Source of the DNA: Xenophilus azovorans DSM 13620 | Lineage (GTDB): Bacteria > Pseudomonadota > Gammaproteobacteria > Burkholderiales > Burkholderiaceae_C | Length of the DNA stretch: 64,000 nt | NCBI RefSeq assembly: GCF_000745855.1 | Contig: NZ_JQKD01000035.1 | Coordinates: 1-64,000 of the forward strand | Reading direction: 5' to 3' | Shown: positions 1 through 64,000 of the stretch, piece after piece | How positions within the stretch are numbered: the first letter of the stretch is position 1 | Layout of the letters: every line of letters starts with the position of its first letter | Position numbers and translations under genes: made by a program | Notes under the pieces: generated by a model | Told to the model about the DNA's origin: nothing | Databases searched by the model: none | Seen by the model: only the letters and a program-made list of their open reading frames with translations

Positions 1-683
<683 letters not shown>

Positions 684-795
684 TTCTCAACTCCAAACAA
701 AGAGCAATGCCCGTGTGTTGGTTTTACGTCTGCACCGCGTTGCTCGATCCTTCGCCACGGGCAACGAAGGGCACGCGATCGCAGACAGAACGGGT

Positions 796-2904
796 TTACT
801 TGGCGCGCGCGGCGACGATGGCTTCCGACACGTTGCGCGGGGCTTCCGCGTAGTGCTTGAACTCCATCGTGTAGGTGGCGCGGCCCTGCGTCATCGAACG
901 CAGCGTGGTGGCGTAGCCGAACATCTCCGACAGCGGCACCTCGGCCTTGATGGCCTTGCCGCCGCCGACCATGTCGTCCATGCCCTGCACCATGCCGCGG
1001 CGGGACGACAGGTCGCCCATCACCGTGCCGGCGTAGTCCTCGGGCGTCTCGACTTCCACGGCCATCATGGGCTCGAGGATGACGGGGCTCGCCTTCCGCG
1101 CGGCTTCCTTGAAGCCGAAGATGGCGGCCATCTTGAACGCCTGCTCGGACGAGTCCACGTCGTGGTACGAACCGAAGGTCAGCGTGACCTTCACGTCGAC
1201 CACCGGGTAGCCGGCCAGCACGCCGGTGTTCAGGGCCTCGATCACGCCCTTTTCCACCGCCGGGATGTACTCGCGCGGCACCACGCCGCCCTTGATGGCG
1301 TCGACGAACTCGAAGCCCTTGCCGGCTTCCTGCGGCTCCAGCGTGAACACCACGTGGCCGTACTGGCCCTTGCCGCCGGACTGGCGCACGAACTTGCCTT
1401 CGACGTCGGTGACCGTCTTGCGCACGGTTTCGCGGTAGGCCACCTGGGGCTTGCCCACGTTGGCTTCCACGTTGAACTCGCGCTTCATGCGGTCCACGAT
1501 GATTTCCAGGTGCAGCTCGCCCATGCCGGCGATGATGGTCTGGCCGGATTCCTCGTCGGTGCGCACGCGGAAGGACGGATCCTCGGCGGCCAGGCGCGAC
1601 AGGGCGATGCCCATCTTTTCCTGGTCGGCCTTGGACTTCGGCTCCACGGCCTGCGCGATCACGGGCTCGGGGAAGGACATGCGCTCGAGCACGATCGGCG
1701 ACGCCACGTCGCACAGCGTCTCGCCGGTGGTCACTTCCTTCAGGCCCACGCAGGCGGCGATGTCGCCGGCACGGATCTCGTCCACCTCGATACGCTCGTT
1801 GGCGTGCATCTGCACGATGCGGCCGATGCGCTCCTTCTTGCCCTTGACCGAGTTGAACACGGTGTCGCCCTTGCTCAGGACGCCCGAGTACACGCGCACG
1901 AAGGTCAGCTGGCCCACGAACGGGTCGGTCATCAGCTTGAAGGCCAGCGACGAGAACTTCTCGCTGTCGTCGGCCTTGCGGGCGAGGTGCTTTTCCTCGT
2001 TGTCCGGGTCGGAGCCTTCCACGTCAGGGATGTCCACCGGCGAGGGCAGGTAGTCGATCACCGCGTCGAGCATGCGCTGCACGCCCTTGTTCTTGAAGGC
2101 GGTGCCGCACAGCATCGGCTGGATCTCGGTGGCGATCGTGCGCTGGCGCAGACCCGCCTTGATGTCGTCCTCGGGCAGGTCGCCCTCCTCGAGGTACTTG
2201 TTCATCAGCTCTTCGCTCGACTCAGCAGCAGCCTCGACCATCTTCTCGCGCCATTCCTTGGCGGTTTCCAGCAGGTCGGCCGGGATGTCCTGGTAGTCGA
2301 ACTTCATGCCCTGCGAGGCCTCGTCCCAGATGATGGCCTTCATCTTGAGCAGGTCGACCACGCCCTTGAAGTTGTCCTCGGCGCCGATCGGGATCACCAC
2401 CGGCACGGGGTTGGCCTTCAGGCGCAGCTTCATCTGGTCGTAGACCTTGAAGAAGTTGGCGCCGGTGCGGTCCATCTTGTTGACGAAGGCCAGGCGCGGC
2501 ACCTTGTACTTGTTGGCCTGGCGCCAGACGGTTTCCGATTGGGGCTGCACGCCGCCCACGGCGCAGTACACCATGCAGGCACCGTCGAGCACGCGCATGG
2601 AACGCTCCACCTCGATGGTGAAGTCCACGTGGCCCGGGGTGTCGATGATGTTGAAGCGGTGCTCGGGGTAGGACATGTCCATGCCCTTCCAGAAGCAGGT
2701 CACGGCCGCCGAGGTGATGGTGATGCCGCGCTCCTGCTCCTGCTCCATCCAGTCGGTCGTGGCAGCGCCGTCGTGCACTTCGCCCAGCTTGTGGGTCACG
2801 CCCGTGTAGAACAGGATGCGCTCGGTGGTGGTCGTCTTGCCGGCGTCGATGTGCGCCGAGATACCGATGTTGCGGTAGCGCTCAATGGGGGTCTTGCGGG
2901 CCAT
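796..2904 (-). CDS. fusA: Elongation factor G
   Basis: Translocation GTPase of translation, also acting in ribosome recycling. The 702-residue protein is full length for the family. It starts [16 protein letters not shown] and carries the P-loop [13 protein letters not shown], the DTPGHVDF switch motif and NKMDRTGA for guanine recognition. Domain IV and the C-terminal ferredoxin-like fold are present ([23 protein letters not shown]). It lies between rpsG (91 bp upstream) and tuf and is presumably cotranscribed with them. Nothing unusual was seen. Confidence 0.98.
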
Positions 2905-2995
2905 GGTGGGCTTTCGTGTCTTGGAGAACGGATGAAAGCCCGGCCACCACAGGGTGGGACGGGCCTCCAGCCGAAGGTTTACTACGGGACGCGGC

Positions 2996-3469
<474 letters not shown>

Positions 3470-3627
3470 TTTTCTGAACCTCTTTGCTTCAGTTGGCGCC
3501 GCCTTCCGGCTGCACCGCGAGAGCCATCAGGACCCTCACTTACTCGACCCGCGCCACCATGGCGCTTCGGGTCACTACGTTCGAACCAACCGCCAGGCAG
3601 CCGAACACCGATGGAAACGAAAGCCGG

Positions 3628-4005
3628 TCAGGCCTTCTTGGGACGCTTGGCGCCGTACTTGGAACGGGCCTGCTTGCGGTCCTTGACGCCCTGCAGGTCC
3701 AGGGAACCGCGGACGATGTGGTAGCGCACGCCGGGAAGATCCTTCACACGGCCGCCGCGCACCAGCACGACGCTGTGCTCCTGCAGGTTGTGGCCTTCGC
3801 CGCCGATGTAGGAAATCACTTCGAAGCCGTTGGTCAGACGGACCTTGGCCACCTTGCGAAGTGCCGAGTTCGGCTTCTTGGGGGTCGTGGTGTAGACCCG
3901 GGTGCAGACGCCGCGGCGCTGCGGCGAGTTCTGCATGGCAGGGCTCTTCGACTTGGTCGTCTCGACCTCGCGACCCTGGCGCACCAGTTGGTTGATGGTT
4001 GGCAT
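3628..4005 (-). CDS. rpsL: 30S ribosomal protein S12
   Basis: Decoding-centre ribosomal protein. The start is set at [13 protein letters not shown], giving 125 residues, the normal length. The longer in-frame extension upstream has no family support and would run through the operon leader. Lysines 43 and 88, where streptomycin-resistance changes occur, are the wild-type residues ([16 protein letters not shown]). It is the first gene of the str operon, about 120 nt downstream of the promoter at 4130-4158. Confidence 0.98.
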
Positions 4006-4129
4006 GAATGAATAAGTTCCGAAAAACACCCCCGGACCGGCCGAACCCGAAAAGACGGCGGGGACCCGAAGATCCACCGGGGAAATGACGAAAACGTGAA
4101 ACCCTTCGGAAAATTCCGAAAAGCCCGCG

Positions 4130-4158
4130 ATTCTAGCGCGCCGTGCGCCGGACGGCAA
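4130..4158 (-). promoter_or_regulatory. sigma70-type promoter of the str operon
   Basis: On the minus strand a -35 box TTGCCG (4158-4153) and a -10 box TAGAAT (4135-4130) are separated by exactly 17 bp. The predicted transcript starts near 4123 and has an untranslated leader of about 118 nt before rpsL. The leader contains a short hairpin (TTCGGAA/TTCCGAA, about 4106-4121). The promoter lies between the end of the carboxypeptidase gene and rpsL, so the ribosomal operon is probably transcribed independently. Confidence 0.75.
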
Positions 4159-4234
4159 ATGGCCCGGGATCAGGCCCCCGAGCCGGCGCCAGGGGCATGG
4201 CCCGGGGCGCGGAAGCGGCCGCCGGCCTCGCCGC

Positions 4235-5404
4235 TCACTTGATCCACAGCCGCACGGCGTCCCAGGCCCGGCCCAGGATGCCCGCCTGCTCGACGGGCTC
4301 CAGCGCCACCAGCGGCACCTCGGCCAGGGGCTGGTCGGCCAGCGTGATCTTCAGGGTGCCCAGCGGCTGGTTCTTGCCGAAGGGCGCCACCAGCGGGTCG
4401 GGCCGCTCCACGTGGGTCTTGATCTTCGAGGCCTGGCCCGAGGGCACGGAGACCACGATCGGCTCGGCGCGGCCGAGCTTGACGGTGTTGGCCTTGCCCT
4501 TCCACACCTGCGGCGTCGCCACCGGCTGGCCGGCGTCGAACAGGCGAACCGCGTCGTAGGCGGTGTAGCCCCAGTTCAGCAGCTTCTGCGATTCGTTGGC
4601 GCGCGCGTTGTCACTGGCGGCGCCGAGCACGATGCTCAGCAGGCGCCGGCCGCCCGGCAGGTTGGGGAAGTCGCGCTTGGCCGTGGCGATCAGGCAGTAG
4701 CCGGCGGCCTCGGTGTGGCCGGTCTTCAGGCCGTCCACCGTCGGGTCGCGGAACAGCAGCAGGTTGCGGTTGGTGTCGTTGGCGGCCGGCGTGCCGGGGT
4801 AGCGGTACTTCTTGATCGCGTAGTAGTGCAGGTATTCCGGGAAGTCGCGCATCAGCCGCGTGGCCAGGATGCTCAGGTCGCGCGCCGTGGTCGTGTGGCC
4901 CGGCGCCGTCAGGCCCTCGGGGTTCTTGTAGGTGGTGTTCTTCATGCCCAGCGCCTTGGCCTGCTCGTTCATGAGCTCGACGAAGCGCTCGGCCGTGCCG
5001 CCCACGCCCTCGGCCAGCGCCATGGTGGCGTCGTTGCCGGACTGGACGATCATGCCCTTGATGAGGTCGTCCACCGGCACCTGCATCTTGGGGTCGATGA
5101 ACATGCGCGAGCCGGGCATCTTCCAGGCGCGCGTGCTCACCGGCAGCGTCTGGGTCAGGCTGATCTTGCGGGCACGCAGGGCGTCGAAGACCAGGTACTG
5201 GGTCATCAGCTTGGTCAGCGAGGCCGGCTCGACCGGCGTGTCGATGTCCTTGCTCGCCAGCAGCTGGTTGGAGGTGATGTCCATCAGCAGGTAGCTGCGC
5301 GCGGCCACCTCGGGGGCGGCGGGCGCCTGGGCGGCGGCGATGGAGGCGGCCATGCAGGCCAGCGCGAGAACGAACGTGCGCAGCACGTCAGGCAGACGGA
5401 TCAT
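4235..5404 (-). CDS. dacA: D-alanyl-D-alanine carboxypeptidase (PBP5/6 type)
   Basis: Periplasmic enzyme that trims the terminal D-alanine from peptidoglycan pentapeptides. The start at 5404 gives 389 residues with a signal peptide ending near SIAAAQA (residue 27). All three penicillin-binding motifs are present: SLTK with Ser62, SGN at 122-124 and KTG at 227-229. A C-terminal PBP5-like beta domain follows, with a probable amphipathic end (WDAVRLWIK). The frame is open further upstream, but that part overlaps the next gene and lacks a signal sequence. The hydrolase and ferredoxin genes lie upstream on the same strand. Confidence 0.93.
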
Positions 5405-5442
5405 GGAAGCGAAGCGGCGAAAGGAATGGAGGGGAGGCGGCG

Positions 5443-6096
5443 TCACGGGTGCGCCCGGTCGGGCGTCCCGGCGCGCAGGTGGCGGGTCACCAGCCCCTTG
5501 AGGAGCGGCAATTGTCCGTGAAAGAAATGCCCGCCCCCGGGGACGACCGTGACAGGAAGTGACTGCGGCCGGGCCCAGTCCAGCACGGCGGCCAGGGGCA
5601 CGGTGTCGTCCTGCTCGCCGTGCACGACCAGCGTGCGCTCGTGCGCGTCGGCCGGCACGGGCGCGACCGCGAAGCGGGCCGCCGCCGTGCCCACCAGCAC
5701 GATCTCCCGCAGCCCGCGCGCCGGCCACAGCGCCTCGATGGCACGGCTGGCGACGAAGGCGCCGAAGGAGAAGCCGGCGATGGCCAGCGGCCCCTCGGGC
5801 GCGGCCTGCCGCACGACGGCGAGGAAATCCTCCGTCTCGCCGCGGCCCTCGTCGTGCACGCCTTCGCTGGCGCCGACGCCGCGGAAATTGAAGCGTAGCG
5901 CGGTCCAGCCGCAGGACACGAAGGCGCGCGCCAGCGTCTGCACCACCTTGTTGTCCATGGTGCCGCCGAAGAGCGGATGGGGATGGGCGATGACCGCGAC
6001 GCCCGCCGGCGCGACGCCCCGGGCGGGCGCGTCGCGCAGCGCCTCGACGATGCCGGCGGCGCCTTCGAGGCGCAGCTTTTCCGTATGGACGTTCAT
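5443..6096 (-). CDS. Alpha/beta hydrolase of the short dienelactone-hydrolase-like family
   Basis: Cytoplasmic hydrolase of unknown substrate, 217 residues. The fold markers are the oxyanion region AHPHPLFGG (37-45), the nucleophile elbow GFSFG with Ser110, the acid in GEQDDTV (Asp163 or 164) and the base in PGGGHFF (His190). This resembles the YpfH/carboxylesterase-like hydrolases common in betaproteobacteria. One base separates it from the ferredoxin gene upstream, so the two are surely cotranscribed. Catalytic activity is likely; the physiological role is unknown. Confidence 0.85.
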   Translation of the reverse strand: MNVHTEKLRLEGAAGIVEALRDAPARGVAPAGVAVIAHPHPLFGGTMDNKVVQTLARAFVSCGWTALRFNFRGVGASEGVHDEGRGETEDFLAVVRQAAPEGPLAIAGFSFGAFVASRAIEALWPARGLREIVLVGTAAARFAVAPVPADAHERTLVVHGEQDDTVPLAAVLDWARPQSLPVTVVPGGGHFFHGQLPLLKGLVTRHLRAGTPDRAHP

Positions 6097-6097
6097 C

Positions 6098-6448
6098 TCA
6101 TCTGCCCACGTCGGGCGGCAGCAGCAGCCGTTCGACCACCTCGCCCTTCTTGAGGTGCGATTCGACGATCTCGTCGATGTCGGCCTCGTCGACGAAGCTG
6201 TACCAGACGGCCTCGGGGTAGACCACCGCCACCGGCCCGCCGGCGCAGCGGTCCAGGCAGCCGGCCTTGTTCACGCGCACCCGGCCCGGACCGGCCAGGC
6301 CCTCGGCCTTGACGCGCGCCTTGCAGTGCGCGAAGCCGGCCTGCGCGTTGTGCCGGGCGCACGAATCCTCGCCGGGCTTGCGTTCGTTGAGGCAGAAGAA
6401 GATGTGGCGGGCGTAGTAACCGCCGTCACGCGGGGGCGACAGGGACAT
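6098..6448 (-). CDS. Thioredoxin-like [2Fe-2S] ferredoxin
   Basis: A 116-residue electron carrier of the thioredoxin-fold 2Fe-2S type, related to the NuoE C-terminal domain. It has the expected cysteine pattern: an early Cys in IFFCLNER, then a CLDRCAGGP pair preceded by VRVNKAG. The start at 6448 (MSLSPPRDGGYYARH) is chosen because the in-frame extension upstream runs into the palindrome at 6462-6624. It sits directly before the alpha/beta hydrolase gene. Redox partner unknown. Confidence 0.85.
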   Translation of the reverse strand: MSLSPPRDGGYYARHIFFCLNERKPGEDSCARHNAQAGFAHCKARVKAEGLAGPGRVRVNKAGCLDRCAGGPVAVVYPEAVWYSFVDEADIDEIVESHLKKGEVVERLLLPPDVGR

Positions 6449-6461
6449 CCGTCGGATTCTA

Positions 6462-6624
6462 GGGATGCTCTTCATGAATCGAGCGGAAAGCATGCGCTGC
6501 GGATCGGGATGGGCTGCGAGGCGCAAAGCGCAGCAATAGCAGAGCTATTGCGAGCATTTGCAACGAAGCAGACCGCCCGAGCCCGCAGATGCATGCGACG
6601 CGAGCATTCGTGAAGAGCATCCCC
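6462..6624. repeat. Long imperfect palindrome (REP/MITE-like candidate)
   Basis: About 160 bp that read nearly the same on both strands. The outer arms share GGGATGCTCTTCA-GAAT, inner segments share GCATGC and CTGCGG-TCGGG, and the centre is GCAATAGC/GCTATTGC around 6533-6551. It fills most of the 190-bp gap between the VanZ-like gene and the ferredoxin gene, both on the minus strand. The architecture fits a dispersed hairpin repeat or a non-autonomous mobile element. It could also act as a terminator or processing site. No coding potential is evident. Confidence 0.6.
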
Positions 6625-6637
6625 AGGAGTGCCGCAT

Positions 6638-7765
6638 TCACCCGATGCCCGTGCGGGCGGGCCGCCGCGCCAGCGCGGCCAGGGCGTAGACGATGGCGGC
6701 GAAGGGCCACGCCCAGCCCAGCCACTGCGCCAGCCCGTGGAAGCGGATGAAGCGCCCCTGCTCCCAGGTGGCCAGGGTCTGGGCGAAGTAGGCGCTCTCG
6801 GGCGCCTGGTTTAACAGCCCCAGGTGCACGCACAGCGCCAGCAGCAGCAGCGCGGTGCACAGCCGGCGCGGCAGCGGCAGCAGCAGCAGCGCCAGCACGG
6901 CCGCCGCCACGATGCCGACCTGCACCGGCGGCCCCATCCACGTCCAGGCGTGCTCCGGGCCGTAGCTCAGCGCCGCCGACAGCGCGCTGGCCGCCAGCCC
7001 CAGGCCCAGCATCAGCGCGGCCAGCACCACGCGCCGCGGCCAGGCGCGCGCCACGCCGTAGGCCAGCAGGCAGGGCACCAGGGCGCCGAGCATCACGCAC
7101 AGCATCTCCACCGCCGGCACCAGCGGCTGCAGCTCGAACTGCCGCACCGGCAGCCAGTCGAGGAAAGGCGTGTCGGCCAGCCAGCCGGCGATCGCCGACT
7201 CCAGCCGCTCGAAGACCTGGCCCAGCCCGAACGGCACCGCCGCCGGGAAAAGCAGCGCCGCCGGCCACAGCGCCAGCAGCAGCAGCGCGCCGCGCGCGTC
7301 CTGCACGAACCAGCCCGAGCGCAGCCGGCTCCAGCGCGCCAGCGCGCCCAGCCGCTCCAGCACCGCCGCCAGCACGGCCCCGACCAGCGTGCCCAGGGCG
7401 TTCAGGCCCAAGTCCACGTTGGACGGGATGCGCGCCGGCAGGTAGCTCTGCAGCGTCTCCATCGCGAAGGCCAGCACCGCGCCCGCCACGGTGGCGCGCA
7501 GCACCGCCTGCCAGGCGCCGGCCTGCGGCCGGGTGCGCAGCACGGCCAGGGCGCACAGGAAGCCCAGCGGCACGTAGCCCGCCACGTTGATGCCGAAGTC
7601 GAAGCCGGTCCAGTAGCGCGGCCAGGGCGCCGCCAGGTAGGCCCAGGGCACGATGCCCTGGTCGCGCCAGTCGGCGAAGGGATACAGGCTCGCATAGACC
7701 ACGAGCGCCGCATAGGCGAGCGCCAGCGGCAGGGCCGTGGTCTTGTGCGAGGGCGACGCGGTCAC
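6638..7765 (-). CDS. VanZ-like family membrane protein
   Basis: Integral membrane protein of 375 residues from a GTG start at 7765, just after the hemJ stop. The N-terminal half matches the VanZ-like pattern: a first helix ALPLALAYAALVVYASLYPF, then NVAGYVPLGFL, then an acidic helix ETLQSYLPARIPSNVD followed by LNALGTLVGA. The C-terminal half adds several hydrophobic helices of unknown function. The start is uncertain, because the open frame continues upstream through hemJ, but the sequence there is a shadow of hemJ. Function is not established for the family. Confidence 0.75.
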   Translation of the reverse strand: MTASPSHKTTALPLALAYAALVVYASLYPFADWRDQGIVPWAYLAAPWPRYWTGFDFGINVAGYVPLGFLCALAVLRTRPQAGAWQAVLRATVAGAVLAFAMETLQSYLPARIPSNVDLGLNALGTLVGAVLAAVLERLGALARWSRLRSGWFVQDARGALLLLALWPAALLFPAAVPFGLGQVFERLESAIAGWLADTPFLDWLPVRQFELQPLVPAVEMLCVMLGALVPCLLAYGVARAWPRRVVLAALMLGLGLAASALSAALSYGPEHAWTWMGPPVQVGIVAAAVLALLLLPLPRRLCTALLLLALCVHLGLLNQAPESAYFAQTLATWEQGRFIRFHGLAQWLGWAWPFAAIVYALAALARRPARTGIG

Positions 7766-7784
7766 GCGCAGGCGGGGCTGGGCT

Positions 7785-8213
7785 TCAGAAGGGCTTGACC
7801 ACCACCAGCACCACGATGCCCAGCAGCAGCAGCACCGGCAGTTCGTTGAACCAGCGGTACCAGCGGTGGCTGCGCCGGTCGGCGCCCTGCTCGAAGCGCC
7901 GCAGCAGCACCCCGCAGCCGTGGTGATAGCCCAGCACCAGCAGCACCAGCGCCAGCTTGGCATGCATCCATCCGCTGCCCGGACCGCGGCCGATGCCATA
8001 GCCCAGCCACAGCCACAGGCCGAAGCCCACCGCCGGCAGCGCCAGCAGGGTGGTGAAGCGCATCAGCTTGCGCGCCATCAGCAGCAGGCGCTGGCGCTCG
8101 GCCACCGATTCGGGCGGCACCATCGCCAGGTTGACGAAGATGCGCGGCAGGTAGAACAGGCCGGCGAACCAGCTCACCACGAAGACGATGTGGAAGGACT
8201 TGATCCAGAGCAT
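7785..8213 (-). CDS. hemJ: Protoporphyrinogen IX oxidase HemJ (UPF0093/CopD-like)
   Basis: Heme-biosynthesis membrane oxidase converting protoporphyrinogen IX to protoporphyrin IX. It has 142 residues, the normal HemJ length, starting MLWIKSFHIVFVVSWFAGL. The start at 8213 was preferred to a longer frame lacking family similarity. Conserved features are His8 in the first helix, the LPRIFV segment, and the HAKLALVLLVLGYHHG helix with conserved His and Lys; about four helices are seen. It lies across a short control region from hemB, another heme gene, which supports the call over a generic CopD protein. Confidence 0.85.
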   Translation of the reverse strand: MLWIKSFHIVFVVSWFAGLFYLPRIFVNLAMVPPESVAERQRLLLMARKLMRFTTLLALPAVGFGLWLWLGYGIGRGPGSGWMHAKLALVLLVLGYHHGCGVLLRRFEQGADRRSHRWYRWFNELPVLLLLGIVVLVVVKPF

Positions 8214-8277
8214 CGGCGGCAGTGTAAGAAACCGGTCACCGCCCCGCGGGGCGGCCCGCGCGCCGCCGCGGTTCGGC

Positions 8278-8310
8278 AAAAAAAAGCCCGGCGTTCTTGA
8301 ACGCCGGGCT
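8278..8310 (-). terminator. Intrinsic terminator of the candidate small RNA
   Basis: A perfect 12-bp stem (AGCCCGGCGTTC with its complement, 2-nt gap) at 8310-8285 is followed on the minus strand by eight uninterrupted U residues (8285-8278). No minus-strand protein gene ends just upstream, so the terminator needs another transcript to terminate. That is the main argument for an RNA gene here. On the plus strand the hairpin is not followed by a clean T-run. Confidence 0.85.
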
Positions 8311-8383
8311 GCGAAGCCCTTTTGCTGTCACACATCAAGGCACCCGCTCAGGGAGGAAAAGCGGGGGACGGCAAGCCGTCCGA
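8278..8383 (-). ncRNA. Candidate small RNA with anti-Shine-Dalgarno loop, between hemJ and hemB
   Basis: A free-standing transcription unit predicted on the minus strand. A promoter at 8417-8389 leads into about 105 nt ending at a strong intrinsic terminator (8310-8278). The RNA would fold into hairpin 1 (GGACGG/CCGTCC, 8381-8366), hairpin 2 (CCCGCT/AGCGGG) with a pyrimidine loop containing UUUUCCUCCC, a single-stranded linker, and the terminator. CCUCC is complementary to Shine-Dalgarno sequences, a hallmark of loop-acting riboregulators in alpha- and betaproteobacteria. No reading frame of note lies within it. Identity with a named Rfam family could not be checked. Confidence 0.7.
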
Positions 8384-8388
8384 GACAG

Positions 8389-8417
8389 AATTTAACAAAG
8401 GCGGCAAAGCCTATCAA
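8389..8417 (-). promoter_or_regulatory. sigma70-type promoter of the candidate small RNA
   Basis: On the minus strand, -35 TTGATA (8417-8412) and -10 TTAAAT or TAAATT (8395-8389) are spaced by 16 or 17 bp. A start around 8382 follows. The AT-rich -10 stands out in this GC-rich DNA. Confidence 0.65.
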
Positions 8418-8429
8418 GCACGGGGGTAA

Positions 8430-9551
<1,122 letters not shown>

Positions 9552-9598
9552 CTTCACCTGCCCGTGCGGCGGGCGCCGGCGTATAACGGCAGCCCACC

Positions 9599-10711
9599 AT
9601 GCGTATCTTCGAGATCACCCCCGCCGAGGCGCGCGAGCTGCCCGGGCTGCACGCCTGCCCCGCCGCGGGCGCACCGGCCGACGGCTATCTCTGGCTGTCG
9701 CTCACGCGCACCGAACTGCGCGAATCGCTCGCCGACGTGCAGCGCGCGCTGCAGCGCCTGGGCGGCACGCCGCTGGTCGACCTGCACGTGAGCGACCTGC
9801 TCAACGACCAGCTTCCTTCCCACTACGACGCCACCTCGCAGTACGACGTGCTGGTGATCCGCCGCCTGGCCGCCGGCGCCGACGCGGCGGCCGCCGGGCC
9901 GGCCCTGCGCAACGCGGGACCGCCGGCACTGCGGCGCATCGACACGCGCCCGGTCGGCTTCGCCGTGTTCGACCGCGTGCTGCTCTCGGTCCACCCGGAG
10001 GACGGCGCGGTGCGCGACGCCGTGGCGGCGCGGCTGGGCGCGCCCGCCGCGCAGGGGCCGGCGCTGGACGTGCGCGCCACCTCCGCGCGACTGCCCGCCA
10101 GCCCGGCCGACCTGATGCTGCGCGTGGTCAATCAGATCGTCGACAGCTACCTGGCCTTGCGGCGCGACCTGACGCGCCAGCTCGACCACTGGCAGGCCGA
10201 GCTGATCGACCCGAGGACGCGCTTCTCGAACTGGGGCGCGCTGATGCAGTCGCGCCAGGCGCTGCGCCACCTGGACGAGATCTGCGAGGACCAGCGCAGC
10301 GCCATGCAGGACTGGCTGGAGGCACTCGACGCCCTGCCCGCGCCGGACACGCCGGCCGCGGCGCGCGAGCGCGAGCTGCTGCTGGTGCGCAGCCGCGACG
10401 TGCTGGAGCACATCCAGCGCGTGGTGCACCACGTGCGCCGGCTGGAGCAGAACGCCGAGACCGCCGTGCAACTGCACTTCAGCGTGCAGAGCCACCGCAC
10501 CAACGACATCATGCGGGTGCTGACGGTGCTCACCGCGGTGTTCCTGCCGCTGAACCTGATCGCCGGCATCTTCGGCATGAACTTCGAGTTCATCCCGCTG
10601 GTGCACAAGGCCGACGGCTTCTGGATCGCGATGGGGTCGATGCTGCTGATCGCGGTGGTGCTCACGGCCGTCTTCTGGCGCAAGCGCTACCTGGCGCGCA
10701 CCGCGAAGTAG
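9599..10711 (+). CDS. CorA-family magnesium/cobalt (or zinc) transporter
   Basis: Inner-membrane divalent-cation channel of 370 residues. A long cytoplasmic N-terminal domain rich in helices precedes two C-terminal membrane helices. The signature GMN is at 326-328, at the end of the first helix (LNLIAGIFGMNFEF), and the protein ends in a basic tail (WRKRYLARTAK). It lies 47 bp after hemB, possibly in the same transcript; a terminator follows at 10730-10781. Mg2+ is the inferred substrate, and ZntB-like zinc transport cannot be excluded. Notably HemB upstream looks Mg-dependent. Confidence 0.88.
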   Translation: MRIFEITPAEARELPGLHACPAAGAPADGYLWLSLTRTELRESLADVQRALQRLGGTPLVDLHVSDLLNDQLPSHYDATSQYDVLVIRRLAAGADAAAAGPALRNAGPPALRRIDTRPVGFAVFDRVLLSVHPEDGAVRDAVAARLGAPAAQGPALDVRATSARLPASPADLMLRVVNQIVDSYLALRRDLTRQLDHWQAELIDPRTRFSNWGALMQSRQALRHLDEICEDQRSAMQDWLEALDALPAPDTPAAARERELLLVRSRDVLEHIQRVVHHVRRLEQNAETAVQLHFSVQSHRTNDIMRVLTVLTAVFLPLNLIAGIFGMNFEFIPLVHKADGFWIAMGSMLLIAVVLTAVFWRKRYLARTAK

Positions 10712-10729
10712 GCCGGACATGAAAAATGG

Positions 10730-10781
10730 CCCCTCGGACAACCGCTTCGCGCTTGTCCGATCCCCCGAGGGGATGCTTTTT
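10730..10781 (+). terminator. Intrinsic terminator after the CorA-family gene
   Basis: A branched inverted repeat: CCCCTCGG (10730-10737) pairs with CCGAGGGG (10765-10772), and an inner GGACAA/TTGTCC stem (10736-10741 with 10753-10758) extends it. A T-run follows at 10777-10781. Confidence 0.75.
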
Positions 10782-10805
10782 CATCTTGGGGCGGCCCGGC
10801 GATGA

Positions 10806-10837
10806 AAAAGCCCGGCGGCGCACGAGGCGCCGCCGGG
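10806..10837 (-). terminator. Intrinsic terminator for the DUF4148 gene pair
   Basis: A perfect 10-bp GC stem (CCCGGCGGCG at 10811-10820 with 10828-10837, 7-nt loop) is followed on the minus strand by a run of five U residues (10810-10806). It lies 20 bp beyond the stop codon at 10857. Confidence 0.8.
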
Positions 10838-10856
10838 CGGTCGGGCCGGAAGCCGA

Positions 10857-11222
10857 TTACAGCTTGCGGGCGCCGTCGGCCTGGGCGCGGGCGCGCACGT
10901 CGACCGGGTTCTCCAGGGTGGAGATCACCTTGCTGTCGACACGCGAGCCGGACGAGACGTTCTGGTCGGGCGCGGCGGCAGCGCGGACGGCCTCGGCCTG
11001 CACCAGCGCGCGGTCGCGCGGGCTGGCCAGCGGCGCCAGCACCACCGAGCCGGAGGGCACGTTCTGGTTCGGCGCGTGCGCGGCACGGACGGCTTCGGCC
11101 TGCACGTCGGCGCGGCTCAGGGCCGACACCGGGGCCTGCACGCCCTCATAGGTTTCCGCATGGGCGCCGGCAGCGGCGACGAGCGACAGGGCCAGGGCGG
11201 CGACGAGACGTTGGCGGGTCAT
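10857..11222 (-). CDS. DUF4148-type secreted alanine-rich protein (second of a pair)
   Basis: A 121-residue protein of unknown function with a clear signal peptide (MTRQRLVAALALSLVAAAGAHAE). The mature part contains short repeats of the form A-x-V-Q-A-E-A-V-R-A-A followed by A-P-N/D-Q-N-V, seen twice. This pattern is typical of DUF4148 proteins, which are numerous in Burkholderiales and are often mislabelled. The start at 11222 has GGAGAA upstream. A much longer in-frame extension upstream is rejected because it runs through the sister gene. It lies 38 bp after that sister and before a terminator. Confidence 0.75.
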   Translation of the reverse strand: MTRQRLVAALALSLVAAAGAHAETYEGVQAPVSALSRADVQAEAVRAAHAPNQNVPSGSVVLAPLASPRDRALVQAEAVRAAAAPDQNVSSGSRVDSKVISTLENPVDVRARAQADGARKL

Positions 11223-11260
11223 GGTGATGTTCTCCAGTGGAAGAAAGGAAGGTCGGAAGA

Positions 11261-11629
11261 TCAGAGCGCGGCGCTGCGCTCGGCGGCGCGGCGCTGGGCC
11301 AGGCTGCCGTTCGTGTACTGCTCGGGGATCTGGCTGTTCACGAACGCCTTGGCGTCCAGGTTCGACGTCGGGTTGTGCGCCGCGGCCACCGCCTCGGCTC
11401 GCACCGTCGCGCGGTCCTTCTGCCCCACCACCGGCGCGCTCAGCGCACCACCGGCCGCTTCGCCATACACGTCGCCCTGACGCGCAGCCGCGATGGCCTG
11501 CTGCTGCACTTCGGCACGGCTGTACGTCGAGTCGATGCTCAGCACGCCCTGGTATTCCTCCGCCTGCGCGGCGCCCACGGCGGCCAGCAGCGACACGGCG
11601 GCAGCGGCGATGATCTTCGAGGTCTTCAT
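11261..11629 (-). CDS. DUF4148-type secreted protein (first of a pair)
   Basis: A 122-residue protein with a signal peptide (MKTSKIIAAAAVSLLAAVGAAQAE) and a mature domain like that of its downstream neighbour. It has YSRAEVQQQAIAAAR and later RATVRAEAVAAAHNP, followed by a polar C-terminus. AAGGAG stands six bases before the ATG. The two genes look like a tandem duplication and are probably cotranscribed. They lie divergent from a LysR regulator gene 190 bp away. The function is unknown. Confidence 0.75.
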   Translation of the reverse strand: MKTSKIIAAAAVSLLAAVGAAQAEEYQGVLSIDSTYSRAEVQQQAIAAARQGDVYGEAAGGALSAPVVGQKDRATVRAEAVAAAHNPTSNLDAKAFVNSQIPEQYTNGSLAQRRAAERSAAL

Positions 11630-11779
11630 TTCTTACTCCTTGTTGGCATGGTTGGCGTTTGAACAAGAGCGATGCAGGCACCTGCCCGCTTCGCTTCGGG
11701 TCTGCGTTCAAGCGCTGGCCCGTGAGAAGAATTGTGGGACGCGAAGATCGGTAGAAACCCTCACAATCCGAACCACCGT

Positions 11780-11803
11780 GTTCATGAAACGGAAACAATG
11801 AAC
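11780..11803. promoter_or_regulatory. Candidate LysR operator (dyad)
   Basis: A perfect dyad GTTCAT-N12-ATGAAC containing a T-N11-A-type core. It lies 18 bp before the start of the LysR gene and between that gene and the divergent DUF4148 pair. The position suits autoregulation of the regulator. The binding protein is inferred. Confidence 0.5.
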
Positions 11804-11820
11804 TTGAAAGGACCGAAGGC

Positions 11821-12771
11821 ATGGACAGCCTCGATCTGATCCGCGCCTTCCGCGAGGTCGCGGCGCTCGGCAGCTTCTCCGCCGCCGCCAAGCGGCTGGG
11901 CATGTCGAAGGCCACGGTGAGCAAGTACGTGGCGGAGCTGGAGACGCGCTTCGACGTGCGCCTGCTCAACCGCTCCACCCGCTCCGTGAGCCTGACCGAC
12001 GCGGGCGAGCTGCTGCTGGCGCGCAGCGCGCCGATGCTGGAGATGGTCGAGCTGACGCAGGCCGAGCTGGCCGAGCGCGCCAGCACGCCGCGTGGGCGGC
12101 TGCGCATCGCGGCGCCCTATGCGATGGCCAGCGGCGACCTGCCCAACATGCTGGCGGAGTTCATGGGCTTCTACCCCGAGGTGACGGTGTCGCTGCAGCT
12201 GTCCAACGAGGTGGACCTGGCCGAGAACGGCATCGACGTGCACCTGCGCTTCGGCCCGATCGAGAACGAGAACCTGATCGTGCGCCGGCTGCTGCGCATC
12301 CCGATGATGGTGTGCGCCTCGCCGCTGTACTGGAAGAAGCACGGCAAGCCGCGCCACCCCGACGACCTGCGCGAGCACGACGCGCTGACGCTCACACGCA
12401 GCGGCGCGCATCCGGTGTGGCGCTTCGAGGACGAGGGCCAGCCGCTCGACGTGCCGGTGAAGAGCCGGATGGAGGCGTCGGAAGGGCCGCCGCTGATCCA
12501 GGTGGCGATGCACGGGTTCGGCGTGATCTACGTGCCCTCGCTGGCGGTGCAGCCGCAGGTGGACCACGGCGAGCTGGTGCCGGTGCTGCAGGGTTACGGC
12601 CGCACGGACATGTGGCTCTCGGCCGCCTACCTGGAGCGGCGCCACAACAGCGCGGCCCAGCGCGCGCTGCTGGACTACCTGGAATCGCGCATCGGCCAGC
12701 GCGGCCGCTATGCCGGCAAGCCGCTGCGCGCGACGGCCAGCGCCGTCAAGGCCGCGGCGCAGGCACGCTGA
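11821..12771 (+). CDS. LysR-family transcriptional regulator
   Basis: A 316-residue regulator. The N-terminal winged helix-turn-helix spans residues 1-60 ([25 protein letters not shown], then [11 protein letters not shown]). An effector-binding domain follows, with the usual GRLRIAAP entry at about residue 90. The ARGR-type C-terminal tail is basic. A dyad upstream (11780-11803) may be its own operator. The 3' end overlaps the convergent amidohydrolase gene by 26 bp. Its target could be the divergent DUF4148 pair or itself; the inducer is unknown. Confidence 0.9.
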
Positions 12772-13648
12772 ACAGCGCCGCCGCGTTGCCCCAGGCCACG
12801 CGCTGCGCGACCTCGGGCGGCAGGCCGCCCAGCCAGCGGCGGTAGGCCTGCATGATCTCGTCGTAGCCGCTCCAGCGCTGGTTGATCCAGGTGTCGGAGC
12901 CGATGACGAAGCGCTCGGGGAAGTCGAGGATGAGCGTGCGCCACTCGGGGCACAGCTGGCCGTCGGCGCAGGTCAGGCCGGGCCGGTACGACAGCTCGCC
13001 GACCAGGCGCGGATAGCGCTCCAGCAATTGCCGCACGCGCGCCACGGGCGCACCGCCGATGCCGGTGTGCGCCCAGATGAAGCGCACCGCCCGCCCCTGC
13101 GAGGGCGTGTGCGCCATGAGCCGGTCGACCGCGACGTCGTCCACGTGCGCCAGCACGGCCAGCTCGCGCTGCTCGGCCAGCACCATCAGCTTCTTCGCCA
13201 CCGGGCCGTCGGCGTTGGCGCTGTCGTAGAGGTGGAACTCGCCGATGCCGCGGTACGGCCCGCTGGCCGTGCCGCGCGCCAGTTCGGCCAGCACCATCTC
13301 GTGGATGCTCTCGTCGCGGAACCAGTTGGTGTAGTCGGCGCGGTTGCGGTACAGGCGCACGAAGGGCACCACGGTGACGCCGGCCGCGGCCGTCTCGCGC
13401 GCCGCGGCGACGATGCGCGTGCCCTCGTTGGGCCGCGAGTTGCCGACGATGGCGCGCACGCCGTTGCGCCGCATGCGCGCGAGCGCGTCGGCCGGCGGGA
13501 AGGGGCCGGCCGCGCCGTTCCACGCCTCCTCGTTGTAATGCAGGTGGGTGTCGAACACCGGGCCGGCATGGTCCGCCGCGCGCGCGGGCCAGGCCGCCGC
13601 GGCCAGGACGGCGAGGACCGCTGCCGCCATGAGCCCCGGCGCGTTCAT
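12746..13648 (-). CDS. Secreted amidohydrolase-family TIM-barrel metal hydrolase
   Basis: A 300-residue protein with a cleavable signal peptide (ending near ARAADHAG, residue 25) and an amidohydrolase-2 type barrel. It begins with the metal-binding strand [12 protein letters not shown]. Other candidate ligands are in [23 protein letters not shown] and the late Asp in IGSDTWIN. Export to the periplasm is unusual for this family. The dienelactone-hydrolase-like gene lies 11 bp upstream on the same strand. The substrate is unknown. Confidence 0.82.
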
Positions 13649-13659
13649 GGCGCTGCGCC

Positions 13660-14343
13660 TCAGCCCAGGTGCTTGTCGAAGAAGGCCAGCGTGCGCTCGC
13701 GCGCCAGCGTCGCCGCGGCGGCGTCATAGGAGCCGCGCTGGTCGCAGTTGAAGCCGTGGTCGGCGTCGTAGAGGTGCACCTCGGCGTCCGGATGCGCCTG
13801 CTGGAAGGCCTCGACCGCCGGCACCGGGATCCAGTGGTCCTTGCGGCCGAAGTGGGCCAGCACCGGCACCCGGGGCGTGCGCGCCACCTCCGCGGGCCCG
13901 GTCATGCCGCCGCCGTAGTAGGGCGCCGCGGCGGCCAGGCCGTTCAGTTCGCAGGCCGCGCGCCAGGTCAGCAGGCCGCCCCAGCAGTAGCCCACGATGC
14001 CGACCTTGCCGGCGCGCGCCGCGTATTCGATGGCGGCCTGCACGTCCTGCAGCACGCCCGGCCAGGGCAGCGCCTCGGCGGCCGCCTTCAGCGCCGAGCC
14101 GGCCTTGACGTCGGCCTCCGCGTAGCCCAGGTCCACGCCCGGCTGGACGCGGTGGAAGGTGGCAGGCGCGACGGCCAGCCAGCCCGCGGCCGCGTAGCCG
14201 TCGGCCACGCTGCGGATGTGCGAGTTGACGCCGAAGATCTCCTGCAGCACCACCACCGCGCCGCGCGGGGCGCCCGAGGGCTCGGCCACGTAGGCAGGGA
14301 AGGTGAAGCCGTCGGCGGCGGTGAGATCGATGAACTGGCCCAT
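13660..14343 (-). CDS. Dienelactone hydrolase family protein
   Basis: A 227-residue cytoplasmic alpha/beta hydrolase. The triad matches dienelactone hydrolase: nucleophile Cys120 in GYCWGG, Asp169 in HFGRKDHW and His196 in DADHGFNC. The QEIFGVN motif near residues 34-40 supplies the oxyanion region and a Glu that activates the cysteine. In known pathways such enzymes open dienelactones from chloroaromatic degradation, but many homologues act on other lactones or esters. It lies between the 2-hydroxychromene carboxylate isomerase-like gene and the amidohydrolase on one strand. Confidence 0.87.
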
Positions 14344-14380
14344 GTCTGGCTCCTGAAAAGGGTGAAGAAAAAAGAGGGGT

Positions 14381-14992
14381 TCAGCCGCGCAGCCTGCGCT
14401 CGACGAAATCCAGCCGGTCCTGCCCCCAGAACAGCTCGCCGTCGATGACGTAGGTCGGCGCGCCGAAGACGCCCAGGTCGATGGCCTCCTGCGTGAAGGC
14501 GTCGTAGCGCGCCTGCACGCCGGGCTTGCGCGAGGCCTCCAGCAGCGCGGCGGGCAGGCCCTGCGCGGCCAGCAGGTCGGCCAGCACGGCGGTGTCGGCG
14601 ATGTCGCGCTCCTCGGCCCAGACGGCCGCCAGGATGGCGCCGGCCAGGCGCAGGGCCGCGCCGGCGCCCTTGGCGTCGGCCGTCTCGGCGATCAGCCGCG
14701 CCGCGTCGTCCGAAGCCACCGGGAAGTGGCGCGGCTGCGGGTTCAGCGGCACGCCCAGGTGCTGCGAGAAGCGCTTCAGTTCCACCAGCCGGTAGGCCTG
14801 CCGCTGCGGCGGGCGCTTGGCCAGCGGCAGCCCGCCGGAGACGGGGAACACGCGCGCCAGGTCGATGGGCTTGACGTTCACCTGGGCGCCCGTCTCGCGG
14901 GCGATCTGCACGAAGCGGGCGTGGCCCAGGTAGGTCCACGGGCTGTGCGGGGCGAGGTAGTAGTCGACGGTGCGGCTCAAGCGGGTCTCCAT
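14381..14992 (-). CDS. 2-hydroxychromene-2-carboxylate isomerase-like (DsbA/GST-kappa fold)
   Basis: A 203-residue thioredoxin-fold protein of the DSBA/HCCA isomerase family. The active-site region reads DYYLAPHSPWTYLGHARF, with Ser in place of a redox cysteine, as in HCCA isomerases. The C-terminal part has the family segment GVFGAPTYVIDGELFWGQDRL. The start at METRLSRT (14992) was chosen because the extension upstream overlaps the divergent SDR gene. HCCA isomerase acts in naphthalene breakdown using glutathione. No other naphthalene gene is nearby, so the true substrate is uncertain. Confidence 0.82.
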   Translation of the reverse strand: METRLSRTVDYYLAPHSPWTYLGHARFVQIARETGAQVNVKPIDLARVFPVSGGLPLAKRPPQRQAYRLVELKRFSQHLGVPLNPQPRHFPVASDDAARLIAETADAKGAGAALRLAGAILAAVWAEERDIADTAVLADLLAAQGLPAALLEASRKPGVQARYDAFTQEAIDLGVFGAPTYVIDGELFWGQDRLDFVERRLRG

Positions 14993-15065
14993 GGCGCGGG
15001 TTTGGTGTAATGCCGGCGGCCCTCGGTTGTACCCGAGGCGCGCAACCCGTGCAGGAGAAGCAGGC

Positions 15066-15818
15066 TTGGACTCACCACAGGTGCTCTTGATCACCGGCGG
15101 CAGCCGCGGCATCGGCGCGGCCACGGCGCTGATGGCGGCCCGGCAGGGCTGTGCGGTGGCGGTCAACTACGCCAGCCATTCGCTGGCGGCCGACGAGGTG
15201 GTGCGCCGCATCCGCGCCGAGGGCGGCAGCGCGATCACCGTGCAGGCCGACGTGGGCGACGAGGCGCAGGTCGAGGCGATGTTCCGCAAGGTGGATGCCA
15301 AGTTGGGCCGCCTGACGGCGCTGGTCAACAACGCCGGCGTGGTGGACGCGACCGCCCGCGTGGACGAGATGGACGCGAAGCGGCTGGAGCGCATGCTGCG
15401 CATCAACGTGATCGGCAGCTTCCTGTGCGCCCGCGAGGCGGTGCGCCGCATGAGCACCCGGCACGGCGGGACGGGCGGCGCCATCGTCAACCTGAGCAGC
15501 GCCGCCGCGCGGCTGGGCTCGCCCGGCCAGTACGTGGACTACGCGGCCAGCAAGGGCGCCGTCGACACCTTCACCATCGGCCTGGCCAAGGAGGTGGCGG
15601 CCGAGGGCATCCGCGTCAACGCGGTGCGGCCGGGCCTGATCGACACCGAGATCCACGCCAGCGGCGGCCTGCCGCGGCGCGCCTTCGACCTGGCGCCGAC
15701 GGTGCCGATGCAGCGCGTGGGCACGGCCGAGGAGGTGGCGGCGGCCATCGTGTGGCTGCTCTCGCCCGAGGCCGGCTACACCACCGGTACCCTGCTGGAC
15801 GTGGCTGGCGGCCGTTGA
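15066..15818 (+). CDS. SDR-family oxidoreductase
   Basis: A classical short-chain dehydrogenase of 250 residues. The nucleotide motif is TGGSRGIG; NNAGVVD, the catalytic Ser in NLSSAAARLG and the Y-x-x-x-K motif YAASK follow. The start is a TTG at 15066 preceded by AGGAG at a 9-nt distance; the in-frame AUG further upstream lies across the divergent isomerase gene. This gives the expected N-terminus just before strand 1. The coenzyme is probably NADPH (TGGSRG with no acidic residue after strand 2), inferred only. It is followed by marC after 10 bp. Confidence 0.85.
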   Translation: MDSPQVLLITGGSRGIGAATALMAARQGCAVAVNYASHSLAADEVVRRIRAEGGSAITVQADVGDEAQVEAMFRKVDAKLGRLTALVNNAGVVDATARVDEMDAKRLERMLRINVIGSFLCAREAVRRMSTRHGGTGGAIVNLSSAAARLGSPGQYVDYAASKGAVDTFTIGLAKEVAAEGIRVNAVRPGLIDTEIHASGGLPRRAFDLAPTVPMQRVGTAEEVAAAIVWLLSPEAGYTTGTLLDVAGGR

Positions 15819-15828
15819 AAGGCACCCG

Positions 15829-16482
15829 ATGGCCACCTCGATGGACCTCATCAAGCCGCTGGTCACGCTGGTGGCGATCGTCAACCCGCTGGGCATCGTG
15901 CCCTTCTTCATCCACTACACGCAGGGCTACAGCCACGCCCAGCGCCAGCGCACCGCGCGGGTGTCGGCCCTCAGCGCCTTCCTGGTCATCAGCCTGAGCG
16001 CGCTGCTGGGCCAGCAGCTGCTGAACTTCTTCGGCATCTCCATCGCCAGCTTCCAGGTGGGCGGCGGGCTGCTGCTGCTCATCAGCTCGCTGTCGATGCT
16101 CAACGCGCAGCCGGCCGAGGCCAAGGGCAGCGCGGAGGAGGTGCGCGCCACCGAGGCCAAGGCGGCGATGGGCGCCTCCATCGCGGTGGTGCCGCTGACC
16201 ATCCCGCTGCTGACCGGGCCCGCCACCATCTCGACCATGGTGATCTACGCCACCCAGTCGCGCCACTGGTGGGAGCTGGGCCTGCTGGTCGGCTACGGCG
16301 TGGTGGTCGCCGTCATCAGCGCCCTCACCTTCTCGCTGGCCGACCCGATCTCGCGCGTGCTCGGCAAGACCGGCATCAACGTCATGACGCGGCTGATGGG
16401 CCTGATCCTCGCCGCGCTGGCCGTGGAGGTGATGGCCACCGGGCTGGGCAAGCTGTTTCCGATCCTGGAGCGGGCGGGCTGA
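15829..16482 (+). CDS. MarC-family integral membrane protein
   Basis: A 217-residue, six-helix membrane protein of the UPF0056/MarC family. The signature region is VTLVAIVNPLGIVPFFI near the N-terminus, and ISSLSMLNA and VPLTIPLLTGPATIS occur in the middle. MarC was once linked to multiple antibiotic resistance, but that role was withdrawn and its function is unknown. It follows the SDR gene by 10 bp and converges with the acetyltransferase gene, 8 bp away. Confidence 0.87.
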   Translation: MATSMDLIKPLVTLVAIVNPLGIVPFFIHYTQGYSHAQRQRTARVSALSAFLVISLSALLGQQLLNFFGISIASFQVGGGLLLLISSLSMLNAQPAEAKGSAEEVRATEAKAAMGASIAVVPLTIPLLTGPATISTMVIYATQSRHWWELGLLVGYGVVVAVISALTFSLADPISRVLGKTGINVMTRLMGLILAALAVEVMATGLGKLFPILERAG

Positions 16483-16490
16483 GCGGGCGG

Positions 16491-16973
16491 TTACGCCGGT
16501 GCCCAGTGCCACTCGACACGGTGGCGGCCGGTGTCGGGGTGGATGCTCCGGCCGGCCGGCCGCAGACCCGCTGCCGCATAGAAGCGCTGCGCCTTGCGGT
16601 TGTTTTCGGCCGCATGCAGGCTCCACCCGTGCGGCATCCGGTCGCACGCCTGCGCCAACAGGCGGCGGCCGATGCCGCAGCCTTGCCAGGCGGGGTCCAC
16701 ATGCAACTGGGCTACATAGCGTGTCGCCGGCTCGATCACCAGGAAGCCGCGCAGATCCGAACAGCCTGCCATCCAGCATTCCGCGGCGCCGAAGAACTCA
16801 TGCCGCGCGCGTTCAAGCCAATGCGCATGCGGCGCGACGGCGTCCTCGTGCACCTGCGGATTGGCCGATCGCCAGGCGCGCTGCCAGAGCCGGGCCAGGG
16901 CTTCGGCATCGCCCGGCGAGGCCTCTCGGAGAACGCCGTCGGCCAGCGTCAACGTCCCTGCTGATTCACCCAC
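16491..16973 (-). CDS. GNAT-family N-acetyltransferase
   Basis: A 160-residue GNAT enzyme. The acetyl-CoA binding motif A is AQLHVDPAWQGCGIGRRLLAQ (about 93-113), followed by the motif-B region HAAENNRKAQRFYAAAGL. The closing segment HRVEWHW is typical of YhhY/PhnO-like members. The start overlaps the end of the upstream lipoprotein gene by 25 bp, so it is probably translated from the same MCE-transporter mRNA. Its substrate is unknown. A functional link to lipid transport is possible but unsupported. Confidence 0.85.
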   Translation of the reverse strand: MGESAGTLTLADGVLREASPGDAEALARLWQRAWRSANPQVHEDAVAPHAHWLERARHEFFGAAECWMAGCSDLRGFLVIEPATRYVAQLHVDPAWQGCGIGRRLLAQACDRMPHGWSLHAAENNRKAQRFYAAAGLRPAGRSIHPDTGRHRVEWHWAPA

Positions 16974-17599
16974 TGCACGATCTCGCCGATCGCCGCCTCG
17001 CTGGCCGCGGCCAGCGCGCGCGCGCCCCCGGCGGCATCGGCGCTGGGCGCCGGGCGCTGCACGGCGAACACGCGCTGGCCGAGCACCTGTTCACCGGAGG
17101 GCGAGCCGCGCACGAGCGTGGCACGCACGCGCACCAGGCCCGTGCTGGCGGCGGGCGACTCGAAGTAGTGGCTGAACTCGTCGAGCGAGATGCGCAGCAC
17201 GTCGATGCCGCGGCCTTCGCGCGCGAGGTTGCCTGCTTCCAGCGTCCCGAGCACGGTGCGCTGGGTCCCGAGCGCATCGCGCAGCCGCTGGCGCAGCAGT
17301 TGCAGGGGCGGCTGCGTCCAGCGCGAGCCCGCGTAGGGACGCAGCATCTGCGGGTCGTCGTAGCCCAGCCGGTAGTTCAGCGCCGTGCCTTCCAGGCGCG
17401 AGGCGCTGGTGTCCAGGTCGGCCAGGGTGATGGGCGGCAGCGGCTGCACGGCAGGGGCGGCCGGGGCCAGCGGACCCGGCCCGAAGTCGTACAGCGCGAT
17501 GTGGGCCGGCTTGTCGGGCAGTGCGCCGCAGCCGGCCAGCAGCAGGAGCGCCAGGCCGGCGGCGACGCGCACCTTCCTGTCGAGGAACATCGATGGCAT
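16949..17599 (-). CDS. ABC-type transport auxiliary lipoprotein (PqiC/MCE-associated)
   Basis: A 216-residue lipoprotein. The signal peptide ends in a lipobox LLLAGC (Cys24), so the mature protein is lipid-anchored, probably to the outer membrane. The rest fits the ABC-type transport auxiliary lipoprotein family: HIALYDFGP near residue 35, then LNYRLGYDDPQMLRPYAGSRW, then FSHYFESP. In related systems (PqiABC, LetAB-like) such proteins form the outer-membrane end of an MCE lipid bridge. It follows the MlaD gene by 18 bp. Confidence 0.85.
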   Translation of the reverse strand: MPSMFLDRKVRVAAGLALLLLAGCGALPDKPAHIALYDFGPGPLAPAAPAVQPLPPITLADLDTSASRLEGTALNYRLGYDDPQMLRPYAGSRWTQPPLQLLRQRLRDALGTQRTVLGTLEAGNLAREGRGIDVLRISLDEFSHYFESPAASTGLVRVRATLVRGSPSGEQVLGQRVFAVQRPAPSADAAGGARALAAASEAAIGEIVQWVNQQGR

Positions 17600-17617
17600 G
17601 GTCTTCCTTTTCTCCGT

Positions 17618-18577
17618 TCAGGGCTGCCGCGGGGCCGGCGCGACGAAGCCCGCCTCGCCCGGGCCCGGCGCGGCGACGCCGTTGCCGTAGATCAGCGACT
17701 GCGGGCTGTCGGCGATGGCGTCGGCCATGCGGCCGACGCGGCGCGCGGCCAGCGAGGTGTCGTCCGCCGCGCGGTTCAGGCGCGGCAGCGTGGTGGCGTT
17801 GATGGATTCCAGCGTCTGCTGCAGCGCCGCCGTGCCGCTGCCCAGCCGCTCCAGCGGGCCGCCCTGCGCGTTGAGGCGCGTCAGCGAGGTGTTGAGCGTC
17901 TGCGCCGCGCGCGCGAAGTCCTGAGCCGTGCCGCGCACGCTCTGCGCCAGCGGCGGGATGGCGGCCAGGGCCGGGTCGATGCGGTTCTTCAGCGTGTGGT
18001 CGAAGGCGCGCGTGACTTCGTTGGCGCTGGCAGCCACCTGGGCGATGCTCTCCAGCGCCTGGGCGATGCGCTGCTGGTTCTGGTCGTTCAGCAGCGCGTT
18101 GGCACGGCGCGAGACCTCCTCGACCTGGCCCAGGATCGCTTCGCCGCGGTCCTGCAGCTGCGCCAGCACCGAGGGCTTGAGCGGGATGCGCGGCGGGTCG
18201 TCCTCGTCGGGCGCCAGCGGCTCCTGCGATTCGCCCTTGTCGTCCAGCGCGATGAAGGCCAGGCCGGTGACGCCCTGATAGCTCAGGGTGGCGAAGGTGG
18301 ACTTGGTGAGCGGCACGCGCTCGTCGATGGCCATGCGCACGCGCACGTTGCCCTTGTGCTCCGGGTCGAAGTCGATGCTGGTGACCTTGCCCACCGCGAT
18401 GCCGCGGTAGCGAACCGCCGCTTGCGGCTGCAGGCCGCTCACCGCGTCGCGCGTGGACAGCTCGTAGGTGTTGCGCACGGTGTCGTCGCGCGTGAACCAG
18501 AGCACCAGCGCGACGAGCACGGCCACCAGGCCGAGCACGAAGGCGCCGGCGGCCAGGGCATGGGACTTGTTTTCCAT
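17618..18577 (-). CDS. MlaD-family MCE protein (lipid ABC transporter substrate-binding component)
   Basis: A 319-residue protein. A single N-terminal membrane anchor (AAGAFVLGLVAVLVALVLWF) is followed by one MCE domain (about 38-120: NTYELSTRDAVSGLQPQAAVRYRGIAVGKV). A long alpha-helical C-terminal region then resembles those that form tunnels across the periplasm. It is longer than E. coli MlaD (183 residues) because of that helical tail. It lies in the operon permease, ATPase, MCE protein, lipoprotein. The role is phospholipid or other lipid trafficking between the membranes; the direction is unknown. Confidence 0.9.
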   Translation of the reverse strand: MENKSHALAAGAFVLGLVAVLVALVLWFTRDDTVRNTYELSTRDAVSGLQPQAAVRYRGIAVGKVTSIDFDPEHKGNVRVRMAIDERVPLTKSTFATLSYQGVTGLAFIALDDKGESQEPLAPDEDDPPRIPLKPSVLAQLQDRGEAILGQVEEVSRRANALLNDQNQQRIAQALESIAQVAASANEVTRAFDHTLKNRIDPALAAIPPLAQSVRGTAQDFARAAQTLNTSLTRLNAQGGPLERLGSGTAALQQTLESINATTLPRLNRAADDTSLAARRVGRMADAIADSPQSLIYGNGVAAPGPGEAGFVAPAPRQP

Positions 18578-18592
18578 GGGCTTGGCTTCCTT

Positions 18593-19414
18593 TCAGGGCG
18601 TCTCGGTGGTGTGGTCCTGCAGCGCGAGCAGTGCGCGCCGGCCGCGGCCGCCGAGAAAGTAATCGTGGATGAAGGGATGGTCGAAGGCGATCACTTCCTG
18701 CGCGGTGCCGGCGACGATGACCTTGCGGTCGGCCAGCACGGCGATGCGGGTCGACAGGTCGAGCAGCGTGTCCAGGTCGTGCGTGACCATCACCACCGTC
18801 AGGCCCAGCTCGCGGTGCAGGCCGCGCAGCAGGTCGCAGAAGCTGTCCGAGGCGGCCGGGTCCAGGCCGGCGGTGGGCTCGTCCAGCAGCAAGAGGGGCG
18901 GGTCCATGATGAGGGCGCGCGCCAGGGCCACGCGCTTGATCATGCCGCCCGAAAGGTCCGAGGGCATCTTGTTCGCGTGCTCGGGCGCCAGGCCCACCAT
19001 CTGCAGCTTGACCAGCGCGGCGTCGCGGATCAGTTCCTCGGGCAGCAGCTTCAGCTCGCGCAGCGGCAGGGCGATGTTGTCCAGCACGTTGAAGGCGGAG
19101 AACAGCGCGCCGTGCTGGAACAGCATGCCCACCACCGCCGCGCCCTTGGCGCTGAGCTCGGCCGGCGCGCGGCCCAGCACGCGCACCTCGCCGCGCGTGG
19201 GCTTCTGCAGGCCCAGGATCTGGCGCAGCAGCACCGTCTTGCCGGTGCCGGAGCCGCCGACCAGCGAGAGGATCTCGCCGCGCTCGATGGTGAGCTCGAG
19301 GTCCTGGTGCACCACCTGCTCGCCGCCGTCGTTCTGGAACACCGTCCACAGCCCGTGGATCTCGACCACGCCGGCATGGTCGTTGCCGAGGGATTGCCAG
19401 GCAGAGACGCTCAT
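18593..19414 (-). CDS. MlaF-family ABC transporter ATP-binding protein
   Basis: A 273-residue ATPase. Walker A is GGSGTGKT (53-60), the signature is LSGGMIKRVALARAL, Walker B is LLLLDEPTAGLD, and the switch histidine is in VMVTHDLD. The sequence is MlaF-like (MLFQHGALFSAFNVLDN, then IALPLRE). The start at 19414, 8 bp after the permease stop, is preferred because the long frame upstream is only a shadow of the permease gene. It powers the MCE lipid transporter encoded around it. Confidence 0.93.
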   Translation of the reverse strand: MSVSAWQSLGNDHAGVVEIHGLWTVFQNDGGEQVVHQDLELTIERGEILSLVGGSGTGKTVLLRQILGLQKPTRGEVRVLGRAPAELSAKGAAVVGMLFQHGALFSAFNVLDNIALPLRELKLLPEELIRDAALVKLQMVGLAPEHANKMPSDLSGGMIKRVALARALIMDPPLLLLDEPTAGLDPAASDSFCDLLRGLHRELGLTVVMVTHDLDTLLDLSTRIAVLADRKVIVAGTAQEVIAFDHPFIHDYFLGGRGRRALLALQDHTTETP

Positions 19415-19422
19415 CGCCGGCC

Positions 19423-20574
19423 CTAGAAACGGAAGCCGATGCCGCGGAACAGCACGGCGAACAGGGCGTCGACCAGGATCACCATGGTGATCGAGCTGAC
19501 GACGGAGGAGGTGGTGCCGCGACCCAGGCTCTCGGTGTTGGGCTTGACGCGCATGCCGTAGTAGCAGGCGATGAGCGCGATGAGCACGCCGAACACCACC
19601 GACTTGGCGCAGGCCAGCACGATGTTGCTGAAGGGCACCGCGCGCGGCAGTTGCCGGAAGAAGAACTCGGGCGAGATGTCCAGCGACATCTGCGCCGCCA
19701 GCATGCCGCCGGCCAGCGCCGCGATCGAGGTCCACAGGCTGATCAGCGGCATGGCGATGGCCAGCGCGATCACCCGCGGCATCACCAGGCGGAAGCCGTG
19801 CGGGATGCCCATGACGCGCATGGCGTCCAGCTCCTCCGTCACGCGCATCACGCCGATCTGCGCGGTGATGGCCGAGCCCGACCGCCCTGCGATCAGCACC
19901 GCCGCCAGCACCGGCCCCAGCTCGCGGATCAGCGACAGGCCGAGGATGTTGACGACGAAGGACTCCGCGCCGTAGCTGCGCAGCTGGTTGGAGATCAGGT
20001 AGGCCAGCACGACGCCGATGAGCGCTCCCACCAGCGCGGTGATGGGCAGCGCGGTGGCGCCGGTCTGGTAGAGGTGGCCGGAGATGTCGCGCCAGGGCGC
20101 GCGGTGCGGCGCGCGCAGCAGCGTCAGCAGGTCCAGCGCGAGCTGGCCCAGCAGCGCGGTGCCTTCCTTGCCCACGCGCCACAGCACCGGCCCCTTGGCC
20201 AGGTGGCGGCGCAGGCTGTCCCAGAAGCCGGGCGCCGGCTCCTCCGGCGGCCGCGCGCCGAAGCGCTCCACCTGGTCGAGCACCGCCTTCTGCGATTCGG
20301 TGAGTTCGATCTGCGCCGGCCAGGCGCGGCCCCAGTGGTTCCACAGCAGCTGGGCGCCGATGTGGTCGAGCTGCTCGATGCCGCGCAGGTCCCAGGCGCC
20401 GCCGGCGCCGGCGTCGTCGAGCTGGCGCTCCAGCGCCTCCCACTGCCGCCGCGAGGAGAAGGCCAGCGCCGTCCAGCGCCCGCGCGGCATCCACGGGCCC
20501 GGGCCTCCGGCCTGGGCGCGTTCGACGCGCGGGGACGCGTCGTCGGGAGATCGCCGGAGCGCGGTGGAAGACAT
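19423..20574 (-). CDS. MlaE-family ABC permease with N-terminal STAS-like domain
   Basis: A 383-residue inner-membrane permease. About 130 residues at the N-terminus precede the MlaE domain. They include a STAS-like segment (WDLRGIEQLDHIGAQLLWN) resembling MlaB, so MlaB appears fused to MlaE. The permease domain follows, with typical motifs: TALVGALIGVVLAYLISNQL, FGAESFV-like SYGAESFVVNILG, GRSGSAITAQIG and DAMRVMGI. It is the first gene of the MCE operon. No separate mlaB or mlaC gene is present in the window. Confidence 0.9.
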   Translation of the reverse strand: MSSTALRRSPDDASPRVERAQAGGPGPWMPRGRWTALAFSSRRQWEALERQLDDAGAGGAWDLRGIEQLDHIGAQLLWNHWGRAWPAQIELTESQKAVLDQVERFGARPPEEPAPGFWDSLRRHLAKGPVLWRVGKEGTALLGQLALDLLTLLRAPHRAPWRDISGHLYQTGATALPITALVGALIGVVLAYLISNQLRSYGAESFVVNILGLSLIRELGPVLAAVLIAGRSGSAITAQIGVMRVTEELDAMRVMGIPHGFRLVMPRVIALAIAMPLISLWTSIAALAGGMLAAQMSLDISPEFFFRQLPRAVPFSNIVLACAKSVVFGVLIALIACYYGMRVKPNTESLGRGTTSSVVSSITMVILVDALFAVLFRGIGFRF

Positions 20575-20682
20575 GGACGCGGATCGGGCTGTCTGACCTG
20601 AGGCTGAACAGCCGGTGATGCTAACCGCTGGTTCCTGCCGCCCGCGCCGGGCGCGGCGCCGGGCGACAGGCGGCCGCGCCCT

Positions 20683-21657
20683 TCACTGACGCACGCCTTC
20701 GGCCCGCGGCCCGAAACCGCCGGCGAAGGCCTCGCGCAGCCAGGCGACGAAGACGCTCACCGCCCGCGGCACGTGCGGCGTGTAGGGCCGGATGGCGAAC
20801 AGGTGCTCGCCGAAGGCGCCCACCGGCTCCCAGCCGGGCAGCACCTCCACCAGCCGGCCGGACTGCAGCGCCGCCTGGGCGCTGAAGTCGGGCAGCAGTG
20901 CGATGCCCAGCCCGCGCAGCGCCGCGTCGCGCAGCGCCTCGCTGTTGTTGGCGGCGAAGGGGCCGGCCACCGGCACGGTGATGCGCGGCGGCTCGGCCCT
21001 TTCGCGCCCGCGCGGCGCGGCGCGCTGGCGGAAATGCCAGGCCGGCGTCTCGCGGGCGCGCGGGTAGTGCAGGCAGTCGTGCGACGGCAGTTCCTGCGGG
21101 CGCTGCGGCGCGCCGCGCCGGCGCAGGTAGGCGCGGCTGGCCACCAGCACGCTGCGCGTGGCGCACAGCGTCCAGGCGACGTGCGTGTCCGGCGGCGCGG
21201 CGGTGTGGCGCACGGCCAGGTCGAAACCCTCGGTGGCAAGCGAGACGAGGCGGTCCGACAGCTCCAGCTCCAGCCGCACCTCGGGGTGCGCGCGCAGGAA
21301 GTCCGGCAGCCGCGGCACCAGTTGCTGGCGCGCCAGGGCCACCGGCGCGCTCACCCGCAGCAGGCCGCGCGGCAGCTCGGCCAGGTCGCGCACGCCGGCG
21401 AAGCTCTGGGCGATGGCGTCGAAGGAGGCGCGCGTGCCGTCCACCAGCCGCTGGCCGGCTTCGGTGAGCCGCACGCTGCGGGTGGTGCGCAGCACCAGCG
21501 GCACGCCGGCCTCGCGCTCCAGCTCGGCGATGCGCTGGCTCATGCCGGCCTTGCTCACGCCGAGCCGGCGCGCGGCCGCGGTGAAGCTGCCCTGCTGCGC
21601 CAGCACCGTCAGCCAGTGCAGGTGGGTCCACAGGCTCTCGATCTTTTGGTATTCCAT
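20683..21657 (-). CDS. LysR-family transcriptional regulator divergent from mmsA
   Basis: A 324-residue regulator. The HTH is at residues 8-65 (HLHWLTVLAQQGSFTAAARRLGVSKAGM, shown in part) and the substrate-binding domain follows (GLLRVSAPVALAR). The start at MEYQKIES (21657) was chosen over one nine codons upstream because the latter lies inside the dyad at 21664-21685. It is divergent from mmsA with 115 bp between starts, the usual layout for a LysR protein controlling its neighbour. The effector is not known. Confidence 0.87.
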   Translation of the reverse strand: MEYQKIESLWTHLHWLTVLAQQGSFTAAARRLGVSKAGMSQRIAELEREAGVPLVLRTTRSVRLTEAGQRLVDGTRASFDAIAQSFAGVRDLAELPRGLLRVSAPVALARQQLVPRLPDFLRAHPEVRLELELSDRLVSLATEGFDLAVRHTAAPPDTHVAWTLCATRSVLVASRAYLRRRGAPQRPQELPSHDCLHYPRARETPAWHFRQRAAPRGRERAEPPRITVPVAGPFAANNSEALRDAALRGLGIALLPDFSAQAALQSGRLVEVLPGWEPVGAFGEHLFAIRPYTPHVPRAVSVFVAWLREAFAGGFGPRAEGVRQ

Positions 21658-21663
21658 TGAATG

Positions 21664-21685
21664 ATTGTTCACTACAGCAAACAAT
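21664..21685. promoter_or_regulatory. Candidate LysR operator in the mmsA control region
   Basis: A perfect dyad ATTGTT-N10-AACAAT sits six bases before the LysR start and about 88 bp before mmsA. AT-rich half-sites of this spacing are usual for LysR-type regulators. It probably mediates control of mmsA and of the regulator itself. Confidence 0.55.
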
Positions 21686-21772
21686 CAGTTCAAGCGCAGG
21701 CGGCTAGGCAGGCTCCGGAGGCGGTCCTAGACTGGCCGCGACCCCCCTCTTCCCCTTTTCCGGAGACCGCGC

Positions 21773-23290
21773 GTGAAGAACAGCATCGCCGCCATCGACC
21801 ACTACATCCAGGGCCGCCTCGTGGCCAACGCCTCGGGCCGCGCACAGGACGTGACCAACCCCGCCACCGGCGCCGTCACCGGCCGCGCCGGGCTGGCCGG
21901 CGCCGACCAGGTGGGCGCCGCCGTGGCCGCCGCGCAGGCCGCCTTCCCGGCCTGGGCCGACACGCCGCCGGTGCGCCGCGCGCGGGTGATGTTCCGGTTC
22001 CTCGAGCTGCTGAACCGGCACCGCGACGAGCTGGCCCACCTGATCACCGCCGAACACGGCAAGGTGTTCACCGACGCGCAGGGCGAGGTCACGCGCGGCA
22101 TCGAGGTGGTGGAGTTCGCCTGCGGCATCCCGCAACTGCTGAAGGGCGACCACACCGAGCAGGTCTCCACCGGCATCGACAACTGGACAATCCGCCAGCC
22201 GCTGGGCGTGGTGGCGGGTATCACGCCCTTCAACTTCCCGGTGATGGTGCCGATGTGGATGTTCCCGGTGGCCATCGCCGCGGGCAACACCTTCGTGCTC
22301 AAGCCCAGCCCGATCGACCCCAGCCCCTCGCTGCGCATCGCCGAGCTGCTGAAGGAGGCCGGCCTGCCCGACGGCGTGTTCAACGTGGTGCAGGGCGACA
22401 AGGCGGCCGTCGACGCGCTGCTGGAGCACCCCGACGTGAAGGCCGTCAGCTTCGTCGGCTCCACGCCCATCGCCAACTACATCTACGAGACGGGCGCGCG
22501 CCACGGCAAGCGGGTGCAGGCCCTGGGCGGCGCCAAGAACCACATGGTGGTGATGCCCGACGCCGACATCGACCAGGCGGTCGATGCGCTGATCGGCGCC
22601 GGCTACGGCTCGGCCGGCGAGCGCTGCATGGCGATCAGCGTGGCGGTGCTGGTGGGCGACGCGGCCGACCGGATCATTCCCAAGCTGGTCGAGCGCGCGA
22701 AGACGCTGAAGGTGCTCGACGGCGAGAACCTGGCGGCGGAGATGGGCCCGATCGTGACGAAGGCCGCGCACGAGCGCATCGGCGGCTACATCGCGCTGGG
22801 CGAGCAGGAAGGCGCGAAGCTGCTGGTCGACGGCCGCGGCTTCGACGGCAGCCGCGCCGGCGAGGGCTGCGACGGGGGCTTCTGGATGGGCGGCACGCTG
22901 TTCGACCACGTCACGCCCGAGATGCGCATCTACAAGGAAGAGATCTTCGGCCCCGTGCTCGGCTGCGTGCGCGTGAAGGACCTGAAGGAGGCTGTAGACC
23001 TCATCAACGCCCACGAGTTCGGCAACGGCGTGGCCTGCTTCACCCGCGACGGCAACGTGGCGCGCGAGTTCGGCCGCCGCATCCAGGTGGGCATGGTCGG
23101 CATCAACGTGCCGATCCCGGTGCCGATGGCCTGGCACGGCTTCGGCGGCTGGAAGCGCAGCCTGTTCGGCGACATGCACGCCTACGGCGAGGAAGGCGTG
23201 CGCTTCTACACCAAGCAGAAGTCGATCATGCAGCGCTGGCCCGAGAGCATCGGCAAGGGGGCCGAATTCGTGATGCCGACGGCGAAGTGA
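21773..23290 (+). CDS. mmsA: Methylmalonate-semialdehyde dehydrogenase (CoA-acylating)
   Basis: NAD-dependent, CoA-acylating oxidation of (methyl)malonate semialdehyde in valine, inositol or beta-alanine catabolism. It has 505 residues from a GTG start. Features typical of MMSDH are [20 protein letters not shown], the active-site Cys285 in [27 protein letters not shown], and the late [13 protein letters not shown]. The Glu used by other aldehyde dehydrogenases is replaced in the family. A LysR regulator is divergent upstream. In many proteobacteria the enzyme is followed by mmsB, which is absent here; a toxin-antitoxin pair and a GMC oxidoreductase follow instead. Confidence 0.94.
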
Positions 23291-23304
23291 CGCGGCGCGA
23301 GGCG

Positions 23305-23324
23305 GGTGCTACCATGGTGTTACC
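23305..23324. promoter_or_regulatory. Candidate autoregulatory operator of the toxin-antitoxin pair
   Basis: A dyad of the form GGT-N4-ACCATGGT-N4-ACC centred on CCATGG, 14 bp after the mmsA stop and 13 bp before the antitoxin start. It is followed by AAGGAG five bases before the ATG. Ribbon-helix-helix antitoxins commonly bind such sites to repress their own operon. Confidence 0.5.
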
Positions 23325-23337
23325 GCAAGGAGTTGCC

Positions 23338-23667
23338 ATGTCCACCACCTCGCTCAAGCTGTCCGACGAACTGAAGCAGACAATCCAGCACTTCGCCGAA
23401 GAGGACCGCGTTTCCGCGCATGCCTTCATGTTGCGAGCCCTGGAAGACGAAGTGCGCCGCAGACGGCAGCGTGCGGAGTTCCTCAGCGATGCGCAAGCTG
23501 CGGCGGCGGACATCGACGCGGGTGGGCCTGTCTACGCCGCCGAAGATGTCTTTGAATGGCTGCACGCGCGCATCCGCGCGCACGGCACGGACGAGGTCAT
23601 TCCAGAGCCTGCGCCGGTGCGTGGCCGGGGAGCCAAGCCGGGCACAAGGCGTAAGAAAGCCGCATGA
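23338..23667 (+). CDS. Ribbon-helix-helix type antitoxin
   Basis: A 109-residue protein whose first 45 residues match the CopG/ParD ribbon-helix-helix pattern (STTSLKLSDELKQTIQHFAE, then AHAFMLRALEDEV). The remainder is charged and likely disordered, ending in a basic tail (RGRGAKPGTRRKKAA). Its stop overlaps the next start by ATGA. The arrangement identifies it as the antitoxin of a type II toxin-antitoxin pair. The tail is longer than usual for ParD. Confidence 0.82.
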   Translation: MSTTSLKLSDELKQTIQHFAEEDRVSAHAFMLRALEDEVRRRRQRAEFLSDAQAAAADIDAGGPVYAAEDVFEWLHARIRAHGTDEVIPEPAPVRGRGAKPGTRRKKAA

Positions 23668-23966
23668 GCCGGCTCGTTCTGAGTCCGCGGGCGCGCCAGG
23701 ACCTGCGGCGGCTGGTCGACTTCCTCCTTCCCACCGACCCCATCGCAGCCGCCGATACCGTGAACGTGATTCGCCAGGCGCTGGACATCCTCACACACCA
23801 GCCGCGCGTCGGCCGGCCCGCGCCGGGGCGTCTGCGCGAACTGGTGATCCAGCGCGGCAGCACCGGCTACCTGGCGCTTTACCGGGTGAACGCGGACCTG
23901 TCGGATGTCGAAGTCCTCGCCATCCGTCACCAGCGTGAATCGGGCTACCACGACGACGACATCTGA
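23664..23966 (+). CDS. RelE/ParE-superfamily toxin
   Basis: A 100-residue protein of the ParE/RelE fold. It opens with LVLSPRARQDLRRLVDFLLP, has a central helix with AADTVNVIRQALDIL, the strand pair GRPAPGRLRELVIQRGSTGYLALYRV and a final VEVLAIRHQRES. Gyrase-poisoning ParE and mRNA-cleaving RelE cannot be told apart from sequence alone; the general look is ParE-like. Translation is coupled to the antitoxin by ATGA. Confidence 0.85.
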   Translation: MSRLVLSPRARQDLRRLVDFLLPTDPIAAADTVNVIRQALDILTHQPRVGRPAPGRLRELVIQRGSTGYLALYRVNADLSDVEVLAIRHQRESGYHDDDI

Positions 23967-24002
23967 ACAGAGAGCCCGCAAAGAGGCGCCGGAGACGACA
24001 CC

Positions 24003-25670
24003 ATGAGCGACACCACCTTCGACTACATCGTCATCGGCGCCGGCACGGCGGGCGCGCTGATGGCCAACCGGCTGAGCGCGGACAAGAGGCGGCGCGTGCT
24101 GCTCATCGAGGCCGGGCGCAAGGACGACTACCACTGGATCCACATCCCGGTGGGGTACCTCTACTGCATCGGCAACCCGCGCACCGACTGGCTCTACCAG
24201 ACCGAGCCCGACGCCGGCCTGAACGGCCGCGTGCTGCGCTACCCGCGCGGCAAGACGCTGGGCGGCTGCTCCAGCATCAACGGCATGATCTACATGCGCG
24301 GCCAGTCGCGCGACTACGACGGCTGGGCGCAACTCACCGGCGACGACGCCTGGCGCTGGGAGAACGTGCTGCCCGCCTTCAGGCAGCACGAGGACCACTA
24401 CCTGGGCGACGCCGCCGAGGCCGCGCGGCGCGACGCGGACTTCGATCGCTTCCACGGCCACGGCGGCGAGTGGCGCGTGGAGCGCCAGCGGCTGCGCTGG
24501 GACATCCTCGACGCCTTCGCCGAGGCGGCGGTGCAGGCCGGCATCCCGCACACCGCCGACTTCAACCGCGGCAGCAACGAGGGCGTGGGCTACTTCCAGG
24601 TCAACCAGAAGGCCGGCTGGCGCTGGAACACGGCCAAGGCCTTCCTGCGGCCCATCTGCTACGGACGGCCGAACTTCGAGCTGTGGACGGGCGCGCAGGT
24701 CACACGGCTGGTGGTCGAGGCGCAGCCCGACGGCCCGCCGCGCTGCACCGGCGTGCAGGTGTGGAACGGCAGCGAGCTGGTCACGGCCAGCGCCACGCGC
24801 GAGGTGCTGCTGTGCGCAGGCAGCATCGGCTCGCCGCAGCTGCTGCAGCTCTCGGGCATCGGGCCGGGCGATCTGCTGCAGCAGCACGGCATCCCGGTGG
24901 TGGCCGACCTGCCCGGCGTGGGCGCCAACCTGCAGGACCACCTGCAGATCCGCGCCGTGTTCAAGATCGACGGCGCGCCCACGCTCAACGTGCTGGCTTC
25001 CTCGCTCTTCGGCAAGGCGCGCATCGGGCTGGAGTACGTCCTGCGCCGCAGCGGGCCGATGAGCATGGCGCCCTCGCAGCTCGGCGCCTTCACCCGCAGC
25101 GCGCCCGGGCACGCCTGGCCCAACATCCAGTACCACGTGCAGCCGCTCTCGCTCGATGCCTTCGGCGACCCGCTGCACAGCTTCCCGGCCTTCACCGCCA
25201 GCGTGTGCAACCTCAACCCGACCAGCCGCGGCTCGGTGCGCATCAAGAGCCCGCGCTTCGAGGACGCCCCGGCCATCGCGCCGTGCTATCTCTCCACCGA
25301 CGCGGACCGCAAGGTGGCGGCCGACTCGCTGCGCGTGACGCGCCGCATCGCGGCCCAGCCCGCGCTGGCGAAATACCGGCCGCAGGAGTGGAAGCCCGGC
25401 CCGCAGTACGAGAGCGACGAGGACCTGGCGCGCCTGGCCGGCGACATCGCCACCACCATCTTCCATCCGGTGGGCACGGCGAAGATGGGTGCGGCCGACG
25501 ACCCGATGGCCGTGCTCGACGCCCGCCTGCGCGTGCGCGGCGTGCAGGGCCTGCGCGTGGTGGACGCCAGCGCCATGCCCACCATCACCAGCGGCAACAC
25601 CAACAGCCCCACGCTGATGATGGCCGAGAAGGCCGCCGCCTGGGTACGGGCCGACGCCGCCGGCGGCTGA
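24003..25670 (+). CDS. GMC-family FAD oxidoreductase (choline/alcohol dehydrogenase-like)
   Basis: A 555-residue flavoprotein. The dinucleotide motif is DYIVIGAGTAGALMANRL (7-24), then the GMC signature YPRGKTLGGCSSINGMIYMRG. The second GMC signature is GSIGSPQLLQLSGIG. The C-terminal catalytic region has STIFHPVGTAKM-type TTIFHPVGTAKMG and ASAMPTITSGNTNSPT. It belongs with choline, alcohol or polyethylene-glycol dehydrogenases; the substrate cannot be named. No signal peptide is seen. It follows the toxin gene by 36 bp and may share regulation with mmsA. Confidence 0.9.
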   Translation: MSDTTFDYIVIGAGTAGALMANRLSADKRRRVLLIEAGRKDDYHWIHIPVGYLYCIGNPRTDWLYQTEPDAGLNGRVLRYPRGKTLGGCSSINGMIYMRGQSRDYDGWAQLTGDDAWRWENVLPAFRQHEDHYLGDAAEAARRDADFDRFHGHGGEWRVERQRLRWDILDAFAEAAVQAGIPHTADFNRGSNEGVGYFQVNQKAGWRWNTAKAFLRPICYGRPNFELWTGAQVTRLVVEAQPDGPPRCTGVQVWNGSELVTASATREVLLCAGSIGSPQLLQLSGIGPGDLLQQHGIPVVADLPGVGANLQDHLQIRAVFKIDGAPTLNVLASSLFGKARIGLEYVLRRSGPMSMAPSQLGAFTRSAPGHAWPNIQYHVQPLSLDAFGDPLHSFPAFTASVCNLNPTSRGSVRIKSPRFEDAPAIAPCYLSTDADRKVAADSLRVTRRIAAQPALAKYRPQEWKPGPQYESDEDLARLAGDIATTIFHPVGTAKMGAADDPMAVLDARLRVRGVQGLRVVDASAMPTITSGNTNSPTLMMAEKAAAWVRADAAGG

Positions 25671-25879
25671 CTCGCACCCTTCCGGGGAGGGCCGCTCACA
25701 TCCGGTCACATTTCTGCAGCGGGTTATTCCCGATGCACTGGGACGGTGCACCCCCTAAAGTCGCCGCACTCGCCAACGGGCCCTGCCTCGTTGCTCTGCG
25801 AGGGACCGAGGAGACAAACCGCCCGACCCCAGAACAAGATCATTCAAGGTGCCCGCCCATGAGGCACCCATCGTTTTTC

Positions 25880-25910
25880 AAAGCGCCGCCGGTCGGCGCT
25901 TTTCTTTTTT
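25880..25910 (+). terminator. Intrinsic terminator between the GMC and TSUP genes
   Basis: A 9-bp stem AAAGCGCCG/CGGCGCTTT (25880-25888 with 25894-25902) is followed by a T-rich run to 25910. A second hairpin (GGTGCC/GGCACC, 25848-25868) lies just before it. The terminator is 209 bp after the GMC stop and only 41 bp before the TSUP start. It may end the GMC transcript, a separate small RNA, or act as an attenuator. The rest of 25671-25951 shows no gene. Confidence 0.75.
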
Positions 25911-25951
25911 CCGCACCCGCAACGGGATGCACCGCCGGAGACAATGCCCGG

Positions 25952-26713
25952 ATGGAAGGATGGTGGCTGGGGCTGGCCTCGCTGTTCGCGGGCTTCGTGG
26001 ATTCGATCGTGGGCGGCGGCGGCCTCGTGCTGGTGCCGGTGCTGTTCGCCACCTTTCCGGGTGCACCGGCAGCGACCCTGCTGGGCACCAACAAGAGCGC
26101 CTCGGTCTGGGGCACGGCGGCGGCCGGCGCCCAGTTCGCGCGGCGCGTGCACCTGCGCTGGCCGGCGCTGGGGGCGGGCATCGGGGCCGCCTTCGCCGGC
26201 GCGCTGGCCGGAGCCTGGACGGTGTCGCTGGTCTCGCCGGCGGCGCTGCGCAAGCTGCTGCCCTTCATCCTGCTGGGGCTGCTGCTGTACACGCTGGCGC
26301 GCAAGGACCTGGGGCGCGAGCATGCGCCGCGCCTGGCCGGCCGGGCGGAGATCGGGGCCACCGCCGCCATCGGCGCGCTGATCGGCTTCTACGACGGCTT
26401 CTTCGGCCCCGGCACCGGCAGCTTCTTCATCTTCCTGTTCGTGCGCTGGCTGGGCTACGACTTCCTGAACGCCTCGGCCTCGGCCAAGCTGCTGAACACG
26501 ACCACCAACGCCGGCGCGCTGCTGCTGTTCGCCCTGAAGGGGCACGTGTGGTGGCACTACGGCCTGCTGATGGCCGTGGCCAACGTGGCCGGCAGCATCC
26601 TGGGCGCGCGGGTCGCGCTGCGCCACGGCGCGGGCTTCGTGCGCAAGGTGTTCATCGGGGTGGTGGGCGCGCTGATCCTGCGCACCGGCTACGACGCCTT
26701 CCTGCGCGGCTAG
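25952..26713 (+). CDS. TSUP-family transporter (TauE/SafE-like permease)
   Basis: A 253-residue membrane protein with about eight helices. Family features are the N-terminal repeat LFAGFVDSIVGGGGLVLVPVL and the second repeat GALIGFYDGFFGPGTGSFFIFLFV. Members move sulfite, sulfonates or other organic anions. The start at MEGWWLGLAS is the first one after the terminator; a longer frame from upstream is not used because it crosses the terminator. It converges with mrdA, six bases away. Substrate unknown. Confidence 0.87.
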   Translation: MEGWWLGLASLFAGFVDSIVGGGGLVLVPVLFATFPGAPAATLLGTNKSASVWGTAAAGAQFARRVHLRWPALGAGIGAAFAGALAGAWTVSLVSPAALRKLLPFILLGLLLYTLARKDLGREHAPRLAGRAEIGATAAIGALIGFYDGFFGPGTGSFFIFLFVRWLGYDFLNASASAKLLNTTTNAGALLLFALKGHVWWHYGLLMAVANVAGSILGARVALRHGAGFVRKVFIGVVGALILRTGYDAFLRG

Positions 26714-26719
26714 GGCCTG

Positions 26720-28690
26720 TCAGGGCGCGGTGCTGGCGCCGCCGGCGGTCGGCGGCCAGGGCATCTGGCTGGCCACCAGCGGCTTGCCGATGGGCGCGGA
26801 GGCCTTGCCGATGCGCACGGCAGCCATGTCCTGCTCATTGGGGTACTGGTCGGCCAGCCAGTAGTCGAACACCCGCCGCACGATGGGCGCCGCATGGGCG
26901 GCGCCGAAGCCGGCGTTCTCCACGATCACCGCGACGGCGATGCGCGGGTCCTCGGCCGGCGCGAAGGCGGCGAACAGCGAGTGGTCGCGCTGGTGCTCCT
27001 CCAGCGCCTTGGCGTTGTACCTCACGCCCTGGCCCAGCGAGACGGCCTGCGCCGTGCCGGTCTTGCCGGCCGAGGTGTAGGCGGCGCCGGCGAACACGCG
27101 CGTGCCGGTGCCGCCCTTGTTCACCGCCACCAGGCCGGCGCGCACGACATCCACGTTCTTCTTCTGGTAGCCCAGGTCCTCGCCGGGCGGCTGCGGCACC
27201 AGGTCGACCTGGCCGGTGACGGTGTTCTTGATGGCCCGCACCAGGTGCGGCCGGTAGCGGGTGCCGCCGTTGGCCAGCGTGGCCTCGGCCAGCGCGAGCT
27301 GCAGCATGGTGAAGTTGTTGTAGCCCTGGCCGATGCCCAGCGACACGGTCTCGCCCGCGTACCACTTCTTCAGCTCGGGGCGCTTGTAGTTGTTGCGCTT
27401 CCACTCGGTGCTGGGCAGCACGCCGCGCACCTCGCCGCCCAGGTCGATGCCGGTGACCTGCCCGAAGCCCAGCGGCTTCATGAAGTCGTGGATCGCGTCC
27501 ACGCCCATCTCCACCGCCAGCGAATAGAAGTAGGTGTTGCTCGAATACTGGATGGCGCGGACCATGTCCACGCCGCCCAGCCCGCCCTCGTGGCTGCGGA
27601 AGGTGTGGCCGCCGTAGGTGAAGTAGCCGGGGTCGTTCACCACCACGTTGGGCGCGCGCTTGCCCAGCTGCAGCGCGGCCAGCGCCATGAAGGGCTTGTA
27701 GGTGGAGCCGGGCGGGTAGGTGCCGCGCAGCGCGCGGTTGAGCAGCGGCTTGTCGATCGACTCGTTGAGCGCCTGCCAGCTCTCGGTGTCGATGCCCTCG
27801 ACGAAGAGGTTGGGGTCGAAGGTGGGCTTGGAGACGAAGGCCAGCACCTCGCCCGTGCGCGGGTCCAGCGCCACCAGCGCGCCACGGCGCTCGCCGAACA
27901 TGTCCTCCACCAGCTTCTGCAGCTTGATGTCGAGCGTGAGCATGACGGTGTCGCCGGGCGTGGCGGGGTGGCTGGCGAGGCGGCGCACGGCGCGCCCGCC
28001 GGCGGAGGTCTCCATCTGCTCCACCCCGGTCTGGCCGTGCAGCACCTTCTCGTAGCTCTGCTCGACGCCCAGCTTGCCGATGTAGTCGGTGCCCTTGTAG
28101 TTGGCCTGGTCCTCCTCGGGCCAGTCCTCCATGGCGGCCTTCTCGCGCTGGTTGATGCGGCCGATGTAGCCCAGCACGTGGCTGGCCAGCTCGCCGTTCG
28201 GGTAGTTGCGGAACAGGCGCGCCTTGATCTCCACGCCGGGGAAGCGGTAGCGCTGGGCGGCGAAGCGGGCCACCTCCTCGTCGGTCAGGCGGGTGCGGAT
28301 GGGGATGGAGTCGAAGCTGCGCGAGTCCTCGCGCAGGCGCTTGAAGCGGCGCCGGTCGCGCGGCTGGATGTCGACGATCTGCGCCAGCTCGTCGAGGGTG
28401 TCCTCCAGGTCTCCCACCTTCGACGGCGTGATCTCCAGGGTGTAGGCCGAATAGTTGGAGGCCAGCACGATGCCGTTGCGGTCGAGGATGAGGCCGCGGT
28501 TGGGCACCACCGGCACCACCGCCGTGCGGTTGCTTTCGGCCTGCGCGGCCAGGTCGTCGTGGCGGGTGACCTGCAGGTAGAACAGGCGCATCCCCAGCAG
28601 CGAGAACGCCGCCAGCACCGCCAGCGAGATGACCAGCACGCGCCGCCGGAAGCGGGCGAGGTCGGCGGCGACGTTGCGGATCTCGGTCAT
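26720..28690 (-). CDS. mrdA: Penicillin-binding protein 2 (elongasome transpeptidase)
   Basis: Cross-links peptidoglycan during side-wall growth as partner of RodA and MreCD. It has 656 residues. One N-terminal membrane helix (VLVISLAVLAAFSLLGMRLFYL) precedes the dimerisation domain and the transpeptidase domain. The catalytic Ser329 is in GSTYKPF, then SSN (YSSNTYFYSL), then KTGTAQ. It is last in the visible mreB-mreC-mreD-mrdA cluster, 13 bp after mreD. RodA, which often follows, is absent here; a convergent TSUP gene follows instead. Confidence 0.96.
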   Translation of the reverse strand: MTEIRNVAADLARFRRRVLVISLAVLAAFSLLGMRLFYLQVTRHDDLAAQAESNRTAVVPVVPNRGLILDRNGIVLASNYSAYTLEITPSKVGDLEDTLDELAQIVDIQPRDRRRFKRLREDSRSFDSIPIRTRLTDEEVARFAAQRYRFPGVEIKARLFRNYPNGELASHVLGYIGRINQREKAAMEDWPEEDQANYKGTDYIGKLGVEQSYEKVLHGQTGVEQMETSAGGRAVRRLASHPATPGDTVMLTLDIKLQKLVEDMFGERRGALVALDPRTGEVLAFVSKPTFDPNLFVEGIDTESWQALNESIDKPLLNRALRGTYPPGSTYKPFMALAALQLGKRAPNVVVNDPGYFTYGGHTFRSHEGGLGGVDMVRAIQYSSNTYFYSLAVEMGVDAIHDFMKPLGFGQVTGIDLGGEVRGVLPSTEWKRNNYKRPELKKWYAGETVSLGIGQGYNNFTMLQLALAEATLANGGTRYRPHLVRAIKNTVTGQVDLVPQPPGEDLGYQKKNVDVVRAGLVAVNKGGTGTRVFAGAAYTSAGKTGTAQAVSLGQGVRYNAKALEEHQRDHSLFAAFAPAEDPRIAVAVIVENAGFGAAHAAPIVRRVFDYWLADQYPNEQDMAAVRIGKASAPIGKPLVASQMPWPPTAGGASTAP

Positions 28691-28703
28691 GCACGCGGCG
28701 CTG

Positions 28704-29225
28704 CTACAGGGGGCGGTTGTCGTCGGGCTCGGGCGCGCGGCGCTGCGGCGCCAGCAGCAGCCAGGTGGCCAGCGGCCACAGCGCGGCCTCCACCACCGGC
28801 GCGATCATCACCTGCCAGCCGGGGAAGAACCCGCTGCCGACCATGCGGATGCCCAACTCGATCAGGTGCGACACCGCGAACAGCGGCACGAGCTGCAGCG
28901 CCTGCGACAGCACCGGATACCACAGCAGCCGCCGGTGCAGCGTGATGGCGAAGAAGCACAACGTGGCATAGGACAGCGCGTGCTGCCCCAGCAGCGCAGA
29001 CTGGTGCACATCCATCACCAGCCCGAAGACGAAGGCCGCGCCCAGGCCGATGCGCGCGGGCTGGTGCACGCTCCAGAACACGAGCGCCAGCGCCAGCAGG
29101 TCGGGCATCCAGGCCAGGCGGCCCAGCGGCAGCAGGTTCAGCAGCAGCGCCACCGCCAGGCTGCTCCAGATGAAGGTGGGCCGCACGGGCAGCAGCAGCT
29201 GCTCCTGGCCAGGGCGCATGATCAT
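28704..29225 (-). CDS. mreD: Rod shape-determining protein MreD
   Basis: Small integral membrane protein of the elongasome, 173 residues with about five helices. Recognisable segments are WSSLAVALLLNLLPLGRLAWMPDLLALALVFW-like and FGLVMDVHQSALLGQHALSY (each read in part). The ATG at 29225 overlaps the mreC stop as ATGA, the basis for the start; a second AUG two codons later is possible. It lies between mreC and mrdA. Confidence 0.92.
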   Translation of the reverse strand: MIMRPGQEQLLLPVRPTFIWSSLAVALLLNLLPLGRLAWMPDLLALALVFWSVHQPARIGLGAAFVFGLVMDVHQSALLGQHALSYATLCFFAITLHRRLLWYPVLSQALQLVPLFAVSHLIELGIRMVGSGFFPGWQVMIAPVVEAALWPLATWLLLAPQRRAPEPDDNRPL

Positions 29226-30223
29226 CGGCGGCCTCCCGCGGCCGGGGACTGCCCTTCGCCGGGGCGGCCCGGGCCGGGCTTGCGGGCGGCGGCGCGGCCT
29301 TCGGGCTGCTTCTTGGACGAGGCGGCCTCCGGCGCCGCCGGCTCGGAGGCCGGGGCCGGGGCCGCCGCCGCGCCCACCGGCGCGAGCACCATCACGTAGC
29401 GCACCGCGCCCACGCGCGCCATCGGCACGCAGTGGATGCGGGCGAAGGGGGTGTCGGCGCGCTTCTCGATGCGCTCCACCCGGGCCACGGGCAGGCCGGC
29501 GGGGTAGACGCCGTCCACGCCGCTGGTGACGAGCAGGTCGCCCTCCTGCACGTCGGCATTGGCGGAGGTGAAGCGCAGTTCCATCCCGGCGCCGCCGGCC
29601 GAGGCGTCGCCGAAGGCCACGCTGCGCACGCCGGTGCGCGCGTTCTGCACGGGGATGGACAGGTTGCGGTCCACCACCAGCGTCACCTCGCTGCCGAAGG
29701 GCTGCACCAGGGTCACCTGGCCGAGCACGCCCTGCTCGTCGATCACCGGGGAGCCGGGCTGGATGCCCTGGGTGAGCCCCTGGTCGATGACGATCTTGCG
29801 GGTGTAGGGGTCGGCCGCGTCGTACAGCACCTCGGCGGCGCGGCCCGGCACCGTCGTGTTCTGGCGCAGCTCCAGCAGGGCGCGCAGCCGGGCGTTGTCG
29901 GCGGCCAGCGCGTCGGCCTGGCTGGCGCGCTCGGCCTGCAGCACCATGGCGCGGCGCGCCTCGGCCTCGCCGCGCTGGGCGCCCTGCAGGTCCTCGAAGT
30001 AGCGTCCCGCCGCCACCACGCCCTGCACCGGCTTGAGCGCCAGCCACTGCAGCGGGTAGAGCACCGCGCCCACCGCCTTGCGCACGGGGCTGACCATGTC
30101 GAAGCGGGCGTCCGCCACCATCAGCAGCAGCGCCAGCGCGCTGAAGAAGACCAGCCGCGACAGGGCCGAGGGACCCTGGTTGAACAGGGGCGGGGCGGTT
30201 CTGTCGAGCGTGCCGAGCGGCAT
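29222..30223 (-). CDS. mreC: Rod shape-determining protein MreC
   Basis: Bitopic periplasmic scaffold of the elongasome, 333 residues. After a short cytoplasmic part there is one membrane helix (LVFFSALALLLMVADARF), then a coiled-coil stretch rich in Ala, Glu and Arg (about 85-120). The beta-barrel domain follows (GRAAEVLYDAADPYTRKIVIDQG, then VTSGVDGVYPAGLPVARVE). The C-terminal 60 residues are Pro/Ala/Lys rich and probably disordered. A terminator lies between it and mreB. Confidence 0.94.
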   Translation of the reverse strand: MPLGTLDRTAPPLFNQGPSALSRLVFFSALALLLMVADARFDMVSPVRKAVGAVLYPLQWLALKPVQGVVAAGRYFEDLQGAQRGEAEARRAMVLQAERASQADALAADNARLRALLELRQNTTVPGRAAEVLYDAADPYTRKIVIDQGLTQGIQPGSPVIDEQGVLGQVTLVQPFGSEVTLVVDRNLSIPVQNARTGVRSVAFGDASAGGAGMELRFTSANADVQEGDLLVTSGVDGVYPAGLPVARVERIEKRADTPFARIHCVPMARVGAVRYVMVLAPVGAAAAPAPASEPAAPEAASSKKQPEGRAAARKPGPGRPGEGQSPAAGGRR

Positions 30224-30269
30224 GGACGGATGAAGAAGAGGTGCAGCGCCAGAGGCTCAGTCAGATGAC

Positions 30270-30300
30270 AAAAAGCCGGCCTGTGCCACCACAGTCCGGC
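30270..30300 (-). terminator. Intrinsic terminator between mreB and mreC
   Basis: On the minus strand an 11-bp stem with one mismatch (GCCGGACTGTG with CACAGGCCGGC, 4-nt loop; 30300-30275) is followed by a run of five U (30274-30270). It is placed after mreB (stop at 30323) and before mreC (start at 30223). It may make mreB transcript levels higher than those of mreCD-mrdA. Confidence 0.65.
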
Positions 30301-30322
30301 CTGCTCGCGACAGCGCGCAAAT

Positions 30323-31897
<1,575 letters not shown>

Positions 31898-31901
<4 letters not shown>

Positions 31902-33385
31902 GTGCGCCCCTGCACCACCGGGGTGTGGCGGCCCTGGCCCGTGCGCTGGCGGCGCGCGAGGTCTCGGCCGAGGAAGCGGCGCGCCACTTCCTGGGCCGCA
32001 TGAAGGCGCACCAGGACCTGGCCGCCTTCGTGTCCGTCGACGAAGAGGCCACCCTGGCCCAGGCCCGGGCCGCCGACGCCGCCCTGGCCGCCGGCAAGGC
32101 GGGTCCGCTGGCGGGCGTGCCGATCGCCCACAAGGACATCTTCGTCACCACCGGCTGGCCCAGCACCGCCGGCTCGCGCATGCTGGCGGACTACCGCTCG
32201 CCCTTCGACGCCACGGTGGTGCGCAAGCTGGCCGGGGCCGGCATGGTCACGCTGGGCAAGCTGAGCTGCGACGAGTTCGCGATGGGCTCGGCCAACGAGA
32301 ACGTCGCCGTGCCGGCGGCCGGCCTGGACGCCGTCTCGCCCGTGCGCAACCCCTGGGACCGCGAGCGCGTGCCCGGCGGCTCCTCCGGCGGCAGCGCGGT
32401 GGCCGTGGCCGCCGCCCTGGCGCCGGCCGCCACCGGCACCGACACGGGCGGCTCGATCCGCCAGCCGGCCTCCTTCTGCGGCATCACCGGCATCAAGCCG
32501 ACCTACGGCCGCGCCTCGCGCTACGGGATGATCGCCTTCGCGTCCAGCCTGGATCAGGCCGGCCCGATGGCCCGCTCGGCCGAGGACTGCGCCCTGCTGC
32601 TGTCCGCGATGTGCGGGCCCGACCCGGACCGCGACTCCACCTCGCTGGACGTGCCGGCCGAGGACTTCTCGCGCCAGCTCCATGCCTCGCTGGAGGGCCT
32701 GCGCATCGGTGTGCCGAAGGAGTTCGTCGGCGAGGGCGTGGCGCCCGGCGTGCGCGCCGCCATCGAGGCGGCGCTGGCCGAGTACGAGAAGCTGGGCGCC
32801 AGGCGCGTGGAGGTGAGCCTGCCGCGCACCGAGCTGTCGATCCCCGTCTACTACATCCTGGCCGCGGCCGAGGCCAGCTCCAACCTCAGCCGCTTCGACG
32901 GCGTGAAGTTCGGCCACCGCGCCGCGCAGTACAAGGACCTGGCCGAGATGTACGCGAAGACGCGCGCCGAGGGCTTCGGCGACGAGGTCAAGCGCCGCAT
33001 CATGATCGGCACCTACGTCCTCTCGCACGGCTACTACGACGCCTACTACCTGCAGGCGCAGAAGGTGCGCCGCATGATCGCCGACGACTTCCAGCAGGCC
33101 TTCAGGGACTGCGACGTCATCGCCGGCCCCGCCGCGCCCACCGTGGCCTGGAAGATCGGCGAGCACGGCGGCGACCCGGTGGCCGACTACCTGGCCGACG
33201 TGTTCACCCTGCCGGCCTCGCTGGCCGGCCTGCCGGGCATGAGCGTGCCCTGCGGCTTCGACGGCAGCATGCCCGTGGGCCTGCAGCTGATCGGCAACTA
33301 CTTCGGCGAGGCGAAGCTGCTGAACGCCGCGCACCGCTTCCAGCAGGCGACCGACTGGCACCGGAAGACGCCGGAGGGCTTCTGA
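31898..33385 (+). CDS. gatA: Asp-tRNA(Asn)/Glu-tRNA(Gln) amidotransferase subunit A
   Basis: Glutaminase subunit of GatCAB, amidase-signature family, 495 residues from an ATG overlapping the gatC stop. The catalytic Ser-cisSer-Lys triad is K79 (PIAHKDIF), S162 (PGGSSGGSA) and S186 ([12 protein letters not shown]). The 24-residue spacing of the serines fits GatA. It releases ammonia from glutamine, which passes to GatB. gatB begins 1 base after the stop codon. Confidence 0.96.
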
Positions 33386-33386
33386 C

Positions 33387-34877
33387 ATGAACGACACCGT
33401 GAACACCTTCGAGGCGCAGCAGCAGGGCCGCCCCACCGGCCCGCTGGTGCAGGGCTACGAAGTCATCATCGGCTTCGAGACCCACGCGCAGCTGTCCACC
33501 GCCAGCAAGATCTTCAGCCGCGCCAGCACGGCCTTCGGCGCCGAGCCGAACACCCAGGCCTGCGCGGTGGACCTGGCCCTGCCCGGCACGCTGCCGGTGA
33601 TGAACAGGGGCGCCGTCGAGCGCGCGATCCGGCTGGGCCTGGCGCTGGGCAGCACCATCGCGCCGCGCAGCGTCTTCGCGCGCAAGAACTACTTCTACCC
33701 CGACCTGCCCAAGGGCTACCAGATCAGCCAGTACGAGATCCCGGTGGTGCAGGGCGGCTCGGTGAGCTTCTACCTCGACGGCGAGCTGAAGACGGTGCGC
33801 CTGGTGCGCGCGCACCTGGAGGAAGACGCCGGCAAGTCGCTGCACGAGGACTTCGTCGGCATGAGCGGCATCGACCTCAACCGCGCCGGCACGCCGCTGC
33901 TGGAGATCGTGACCGAGCCCGACATGCGCTCCACCGCCGAGGCGGTGGCCTATGCCAAGGAGCTGCACAAGATCGTCACCTGGATCGGCATCTGCGACGG
34001 CAACATGCAGGAGGGCAGCTTCCGCTGCGACGCCAACGTGTCGGTGCGCCGGCCGGGCCAGCCGCTCGGCACGCGGCGCGAGATCAAGAACCTCAACAGC
34101 TTCCGCTTCATGCAGCAGGCGATCGACTACGAGATCCGCTGGCAGATCGAGCAGTTGGAGGACGGCCACGCGATCCAGCAGGCCACCGTGCTGTTCGATC
34201 CCGACACCGGCGAGACGCGCGCCATGCGCACCAAGGAGGATGCGGCCGACTACCGCTACTTCCCCGACCCGGACCTGCCGCCGCTGGCCATCGCCGCCGA
34301 ATGGATCGAGCGCGTGAAGGGCGAGATGCCCGAGCTGCCGCGCGCCATGGCCGAGCGCTACGTGCGCGAGCACGGCCTGACGGACTACGACGCCACGCAG
34401 CTCACGCAGAGCCCCGCCCACGCCGCGTACTTCGACGCGGTGGTGGGGGCAGGCGCCGCGCCCAAGCTCGCCAGCAACTGGCTGCAGGGCGAGATCTCCA
34501 AGCGGCTGAACGCGCAGGAGATCGGCATCGAGGCCGCGCCGGTGAAGCCGGCCCAGCTCGCGCAGCTCATCGGCCGCATCGGCGACGGCACGATCTCCAA
34601 CGCCGCCGCGCGCCAGGTGTTCGAGGCGCTGTGGAGTGGCGAAGGCAGCGACGTGGACGCGCTCATCGAGGCCAAGGGCCTCAAGCAGATGAGCGACGCC
34701 GGCGCGCTGGAAAAGATCGTCGACGAGGTGCTGGCGAAGAACGAGAAGAACATCGCCGAGTACCGCGCCGGCAAGGACAAGGCCTTCAACGCGCTGGTCG
34801 GCCAGGTGATGAAGGCCAGCCAGGGCAAGGCCAACCCGGCGCAGGTCAATGCACTGCTGAAGGCGAAGCTGGGCTAG
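33387..34877 (+). CDS. gatB: Asp-tRNA(Asn)/Glu-tRNA(Gln) amidotransferase subunit B
   Basis: Kinase/amidotransferase subunit of GatCAB, 496 residues. The core begins [20 protein letters not shown], and [30 protein letters not shown] and the [12 protein letters not shown] motif follow. The C-terminal YqeY-like tRNA-binding region starts near 370 and ends with [17 protein letters not shown]. It is last in gatCAB and overlaps the convergent DUF4124 gene by 4 bp. Confidence 0.96.
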
Positions 34878-35581
34878 GGCGCGGGCCGCCGCGCCCGGCC
34901 GCCGTTCTCGGGCGACCAGAGCTGCACCAGCCGGGTCCGCTCCTCGTCGAAGCGGCTGGCGATGCGGCGCTTTTCCTCTTCCTGCTCGCCGATGAAGCGC
35001 TTCTGCACCTTCACAGCCTGGTCGTTGTCCTCGACCTGCCGGCGCAGCGAGGCGGGGGCCTTGCCCGGGTCGCCGGCGTAGAACTCCATCTCGCCGTCGA
35101 TGCGGCGGCGCTCCTCGCCCAGTTCCGACAGGCGCTTGCGGGCCGCCTCGATGACGGCGTCCACCTGCTTGAGGGCCTCGGCGCGCTCGCGGTCGTGGGT
35201 GGCGGCGCTGGGGTAGCGCACCAGCAGCGCGCGCTCGCGGCGGCGCTCCTCGCGCTGGCGCAGCGCGGCCTGTTCGGCCTCGCGCGCGCGCGCCTCGATC
35301 TCGGCGCGCTCCCTGGCGGTGTAGCGCGGCTCGATGCGGCGCTTGACCGTGCCGGACGAGTTCAGCTCGACCTGCTCGCGGTCGAAGCAGGCCGGGATGG
35401 GCCGGTCGGAGGTGATGGTGCGGCCGCCGGCGTCGACGCAGCTGAAGATGCTGCCGGTGTTGGACACGCCGCCCTTGCCGTCGGACTGCGCAAGCGCCGC
35501 GCCGGAGGCGGCGAGGCAGGCCGCCGCGGCCAGCAGCCTGGCCAGCGGGCGCACATGATGGATGACGGCAGGTGACAGCAC
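34874..35581 (-). CDS. DUF4124-type secreted protein with long coiled-coil
   Basis: A 235-residue protein of unknown function. I chose a GTG start at 35581 because AAGGAG lies 10 bases upstream; a second GTG at 35554 is possible. A signal peptide (ending SGAALAQ) precedes a short DUF4124-like domain ([21 protein letters not shown], read in part). A charged Arg/Glu/Ala-rich helix then fills most of the protein and would form a coiled coil. It lies upstream of nothing obvious on its strand and is followed by a convergent gatB. Confidence 0.75.
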
Positions 35582-35615
35582 GGCGTATCGACTCCTTCGA
35601 TGCCTTCGGCGGGCC

Positions 35616-36311
35616 TCAGCCGGCGCCGTAGCGCGCGCGGTAGGCCAGGACTCCCTCGCGGTGCGTGCGCAGCTCGTCGCTGGCACGCTGGCCCAGATAG
35701 TCCAGCAAGTCGGCCAGGGTGGCAATGGCGACAACCTCCATGCCGAGCTGGCTGCGCACGTACTGCACGGCGCTGTAGGGCACGTCGGCGCCGTTCTCGG
35801 TGGCCTTCTCCTGCCGGTCCAGCGCGATGGCGACGGCATGCGGCGTGGCACCGGCCGCGCGGATGAGGGCGATGGACTCGCGCACCGCGGTGCCGGCGGA
35901 CATCACGTCGTCCACGATCAGCACCCGGCCCTTCAGCGGCGCGCCGACCAGCGAGCCGCCCTCGCCGTGGTCTTTCGCCTCCTTGCGGTTGTAGGCGAAG
36001 GGCACGTTGCGGCCGCGCCGCGCCAGCTCGGCCGCCACGGTGGCGCCCAGCGGGATGCCCTTGTACGCGGGGCCGAAGATCATGTCGAACTCGACGCCCG
36101 AGGCGAGGATGCGCGCTGCATAGAATTCCGCCAGCCGCGCGATGCGCGCGCCGTCGTCGAACAGCCCGGCATTGAAGAAATACGGGCTCATGCGGCCGGC
36201 CTTGGTCTTGAACTGGCCGAAGCGCAGAACGCCCGACTCGATCGCGAACTGCACGAAGTCCTGGGCCAGCGCGCCGCCGCCGTTCTCGCCTGTCGTCACC
36301 GCACCAGCCAT
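35616..36311 (-). CDS. pyrE: Orotate phosphoribosyltransferase
   Basis: Joins orotate and PRPP to orotidine monophosphate in pyrimidine synthesis. It has 231 residues. The PRPP motif is GRVLIVDDVMSAGTAVRE, and FGPAYKGIPLGA and the flexible-loop AYNRKEAKDHGEGG are present. It starts MAGAVTTGENGG after GAGGA, six bases upstream. The gene is divergent from xth with only 15 bp between the start codons, so its promoter must lie within the xth reading frame or be unusual. Confidence 0.96.
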   Translation of the reverse strand: MAGAVTTGENGGGALAQDFVQFAIESGVLRFGQFKTKAGRMSPYFFNAGLFDDGARIARLAEFYAARILASGVEFDMIFGPAYKGIPLGATVAAELARRGRNVPFAYNRKEAKDHGEGGSLVGAPLKGRVLIVDDVMSAGTAVRESIALIRAAGATPHAVAIALDRQEKATENGADVPYSAVQYVRSQLGMEVVAIATLADLLDYLGQRASDELRTHREGVLAYRARYGAG

Positions 36312-36326
36312 CGGAATTCCTCGCAC

Positions 36327-37130
36327 GTGTTCAAACTCACCAGCCTCAATCTCAACGGCCTGCGCTCGGCGGCCACCAAGGGGGTGGCCGACTGGGTCGC
36401 CGAAACGGCGCCGGATTGTATTTGCATGCAGGAGATCCGCGTCTCGGCCAGCGACGTGCAGGGCCGCTTCGAGGAGATGGCGGGCCTCACGGGCCATTTC
36501 CACTTCGCCGAGAAGAAGGGCTACGCCGGCACCGCCGTCTACACGCGGCACGCGCCCAGCGAGGTGGTGGTGGGCTGGGGCGACCGGGAGTTCGACGCCG
36601 AGGGCCGCTACCTGGAGCTGCGCTTCGACACGCCGGCGCGCAAGCTCTCGATCATCAGCTGCTACTTCCCCAGCGGCAGCTCGGGCGAGGAGCGGCAGGC
36701 GGCCAAGTACCGCTTCCTGGCGGGCTTCTTCCCGCACCTGGTGCAGCTGAAGAAGGAGCGCGAGTTCATCCTGTGCGGCGACATCAACATCGCCCACAGG
36801 GAAGCGGACCTGAAGAACTGGAAGAGCAACCAGAAGAACAGCGGCTTCCTGCCCGAGGAGCGCGCCTGGATGACGCGCCTGCTCGACGCCGGCGCCGAGG
36901 GCGCGGGCCTGGTGGATGTGTACCGCCGGCTGCAGCCCGACACCACCGACGCCTGCTACACGTGGTGGAGCAACCGCGGCCAGGCCTACGCCAAGAACGT
37001 GGGCTGGCGCCTGGACTACCACCTGGCCACCCCGGCGCTGGCCGAGCTGGCGCGCAGCGAGCACATCTTCAAGACCATCAAGTTCAGCGACCACGCGCCG
37101 ATCACGGTGGACTACGACTTCACGGTCTGA
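36327..37130 (+). CDS. xth: Exodeoxyribonuclease III / AP endonuclease
   Basis: Base-excision repair enzyme of the ExoIII (EEP) family, 267 residues from a GTG start (FKLTSLNLNGLRSA). Catalytic motifs are the metal-binding Glu in CICMQEIR, GYAGTAVYTR, the Asp-Asn pair in CGDINIAH, WWSNRGQAYAKNVGWRLDYHL and the final SDHAPITVDY His. It starts 15 bp from divergent pyrE and its 3' end overlaps the AbiEii-like gene by 11 bp. No clear Shine-Dalgarno is present before the GTG. Confidence 0.93.
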   Translation: MFKLTSLNLNGLRSAATKGVADWVAETAPDCICMQEIRVSASDVQGRFEEMAGLTGHFHFAEKKGYAGTAVYTRHAPSEVVVGWGDREFDAEGRYLELRFDTPARKLSIISCYFPSGSSGEERQAAKYRFLAGFFPHLVQLKKEREFILCGDINIAHREADLKNWKSNQKNSGFLPEERAWMTRLLDAGAEGAGLVDVYRRLQPDTTDACYTWWSNRGQAYAKNVGWRLDYHLATPALAELARSEHIFKTIKFSDHAPITVDYDFTV

Positions 37131-37830
37131 CGAGGACGCGGCGCAGCGCGCGGATGCGCTGCCACAGCTCGGACGGCGTACGGCGCACGTCCATCATCTG
37201 CATGCAGCGGACCAGCCAGCCCGGACGCTGGCGCATGCCGTCGATGGCGCGCGCGAGGTCGCGCGGCACGGCCTCGCCATAGGCGGCCTCGGCCTTGGCC
37301 AGCGCCTGCCGCAGCAGGCGCAGGGGCGGCTGCATCATGGCGAGGTCGATCAGGTCGCGGCTGAACACGCCGTCGTCGGCCCAGCGGTCGGAGTTGGCCA
37401 GCAGCTTGCTCGCCGCCATGTCGAGCACGGTGAGCATGGGCACGCCGCACAGGTCGTCCGCGGCGCCCGGCGGCGCCAGGAGGATGCGCCCTTCGTGGAC
37501 GATCTCGAACTTGATGGGCTGGCCGTCCACCAGGATGCGCGCGCGGATGCCGTACCGGTCGGCACGGATGTCGCCGGCGCGCTCGAGGGGCGTGGCGCCC
37601 GACCGCTGGAGGACCGCCAGCCCGTGGGCGCCGGTGAGCGCCAGCCGCAGTTGCTGGTAGGCCGCGAGGTCGGAAACGAGGAAGTCCATGTCGACCGATT
37701 CCCGGTACTCGCCGAAGCGCAGCGCGATGGCGGTGCCGCCGCCGAACAGGCAGGCATGCGCGCGGAGCACGGCGCCATCCAGCGACTGCAGCACGCGGCC
37801 GATGCGCCGGTGGTGGGGCCGCTCAAACAT
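37120..37830 (-). CDS. AbiEii/AbiGii-like nucleotidyltransferase (candidate toxin)
   Basis: A 236-residue protein of the AbiEii nucleotidyltransferase type, used as the toxin in type IV systems and phage-abortive infection. The motif region is FGGGTAIALRFGEYRESVDMDFLV, with the conserved Gly-rich turn and D-x-D (Asp47 and Asp49). A PIKFEIV strand follows, and FSRDLIDLAMM matches the downstream R/K-D-L-x-D-L motif. Its start overlaps the end of the XRE gene by 8 bp, so the two are translated together, antitoxin first. The usual AbiEi antitoxin is not present. The toxin role is inferred. Confidence 0.8.
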   Translation of the reverse strand: MFERPHHRRIGRVLQSLDGAVLRAHACLFGGGTAIALRFGEYRESVDMDFLVSDLAAYQQLRLALTGAHGLAVLQRSGATPLERAGDIRADRYGIRARILVDGQPIKFEIVHEGRILLAPPGAADDLCGVPMLTVLDMAASKLLANSDRWADDGVFSRDLIDLAMMQPPLRLLRQALAKAEAAYGEAVPRDLARAIDGMRQRPGWLVRCMQMMDVRRTPSELWQRIRALRRVLVRP

Positions 37831-38320
37831 CGAGGGCCGAGGAAGGATCGGCCAGGGCCAGGCGCAGGGCGTCGAGGAGGTCCTGCTCCTCGGGCGTCAT
37901 GTCTTCGGGCCACGGATGGTGCGCATGGCGTTCGTAGATGGCCAGGGCCTCGCGCGGCGTCAACGGTCGGTCGCCCGTGACGTGCCACGCGAGCTGCCGC
38001 AGAACCGGATAGTCGGCCAGCGACACGCGGGCGGGCAGCCAGCCCTTGCGCCGGGGTGCCGGCGCAGCGGCCGCCTCGCCGGCGGCCGGCACCCAGGCCA
38101 GCGCCAGCCCGAGCGCCGACCCGGCCTGCGCATACGCCCCCGCGGTGACGGAAGCCTCGCCCTTTTCGATGCGGTGCAGGGTGACGCGGGACAGGTGCGC
38201 GGCCTCGGCCGCCGAGACGGCATTGACCCGCAAGGCCTTGCGGCGGCTGCGCAAGGCATGGCCGAGCTGCTGCAGCGAGCGGGCCGAATCAGGCGTCAGG
38301 GGCGGGCTGGGGGCAGGCAT
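37823..38320 (-). CDS. XRE-type helix-turn-helix regulator (candidate antitoxin)
   Basis: A 165-residue protein. A Cro/CI-type HTH covers about residues 18-70 (LGHALRSRRKALRVN, AEAAHLSRVTLHRIEKGE), and a C-terminal half of unknown fold follows (ARVSLADYPVLRQLAWHVTG). I place the start at 38320 because the promoter's -10 box lies only ten bases upstream; in-frame ATGs at 38332, 38341 and 38371 would sit inside the promoter. The transcript would be almost leaderless. It probably represses its own operon through the palindrome at 38339-38354. Confidence 0.8.
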   Translation of the reverse strand: MPAPSPPLTPDSARSLQQLGHALRSRRKALRVNAVSAAEAAHLSRVTLHRIEKGEASVTAGAYAQAGSALGLALAWVPAAGEAAAAPAPRRKGWLPARVSLADYPVLRQLAWHVTGDRPLTPREALAIYERHAHHPWPEDMTPEEQDLLDALRLALADPSSALDV

Positions 38321-38330
38321 TGTGTTTCTC

Positions 38331-38358
38331 ATTATGTTCATTTCATCTGAAATGTCCA
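38331..38358 (-). promoter_or_regulatory. Promoter and operator of the XRE/AbiEii operon
   Basis: On the minus strand, -35 TGGACA (38358-38353) and -10 CATAAT (38336-38331) are 16 bp apart. The spacer carries a perfect palindrome CATTTCA-TC-TGAAATG (38339-38354). A third half-site CATTTCA lies at 38369-38375, exactly 30 bp from the first. A repressor bound to the palindrome would block RNA polymerase. The most likely protein is the XRE product. Confidence 0.75.
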
Positions 38359-38408
38359 CTATGAGATACATTTCAAGGCATCCCCGATGCCTCCGACCAC
38401 CTGAAGAC

Positions 38409-39047
38409 ATGCTGCGCTACCGCACCCTGCCCGTCACCCCTTTCCAGCAGAACTGCTCCATCGTCTGGTGCGACCGGACGATGAAGGGCGCGGTGATCGA
38501 TCCCGGCGGCGAGCTGGACCGCATCGTGGAGGCGGCCCGCGTGCTGGGCGTGACGCTGGAGGCGATCTGGCTCACCCATGCCCACATCGACCACGCCGGC
38601 GGTGCCGGCGAGCTGGCGCGGCGGCTGGCGCTGCCGATCGTCGGCCCGCACCCGGGCGACCAGTTCTGGATCGACGGCCTCGCCGAGCAGAGCCGCATGT
38701 TCGGCTTCGCGCCGGCCGAGCCCTTCACGCCCGCGCGCTGGCTGCACGACGGCGACACCGTCACGCTGGGCGAGGAGACGCTGGCGGTGCGCCACTGCCC
38801 GGGCCACACGCCGGGGCACGTGGTCTTCCACTCGCCCGGCGCGCAGCGCGCCTTCGTCGGCGACGTGCTGTTCGCCGGCAGCATCGGCCGCACGGACTTC
38901 CCCGGCGGCAACCACCAGCAGCTGATCGACAGCATCGTGCAGCGGCTGTGGCCGATGGGCGGCGAGACGGTGTTCATCCCCGGCCACGGGCCGGAAAGCA
39001 CCTTCGGACGGGAGCGGCAGGGCAACCCCTACGTGGGCGGCACCTGA
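38409..39047 (+). CDS. MBL-fold metallo-hydrolase (glyoxalase-II-like, YcbL type)
   Basis: A 212-residue metallo-beta-lactamase fold hydrolase. The metal-binding motif is WLTHAHIDHAGG (H-x-H-x-D-H); later ligands are CPGHTPGHV, GDVLFAGSIGR and FIPGHGPES. The length suits YcbL-type single-domain hydrolases rather than full glyoxalase II with its C-terminal domain. It is divergent from the XRE gene with 88 bp between start codons. The substrate is probably a thioester such as S-lactoylglutathione. Confidence 0.88.
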   Translation: MLRYRTLPVTPFQQNCSIVWCDRTMKGAVIDPGGELDRIVEAARVLGVTLEAIWLTHAHIDHAGGAGELARRLALPIVGPHPGDQFWIDGLAEQSRMFGFAPAEPFTPARWLHDGDTVTLGEETLAVRHCPGHTPGHVVFHSPGAQRAFVGDVLFAGSIGRTDFPGGNHQQLIDSIVQRLWPMGGETVFIPGHGPESTFGRERQGNPYVGGT

Positions 39048-39087
39048 GGCGCCGGGCCGGCCGGCGCCAAAGATGTCCGGCTCATAA

Positions 39088-39115
39088 GGAACCAACGAAA
39101 CGATCGTTCCCTTGC
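39088..39115. promoter_or_regulatory. Candidate CysB/SsuR-type site before the regulator gene
   Basis: Contains GGAAC-N13-GTTCC (39088-39110) and a central palindrome AACGATCGTT (39099-39108). The 19-bp segment 39097-39115 matches 45587-45605, upstream of a TauD-family gene, at 17 of 19 positions. The shared block suggests one regulator, probably the product of the adjacent gene. Confidence 0.55.
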
Positions 39116-39144
39116 GCCGGGCGCCTCCGCACAATGGCGCGCCC

Positions 39145-40059
39145 ATGAATTTCCAACAGCTTCGCTCGGTGCGCGAGGCCGCGCGCTGCGGCTTCAACCT
39201 CACCGAGGCGGCCCAGGTGCTGCACACCTCCCAGCCCGGCGTGAGCCGGCAGATCCGCGAACTGGAGGACGAGCTGGGCATCGCGCTGTTCGTGCGCGCC
39301 GGCAAGCGGCTGACCGGGCTGACGGAGCCGGGCCGCCACGTGCTGCCCATCGTCGAGCGGGTGCTGATGGAAAGCCGCAACCTGCGGCTGGCCGGCGAGG
39401 AGTTCGCGGCGCAGCACAGCGGGCGGCTGTCCATCGCGGCCACGCACACGCAGGCGCGCTACGCGCTGCCCGAGGCGGTGCAGGACTTCCGCCGCCAGTT
39501 CCCGGGCGTGCGGCTGCACCTGCACCAGGGCTCGCCGCGGCAGGTCGCGCAGATGCTGATCGAGGGCGAGGCCGACGTGGGCATCGCCACCGAGGCGCTG
39601 GCCGACTACCCGCAGCTGGCGGCCCTGCCCTGCTACCGCTGGACGCACGCGGTGATCGCGCCGCCCGACCATCCGGTGCTGCGCGCCCCGCTGAGCCTGG
39701 AGGCGCTGGCGCGCCACCCGCTCATCACCTACGACGCCGGCTTCACCGGCCGCACCCGCATCGACGAGGCCTTCGCCCGCGCCGGCCTGGCGGCCGACAT
39801 CGCGCTGGCGGCGATGGACGCCGACGTCATCAAGACCTACGTGGAGCTGGGCATGGGCGTGGGCATCGTCGCCGGCGTGGCCTTCGAGGCCGAGCGCGAC
39901 ACGCGGCTGCGCGCCGTGGACGCCGGCGCGCTGTTCGGCATCAACCACACGCGGCTGGCGGTGCGGCGCGGCAGCTTCCTGCGCAACTACGTGTACGCCT
40001 TCATCGAGGCCTTCGCGCCTACGCTCACGCGCGAGGCAGTGGACGCCGCCATCGCCTGA
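39145..40059 (+). CDS. CysB/Cbl/SsuR-type LysR regulator
   Basis: A 304-residue LysR-type regulator of the CysB subgroup. The HTH region reads MNFQQLRSVREAARCGFNLTEAAQ and VLHTSQPGVSRQIRELEDELG, typical of CysB. The effector domain includes ATHTQARYALPEAVQDFR and YDAGFTGRTRID. CysB-like proteins activate genes for sulfate, sulfonate and taurine use during sulfur limitation. The start at 39145 is the one that gives the family N-terminus; an ATG upstream is rejected. It sits before the ABC importer and dioxygenase genes and is convergent with the ATPase gene. Confidence 0.9.
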   Translation: MNFQQLRSVREAARCGFNLTEAAQVLHTSQPGVSRQIRELEDELGIALFVRAGKRLTGLTEPGRHVLPIVERVLMESRNLRLAGEEFAAQHSGRLSIAATHTQARYALPEAVQDFRRQFPGVRLHLHQGSPRQVAQMLIEGEADVGIATEALADYPQLAALPCYRWTHAVIAPPDHPVLRAPLSLEALARHPLITYDAGFTGRTRIDEAFARAGLAADIALAAMDADVIKTYVELGMGVGIVAGVAFEAERDTRLRAVDAGALFGINHTRLAVRRGSFLRNYVYAFIEAFAPTLTREAVDAAIA

Positions 40060-40075
40060 AGCGAGGCGACGCCCG

Positions 40076-41155
<1,080 letters not shown>

Positions 41156-41243
41156 ATCAGTGATCCATGATGTTGCGCGCCACCCGCAGCCGATGAAACA
41201 CAACGGCCTTCCCTGATCCGAAGGCCGCGGAGCAGGCCATGCC

Positions 41244-41341
41244 AGGGCACCCGAGGAACTGGCTTGGCCAGGCCTCTGGGTGCGCCCCCCTCCCGCCGGA
41301 GGCGAGAGAGGGGGGAGCCGCGAAGCGGCTTGGGGGGTGCT
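41244..41341. repeat. GC-rich structured repeat between permease and ATPase genes
   Basis: The 191-bp gap holds a run of nested inverted repeats: GCACCC/GGGTGC (41247-41283) enclosing CTGGCTTGGCCAG, then CCCCCCTC/GAGGGGGG (41285-41315), then AGCCGC/GCGGCT (41316-41330). I recognise this type of element as a dispersed intergenic repeat in Comamonadaceae, from memory only. It separates an operon's ATPase gene from its permeases and probably arrived by insertion. The rest of the gap (41156-41243) shows no gene. Confidence 0.6.
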
Positions 41342-41346
41342 TCATT

Positions 41347-42231
41347 TCAATCTTTCACGCCGCCGGCCGTCAGGCCGCGCACGAGGTAGCTGCGCACCAG
41401 CACCGTGAACACCACCACCGGCAGCGCCACCAGCGTGCCGGCGGCGGCGATCTTGGCCCACTCCCAGCCCTCGTACTGGAGGAAGTTGACGATCGCCACC
41501 GGCGCGGTGACGGCCTGGGTGCGGGTGAGGATGAGGGCGTAGAAGAAGTCGTTCCAGGAGAAGATGAAGCACAGCACCGCCGTGGCCGCCAGGCCCGGCG
41601 CCGTCAGCGGCAGCGCGATGCGCCAGAAGGCCTGCCACACGCCACAGCCGTCGATGTAGGCCGCTTCTTCCAGGGCAGGCGGCACCGCCTCGAAGAAGGT
41701 CTGCATCAGCCAGATGACGATGGCGAGGTTGAAGGTGAGGTACACCAGCGCCAGGCCGACGAGCGTGTCCTGCAGGCCGAGCCAGCGGAAGGCCAGGAAG
41801 AAGGGGATGGTGAAGGCGATCGGCGGCGCCATGCGTGTGACCAGGATCCACAGTGCCACCTGGCGCCGGCCGCGGAAGCGCCAGCGCGTGAGCGCGTAGG
41901 CCGCCGGTACGCCGATGGCCAGCGACAGCGCGGTGGACAGGGTGCTCACCGCCAGGCTGTTCCAGAACGAGCGCAGGAAGTTGCCCTGGAGCAGGCTGGC
42001 GAAGCCCTCCAGCGTGGGCGTGAACAGCAGCGCGTCGTCGAAGATCCCGGCCGCAGGGCGAAAGGCCAGCTGCACCAGCCAGAGGAAGGGGAACATCACC
42101 CCCGCCAGCACGGCCAGCGCCGCCAGCGCGCGGCCGTGCCGGCGCAGCCAGCCCGGGCGCCGGCGGCGCTCGGCGACGGCTTCCGCCGGCGCGGGCAGGA
42201 CGACGGGGGCTTCAGCGGTCAGGGTGCTCAT
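41347..42231 (-). CDS. CUT1-type ABC importer permease (MalG-like)
   Basis: A 294-residue inner-membrane permease with six helices. The EAA loop reads EEAAYIDGCGVWQAFWRIALPLTAPGL in part, which contacts the ATPase. The N-terminal 25 residues are cytoplasmic and rich in Ala and Arg. Its start overlaps the end of the other permease gene by 20 bp. It would form a heterodimer with the MalF-like permease upstream. Confidence 0.9.
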   Translation of the reverse strand: MSTLTAEAPVVLPAPAEAVAERRRRPGWLRRHGRALAALAVLAGVMFPFLWLVQLAFRPAAGIFDDALLFTPTLEGFASLLQGNFLRSFWNSLAVSTLSTALSLAIGVPAAYALTRWRFRGRRQVALWILVTRMAPPIAFTIPFFLAFRWLGLQDTLVGLALVYLTFNLAIVIWLMQTFFEAVPPALEEAAYIDGCGVWQAFWRIALPLTAPGLAATAVLCFIFSWNDFFYALILTRTQAVTAPVAIVNFLQYEGWEWAKIAAAGTLVALPVVVFTVLVRSYLVRGLTAGGVKD

Positions 42232-43132
42232 GGGTGTTCCATCCCAGCTTCCCGATGCCCCAGCTCAGCAGGAACACGCCGGCCAGGATCACCATCGCGA
42301 TCGCGCTGCCGTAGCCCCAGTACGAGAAGTTGAAGGCCTGGATGAAGCCGTAGTAGTTGGTGACCTCGGTCACGTTGCCCGGCCCGCCGTCGGTCAGCAC
42401 GTAGATCAGCGGGAAGGCCTTGAAGCTGTCGATCAGCCGGAACAGGCCGCACACCACCAGCACCGGCCGGATGTGCGGGAAGACGATGTAGCGGAACAGC
42501 TGCCAGCGGTTGGCGCCGTCCAGGCTGGCCGCCTCCACCGGGTCGGCCGGCAGCGTCTGCAGCGCGGCCAGCACCATCAGCAGCGTGAAGGGGAACCACT
42601 GCCAGGTGTCGGCGAAGGCGATGGCCCACAGGGCCGTGTCGGGGTTGGCGATGAGCGAGCGCACCGGCCAGCCGGCGGCCTCGAGCGCGCGGTGCACGGG
42701 GCTGACGTCGGGCGTGTAGATGATCTTCCAGATCAGCGCCACCACGATGGGCGGCAGCACCATCGGGATGAGGAACGCGGTGCGCGTGGCGCGCAGCACG
42801 GCCGAGCGGCCGTCCAGCAGCAGCGCCAGGCCCAGGCCGACGCCGAGCTGCAGCGCCACGCTGGCCACCGACAGTTGGAGCTGCGTGCCGATGGAGCCGA
42901 GGAAGCGCTCGTCCTCCAGCAGGTGGCGGTAGTTGACCAGCGGGTCGTCGAAGCGGAAGGTGCCTGCCGGATCGGTGAGCGACAGCGGCGTGAGGCTGCC
43001 CACCAGCAGCGCGGCGGCCGGCAGCAGCGTGATGACCAGCAGCACGGCCAGCGCCGGCGCCAGCCCGAGGGCGAAGGCGCGGCGCCGCTCGGCCTGCCAG
43101 CCGCCCGCCGGCGCGGCGATGAGGGATGCCAT
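42212..43132 (-). CDS. CUT1-type ABC importer permease (MalF-like)
   Basis: A 306-residue permease with six helices. The EAA motif is VEAASLDGANRWQLFRYIVFPHIRPVL (read in part). The first cytoplasmic part is short, and a periplasmic stretch between helices 1 and 2 is TPLSLTDPAGTFRFDDP. It is 4 bp downstream of the substrate-binding-protein gene and overlaps the second permease gene. The family transports carbohydrates or similar polar solutes; the substrate here is inferred to be a sulfur compound from context. Confidence 0.9.
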   Translation of the reverse strand: MASLIAAPAGGWQAERRRAFALGLAPALAVLLVITLLPAAALLVGSLTPLSLTDPAGTFRFDDPLVNYRHLLEDERFLGSIGTQLQLSVASVALQLGVGLGLALLLDGRSAVLRATRTAFLIPMVLPPIVVALIWKIIYTPDVSPVHRALEAAGWPVRSLIANPDTALWAIAFADTWQWFPFTLLMVLAALQTLPADPVEAASLDGANRWQLFRYIVFPHIRPVLVVCGLFRLIDSFKAFPLIYVLTDGGPGNVTEVTNYYGFIQAFNFSYWGYGSAIAMVILAGVFLLSWGIGKLGWNTHEHPDR

Positions 43133-43136
43133 CGGG

Positions 43137-44480
43137 CTACAGGCTCAGGCCGGCGCGCTTGAGCTCGGCGATGGACTGGGCCTGCGCCTGCTGCATCGCC
43201 TGCTTCGCGCTGGCCTGCCCGCTGGCGATGAGGGCGATGGCCTTGTTGAGCTGCTGGTCCACCTGCGGGTAGACGGCCACGGTGCGGTACTTCATGTGCC
43301 CGGTGCGCGAGGCCAGCTCGATCGAGTCCAGCGCGAGCTGCGCCAGGTCGCTGCCGTTGATGACCTGCTTGTCGCGGAAGACCCTGGAGTCGATGTCGCT
43401 GCGCCGTGCCGGCGAGCCGTAGCCCGCGGCCACCGCACGGCGGGTGGTCTGCTTCGACAACGCCCACTGGATGAAGGCCCAGGCCGCCTCCTTGTTCTTC
43501 GACCCGGCGGGAATGCCCAGCCCGTGCACCGCCGTGCCCGGGAAGCGCCCGGCCGGCCCCTTGGGCACGAGGCCGAACTTCACGGTCTTCACCGTCTTGC
43601 TGGTGGCCGGGTCGCCGAGCTGCGCCAGGTGGAGCTGGCCCGAGTCGGTGAAGTTCACGCGGCCCTGCTTGAGCGCCTGCGTCACCTGGTCGGGCTGGTA
43701 GGTGATGGCGCCGTCGGGGCCGAACTCCTTGAGCAGGTGGGCGTAGTAGTCGGCCGCGGCCACCGCCTCGGGCGTGTCCAGCGTGGGGAACAAGTCGTCG
43801 GGCGCCTTGCGGAAGACGTCGCCGCCGAAGGCGTGCAGGTAGGGCACGAAGGTCCAGCCGTAGTGGTTGTCGGCCACGAAGCCGGCCACGCGCTCTTTCT
43901 TGTTCACGGCGCGCAGCACCTTCACCAGGTCGTCGGTGGTGTCGGGAAACTGAAGGCCGGCCTGCTGCACGAGATCGAAGCGCGACGACGCGGTAAGCAG
44001 CGCCTCGGCCGTCCACGGCACGCCGTAGAGCTTGCCGTCGCGCCCGGTCTCCGGCGCGCGTGCGCCGGCCAGGAAGTCGTCGATGTCGAAGTCGGCGGCG
44101 GTGAGGTTGGGGTTCCGGATGTAGTCGTCCAGCGGCGTGAGCCAGCCGGAGTTGATCCAGCGGCTGGAGTAGATGAAGGTGACGTTGACCACGTCGTATG
44201 CGGCGCCGCGGGTGGACAGCTCCAGGTCGGCGCGCTGGTTGTAGACCGGGAAACTGGGCGCGTCGTAGTTCACCCTGGCGCCGGTGGCGGCCTCGAACTC
44301 GGGCAGCCACTGCTGCAACAGCTTGGGGTAGGCAGCGCTGAAGGTGGAGACGTTCAGCGTCACGCCCTGGAACTTCTTCGCGCCGCCCTGCGCGGGCGCC
44401 TGGCGCGGCAGCAGGGCGGAGGCGCCGACGGCGGCGCCGGCGGCCAGCAGGTGGCGGCGGGTGGGTTGGGAAGCAGTCAT
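43137..44480 (-). CDS. ABC importer extracellular solute-binding protein (family 1, Tat-exported)
   Basis: A 447-residue periplasmic binding protein. The N-terminus has a Tat-type signal (TRRHLLAAGAAVGASALL). The fold is that of the family-1 solute-binding proteins, with LNVSTFSAAYPKLLQQWLPEFEAATGARV at the entry, read in part. The start at 44480 has GAGGA 11 bases upstream; an ATG at 44498 would overlap the dioxygenase stop as ATGA and is a fair alternative. It belongs with the two CUT1 permeases. The ligand is unknown. Confidence 0.88.
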   Translation of the reverse strand: MTASQPTRRHLLAAGAAVGASALLPRQAPAQGGAKKFQGVTLNVSTFSAAYPKLLQQWLPEFEAATGARVNYDAPSFPVYNQRADLELSTRGAAYDVVNVTFIYSSRWINSGWLTPLDDYIRNPNLTAADFDIDDFLAGARAPETGRDGKLYGVPWTAEALLTASSRFDLVQQAGLQFPDTTDDLVKVLRAVNKKERVAGFVADNHYGWTFVPYLHAFGGDVFRKAPDDLFPTLDTPEAVAAADYYAHLLKEFGPDGAITYQPDQVTQALKQGRVNFTDSGQLHLAQLGDPATSKTVKTVKFGLVPKGPAGRFPGTAVHGLGIPAGSKNKEAAWAFIQWALSKQTTRRAVAAGYGSPARRSDIDSRVFRDKQVINGSDLAQLALDSIELASRTGHMKYRTVAVYPQVDQQLNKAIALIASGQASAKQAMQQAQAQSIAELKRAGLSL

Positions 44481-44494
44481 GGCGTGCGGTGTCC

Positions 44495-45454
44495 TCATGC
44501 CGTGGTGGCGATGAGCGCGTCGATCTGCGCGTCGTTGCTGGCCTCGGGCCGGCGGCGCGTGCGGCTGCGCCGGCCGTCCACCGACACGGCAGGCTCGCCG
44601 TGCACCGTCACGCGGCGCACCACGCGCGGCTGGTCGCCGTAGTCGTTCACCGCGTAGTGCTGCGTGGCGCGGTTGTCCCAGATCGCCACGTCGTCCTGCC
44701 GCCACTGCCAGCGCACGGTGTTCTCCAGCCGGATGGCGCGCGCCTGCAGCAGTTCGAACAGGCGCTGCGACTCGGTGCTCGCCAGGCCGACGATCTTCTG
44801 GATGAAGTGGCCCAGCAGCAGCGCGCGCTCGCCCGTCTCGGGATGCACGTGCACCAGCGGGTGCTCGGCCTCGTACACGGCGGAGACGAACACCTCGTTG
44901 TGGTGGCGCAGGCGCTCCTTCGAGATCTCGGTGCGGTCGGCGCCGTAGTCGTAGTCGTTGCTGTGCACCGCCCACAGCTGCTCCGCCAGGCGCTTGAGCG
45001 GCTCGGGCAGGCGCTCGTAGGCGCGGGCGGTGTTGGCCCACACGGTGTCGCCGCCGTAGGCCGGGATGGTCACGCCGCGCAGGATCGATATCTTGGGAAA
45101 GGCATCGACGAAGGTCACGTCGGTGTGCCAGGAGTCGGCACGGCCGCCGCCCCTGGAGGCGTCCAGCTCGAACAGCTTGGTGCCGCCGGGCGCCGGCACC
45201 GTGGGGTGCGCGACGATGCGGCCGAAGCGCTCGCCGAAAGCCTGGTGGGCGGCGTCGTCCAGCTGCGACTGGCCGCGGAAGAACAGCACCTTGTGCGCCA
45301 GCAGCGCCGCGTTCAGGTGCGCGAACAGCTCCGGCGAAAGGTCCGGCCCGAGCTTCAGGTCGAGCACTTCGCCGCCGATGTGCCCGGCGACGCGGCGGAT
45401 GCGCAGCTCGCCGAAACGGGTGTCGATGCTGTCGGGATGGAATGGGGCGGACAC
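44495..45454 (-). CDS. TauD/TfdA-family Fe(II)/2-oxoglutarate dioxygenase
   Basis: A 319-residue dioxygenase. The Fe ligands are H110 and D112 (SWHTDVTF) and H266 (NRATQHYAVN); R277 and R280 in QPRVVRR bind 2-oxoglutarate. A GTG start at 45454 is chosen because GAGGAG lies six bases upstream; an ATG at 45475 adds seven residues. The family oxidises taurine, alkyl sulfates or alkyl sulfonates to release sulfite or sulfate. The tail is Arg-rich (RRSRTRRRPE). It opens the operon that continues with the CUT1 importer genes. Confidence 0.9.
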   Translation of the reverse strand: MSAPFHPDSIDTRFGELRIRRVAGHIGGEVLDLKLGPDLSPELFAHLNAALLAHKVLFFRGQSQLDDAAHQAFGERFGRIVAHPTVPAPGGTKLFELDASRGGGRADSWHTDVTFVDAFPKISILRGVTIPAYGGDTVWANTARAYERLPEPLKRLAEQLWAVHSNDYDYGADRTEISKERLRHHNEVFVSAVYEAEHPLVHVHPETGERALLLGHFIQKIVGLASTESQRLFELLQARAIRLENTVRWQWRQDDVAIWDNRATQHYAVNDYGDQPRVVRRVTVHGEPAVSVDGRRSRTRRRPEASNDAQIDALIATTA

Positions 45455-45586
45455 GTCGGGCTCCTCGGGATGCATGAAGGAAAGAAGGCAGGCCGATGCT
45501 AGGCAGCCGCGGCCCGCCGCGTTGGAACGAATCCGCATGAGCAACGGCGCTCGCCGCCTTAGATGATTTGGTTGTTTGCACCCGAC

Positions 45587-45605
45587 GAATCGTTCGTTCC
45601 CTTGC
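45587..45605. promoter_or_regulatory. Shared sulfur-regulator motif before the second TauD gene
   Basis: The 19-bp block GAATCGTTCGTTCCCTTGC matches 39097-39115 (upstream of the CysB-like regulator) at 17 of 19 positions. It sits 49 bp before the ATG at 45655 and in the common 200-bp space between the two divergent dioxygenase genes. A shared activator site is the simplest reading. Confidence 0.55.
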
Positions 45606-45654
45606 CGCGGCGCCTTGCCTAGAGTGCGATGCTTCGACCCGATTCACGCACTGC

Positions 45655-46548
45655 ATGTCCGCTCTCCCCACGGCCCCGGCCGCCCCCTCCGGCACGCAGG
45701 ACTTCGAGATCCGTCCCCTGCCCGGCAGCTTCGCGGCCGAGGTGTTGGGGCTGGACCTGTCCCGCCCGCTCGCGCAGCAAGACATCGATCGCCTGCACCG
45801 CGCGCACCTGGCGCATCACGTCGTCGTGTTCCGCGGCCAGCGCATCACGCCCGCGCAGCAGGTGGCCTTCAGCCGCCGCTTCGGCCCGCTGCAGATCCAC
45901 GTGCAGAAGAAGTTCCAGCTCGCCGGCCACCCGGAGGTGCTGATCGTCTCGAACATCAAGGAGAACGGCGAGCCCATCGGCCTGGGCGATGCCGGCCACT
46001 TCTGGCACTCGGACCTCTCGTACAAGGACAGGCCCAGCCTCGGCTCGCTGCTGCATGCGCAGACCCTGCCCGCCGAGGGCGGCGACACGCTGTTCGCCGA
46101 CCAGCATGCCGCCTACGACGCGCTGCCCGAGGCGCTGAAGACGGCGATCGCCGGGCTTCGCGCCGAGCACAGCTACCTGGCGAAGTACGAGGAGCTGCGC
46201 GCGCGCAGCCCGTGGCGGCCCGCGCTCACGCCGGCGCAGCTGGAGGAAGTGAAGCCCACCGTGCATCCCGTGGTGCGCACGCACCCCGAGACGGGCCGCA
46301 AGGCGCTGTTCGTCAGCGAGCACTTCACGACGCGCATCGTCGGCCTGCCCGAGGACGAGAGCCGGGCGGTGCTGGACGAGCTGTTCGCCGCGAGCACGAG
46401 ACCGGAATTTCTCTATCGCCATCGATGGCAGCCGCACGACCTGGTGTTCTGGGACAACCGCTCGGTGATGCACCTGGCGGCCGGCACGCCCGACCACCTG
46501 CCGCGCAAGCTGTACCGCACGACCATCGAGGGCGATGCGCCGTTCTGA
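45655..46548 (+). CDS. TauD/TfdA-family Fe(II)/2-oxoglutarate dioxygenase
   Basis: A 297-residue dioxygenase divergent from the first. The Fe ligands are H118 and D120 (HFWHSDLSY) and H273 (VMHLAAG); R284 and R288 (LPRKLYRTT) bind 2-oxoglutarate. It differs clearly from its neighbour, so the two probably take different substrates. It is followed by a hairpin repeat and then by SsuABC-like importer genes on the same strand. Taurine, an alkanesulfonate or a sulfate ester is the likely substrate type. Confidence 0.9.
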   Translation: MSALPTAPAAPSGTQDFEIRPLPGSFAAEVLGLDLSRPLAQQDIDRLHRAHLAHHVVVFRGQRITPAQQVAFSRRFGPLQIHVQKKFQLAGHPEVLIVSNIKENGEPIGLGDAGHFWHSDLSYKDRPSLGSLLHAQTLPAEGGDTLFADQHAAYDALPEALKTAIAGLRAEHSYLAKYEELRARSPWRPALTPAQLEEVKPTVHPVVRTHPETGRKALFVSEHFTTRIVGLPEDESRAVLDELFAASTRPEFLYRHRWQPHDLVFWDNRSVMHLAAGTPDHLPRKLYRTTIEGDAPF

Positions 46549-46575
46549 AAAGGCCGTGCGTTCCACCGCGATGCC

Positions 46576-46635
46576 CCGTTCACGCTGAGCCTGCCGAAGC
46601 GCGGCGCGAGGCTTCGACAAGCTCAGCCCGAACGG
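46576..46635. repeat. Dispersed hairpin repeat
   Basis: Arms CCGTTCACGCTGAGC... (46576-46600) and its near complement (46611-46635) match at 22 of 25 positions, with a 10-nt GC loop. The core GTTCGGGCTGAGCTTGTCGAAG is one I recognise as a repeat dispersed in many proteobacterial genomes; this is recall, not a search. It lies between the dioxygenase stop and the binding-protein gene and may attenuate or stabilise the transcript. The rest of the gap shows no gene. Confidence 0.65.
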
Positions 46636-46705
46636 TGTTTGAGGATCAAACGTCTCTCCGCATGAAGCGCCCTTCACTTCTCATTTCCACCCCAAGACCT
46701 TCGCC

Positions 46706-47716
46706 ATGAAATCCATCACCCGCCGCGCCGCGGCCCTCGCCGCCACCTTCGGCCTCGCCACCGCCTCGCTCGCCGCCCATGCCGAAGGACAGATCCGCAT
46801 CGCCCAGCAGTTCGGCATCGTCTACCTGCTGCTCAACGTGGCGCAGGAACAGAAGCTGATCGAGAAGCACGCCAGGGCCGCCGGCGTGGACGCCAAGGTG
46901 GAGTTCGTGCAGCTCTCGGGCGGCGCCGCGGTGAACGACGCGCTGCTGTCGGGCAGCATCGACATCGCCGGCGCCGGCGTCGGGCCGCTGTTCACGCTGT
47001 GGGACCGCACCAAGGGCCGCCAGAACGTCAAGGGCGTGGCCTCGCTGGGCAACTTCCCCTACTACCTCGTCACCAACAACCCGCAGGTCAAGTCCATCGC
47101 CGACTTCACCGACAAGGACCGCATCGCGCTGCCCGCCGTGGGCGTGTCGGTGCAGTCGCGCGTGCTGCAGCTGGCCTCGGCCAAGCTCTGGGGCGACAAG
47201 GAATACGCGAAGCTCGACAGGATCAGCGTGGCCCTGCCGCACCCCGACGCGGCGGCCGCCATCATCAAGGGCGGCACCGAGATCACGGCCCACTTCGGCA
47301 ACCCGCCCTTCCAGGAGCAGGAACTGGCGGGCAACCCCAACGCGCGCATCGTGCTGAAGTCCTACGACGTGCTGGGCGGCCCCTCGTCGGCCACCGTGCT
47401 GTACGCCACCGAGAAGTTCCGCGCCGAGAACCCGAAGACCTACAAGGCCTTCGTCGCCGCGCTGGACGAGGCGGCGGCGTTCATCCGAGCCCAGCCGGAG
47501 CAGGCCGCCGACATCTACCTGAAGGTGACGGGGGCGAAGACCGACCGCGCGCTGCTGCTGAACATCATCAGGAACCCCGAGGTGCAATTCAAGACCGAGC
47601 CGCAGAACACGCTGGTGCTGGGCCGGTTCATGCACCGCGTGGGCGCCATCAGGAACGCGCCGCAATCGGTCAAGGACTACTTCTTCGACGACGTGCTGGG
47701 CGCCGCTGCCAACTGA
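46706..47716 (+). CDS. ABC importer substrate-binding protein (SsuA/TauA/nitrate type)
   Basis: A 336-residue periplasmic protein with a signal peptide (ending ASLAAHAEG, residue 28). The fold is that of the nitrate/sulfonate/taurine binding family (IRIAQQFGIVYLLLNVAQEQ, then FVQLSGGAAVNDALLSGSID). The ATPase gene follows 4 bp later. The substrate is probably an aliphatic sulfonate or related compound, inferred from the adjacent dioxygenase. Confidence 0.88.
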   Translation: MKSITRRAAALAATFGLATASLAAHAEGQIRIAQQFGIVYLLLNVAQEQKLIEKHARAAGVDAKVEFVQLSGGAAVNDALLSGSIDIAGAGVGPLFTLWDRTKGRQNVKGVASLGNFPYYLVTNNPQVKSIADFTDKDRIALPAVGVSVQSRVLQLASAKLWGDKEYAKLDRISVALPHPDAAAAIIKGGTEITAHFGNPPFQEQELAGNPNARIVLKSYDVLGGPSSATVLYATEKFRAENPKTYKAFVAALDEAAAFIRAQPEQAADIYLKVTGAKTDRALLLNIIRNPEVQFKTEPQNTLVLGRFMHRVGAIRNAPQSVKDYFFDDVLGAAAN

Positions 47717-47720
47717 GCCC

Positions 47721-48596
47721 ATGACCGCCGCCACCGCTGCCCTGCGCACCGCTCCGCCCTTCGCGTCCGTTGCCGCATCGGCGGCCGCAGCCGTACCGGT
47801 CGCGGCCGCCGGCCCCGCGCCGCTGCTGCAGGTGGAGGGCGTCAGCCTGGAATACCGCACGCCCGAGCGCGTGGTGCGCGCCACCCATCGCGTGAGCTTC
47901 GACGTGCATGCGGCCGAGCGCTTCGTGCTGCTCGGCCCGTCGGGCTGCGGCAAGAGCACGCTGCTCAAGGCGGTGGCCGGCTTCATCCCGCCGGTGGAGG
48001 GCGAGGTGCGCCTGGACGGCCGGGCGGTGCGCGGCCCGGGGCCGGACCGCATCGTCGTCTTCCAGGAGTTCGACCAGTTGCCGCCGTGGAAGACGGTCAA
48101 GCAGAACGTGATGTTTCCGCTGCTGGCCTCGCGCAGCCTGGGCCGCAAGGAGGCCGAGGCGCGCGCCCTGCACTGGCTGGACCGAGTGGGCCTGGCCAAG
48201 TTCGCCGGCGTGCATCCGCACCAGCTCTCGGGCGGCATGAAGCAGCGCGTGGCCATCGCCCGCGCGCTGGCCATGCAGCCGCGCGTGCTGCTGATGGACG
48301 AGCCCTTCGCCGCGCTGGACGCGCTGACCCGCCGCCGCATGCAGGAAGAGCTGCTGGCGCTGTGGGAGGAGGTGCGCTTCACGCTGCTGTTCGTCACCCA
48401 TTCGATCGAGGAGGCGCTGGTGGTCGGCAGCCGCATCGCCCTGCTCTCGCCGCACCCCGGGCGCATGCGCGCCGAGATCAACAGCCACGCATTCGGCCTG
48501 GCCAGCCAGGGCGGCACCGACTTCCAGGCCGCGGCGCAGCGCATCCACCGCCTGCTGTTCGAGCACGAGCCGCAGGCCACGGAGACCGCCGCATGA
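47721..48596 (+). CDS. ABC importer ATP-binding protein (SsuB/TauB type)
   Basis: A 291-residue ATPase with an Ala-rich N-terminal extension of about 30 residues. Walker A is GPSGCGKST, the signature is LSGGMKQRVAIARAL, Walker B is VLLMDEPFAALDALT and the switch His is in FVTHSIEEALVVG, a run typical of SsuB and TauB. It overlaps the permease gene by ATGA. It energises the importer of this cluster. Confidence 0.9.
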   Translation: MTAATAALRTAPPFASVAASAAAAVPVAAAGPAPLLQVEGVSLEYRTPERVVRATHRVSFDVHAAERFVLLGPSGCGKSTLLKAVAGFIPPVEGEVRLDGRAVRGPGPDRIVVFQEFDQLPPWKTVKQNVMFPLLASRSLGRKEAEARALHWLDRVGLAKFAGVHPHQLSGGMKQRVAIARALAMQPRVLLMDEPFAALDALTRRRMQEELLALWEEVRFTLLFVTHSIEEALVVGSRIALLSPHPGRMRAEINSHAFGLASQGGTDFQAAAQRIHRLLFEHEPQATETAA

Positions 48597-49471
48597 GCAG
48601 CCTGCTGCCGCCGCTGCCGCCCGTGCGCGCCGAGTACGAACGGCCGCTGGAACCCTTCACCGCCGCTGCGGTGGAACGCCCGCTACTCCTGCTCACCCGC
48701 CTGTGGGGCCATGCGTGGCTCCGCAAGGGCCTGATCCTGGCCGTGCTGGCGCTGCTGTGGGAGCTGCTGGCGCGCTGGCAGGACAACGACCTGCTGCTGC
48801 CCACCTTCGCCGCCACCGCGCGGGCGCTGGCCGAGGGGCTGGCCAGCGGCGAGCTGCTCGCCAAGACCGCCATCTCGCTCGGCGTGCTGGTGCAGGGCTA
48901 CGCGCTGGGCGTGGCGCTGGCCTTCGGGCTCACCTCGCTGGCCGTCTCCACGCAGCTCGGCCGTGACCTGCTGGGCACCTTGACCTCGATGTTCAACCCG
49001 CTGCCGGCCATCGCGCTGCTGCCGCTGGCACTGCTGTGGTTCGGCCTGGGCCAGGGCAGCCTGGTCTTCGTGCTGGTGCACTCGGTGCTGTGGCCGCTGG
49101 CGCTGAACACCTACGCCGGCTTCCAGGCGGTGCCCGAGACGCTGCGCATGGCCGGCCGCAACTACGGCCTGACCGGCCTGCGCTACGTGCTGCAGATCCT
49201 GGTGCCGGCGGCGCTGCCGGCCATCCTGTCGGGGCTGAAGATCGGCTGGGCCTTCGCCTGGCGCACCCTGATCGCGGCCGAGCTGGTGTTCGGCGCCAGC
49301 TCCGGCAAGGGCGGCCTGGGCTGGTTCATCTTCCAGAACCGCAACGAGCTCTACACGGACCGCGTGTTCGCCGGTCTCGCGCTGGTGGTCATCATCGGCC
49401 TGCTGGTCGAGAGCCTGGGCTTCGCGACGCTGGAGCGGCTGACGGTGCGGCGCTGGGGGCAGCAGCGCTGA
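48593..49471 (+). CDS. ABC importer permease (SsuC/TauC type)
   Basis: A 292-residue permease with six helices, starting at an ATG that overlaps the ATPase stop. The cytoplasmic coupling region is ETLRMAGRNYGLTGLRYVLQIL (in part), which replaces the EAA loop in this family. The C-terminal part is GLGWFIFQNRNELYTDRVFAG (in part). It converges with the hemolysin-III gene, 18 bp away. Confidence 0.9.
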   Translation: MSSLLPPLPPVRAEYERPLEPFTAAAVERPLLLLTRLWGHAWLRKGLILAVLALLWELLARWQDNDLLLPTFAATARALAEGLASGELLAKTAISLGVLVQGYALGVALAFGLTSLAVSTQLGRDLLGTLTSMFNPLPAIALLPLALLWFGLGQGSLVFVLVHSVLWPLALNTYAGFQAVPETLRMAGRNYGLTGLRYVLQILVPAALPAILSGLKIGWAFAWRTLIAAELVFGASSGKGGLGWFIFQNRNELYTDRVFAGLALVVIIGLLVESLGFATLERLTVRRWGQQR

Positions 49472-49489
49472 GAAGCCTGCCGGGTCGCC

Positions 49490-50137
49490 TCACGCCCCCG
49501 CATGCCACAGCGCCGCGAAGAAGTGGCAGGTGCTCCCGCCCAGCACGAACAGGTGCCACACGAAGTGGGCGTAGCGCACCCGCGAATCGAGCAGGAACAC
49601 GATCGCGCCGATCGTGTAGGCGATGCCGCCGGCCAGCAGCCACCACAGCCCCGCCGCGGACATGCGCTCGACCAGCGGCACCGCCGCCACCACCGCCACC
49701 CAGCCCATGGCCACGTACAGGCCGGTGGACCACAGCGGGTGCTGCAGCCGGTCGAGCAGCTTGGCGCCCACGCCCAGCGCCGCGGCGGCCCAGACGACGG
49801 CGAACAGCGACCAGCCCCAGGCGCCCTTGAGCACGCCCAGCACGAAGGGCATGTAGCTGCCGGCGATGAAGAGGTAGATCGACGCATGGTCGAGCCGGTT
49901 GAACCAGACCTTGGCGCGGCCGGCCGGCAGCGCGTGGTACAGCGTGGAGACGAGGTACAGCAGGATGGCCGTGCCCGCGAACACGCTGGCCGCCACGACC
50001 TGCGTCGGGTCGCCGCGCAGAGCGGCATGGTGCACCAGGATGGGCAGCGACGCGATCGCCAGCAGGCAGCCCAGCCCGTGGCTGATGGCGTTGGCGATCT
50101 CTTCGCCGAGGGTCTGTTCGCGGATGAGGGCGGCCAT
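49490..50137 (-). CDS. Hemolysin III / TrhA-family membrane protein
   Basis: A 215-residue, seven-helix protein of the PAQR-related family. The signature segments are GEEIANAISHGLGCLLA, LYLVSTLYHALP and LDHASIYLFIAGSYMPF; the final HFVWHLFVLGGS holds a conserved His. Despite the name, haemolytic activity is not established; homologues affect membrane lipid balance. The start at 50137 follows the normal family N-terminus. It faces the sulfonate permease gene. Confidence 0.88.
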   Translation of the reverse strand: MAALIREQTLGEEIANAISHGLGCLLAIASLPILVHHAALRGDPTQVVAASVFAGTAILLYLVSTLYHALPAGRAKVWFNRLDHASIYLFIAGSYMPFVLGVLKGAWGWSLFAVVWAAAALGVGAKLLDRLQHPLWSTGLYVAMGWVAVVAAVPLVERMSAAGLWWLLAGGIAYTIGAIVFLLDSRVRYAHFVWHLFVLGGSTCHFFAALWHAGA

Positions 50138-50294
50138 GACAGGAAGACGAACAAGGGTGCGCCGACTGCAATCGGCACGCCGCGGGCCGCACGCGGGCCA
50201 TGGTGCCCGACGGCCGCAGCGCAGGAGAAGGAGCTCATCCTAGCCGCCGGGCATGACGGCACTGCGGCAATCCCGCGGCGCGCGCGGGTGCTCG

Positions 50295-51167
50295 TCAGCC
50301 GCGGCCCGTGGCGGCGCGGTACAGGCCCTCGACCTTGGGCACGTTGGCTTCGAGCCGCTTGATGCGGTCCGGCCCCGTGGGGTGGGTGGACAGGAAGCTC
50401 AGCGCGCCGGGCGTGCCGCGGGCGTTGCCTACCTGGCCCATCTTGGTCCACAGGCTGATGGAGGCCCTGGGGTCATAGCCGGCGCGGGCGGCCAGTTCCA
50501 GCCCGACCAGGTCGGCCTCCCTTTCGTCGTCGCGGCTGAACTTGAGCGCCAGCGCCTGCGCGCCGCCGCGCGCGGCCAGGTCGCCCCAGTCGCCCAGCCC
50601 CAGCAGCGAGGCGCCGATGCGCAGCGCGGCGCTGGTCCCGGTCGTCTTGGCGAGGCGCTCGCGCGCATGCTCGCGCAGGGCGTGGGCCATCTCGTGGCCC
50701 ATGACCATCGCGATCTCGTCGTCGCCGAGTTTCAGCGTGTCGAGGATGCCGGTGAAGAAGGCGATCTTGCCGCCCGGCATGCAGAAGGCGTTGACCTGCT
50801 GGCTGCCGATGAGGTTGACCTCCCACGTCCAGCCGGCGGCGCGCTCGTTCCACTTGCCGGCGAAGGGGATCATCTTCCTGGCGATGCCGCGCAGCTTCTG
50901 CAGCCGCGGGTCGCTGTCGGCCACCAGGGCGCGCTTGGCCCGGGCCTGCTGCAGCAACTGGCCATACTGCTGCACGGCCGCCTGCTCCAGCGTCTCGGCC
51001 GGCACCAGGGTGCGCGTCGCCGAGGGCTTGCCGACATCCACCTGCGCCAGCGCGGGCGTGGCCGCCGCTGCCGCCGCGGCGAGCAGGAAGGCGCGCCGCG
51101 CCTGCCAGGGCGAGGCGGGGGCGGCGCGCGAAGAGGCGCCCCGGGACGAGGTACAGCGCAGGCACAT
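50295..51167 (-). CDS. M48-family metalloprotease
   Basis: A 290-residue zinc protease, probably periplasmic: a basic N-terminus (QARRAFLLAAAAAAATPALAQ) forms a Tat- or Sec-type signal. The zinc motif is H158-E-x-x-H162 (MGHEMAHALREH) and the third ligand is Glu217 (DDEREADLVG). BepA/LoiP-like homologues degrade misassembled outer-membrane proteins. The start at MCLRCTSS is chosen because a longer frame runs into the AmpG-like gene, which is divergent with 82 bp between starts. The C-terminus (LSTHPTGPDRIKRLE) is typical of the family. Confidence 0.88.
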   Translation of the reverse strand: MCLRCTSSRGASSRAAPASPWQARRAFLLAAAAAAATPALAQVDVGKPSATRTLVPAETLEQAAVQQYGQLLQQARAKRALVADSDPRLQKLRGIARKMIPFAGKWNERAAGWTWEVNLIGSQQVNAFCMPGGKIAFFTGILDTLKLGDDEIAMVMGHEMAHALREHARERLAKTTGTSAALRIGASLLGLGDWGDLAARGGAQALALKFSRDDEREADLVGLELAARAGYDPRASISLWTKMGQVGNARGTPGALSFLSTHPTGPDRIKRLEANVPKVEGLYRAATGRG

Positions 51168-51249
51168 GCGCGCAAGATAGGGCCGCGGATGCGAAAACCC
51201 AAGGCGCGGCCGCCAAAGGCCGGCGCCCGCTCGGGGAGAATGGCCGCCC

Positions 51250-52644
51250 ATGCCCGCTTCTTCCCGCCCTGCCGCCGACACGGCGGCCGACCGCCGCGCC
51301 GACCCGGATGCGGCGGCGGCCGCGCTGCCCTGGCGCGAAACGCTGAAGGTCTACCTCGAACCCGCGACGCTGCGCATGTTCGCGCTCGGCTTCTCGGCCG
51401 GCCTGCCGCTGCTGCTGGTGCTGGGCACGCTGAGCTTCCGCCTGCGCGAGGCCGGCATCGACCGCGCCACCATCGGCTACCTGAGCTGGGTCGGCCTGGC
51501 CTACGGCTTCAAGTGGGTCTGGGCGCCGCTGGTGGACCGCCTCCCGCTGCCGCCGCTCACCTCGCTGCTGGGCCGCCGGCGCGGCTGGCTGCTGGCGGCG
51601 CAGGCGATGGTGATCGCCGGGCTGGCCGGCATGGCGGTGAACGACCCGCGCGCCGGGCTCGAGCCCATGGTCTGGTGCGCGCTGCTGGTCGCCTTCGGCT
51701 CGGCCACGCAGGACATCGCGCTGGACGCCTTCCGCATCGAATCGGCCGAGGCGCGCAAGCAGGCGGCGCTGGCCGCGGCCTACCAGACGGGCTACCGCCT
51801 GGCGATGATCTGGGCCGGCGCCGGCGTGCTGTGGGTGGCGGCCTGGGCCGAGGGCGCCACCACCGGCAGCTACCAGAACATCGGCTGGCGCACCGCCTAC
51901 CTGGTGATGGCGGCCTCGATGGCAGTGGGCGTGCTGACGGTGCTCTTCTCGCCCGAGCCGGCGCGGCGCGCGCTGCCGCCCGCCAAGGGCCCGGCCGACT
52001 GGCTGCGCAGCGCCCTCGTCGAGCCCTTCGCCGACTTCATCCGCCGCTACCGCTGGCAGGCCGCGCTGATCCTGGCGCTGATCGCCGTCTACCGCATCAG
52101 CGACGTGGTGATGGGCATCATGGCCAACCCCTTCTACGTGGACATGGGCTTCACCAAGGACGAGGTCGCCACCGTGAGCAAGGTCTACGGCGTGGTGATG
52201 ACGCTGGCCGGCGCCTTCGTCGGCGGCGTGCTGTCGATGCGCCTGGGCGTGATGCGCGTGCTGATGCTGGGCGCGGTGCTCAGCGCCGCGAGCAACCTGC
52301 TGTTCGCCTGGCTGGGCACCCGCGGGCACGACCTGACGGCGCTGGTGGCGGTGGTCTCGGCCGACAACCTGGCCGGCGGCATCGCCTCGGCGGCCTTCAT
52401 CGCCTACCTGTCCAGCCTCACCAACATCAGCTACTCGGCCACGCAGTACGCCCTGTTCAGCTCGATGATGCTGCTGCTGCCCAAGTTCGTGGCCGGCTAC
52501 TCGGGCGCCTTCGTCGACGCCCACGGCTACGGCAGCTTCTTCACCAGCACCGCCGCGCTGGGCGTGCCGGTGCTGGTGCTGGTGGCGCTGGCGTCGCGGA
52601 TGAAGGCCCGCACCGGGCCGGCGGACGGCGGCGAATCACCCTGA
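51250..52644 (+). CDS. AmpG-like MFS permease
   Basis: A 464-residue transporter with about 12 to 14 helices. AmpG features are MFALGFSAGLPLLLVLGTLSF near the start, GLAYGFKWVWAPLVDRLPLP and FGSATQDIALDAFRIE. AmpG brings anhydro-muropeptides into the cytoplasm for recycling, and in some bacteria controls AmpC induction. Substrate by homology only. It precedes the ketosynthase gene on the same strand. Confidence 0.88.
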   Translation: MPASSRPAADTAADRRADPDAAAAALPWRETLKVYLEPATLRMFALGFSAGLPLLLVLGTLSFRLREAGIDRATIGYLSWVGLAYGFKWVWAPLVDRLPLPPLTSLLGRRRGWLLAAQAMVIAGLAGMAVNDPRAGLEPMVWCALLVAFGSATQDIALDAFRIESAEARKQAALAAAYQTGYRLAMIWAGAGVLWVAAWAEGATTGSYQNIGWRTAYLVMAASMAVGVLTVLFSPEPARRALPPAKGPADWLRSALVEPFADFIRRYRWQAALILALIAVYRISDVVMGIMANPFYVDMGFTKDEVATVSKVYGVVMTLAGAFVGGVLSMRLGVMRVLMLGAVLSAASNLLFAWLGTRGHDLTALVAVVSADNLAGGIASAAFIAYLSSLTNISYSATQYALFSSMMLLLPKFVAGYSGAFVDAHGYGSFFTSTAALGVPVLVLVALASRMKARTGPADGGESP

Positions 52645-52720
52645 AACCATGCCTGCCGGGGGCTGGTACGCTTGGACGCCCGCACTTTCCCAGCCCGCGC
52701 GCCACCCCTGGACTCCGACC

Positions 52721-53980
52721 GTGCCCCAGCCCATTCCCCCGCTTTCCGTCACGGCCTACACGGCCACCACCGCCCTGGGCGTCGGCAAGGCCGCGCTGCG
52801 CTCGGGCCTCGAAGCCTCGCGCAGCGGCCTGCGCGCCAACGACTTCGGCGAACCCGCCGGCCAGCGCCTGGCCACCTGGATCGGCCGCGTCGACGGCGTG
52901 GAGGCGGTGCAGCTGCCGGCCGCGCTGGCCGACCTGGACTGCCGCAACAACCGCCTGGCCTGGCTCGGCCTGGGGGCCGACGGCTTCCTGGAGGCGGCAC
53001 TGGCCGCGCGCGAGCGCTACGGCGCCGGCCGGGTGGCTGTGATCATGGGCACCTCCACCTCCAGCATCGGCGACACGGAACTGGCCTACACGCTGCTCGA
53101 CGCCGAGGGCCGCATGCCCGCGCCCATGCGCAGGAGCGAGATCCACACCACCCACTCGCTGGGCCTGTTCGTGCAGAAGGCGCTGGGCCTGGCCGGGCCG
53201 AACGAGACGCTGTCCACCGCCTGCTCCTCCAGCGCCAAGGTGTTCGCCTCGGCCGAGCGGCTGATCCGCCTGGGCCTGGCCGACGCGGCGGTGGTCGGCG
53301 GCGTGGACACGCTGTGCGGCAGCGTGCTGTTCGGCTTCAACTCGCTGGAACTGGTGTCCGACCAGCCCTGCCGGCCCTTCGACGTGGCGCGCGGCGGCAT
53401 CAGCCTGGGCGAGGCAGCCGGCTTCGCCTTGCTGGAGCGCGTTTCCACTGCCCCCACGCTCGCCGCCTTGGGGCGGCCCGGCGGCGGCTCGGGCGCGAGC
53501 GCCGCCGCGCCGCGCCTGCTGGGCTACGGCGAGGCCAGCGACGCGCACCACATGTCCACTCCGCACCCCGAGGGCGCCGGCGCCGAGCGGGCGCTGAACG
53601 ACGCCCTGGCGCGCGCCGGCCTGGCGCCCGACGCGATCGACTACATCAACCTGCACGGCACCGCCAGCGCCAAGAACGACGAGGTGGAGGCCGCGCTGGT
53701 GGCGCGCCGCTTCCCGGCGCGCACGCATGCCAGCTCGACCAAGGGCTTCACCGGCCACACCCTGGGCGCCGCCGGCATCGTGGAGGCGGTGATCAGCCTG
53801 CTGGCGCTGGACACCGGCCTGATGCCGGGCACCGTCAACAGCACCGCGCTGGACCCGGTATGCGGCCCGCAGATCCGCCTGGCGCCGGCGCACGGCGAGG
53901 TGCGGCACGCGCTCTCCAATTCCTTCGGCTTCGGCGGCAACAACTGCGCGCTCATCTTCGGAAAGGGCGCCGCGGCATGA
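52721..53980 (+). CDS. Beta-ketoacyl-ACP synthase, aryl-polyene type
   Basis: A 419-residue condensing enzyme from a GTG start at 52721; the family's first strand (PPLSVTAYTATTALG) follows at once. The catalytic residues are C168 (LSTACSSSAKV), H312 (NLHGTASAKND) and H346 (GFTGHTLGAAG). KAS-I/II-type enzymes of this sort occur in aryl-polyene clusters. The next gene overlaps by ATGA and is a chain-length-factor-like partner. It follows the AmpG-like gene by 76 bp. Confidence 0.87.
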   Translation: MPQPIPPLSVTAYTATTALGVGKAALRSGLEASRSGLRANDFGEPAGQRLATWIGRVDGVEAVQLPAALADLDCRNNRLAWLGLGADGFLEAALAARERYGAGRVAVIMGTSTSSIGDTELAYTLLDAEGRMPAPMRRSEIHTTHSLGLFVQKALGLAGPNETLSTACSSSAKVFASAERLIRLGLADAAVVGGVDTLCGSVLFGFNSLELVSDQPCRPFDVARGGISLGEAAGFALLERVSTAPTLAALGRPGGGSGASAAAPRLLGYGEASDAHHMSTPHPEGAGAERALNDALARAGLAPDAIDYINLHGTASAKNDEVEAALVARRFPARTHASSTKGFTGHTLGAAGIVEAVISLLALDTGLMPGTVNSTALDPVCGPQIRLAPAHGEVRHALSNSFGFGGNNCALIFGKGAAA

Positions 53981-54792
53981 GCGCAAAGACACCAACGCTG
54001 TACATCGAGGGCCTGGCCTTCTGGGCGCCCACCCTGCCCGGCTGGGACGTCGCCCGCGCCGCCTTCCGCGGCGAAGGCGCGCCGGCCGACCCGCCCGCGC
54101 GCCGGCCCTCGCCCCAGGTGCTGGCGCCGGCCGAGCGCCGCCGCGCGCCCGACTCGGTCGCGCTGGCGCTGGAAGTGGCCGGCGCGGCGGTGGCCGCCAG
54201 CGGCCGGCAGGCGGCCGACCTGCCCTGCGTGTTCGCCTCCGCGCACGGCGACCTGGCGATCAACGACTACATGTGCAGCACGCTGGCCGCCACGCCGACG
54301 CAGCTCTCGCCGATCAAGTTCCACAACTCGGTGCACAACGCGGCGGTGGGCTACTGGACCATCGGCACCGGCTGCATGCAGGCCAGCAACTCGCTCAGCA
54401 GCTTCGACCACAGCTTCGCCGCGGCGCTGCTGGAGGCCGCCGCCCAATGCGCGGCCGACGCGCAGCCGGTGCTGCTGGTCGGCTTCGACGCCGAGGCGGT
54501 GGGACCGCTCAGGCAGGTGCACGTGAGCGAGGGCCTGCTGGCCGGCGGCCTGGTGCTCTCGCCCGAGCGCAACGAGCGCACCGTGGCGGCGATGGACTGG
54601 TCGCTCGTGCCCGGCCCGGCGCAGCGCGCCCCGCTGGCCTCCGACGCGGCGCGCGCCCTGCCCCCCAACGCCATCGGCGACCTGCTGCCGCTGTTCGAGG
54701 CGCTGGCGCAACTGCCCGACCGCCCCGCCGCCGCGCCGCTGCACATGCCGCTGGACGCGCAGCTCTCGCTGGCACTGCGGCTGGCGCCCTGA
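53977..54792 (+). CDS. Beta-ketoacyl synthase chain-length factor-like protein
   Basis: A 271-residue protein of the ketosynthase-like-2 family seen with aryl-polyene ketosynthases. The family segment is PTQLSPIKFHNSVHNAAVGYWTIGT (in part). The normal nucleophile cysteine site is occupied by QASNSLSS, so it is not an ordinary synthase. It is shorter than a normal KS. It probably forms a heterodimer with the ketosynthase upstream and sets chain length. No other pathway genes are found in the window. Confidence 0.83.
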   Translation: MSAKTPTLYIEGLAFWAPTLPGWDVARAAFRGEGAPADPPARRPSPQVLAPAERRRAPDSVALALEVAGAAVAASGRQAADLPCVFASAHGDLAINDYMCSTLAATPTQLSPIKFHNSVHNAAVGYWTIGTGCMQASNSLSSFDHSFAAALLEAAAQCAADAQPVLLVGFDAEAVGPLRQVHVSEGLLAGGLVLSPERNERTVAAMDWSLVPGPAQRAPLASDAARALPPNAIGDLLPLFEALAQLPDRPAAAPLHMPLDAQLSLALRLAP

Positions 54793-54815
54793 GAGCGGGC
54801 GGCGGCGCGGCCGCG

Positions 54816-54834
54816 CTTTACGGGAGCTTTACGG
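54816..54834. promoter_or_regulatory. Candidate binding site for the OmpR-type response regulator
   Basis: A direct repeat CTTTACGG-N3-CTTTACGG with an 11-bp period lies about 87 bp before the response-regulator start. Tandem half-sites one helical turn apart are usual for OmpR/PhoB-family dimers, so autoregulation is likely. Confidence 0.5.
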
Positions 54835-54920
54835 AGCGTTCAAGCGCACTTTCCCGCCGCGGGGCACCATGGACTGTCGCCCCGGCGCTCCGGAGCGCGA
54901 GACAGGCTGAAGGAACACAC

Positions 54921-55643
54921 ATGAGCACGCCGCCCCGACTCCTGATGATCGAAGACGACGCCCGCCTGGCGCAGATGGTGGGCGAGTACCTGACCCAGTC
55001 GGGCTTCGCCGTCACGCACCGCGGCGACGGCGCCGGCGGGCTGGAGGAACTGCAGCACCAGCCGCCAGACCTCGTCATCCTGGACCTGATGCTGCCCGAT
55101 ACCGACGGCCTGGACGTGTGCCGCCGCATCCGCGCGCTGCCGGCGCCGCTGGGCAAGGTGCCGGTGCTGATGCTCACCGCCAAGGGCGATCCGATGGACC
55201 GCATCGTCGGCCTGGAACTGGGCGCCGACGACTACCTGCCCAAGCCTTTCGAGCCGCGCGAGCTGCTGGCGCGCATCCGCGCCGTGCTGCGGCGCCGGGC
55301 CGATGCGACCATGGCCGCCGCGGCGCCGGCCAACACGGTGATGCGCTTCGGCTCGCTCGAGATCGACCGCGACGCGCGCACCGTCACCGTCGGCGGCCAG
55401 CCGGCGGAGCTGACCTCCTACCAGTTCGACCTGCTGGTGACGCTGGCCGAGCGCGCCGGCCGCGTGCTCACGCGCGACCAGATCATGGAGGCCGTGCGCG
55501 GCCGCGAGCTGGAGGCCTTCGACCGCAGCATCGACGTGCACATGGGCCGCATCCGCGCCGCCATCGAAGCCGACCCGAAGAACCCCAAGCGCATCCTCAC
55601 CGTGCGCGGCGTCGGCTACGTCTTCGCCAAGCAGCAGGACTGA
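54921..55643 (+). CDS. OmpR/PhoB-family response regulator
   Basis: A 240-residue transcription factor. The receiver domain has the acidic pocket (E11, D12, D13), the phosphate-accepting Asp55 (VILDLMLPD) and Lys108 (DYLPKPF). The DNA-binding winged helix follows from about 142 (RFGSLEIDRDARTVTVGG) to the typical end RGVGYVFAKQ. The sensor kinase gene follows 13 bp later. The signal is unknown; the pair resembles RstAB or OmpR-like systems. Confidence 0.92.
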   Translation: MSTPPRLLMIEDDARLAQMVGEYLTQSGFAVTHRGDGAGGLEELQHQPPDLVILDLMLPDTDGLDVCRRIRALPAPLGKVPVLMLTAKGDPMDRIVGLELGADDYLPKPFEPRELLARIRAVLRRRADATMAAAAPANTVMRFGSLEIDRDARTVTVGGQPAELTSYQFDLLVTLAERAGRVLTRDQIMEAVRGRELEAFDRSIDVHMGRIRAAIEADPKNPKRILTVRGVGYVFAKQQD

Positions 55644-55656
55644 ACCCCGGCGGCCG

Positions 55657-56841
55657 ATGATCAAGCTCTTCACCCGCCACCTCTACGTGCGCATCTGGCT
55701 GGCCGTGCTGGCCGGCGTGGCCGTGGTCGTGTTGGCCGCGGGCTGGGCCTGGCAGGTGGCCGAGGAGCAGCGCAGCGCGCCGCTGCCGCGCGACGTGACG
55801 CTGCGCAACCCGCAGGACCAGCAGATCGCCACCGGCAAGTCGGTGCGCACCAGCCGGCCGGGCGAGCCGCTGGAGTTCCAGATCACGCTCGATGACGGCC
55901 AGCAGTTCACCATGGAGCTCGGGCCGCGCACCGACCGCCGGCCGACGCCGCCGCCCTGGCTGCATCCGCAGACGGGCATCTTCTGGCTGCTGGGCATGGT
56001 GGGGCTGGCGACGGCGGCGGGGCTGTTCCCGATCGTGCGGCGGCTGACGACGCGCCTGGAAGGCCTGCAGCGCAGCGTGCAGCGCTTCGGCGAGGGCGAC
56101 CTGGCGGTCCGCGCCCCGGCCGACGACGGCGAGGACGAGGTGGCCGACCTGGCGCGCCGCTTCAACGACGCGGCCACGCGCATCGAGCAGCTGGTGCGCT
56201 CGCACAAGTCGCTGCTGGCCAACGCCTCGCACGAGCTGCGCTCGCCGCTCACGCGCATCCGCATGAGCCTGGAGCTGATGGGCCAGCAGCCCAACCCGGC
56301 CGCCAAGGTCGAGATCTCGCGCAGCATCGCCGAACTGGACCAGCTCATCGACGAGATCCTGCTGGCCAGCCGGCTGGACGCGCGCGAGGCCGACATGGGC
56401 ACGATGGAGACGGTGGACCTGATGGGCCTGGCCGCCGAGGAATGCGCCCGCGCGCAGGCGGAGCTGGACATCGCCGAGCGGACCGATCTGGACGCGCTGA
56501 CGGTGCGCGGCGTGCCGCGCCTGCTGCGCCGCGCCATCCGCAACCTGCTGGAGAACGCGCGCCGCTACGGCGCGGGCGAGATCGCGACCGAGCTGTCGGC
56601 CGACGGCGCCCATGCCCGCGTGCGCGTGAACGACCGCGGCCCCGGCGTGCCGGCGGCCCTGCGCGAGCGCATCTTCGAGCCCTTCTATCGGCTGCCGGGC
56701 GCCAGCGAGCGCGAGGGCGGCGTCGGCCTGGGCCTGGCGCTGGTCAAGTCCATCGTGGAGCGGCACGGTGGCCGGGTGCGCTGCGAGGGCCGCGACGGCG
56801 GCGGCGCCAGCTTCGTCATCGAACTGCCCCGGGGGGCCTGA
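55657..56841 (+). CDS. Sensor histidine kinase
   Basis: A 394-residue inner-membrane kinase. Two helices (about 12-30 and 107-126) enclose a periplasmic region of about 75 residues; a HAMP domain follows (127-185). The H-box is ANASHELRSPLTRIR with His192, then N-box NLLENARRYG, and the G-boxes DRGPGVP and GVGLGLALVKSIV. Partner of the response regulator just upstream. The small periplasmic domain shows no known sensor fold by eye. Confidence 0.92.
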   Translation: MIKLFTRHLYVRIWLAVLAGVAVVVLAAGWAWQVAEEQRSAPLPRDVTLRNPQDQQIATGKSVRTSRPGEPLEFQITLDDGQQFTMELGPRTDRRPTPPPWLHPQTGIFWLLGMVGLATAAGLFPIVRRLTTRLEGLQRSVQRFGEGDLAVRAPADDGEDEVADLARRFNDAATRIEQLVRSHKSLLANASHELRSPLTRIRMSLELMGQQPNPAAKVEISRSIAELDQLIDEILLASRLDAREADMGTMETVDLMGLAAEECARAQAELDIAERTDLDALTVRGVPRLLRRAIRNLLENARRYGAGEIATELSADGAHARVRVNDRGPGVPAALRERIFEPFYRLPGASEREGGVGLGLALVKSIVERHGGRVRCEGRDGGGASFVIELPRGA

Positions 56842-56866
56842 CGGGTCCTGAAAGACAATCGCGCCG

Positions 56867-58129
56867 ATGCGCAGATTGCTTCTCCCCCGCGCCGCGGCCT
56901 GCCTGTGGGGCGCGGTGGTGTTCATGCCGGTGGGGCTGAACTACCTCGGCCTCTTCCTCGTCCTGATCTCCTTCCTCTTCGTCGGCGACTGGCGCGAACG
57001 GGCGCGGCGCGTGCGCTCGCACGCGCTGTGGTGGCCGCTGGCAGCGCTGGTGGCATGGCAACTGGTGGTGCTGGCCATCGGCGGGCACTACCCCGAGACG
57101 GGGGTGAACCTGTGGCACGGCCTGCGCGTGCCGCTGACGGTGCTGCTGGCGCTGGCGCTCACGCGCGAGGAGGCGCAGTGGGCGATGCGCGGCTTCCTGG
57201 CCATCGTGGCGGTCAACGTGGCCTACATCGCGGTGTTCTACGGCCTCATCGTGCTGGCGGGCATCACGCCGCCGGTGCCGCCGGGCATCTTCCGCAGCGT
57301 GATCTTCCTGGTGGGCAACAAGTCGATCAACAACGCGCTGCTGTTCACGCTGCTGGGCGCCTGCGCGGCGGCGGTGGGGCTGGCGCTGCTGGCGCGGCAC
57401 CGGCCGTACGCCGCGCTGGCCGCCTTCTGCATCACGGCCATCACGCTGGTGATCATCAACTTCAACCTGGTCTCGCGCACCTCGCTGCTGGCGCTGCTGG
57501 TGGTGATGCCGCTGATCTGCATCCACCAGTGGCGCCGCCAGTGGCGCACGCTGGCGGCGGCGCTGCTGGTGGGCGGCGCGGTGCTGGGCGCGGCGGCCTG
57601 GAAGGCGCCGCAGGGCATCGAGCAGCGCCTGGCGCTGGGCATGCAGGAGATCGAGGCGGCCAAGGCAGGCGCCGTCTCCGAGGGCAGCTGGGTGGTGCGC
57701 TACTACATGTACACCGAGACGGCCCGCATGATCGCCGAGCGCCCGCTGGCGGGCTGGGGCATCGGCGCGTGGAACAGCGAGTGGCGCAAGCGCGGCCCGG
57801 CGCTGCTGGCCGACTACAACATGCCGCACAACGACTACCTGTGGATGGGTTCGCAGACCGGCCTGCCCGGCGCGCTGGCGCTGCTGGCGATGGTGCTGGC
57901 CGGCGTGTGGCAGGGCTGGCGGCGGCCCGACCTCACGGGTCGGCTGGCCTTCGCGTCGATGCTGATCCTGCTGATGGCGACCTGCGCCAACTCGGCCCTG
58001 CGCGACGCGCAGATCGGGCTGTCGCTGCTGTGGATCGCGATGGTGGTGCTGCGCATGGCCGGCGAGGCCGGCATGCCCTGGCTGCCGCTGCTGCCCAAGC
58101 GCTGGCGGGGGACGCTGCAGGAGGCGTGA
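56867..58129 (+). CDS. O-antigen ligase / Wzy-like membrane protein
   Basis: A 420-residue protein with about ten helices. The Wzy_C/RfaL signature is seen as PHNDYLWMGSQTGLPGALALL (in part), preceded by a large periplasmic loop with RPLAGWGIGAWNSEW. Such proteins ligate O-antigen to lipid A core or polymerise surface glycans. No other glycan gene is nearby. It follows the histidine kinase gene by 25 bp; a terminator lies beyond it. Confidence 0.85.
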   Translation: MRRLLLPRAAACLWGAVVFMPVGLNYLGLFLVLISFLFVGDWRERARRVRSHALWWPLAALVAWQLVVLAIGGHYPETGVNLWHGLRVPLTVLLALALTREEAQWAMRGFLAIVAVNVAYIAVFYGLIVLAGITPPVPPGIFRSVIFLVGNKSINNALLFTLLGACAAAVGLALLARHRPYAALAAFCITAITLVIINFNLVSRTSLLALLVVMPLICIHQWRRQWRTLAAALLVGGAVLGAAAWKAPQGIEQRLALGMQEIEAAKAGAVSEGSWVVRYYMYTETARMIAERPLAGWGIGAWNSEWRKRGPALLADYNMPHNDYLWMGSQTGLPGALALLAMVLAGVWQGWRRPDLTGRLAFASMLILLMATCANSALRDAQIGLSLLWIAMVVLRMAGEAGMPWLPLLPKRWRGTLQEA

Positions 58130-58148
58130 GGAAGGCGCGGACCGCAAA

Positions 58149-58179
58149 AGCAAAAGGGCCGCGATGCGGCCCTTTTGCT
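58149..58179. terminator. Bidirectional intrinsic terminator
   Basis: A perfect stem of 14 bp (AGCAAAAGGGCCGC with its complement, 3-nt loop) has A/T runs within both arms. It serves the O-antigen-ligase gene from the left and the zinc-finger gene from the right. Confidence 0.85.
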
Positions 58180-58197
58180 TGAAGCGTCATCCGACGC

Positions 58198-58449
58198 TCA
58201 GTGGTGGTGCCCGAAGTGCTCCCCCGCCTTGAGCCGGTAGACCGTGCCGCAGTACGGGCACTTCGCCTCGCCCGTGCGGGCCACGTCGAGGTACACGCGG
58301 GGGTGGTTGTTCCACAGCTTCATGTCGGCCTTGGGGCTCGGGCAGAAGACGCCGCCCTGGTGGTTCAGGTCCTTGGCGGCGAGTTCCACCAGCGAGCGGC
58401 GCTCGGCGGACTTGACCTGGTCGACGAGGGAACTGTTCGATGCGGACAT
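58198..58449 (-). CDS. Zinc-finger (CHCC) domain protein
   Basis: An 83-residue protein. A Cys/His set at the C-terminal half (GVFCPSP, KCPYCGTVYRL, GEHFGHHH) fits the small zf-CHCC family also seen in a mitochondrial complex I subunit. In betaproteobacteria it commonly lies next to ilvE, as here (13 bp after it). The function is unknown. Confidence 0.85.
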   Translation of the reverse strand: MSASNSSLVDQVKSAERRSLVELAAKDLNHQGGVFCPSPKADMKLWNNHPRVYLDVARTGEAKCPYCGTVYRLKAGEHFGHHH

Positions 58450-58462
58450 GGGACCTCTCGGA

Positions 58463-59398
58463 TCAGACCTTGGTGAGCCAGTGGGCGTACTTGGGGTTCT
58501 TGCCGTTCACGATGTCGAAGAAGGCGCTCTGCACCTTCTCCGTCACCGGGCCGCGCGAGCCGATGCCGATCTGCACGCGGTCCAGCTCGCGGATGGGCGT
58601 CACCTCGGCGGCGGTGCCGGTGAAGAAGGCCTCGTCGGCGATGTAGACCTCGTCGCGGGTGATGCGCTTTTGCACCACCTCGATGCCGAGGTCCTTGGCG
58701 ATGTGCAGCACCGTGTTGCGGGTGATGCCGTTGAGCGCGCCGGCCGACAGGTCGGGCGTGTAGATCACGCCGCCCTTGACGACGAAGATGTTCTCGCCCG
58801 CACCCTCGGAGACGAAGCCGGCCGAATCCAGCAGCAGGGCCTCGTCGTAGCCGTCTTCCGTGGCCTCCATGTTGGCCAGGATGGAGTTGCTGTAGTTGCT
58901 CACCGCCTTGGCCTGCGTCATGGTGATGTTGACGTGGTGGCGGGTGTAGCTGCTGGTCTTGACGCGGATGCCGCGCTTCATGCCTTCCTCGCCCAGGTAG
59001 GCGCCCCAGGCCCAGGCCGCGACCATGGTGTGGATGGTGTTGCCCTTGGGGCTCACGCCCAGCTTCTCGGAGCCGATCCACACCAGCGGGCGCAGGTAGC
59101 AGCTTTCCAGCTTGTTCTCGCGCACCACCTGCTTCTGCGCCTCGTTCACCTGCTCCCTGGAGAAGGGAATGTTCATGCGCAGGATCTTGGCGCTGTTGAA
59201 CAGGCGCTCGGTGTGCTCTTCCAGGCGGAAGATCGCGGTGCCGTTGACGGTGTTGTAGGCGCGCACGCCCTCGAAGACGCCGCAGCCGTAGTGCAGGGTG
59301 TGGGTCAGGACGTGGATCTTCGCGTCGCGCCAGTCGACGAGTTCTCCGTCCATCCAGATCTTGCCGTCGCGGTCGGCCAGCGAGGGAATCGCGCTCAT
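58463..59398 (-). CDS. ilvE: Branched-chain amino acid aminotransferase
   Basis: PLP enzyme for the last step of leucine, isoleucine and valine synthesis, 311 residues. The probable Schiff-base Lys lies in MTQAKAVSNYSNS. Other family segments are HYGCGVFEGVRAYNT, the TSSYTRHHVN region and the phosphate-binding GALNGITRNTV. It starts MSAIPSLADRDGKIWMDGE (in part). It is followed by the zinc-finger gene on the same transcript and divergent from rdgC. Confidence 0.95.
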   Translation of the reverse strand: MSAIPSLADRDGKIWMDGELVDWRDAKIHVLTHTLHYGCGVFEGVRAYNTVNGTAIFRLEEHTERLFNSAKILRMNIPFSREQVNEAQKQVVRENKLESCYLRPLVWIGSEKLGVSPKGNTIHTMVAAWAWGAYLGEEGMKRGIRVKTSSYTRHHVNITMTQAKAVSNYSNSILANMEATEDGYDEALLLDSAGFVSEGAGENIFVVKGGVIYTPDLSAGALNGITRNTVLHIAKDLGIEVVQKRITRDEVYIADEAFFTGTAAEVTPIRELDRVQIGIGSRGPVTEKVQSAFFDIVNGKNPKYAHWLTKV

Positions 59399-59542
59399 GA
59401 GTTGTCCTTGGGGGTGGCTTCGGGGGAAGCCGGCGATTTTACGGCGCGGGGCGCCGCCGGGCTTTACCGGTGCTTACCGCCGGCCGGCCGCGGCGTGCAC
59501 GCACAATCGCCCCCTTTCGCTTCTGCTCTCCCTCGTACCGCC

Positions 59543-60520
59543 GTGCCCCGCTTCAAGAACGCCCTCGCCTTCCGCATCGAACCCTCCTGGAACCCCGACT
59601 TCGACGCCGCCCAGCAGCAGCTCGACGGCCTGCGCTTCGTGCCCTGCGGCCCCTCGCAGGAGTCCTCCACCGGCTGGGTGCCGCCGCGGGGCGCCGAACA
59701 TGGCCTGCTGCTCGAATCGGTGGGCGGCCAGTGGCTGCTCGAATACATGATCGAGAGCAAGACGCTGCCCGCCTCGGTGATCCGCCGCAAGGTGGACGAG
59801 CGCTGCGCCCAGATCGAGGCGCAGACCGGCCGCGCGCCCGGCAAGAAGGAGAAGAAGCAGATCAAGGAGGACGTGACGCAGGAACTGCTGCCGCTGGCCT
59901 TCACCCGCCATGCGCGCGTCGCCGTGTGGATCGACCCGCAGGCCCGCCGGCTGACGCTGGACACCTCCAACCAGGCCCGCGCCGACGCCGTGGTGACGGC
60001 GCTGGTGCAGGGGCTGGACGGCTTCGCCGTGGCGGCCTTCCACACCCAGGTGGAGCCGGCCAGCGCCATGGCCGGCTGGCTGGCCACGCAGGAGCCGCCG
60101 GCCGGCTTCACCATCGACCGCGAGTGCGAGCTCAAGGCCACCGACGACTCCAAGGCGGTGGTGCGCTACGCCAAGCACCCGCTGGACATCGACGAGGTGC
60201 GCGGCCACATCGAGGCCGGCAAGCGTCCGACGCGGCTGGCGATGACCTGGGAGGACCGCGTCTCCTTCGAGCTGACCGAGGGCATGCAGCTGCGCAAGCT
60301 GCAGTTCCTGGAAGGCGTGTTCGACGGCGGCGGCAGCGACGCCAAGCAGGGCGACGAAGGCTTCGACGCCGACGCCGCCATCGTCACCGGCGAACTGGGC
60401 GCGCTGCTGCCGGCGCTGATGGAGGCGCTGGGCGGTGAGATGGCGATGGGCCAGCCGGCGCCGAAGGCCGAGGCCGCACCGGCGGAAGCGTCGGCGCAGA
60501 CCGAGGACGCCCCGTTCTAG
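59543..60520 (+). CDS. rdgC: Recombination-associated protein RdgC
   Basis: Ring-shaped DNA-binding protein that restrains RecA and may help replication, 325 residues from a GTG start (PRFKNALAFRIEPSWN). Recognisable stretches are LLEYMIESKTLPASVIRRKVDE and GKKEKKQIKEDV, typical of RdgC (each in part). The C-terminal 45 residues are acidic and Ala-rich, probably disordered. It is divergent from ilvE and convergent with the radA-partner gene. Confidence 0.93.
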   Translation: MPRFKNALAFRIEPSWNPDFDAAQQQLDGLRFVPCGPSQESSTGWVPPRGAEHGLLLESVGGQWLLEYMIESKTLPASVIRRKVDERCAQIEAQTGRAPGKKEKKQIKEDVTQELLPLAFTRHARVAVWIDPQARRLTLDTSNQARADAVVTALVQGLDGFAVAAFHTQVEPASAMAGWLATQEPPAGFTIDRECELKATDDSKAVVRYAKHPLDIDEVRGHIEAGKRPTRLAMTWEDRVSFELTEGMQLRKLQFLEGVFDGGGSDAKQGDEGFDADAAIVTGELGALLPALMEALGGEMAMGQPAPKAEAAPAEASAQTEDAPF

Positions 60521-60533
60521 GCGCGGCGCCTGC

Positions 60534-60976
60534 TCAGGCCGGCGGCAGCGCCGCGTTTTCTCCCTTTTCCTCCTCGGCCGATTCCTGCGGCGGCTCGGGC
60601 CGGGTCAGCGCCCACTGCACCAGCTTGCCTTCGGCGAAGGTGGCGTCCACGTACGAGCCGCCGCCGTCGGCCCAGCGATAAACCTCCGGCTGCTCGTCGC
60701 GCGGCGAACGCAGCTCGCCGAGCGAGCGCGTCATGGCGATCACGTGCAGCAGCGTCATCTTCGGCTTGAGCTTGGCGTTGAGCATCACGGCGCTGCCGAT
60801 GTAGCCGATGGGCCGGTCGGCGGCACGGCGCATGACCTGCATGGTGCGCGTGAAGTGCAGCAGCAGGAACATGACGATGCCACCGGCGACGGCCGCCACG
60901 CCGCTCCAGCCCCACGAGCGGTAGCCGACGATCAACAGGACGAGGCCGCCGAGCGGCACCAGGATTTGCTGCAGAT

Positions 60977-60980
<4 letters not shown>
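60534..60980 (-). CDS. Small membrane protein downstream of radA
   Basis: A 148-residue protein. Two hydrophobic segments at the N-terminus (ILVPLGGLVLLIVGYRSWGW and VAGGIVMFLLLHF) are followed by a soluble domain that I do not recognise (VMLNAKLKPKMTLLHVIAMT, then SLGELRSPRDEQPEVYRW). The tail is acidic. It starts in the stop codon of radA (ATGA), so it is translationally coupled to it. Function unknown. Confidence 0.8.
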
Positions 60981-62389
<1,409 letters not shown>

Positions 62390-62394
62390 GCTTG

Positions 62395-62988
62395 TCAATC
62401 GAGGGGGATGCGGTAGCGCAGCTCGGTGTGGTCGCCGTACGGCGCCGGCGTCGCGAAAGACTCGACGAAGCGGCCGCCGCACTTCTCGATCACGCGCTGC
62501 GAGGCGATGTTGTCCGGCTGCGTCGTCAGCTCCAGGTAGCCCATGCCGGCCAGCAGGTCCGTGGAGCGCAACTCGCGCAGCAGCGTCTGCAGCGCGAAGC
62601 TGGCGACGCCGCGCCTGCGGTGCCACGGCACCACGCCGTAGCCGATGTGGCCCAGGCAGTAGGGCGGCAGCGCCGAGGTGCCGCGCGCGAACCGGAAGCC
62701 GATGGAGCCGAGGAAGGCGGGCGCAGGGCCGTCCGCTTCCGTTTCCAGGACCCAGCGCCGGAAGCCGGGCAGGCGGGGCACCGCCGAGCCGTCGGGCATG
62801 CGCAGGTCGCCGCCGCGGGCGTCGAGGTCGTCCAGGCCCGCCACGAACCCGGCGGGGTCGGCCTCGATCCGCTCCAGCTCCTGGCGCCGGGCCTGCTCGG
62901 GCGAGAGGTTGTCCGGCGACCAGCCGCGCAGCAGGGCGTCCCGGTAGCTGCCGAGCAGCGGCACGGTGGGAGTGGCCAGGATGTACAT
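62395..62988 (-). CDS. GNAT-family N-acetyltransferase
   Basis: A 197-residue GNAT enzyme. The acetyl-CoA motif is VVPWHRRRGVASFALQTLL; a motif-B region follows (LTTQPDNIASQRVIEKCGGRF). Similar proteins acetylate amino acids or small molecules; the substrate is unknown. It is 5 bp upstream of radA on the same strand and probably shares its transcript. The divergent hpaR operator lies upstream. Confidence 0.88.
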   Translation of the reverse strand: MYILATPTVPLLGSYRDALLRGWSPDNLSPEQARRQELERIEADPAGFVAGLDDLDARGGDLRMPDGSAVPRLPGFRRWVLETEADGPAPAFLGSIGFRFARGTSALPPYCLGHIGYGVVPWHRRRGVASFALQTLLRELRSTDLLAGMGYLELTTQPDNIASQRVIEKCGGRFVESFATPAPYGDHTELRYRIPLD

Positions 62989-63040
62989 CCGGTGATTATC
63001 GAGACACAGGGGTAACTACCTAGACGCTGCATCCGATCTA

Positions 63041-63058
63041 TATTTAATATGTTAAATA
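63041..63058. promoter_or_regulatory. Candidate HpaR operator
   Basis: A perfect dyad TATTTAA-TATG-TTAAATA stands out in this GC-rich DNA, 24 bp before the hpaR start. MarR-family repressors bind such AT-rich palindromes of 16 to 20 bp. It probably represses hpaR, hpaG and the rest of the operon until the aromatic substrate is present. Confidence 0.7.
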
Positions 63059-63082
63059 AATCGACGAAGCCAGCCTCCTGCC

Positions 63083-63565
63083 GTGACCCACACGTCCTTC
63101 GCGCACCGCAACCTGCCGCGCCTGCTCCTGCAGGCGCGCGAGGCCGTGATGGCCCACACCCGGCCCAGCCTGCGCGAGCAGCAGTTGTCGGACCAGCAGT
63201 GGCGCGTGCTGCGCGTGCTGCGCGTGCTGGGCGAGCACGGCGCGGTGGAGACGGGCCGCGTCGCGCGCGAGGCCTTCATCCTGGGCCCCAGCCTCACCGG
63301 CGTGCTGGCGCGCATGGAGCGCGACGGGCTGATCACCCGCCACCGCGACGCCGCCGACCAGCGCCGCACCGTCATCGAGGCCACGCCGCAGGGCAAGCGG
63401 CTGGTGCGGCGGCTGTCGACCACCATCGAGGCGCACTACCAGTGGCTGGAGCGCTCGCTCGGCAAGACCAAGCTGTCGCAGCTCTACGCCCTGCTGGACG
63501 ACCTGATCGCCCTCGAACAACCCGCGCCGGCGCCTGCCACGCTGGCGGAGGAAGCCAAGGAATGA
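63083..63565 (+). CDS. hpaR: HpaR-type MarR-family repressor of homoprotocatechuate degradation
   Basis: A 160-residue regulator from a GTG start. The winged helix spans about 37-110 (LSDQQWRVLRVLRVLGEHG, then ILGPSLTGVLARMERDGLI, with the wing RHRDAADQRRTVIEATPQG). The N-terminal segment RNLPRLLLQAREAVM is typical of HpaR. It overlaps hpaG by ATGA. HpaR represses the 4-hydroxyphenylacetate/homoprotocatechuate pathway and releases DNA on binding substrate. Confidence 0.9.
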   Translation: MTHTSFAHRNLPRLLLQAREAVMAHTRPSLREQQLSDQQWRVLRVLRVLGEHGAVETGRVAREAFILGPSLTGVLARMERDGLITRHRDAADQRRTVIEATPQGKRLVRRLSTTIEAHYQWLERSLGKTKLSQLYALLDDLIALEQPAPAPATLAEEAKE

Positions 63566-64000
63566 GTTTTCTACCCACCGGCACGGTGTACGGCGTGCTG
63601 CTGAACTTCCGCGCCGAATTCGACGCACTGGCGCCACGGATGCACGAGCCGCCCTACAAGGCGCCGCCGAAGGCGCCCGTGCTCTACGTCAAGACCGCCA
63701 ACACCTGGACGCCCTCGGGCGGCGCCATCGCGGTGCCCGCGCGCGTGCCCGAGGTGGAGGTCGGCGCCACCATCGGCATGGTGTTCGGCGAGGCCGGGCG
63801 CGTGGCGGGCTACGTGCTGATGAACGACCTCTCGGTGCCGCACGCCAGCTTCTTCCGCCCGCCCGTCAAGTTCAAGTGCCTCGACGGCTTCCTGGGCATC
63901 GGCCCGGCGCTGCGCGAAGGCGGTGATCCGGACGGCTTCTCGCTCGAAGTGCGCATCGACGGCGAGCTGCGCCACACGGCCGACTTCTCGCAGCTGGTGC
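63562..64000 (+). CDS. hpaG: HpaG-type fumarylacetoacetate hydrolase-family enzyme, N-terminal part
   Basis: Runs off the window after 146 codons. The start MSFLPTGTVYGVLLNFRAEF overlaps the hpaR stop. It has features of the HpaG decarboxylase/isomerase, one half of the bifunctional 5-oxopent-3-ene-1,2,5-tricarboxylate decarboxylase: KAPVLYVKTANTWTP, VEVGATIGMVFG and GYVLMNDLSVPH (metal-site region). Homoprotocatechuate meta-cleavage genes presumably continue beyond 64000. The metal-binding residues in the next part cannot be seen. Confidence 0.85.
   Translation, partial: MSFLPTGTVYGVLLNFRAEFDALAPRMHEPPYKAPPKAPVLYVKTANTWTPSGGAIAVPARVPEVEVGATIGMVFGEAGRVAGYVLMNDLSVPHASFFRPPVKFKCLDGFLGIGPALREGGDPDGFSLEVRIDGELRHTADFSQLV

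Follow-up and report, generated by a model that had tools for sequence, protein, structure and literature searches.

A small RNA of the anti-hemB family (RF02837) with an anti-Shine–Dalgarno loop between hemB and hemJ

The locus between hemB and hemJ

The window, that is, the whole 64-kb stretch of DNA analysed here, carries a gene for a small non-coding RNA on its minus strand, flanked by hemB on the opposite strand and followed on its own strand by a hemJ-like gene. The features of this locus are, from hemB to hemJ:

8547..9551, plus strand: hemB, divergent neighbour outside the RNA (porphobilinogen synthase NF006762, 506 bits; PF00490)
8534-8539, plus strand: -10-like box CACAAT of hemB, 7 nt before the ATG (14/15 genus members)
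8412..8417, minus strand: -35 box TTGATA (TTG kept in 15/15 genus genomes)
8389..8397, minus strand: extended -10, TGT TAAATT, with the hexamer TAAATT at 8394-8389 (TTGTTA(A/G)ATT kept in 15/15 genus genomes)
8278..8382, minus strand: anti-hemB (RF02837) small RNA of about 105 nt, its start predicted from the promoter
8278-8368, minus strand: Rfam match proper, within the predicted RNA (RF02837 covariance model)
8366..8381, minus strand: hairpin 1, GGACGG-CUUG-CCGUCC, outside the Rfam match (fold; double changes at two pairs in the genus)
8343..8365, minus strand: hairpin 2, CCCGCUU-UUCCUCCCU-GAGCGGG (Rfam alignment and fold)
8350..8356, minus strand: anti-Shine–Dalgarno loop CCUCCCU of hairpin 2
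8316..8341, minus strand: hairpin 3, GCCUUGAUGUGUGACAGCAAAAGGGC, with the stem GCCUU/AAGGGC (fold; invariant in 15/15 genus members)
8324..8333, minus strand: family-specific conserved element GUGUGACAGC, carried by hairpin 3
8278..8310, minus strand: intrinsic terminator with an 11-bp stem, a 4-nt loop and 8 U (sequence and fold)
8226-8221, minus strand: -10-like box TACACT of hemJ, 7 nt before the ATG (15/15 genus members)
7785..8213, minus strand: hemJ-like gene, downstream of the RNA (PF03653, 148.1 bits)

The hemJ-like gene scores 111.4 bits against TIGR00701 (HemJ), below the curated cut-off of 138.05. An earlier note on this DNA had proposed a non-coding RNA gene of about 105 nt on the minus strand, and the observation is confirmed: the RNA, 105 nt by prediction (8382-8278), has a strong terminator and an RF02837 match, and the coordinates and anatomy were right apart from a few corrections. 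The minus-strand promoter with its TTGATA box stands, but the second box, given as TTAAAT, was read one base off; the same box is TAAATT, 17 nt from TTGATA and directly preceded by TGT, as in an extended -10. The eight U of the terminator also stand, but its stem has 11 pairs around a 4-nt loop and not 12; a twelfth pair would shrink the loop to 2 nt. In place of two hairpins and a terminator, the predicted fold has three hairpins and a terminator, at -51.9 kcal/mol (z -4.28), and none of 200 shuffles was equally stable.

Assignment to a described family

The covariance search against Rfam that the earlier note had suggested covered the whole window and 4227 families, of which only RF02837 (anti-hemB) exceeded its cut-off. 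It reached 62.8 bits, where 49.5 are required, over model positions 1-81 and with an E value of 2.7e-12 for the whole 64-kb window. Alignment and fold show the CCCGC...CCUCCCUGAGCGGG hairpin of this family and a terminal hairpin with a U run, and the RNA is placed divergently from hemB, with 179 nt between the Rfam start and the hemB start. The window RNA is thus not new but belongs to an already described betaproteobacterial family. The idea of a small RNA with an anti-Shine–Dalgarno loop is supported, for a family that already has a name and a homologue that is expressed in Burkholderia cenocepacia.

That homologue, ncS04, is described as a 105-nt RNA with its 3' end mapped by RACE, a Northern blot and a minimum free energy of -52.7 (PMC5688073), and the B. 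cenocepacia RNA is listed as co-purifying with Hfq in Table 4 of PMC4603805. Anti-hemB is also listed for Burkholderia in PMC3521395, and a review names an Hfq-bound RNA Bc7 (PMC6321483). We take Bc7 and ncS04 to be one RNA because of the Rfam name 'Burkholderia RNA 7 (anti-hemB)' together with Table 4 of PMC4603805.

Distribution among genomes

RF02837 is found over cut-off in all 15 genomes of the window's genus, 95 of 120 genomes of its family and 190 of 300 genomes of its order. Wider draws gave 10/185 for the class, two of which come from the window's family, and 4/200 for the phylum, all four within the order. We gave most weight to these over-cut-off counts because 3 of the 14 control genomes also yield matches below the cut-off, though no control yields one above it. 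The window's genome has one copy over cut-off and two weak extra matches. One order genome has six matches (G234, L114), and arrays of 2 to 4 RNA copies, most of them under cut-off, lie in four genomes outside the order (L116-L119).

When named contigs were searched for the core pattern, at least 119 stretches matched, and the 80 titles listed are mostly Burkholderiales; among them are Comamonadaceae, Sphaerotilaceae and Burkholderiaceae, as well as MAGs labelled Gallionellaceae, Sulfurimicrobium, Proteobacteria and, once, Klebsiella. The MAG contig labelled Klebsiella pneumoniae (L175), on which the copy is of betaproteobacterial type and preceded by a sigma-E-like promoter, is probably mislabelled or part of a mixed bin. 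Two Pseudacidovorax records match two of the window's genus mates at 100% identity, over 1757 and 1883 nt, which puts Pseudacidovorax inside the window's genus as delimited here.

Conservation of the loop and hairpins

Conservation was judged on 161 loci from the upper end of the order and family score lists: 71 belong to the window's family, the window among them, and 90 to the rest of the order. These counts exclude additional copies (L106-L115), loci from beyond the order (L116-L125) and the weak matches in the window's own genome. The CCTCCC loop is kept in 160 of the 161, a figure that is partly built in because the homologue search model contains the loop and mostly best-scoring loci were read. 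The earlier note had held that a conserved hairpin 2 with compensatory changes would speak for the RNA. The outcome was positive, though thin for hairpin 2 itself: the loop is kept and one of the seven stem pairs goes from C-G to U-A in 32/71 family loci, but the other six pairs never vary. More support comes from hairpin 1 and the terminator.

Within the genus (15 sequences, 11 distinct), hairpins 2 and 3 are invariant, and the double changes lie in hairpin 1 and the terminator. Nine cells changed on both sides compared to a shuffle mean of 2.8, a count that none of 500 shuffles reached, and four pairs had changes on both sides (6/500 shuffles as high); 'further pair types' were not above shuffles in the genus (425/500 as high). 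A 5' hairpin of at least five pairs abutting the core occurs in 65/71 family loci compared to 111/355 shuffled ones, and in 86/90 other loci of the order compared to 103/450 shuffled.

Neighbouring genes and alternative roles

The RNA could regulate hemB, as the family name implies, or hemJ, by covering the region around the mRNA start. The arrangement is strikingly constant: of the 161 loci, 129 have a hemB that the search found, divergent from the RNA in every case (in the other 32 it was not found within the stretch examined), hemJ lies downstream on the same strand in 57/57 where it was found (of 101), and hemB is the published predicted target of Bc7 (PMC6321483). The duplex energies nevertheless do not support either gene as a Shine–Dalgarno target: when the loop was paired with positions -40..+15 of each gene, with 20 shuffles per locus, p≤0.05 was reached in 8% of family hemB starts (n=60), 10% of the other hemB starts (n=69) and 12% of hemJ starts (n=57); chance alone would give about 10%. 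An SD-like 4-mer is missing at 40/60 family hemB starts and at 54/57 hemJ starts, which leaves only 3/57 with one, and in the window GGAGG stands 21 nt before the hemB ATG, upstream of the gene's -10-like box. That box, CACAAT (ATTGTG on the opposite strand), is found at -13 or -12 in 19/60 family hemB starts, 18 of which have no SD. Across the genus, the boxes of both hemB and hemJ lie 6-7 nt from the ATG, the one deviating hemB box being GACAAT, and such a distance raises the possibility that both transcripts are leaderless or almost so. Leaderless mRNAs have no SD to cover. Because SD-like 4-mers are present at 33/69 hemB starts outside the family and at 17/32 in the family's CCTGC subgroup, hemB could still be hit there; at ten loci outside the order, however, neither hemB (within about 2 kb) nor hemJ was found. 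Neither hemB nor hemJ is likely to be an SD target, and we consider control of either neighbour by the RNA to be quite unlikely. The suggested link to heme or iron is not supported: besides the chance-level pairing and the scarcity of SD-like 4-mers, Table 2 of PMC5688073 gives no significant change of ncS04 in low iron or in six other tabulated conditions.

Since hemJ starts 65 nt beyond the RNA in the same orientation, the RNA could also be a 5' leader or attenuator of hemJ whose terminator gates read-through. We regard this as very improbable, given that the TACACT box is kept 6-7 nt before the hemJ ATG in 15/15 genus members, which suggests that hemJ has its own promoter, that hemJ was not found downstream in 44/101 loci (by tblastn, which may miss distant ones) and that ncS04 is reported as a discrete 105-nt RNA (PMC5688073). 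A different kind of role, as an RNA sponge or through GUGUGACAGC binding a protein or other RNAs, draws on the conservation of that element (as GUGA?UGACAGC) in 56/71 family loci and 15/15 genus members; it is absent from all 90 other loci of the order, and the part common to family and other loci alike is the CCUCCCUGAGC hairpin, so that we find this role unlikely.

Proposed mechanism and candidate targets

We therefore favour, with a probability of roughly 0.7, a free-standing RF02837 sRNA gene with a housekeeping extended -10 promoter and its own terminator, whose product most likely blocks Shine–Dalgarno sequences in trans, probably with Hfq. In such a scheme, the sRNA would be transcribed from the extended -10 promoter and end at its own terminator; it would then act in trans, probably together with Hfq, the exposed hairpin 2 loop UUCCUCCCU would pair with G-rich Shine–Dalgarno stretches of the AGGGAGGA type, and this pairing would block ribosome binding on a limited set of mRNAs. 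Anatomy, family membership and loop conservation come from the present analysis, and expression and Hfq co-purification from the B. cenocepacia papers (PMC5688073, PMC4603805); for the window's organism, we infer expression, Hfq involvement, pairing and targets.

The organism's own genome contains 11 sites of the form AGGGAGGA-N3..11-ATG and none of the reversed pattern, a difference that shows only that such SDs exist because the backward control is not matched to real SD frequency. Five of the 11 sites precede plausible ORFs, and six precede very short or doubtful ones. Candidate targets with AGGGAGGA-type leaders in this genome are a dihydropyrimidinase, a PQQ_2-domain protein, IHF alpha and a 142-residue protein with no Pfam match; a further candidate, a Peptidase_C39-domain protein, has the leader TCAGGGAGGAAA, a 12-nt perfect complement. 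A pattern search with the longer complement (13 sites in 21 genomes) gave no convincing conserved target. The sole gene that recurred at these sites encodes a transporter-like membrane protein in three sister species; we rejected it as a conserved target, as the match is found in 14/15 genus genomes and is missing from the window's own.

Promoter class across the family and order

To classify promoters we used a sigma-E-like expression (GGAAC-N15..20-TCnnA or nCTnA), a positional histogram and shuffle controls. In the 90-nt upstream stretches of loci outside the window's family, 66 of 71 GGAAC occurrences fall between -53 and -45 relative to the Rfam start, while 63/90 loci combine GGAAC with a fitting sigma-E-like -10, compared to 0.7 in shuffles; these shuffles take no account of shared ancestry, which inflates the counts, and the 90 loci are top scorers. 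In the window's family a sigma-E-like promoter was found in 0/71 loci, window included. The extended -10 expression TGnTAnnnT shows the opposite distribution, with 53/71 family loci compared to 4.5 in shuffles and 6/90 loci outside the family compared to 5.15, subject to the same inflation by ancestry. The window RNA lacks the promoter sequence of a sigma-E-dependent sRNA: no GGAAC-type -35 with a TCnnA- or nCTnA-type -10 precedes it.

Stricter expressions, applied to the 119 loci listed from the named scan, classed 8 as sigma-E-like, 34 as extended -10 and 77 as neither. Many of these 77 are Burkholderia- or Paraburkholderia-type loci with a TGGTATATCATA box, for which the stricter expression is too narrow, and we therefore relied on the looser one. 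Beyond the order, ten loci hand-picked from the class draw for score or tandem arrangement hold 16 copies, of which 8 fit a nearly identical sigma-E-like expression; seven of these eight are under the RF02837 cut-off, and only one of the six over-cut-off copies fits, which slightly lowered our estimate for the sigma-E ancestry proposed below. For comparison, the promoter boxes of RybB and MicA are given as GGAACTTTT and GTCAAA (PMC1804206).

An RpoE model scores over cut-off in 52/60 genomes of the order. The lowest over-cut-off scores belong to the two members of the window's family among them, the window's genome (G000, 250.6 bits) and a family mate (G049, 252.1 bits), and the others listed range from 262.4 to 338. 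The RpoE of the window's genome lies at G000:C19:47032-47598; the low scores of these two may be connected with the promoter change seen for the RNA. At Hydrogenophaga-type loci (L131, L147, L200, L222, L236), a palindrome TGTCA-N4-TGACA, possibly a regulator site, lies upstream of the RNA; it was not seen in the window.

The simplest history would place a sigma-E promoter at the root, with a later loss in the window's lineage. We tentatively suggest, at somewhat less than even odds, that the anti-hemB family is misnamed: judging by these promoter sequences, it may be an ancestrally sigma-E-driven, envelope-stress anti-SD sRNA akin to RybB and MicA, present in betaproteobacteria and other orders of the class, whose promoter was swapped for a housekeeping one in the window's lineage. 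If true, a stress-induced repressor became a constitutive one there, the promoter class changing while the presumed working loop stayed fixed. At the level of the family, the name anti-hemB would arguably point to the wrong target, and sigma-E would be a testable regulator for an sRNA whose role was not found in the literature searched; no report of a sigma-E promoter for an RF02837 RNA was found in the open-licence PMC literature searched. Taken alone, the locus is an unremarkable representative of a family already on record; what deserves following up is the possible sigma-E ancestry.

Comparison with known systems

Three other groups of small RNAs resemble the window RNA in part. The betaproteobacterial toxic small RNAs of RF02278 (the double-hairpin RNAs ncS03/05/27/62), of which ncS27 is reported to slow growth on overexpression (PMC5688073), are described with a similarly short, CU-rich unpaired anti-SD stretch and a strong terminator. 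Membership in RF02278 was rejected, the window scoring 23.7 bits where 50 are required; a separate RF02278 copy over cut-off (61.8 bits) lies elsewhere in the same genome (G000:C17:16702-16764). Xanthomonas sX13 is similar in that its C-rich apical loops mediate repression of mRNAs carrying G-rich motifs close to the start, but by its description it is set apart by having three C-rich loops and no need for Hfq (PMC3771888). With RybB and MicA, the enterobacterial sigma-E sRNAs, most of the homologues read outside the window's family have the sigma-E-like promoter in common, whereas the window copy is without it. Membership in RybB (RF00110) was likewise rejected, at 20.2 bits against 40 and over model positions 32-79 only, the terminator part.

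The closest counterpart is RF02837/ncS04/Bc7 itself, with which the window RNA shares a score over cut-off, the same hairpin and loop, the terminator and the divergent placement from hemB, and the predicted length of 105 nt equals that measured for ncS04. Compared to the Rfam consensus, the GUGUGACAGC-bearing hairpin 3 is longer in the window, and whereas the window promoter reads TTGATA/TGTTAAATT, that of the named Burkholderia and Paraburkholderia loci reads TGGTATAT(C/G)ATA.
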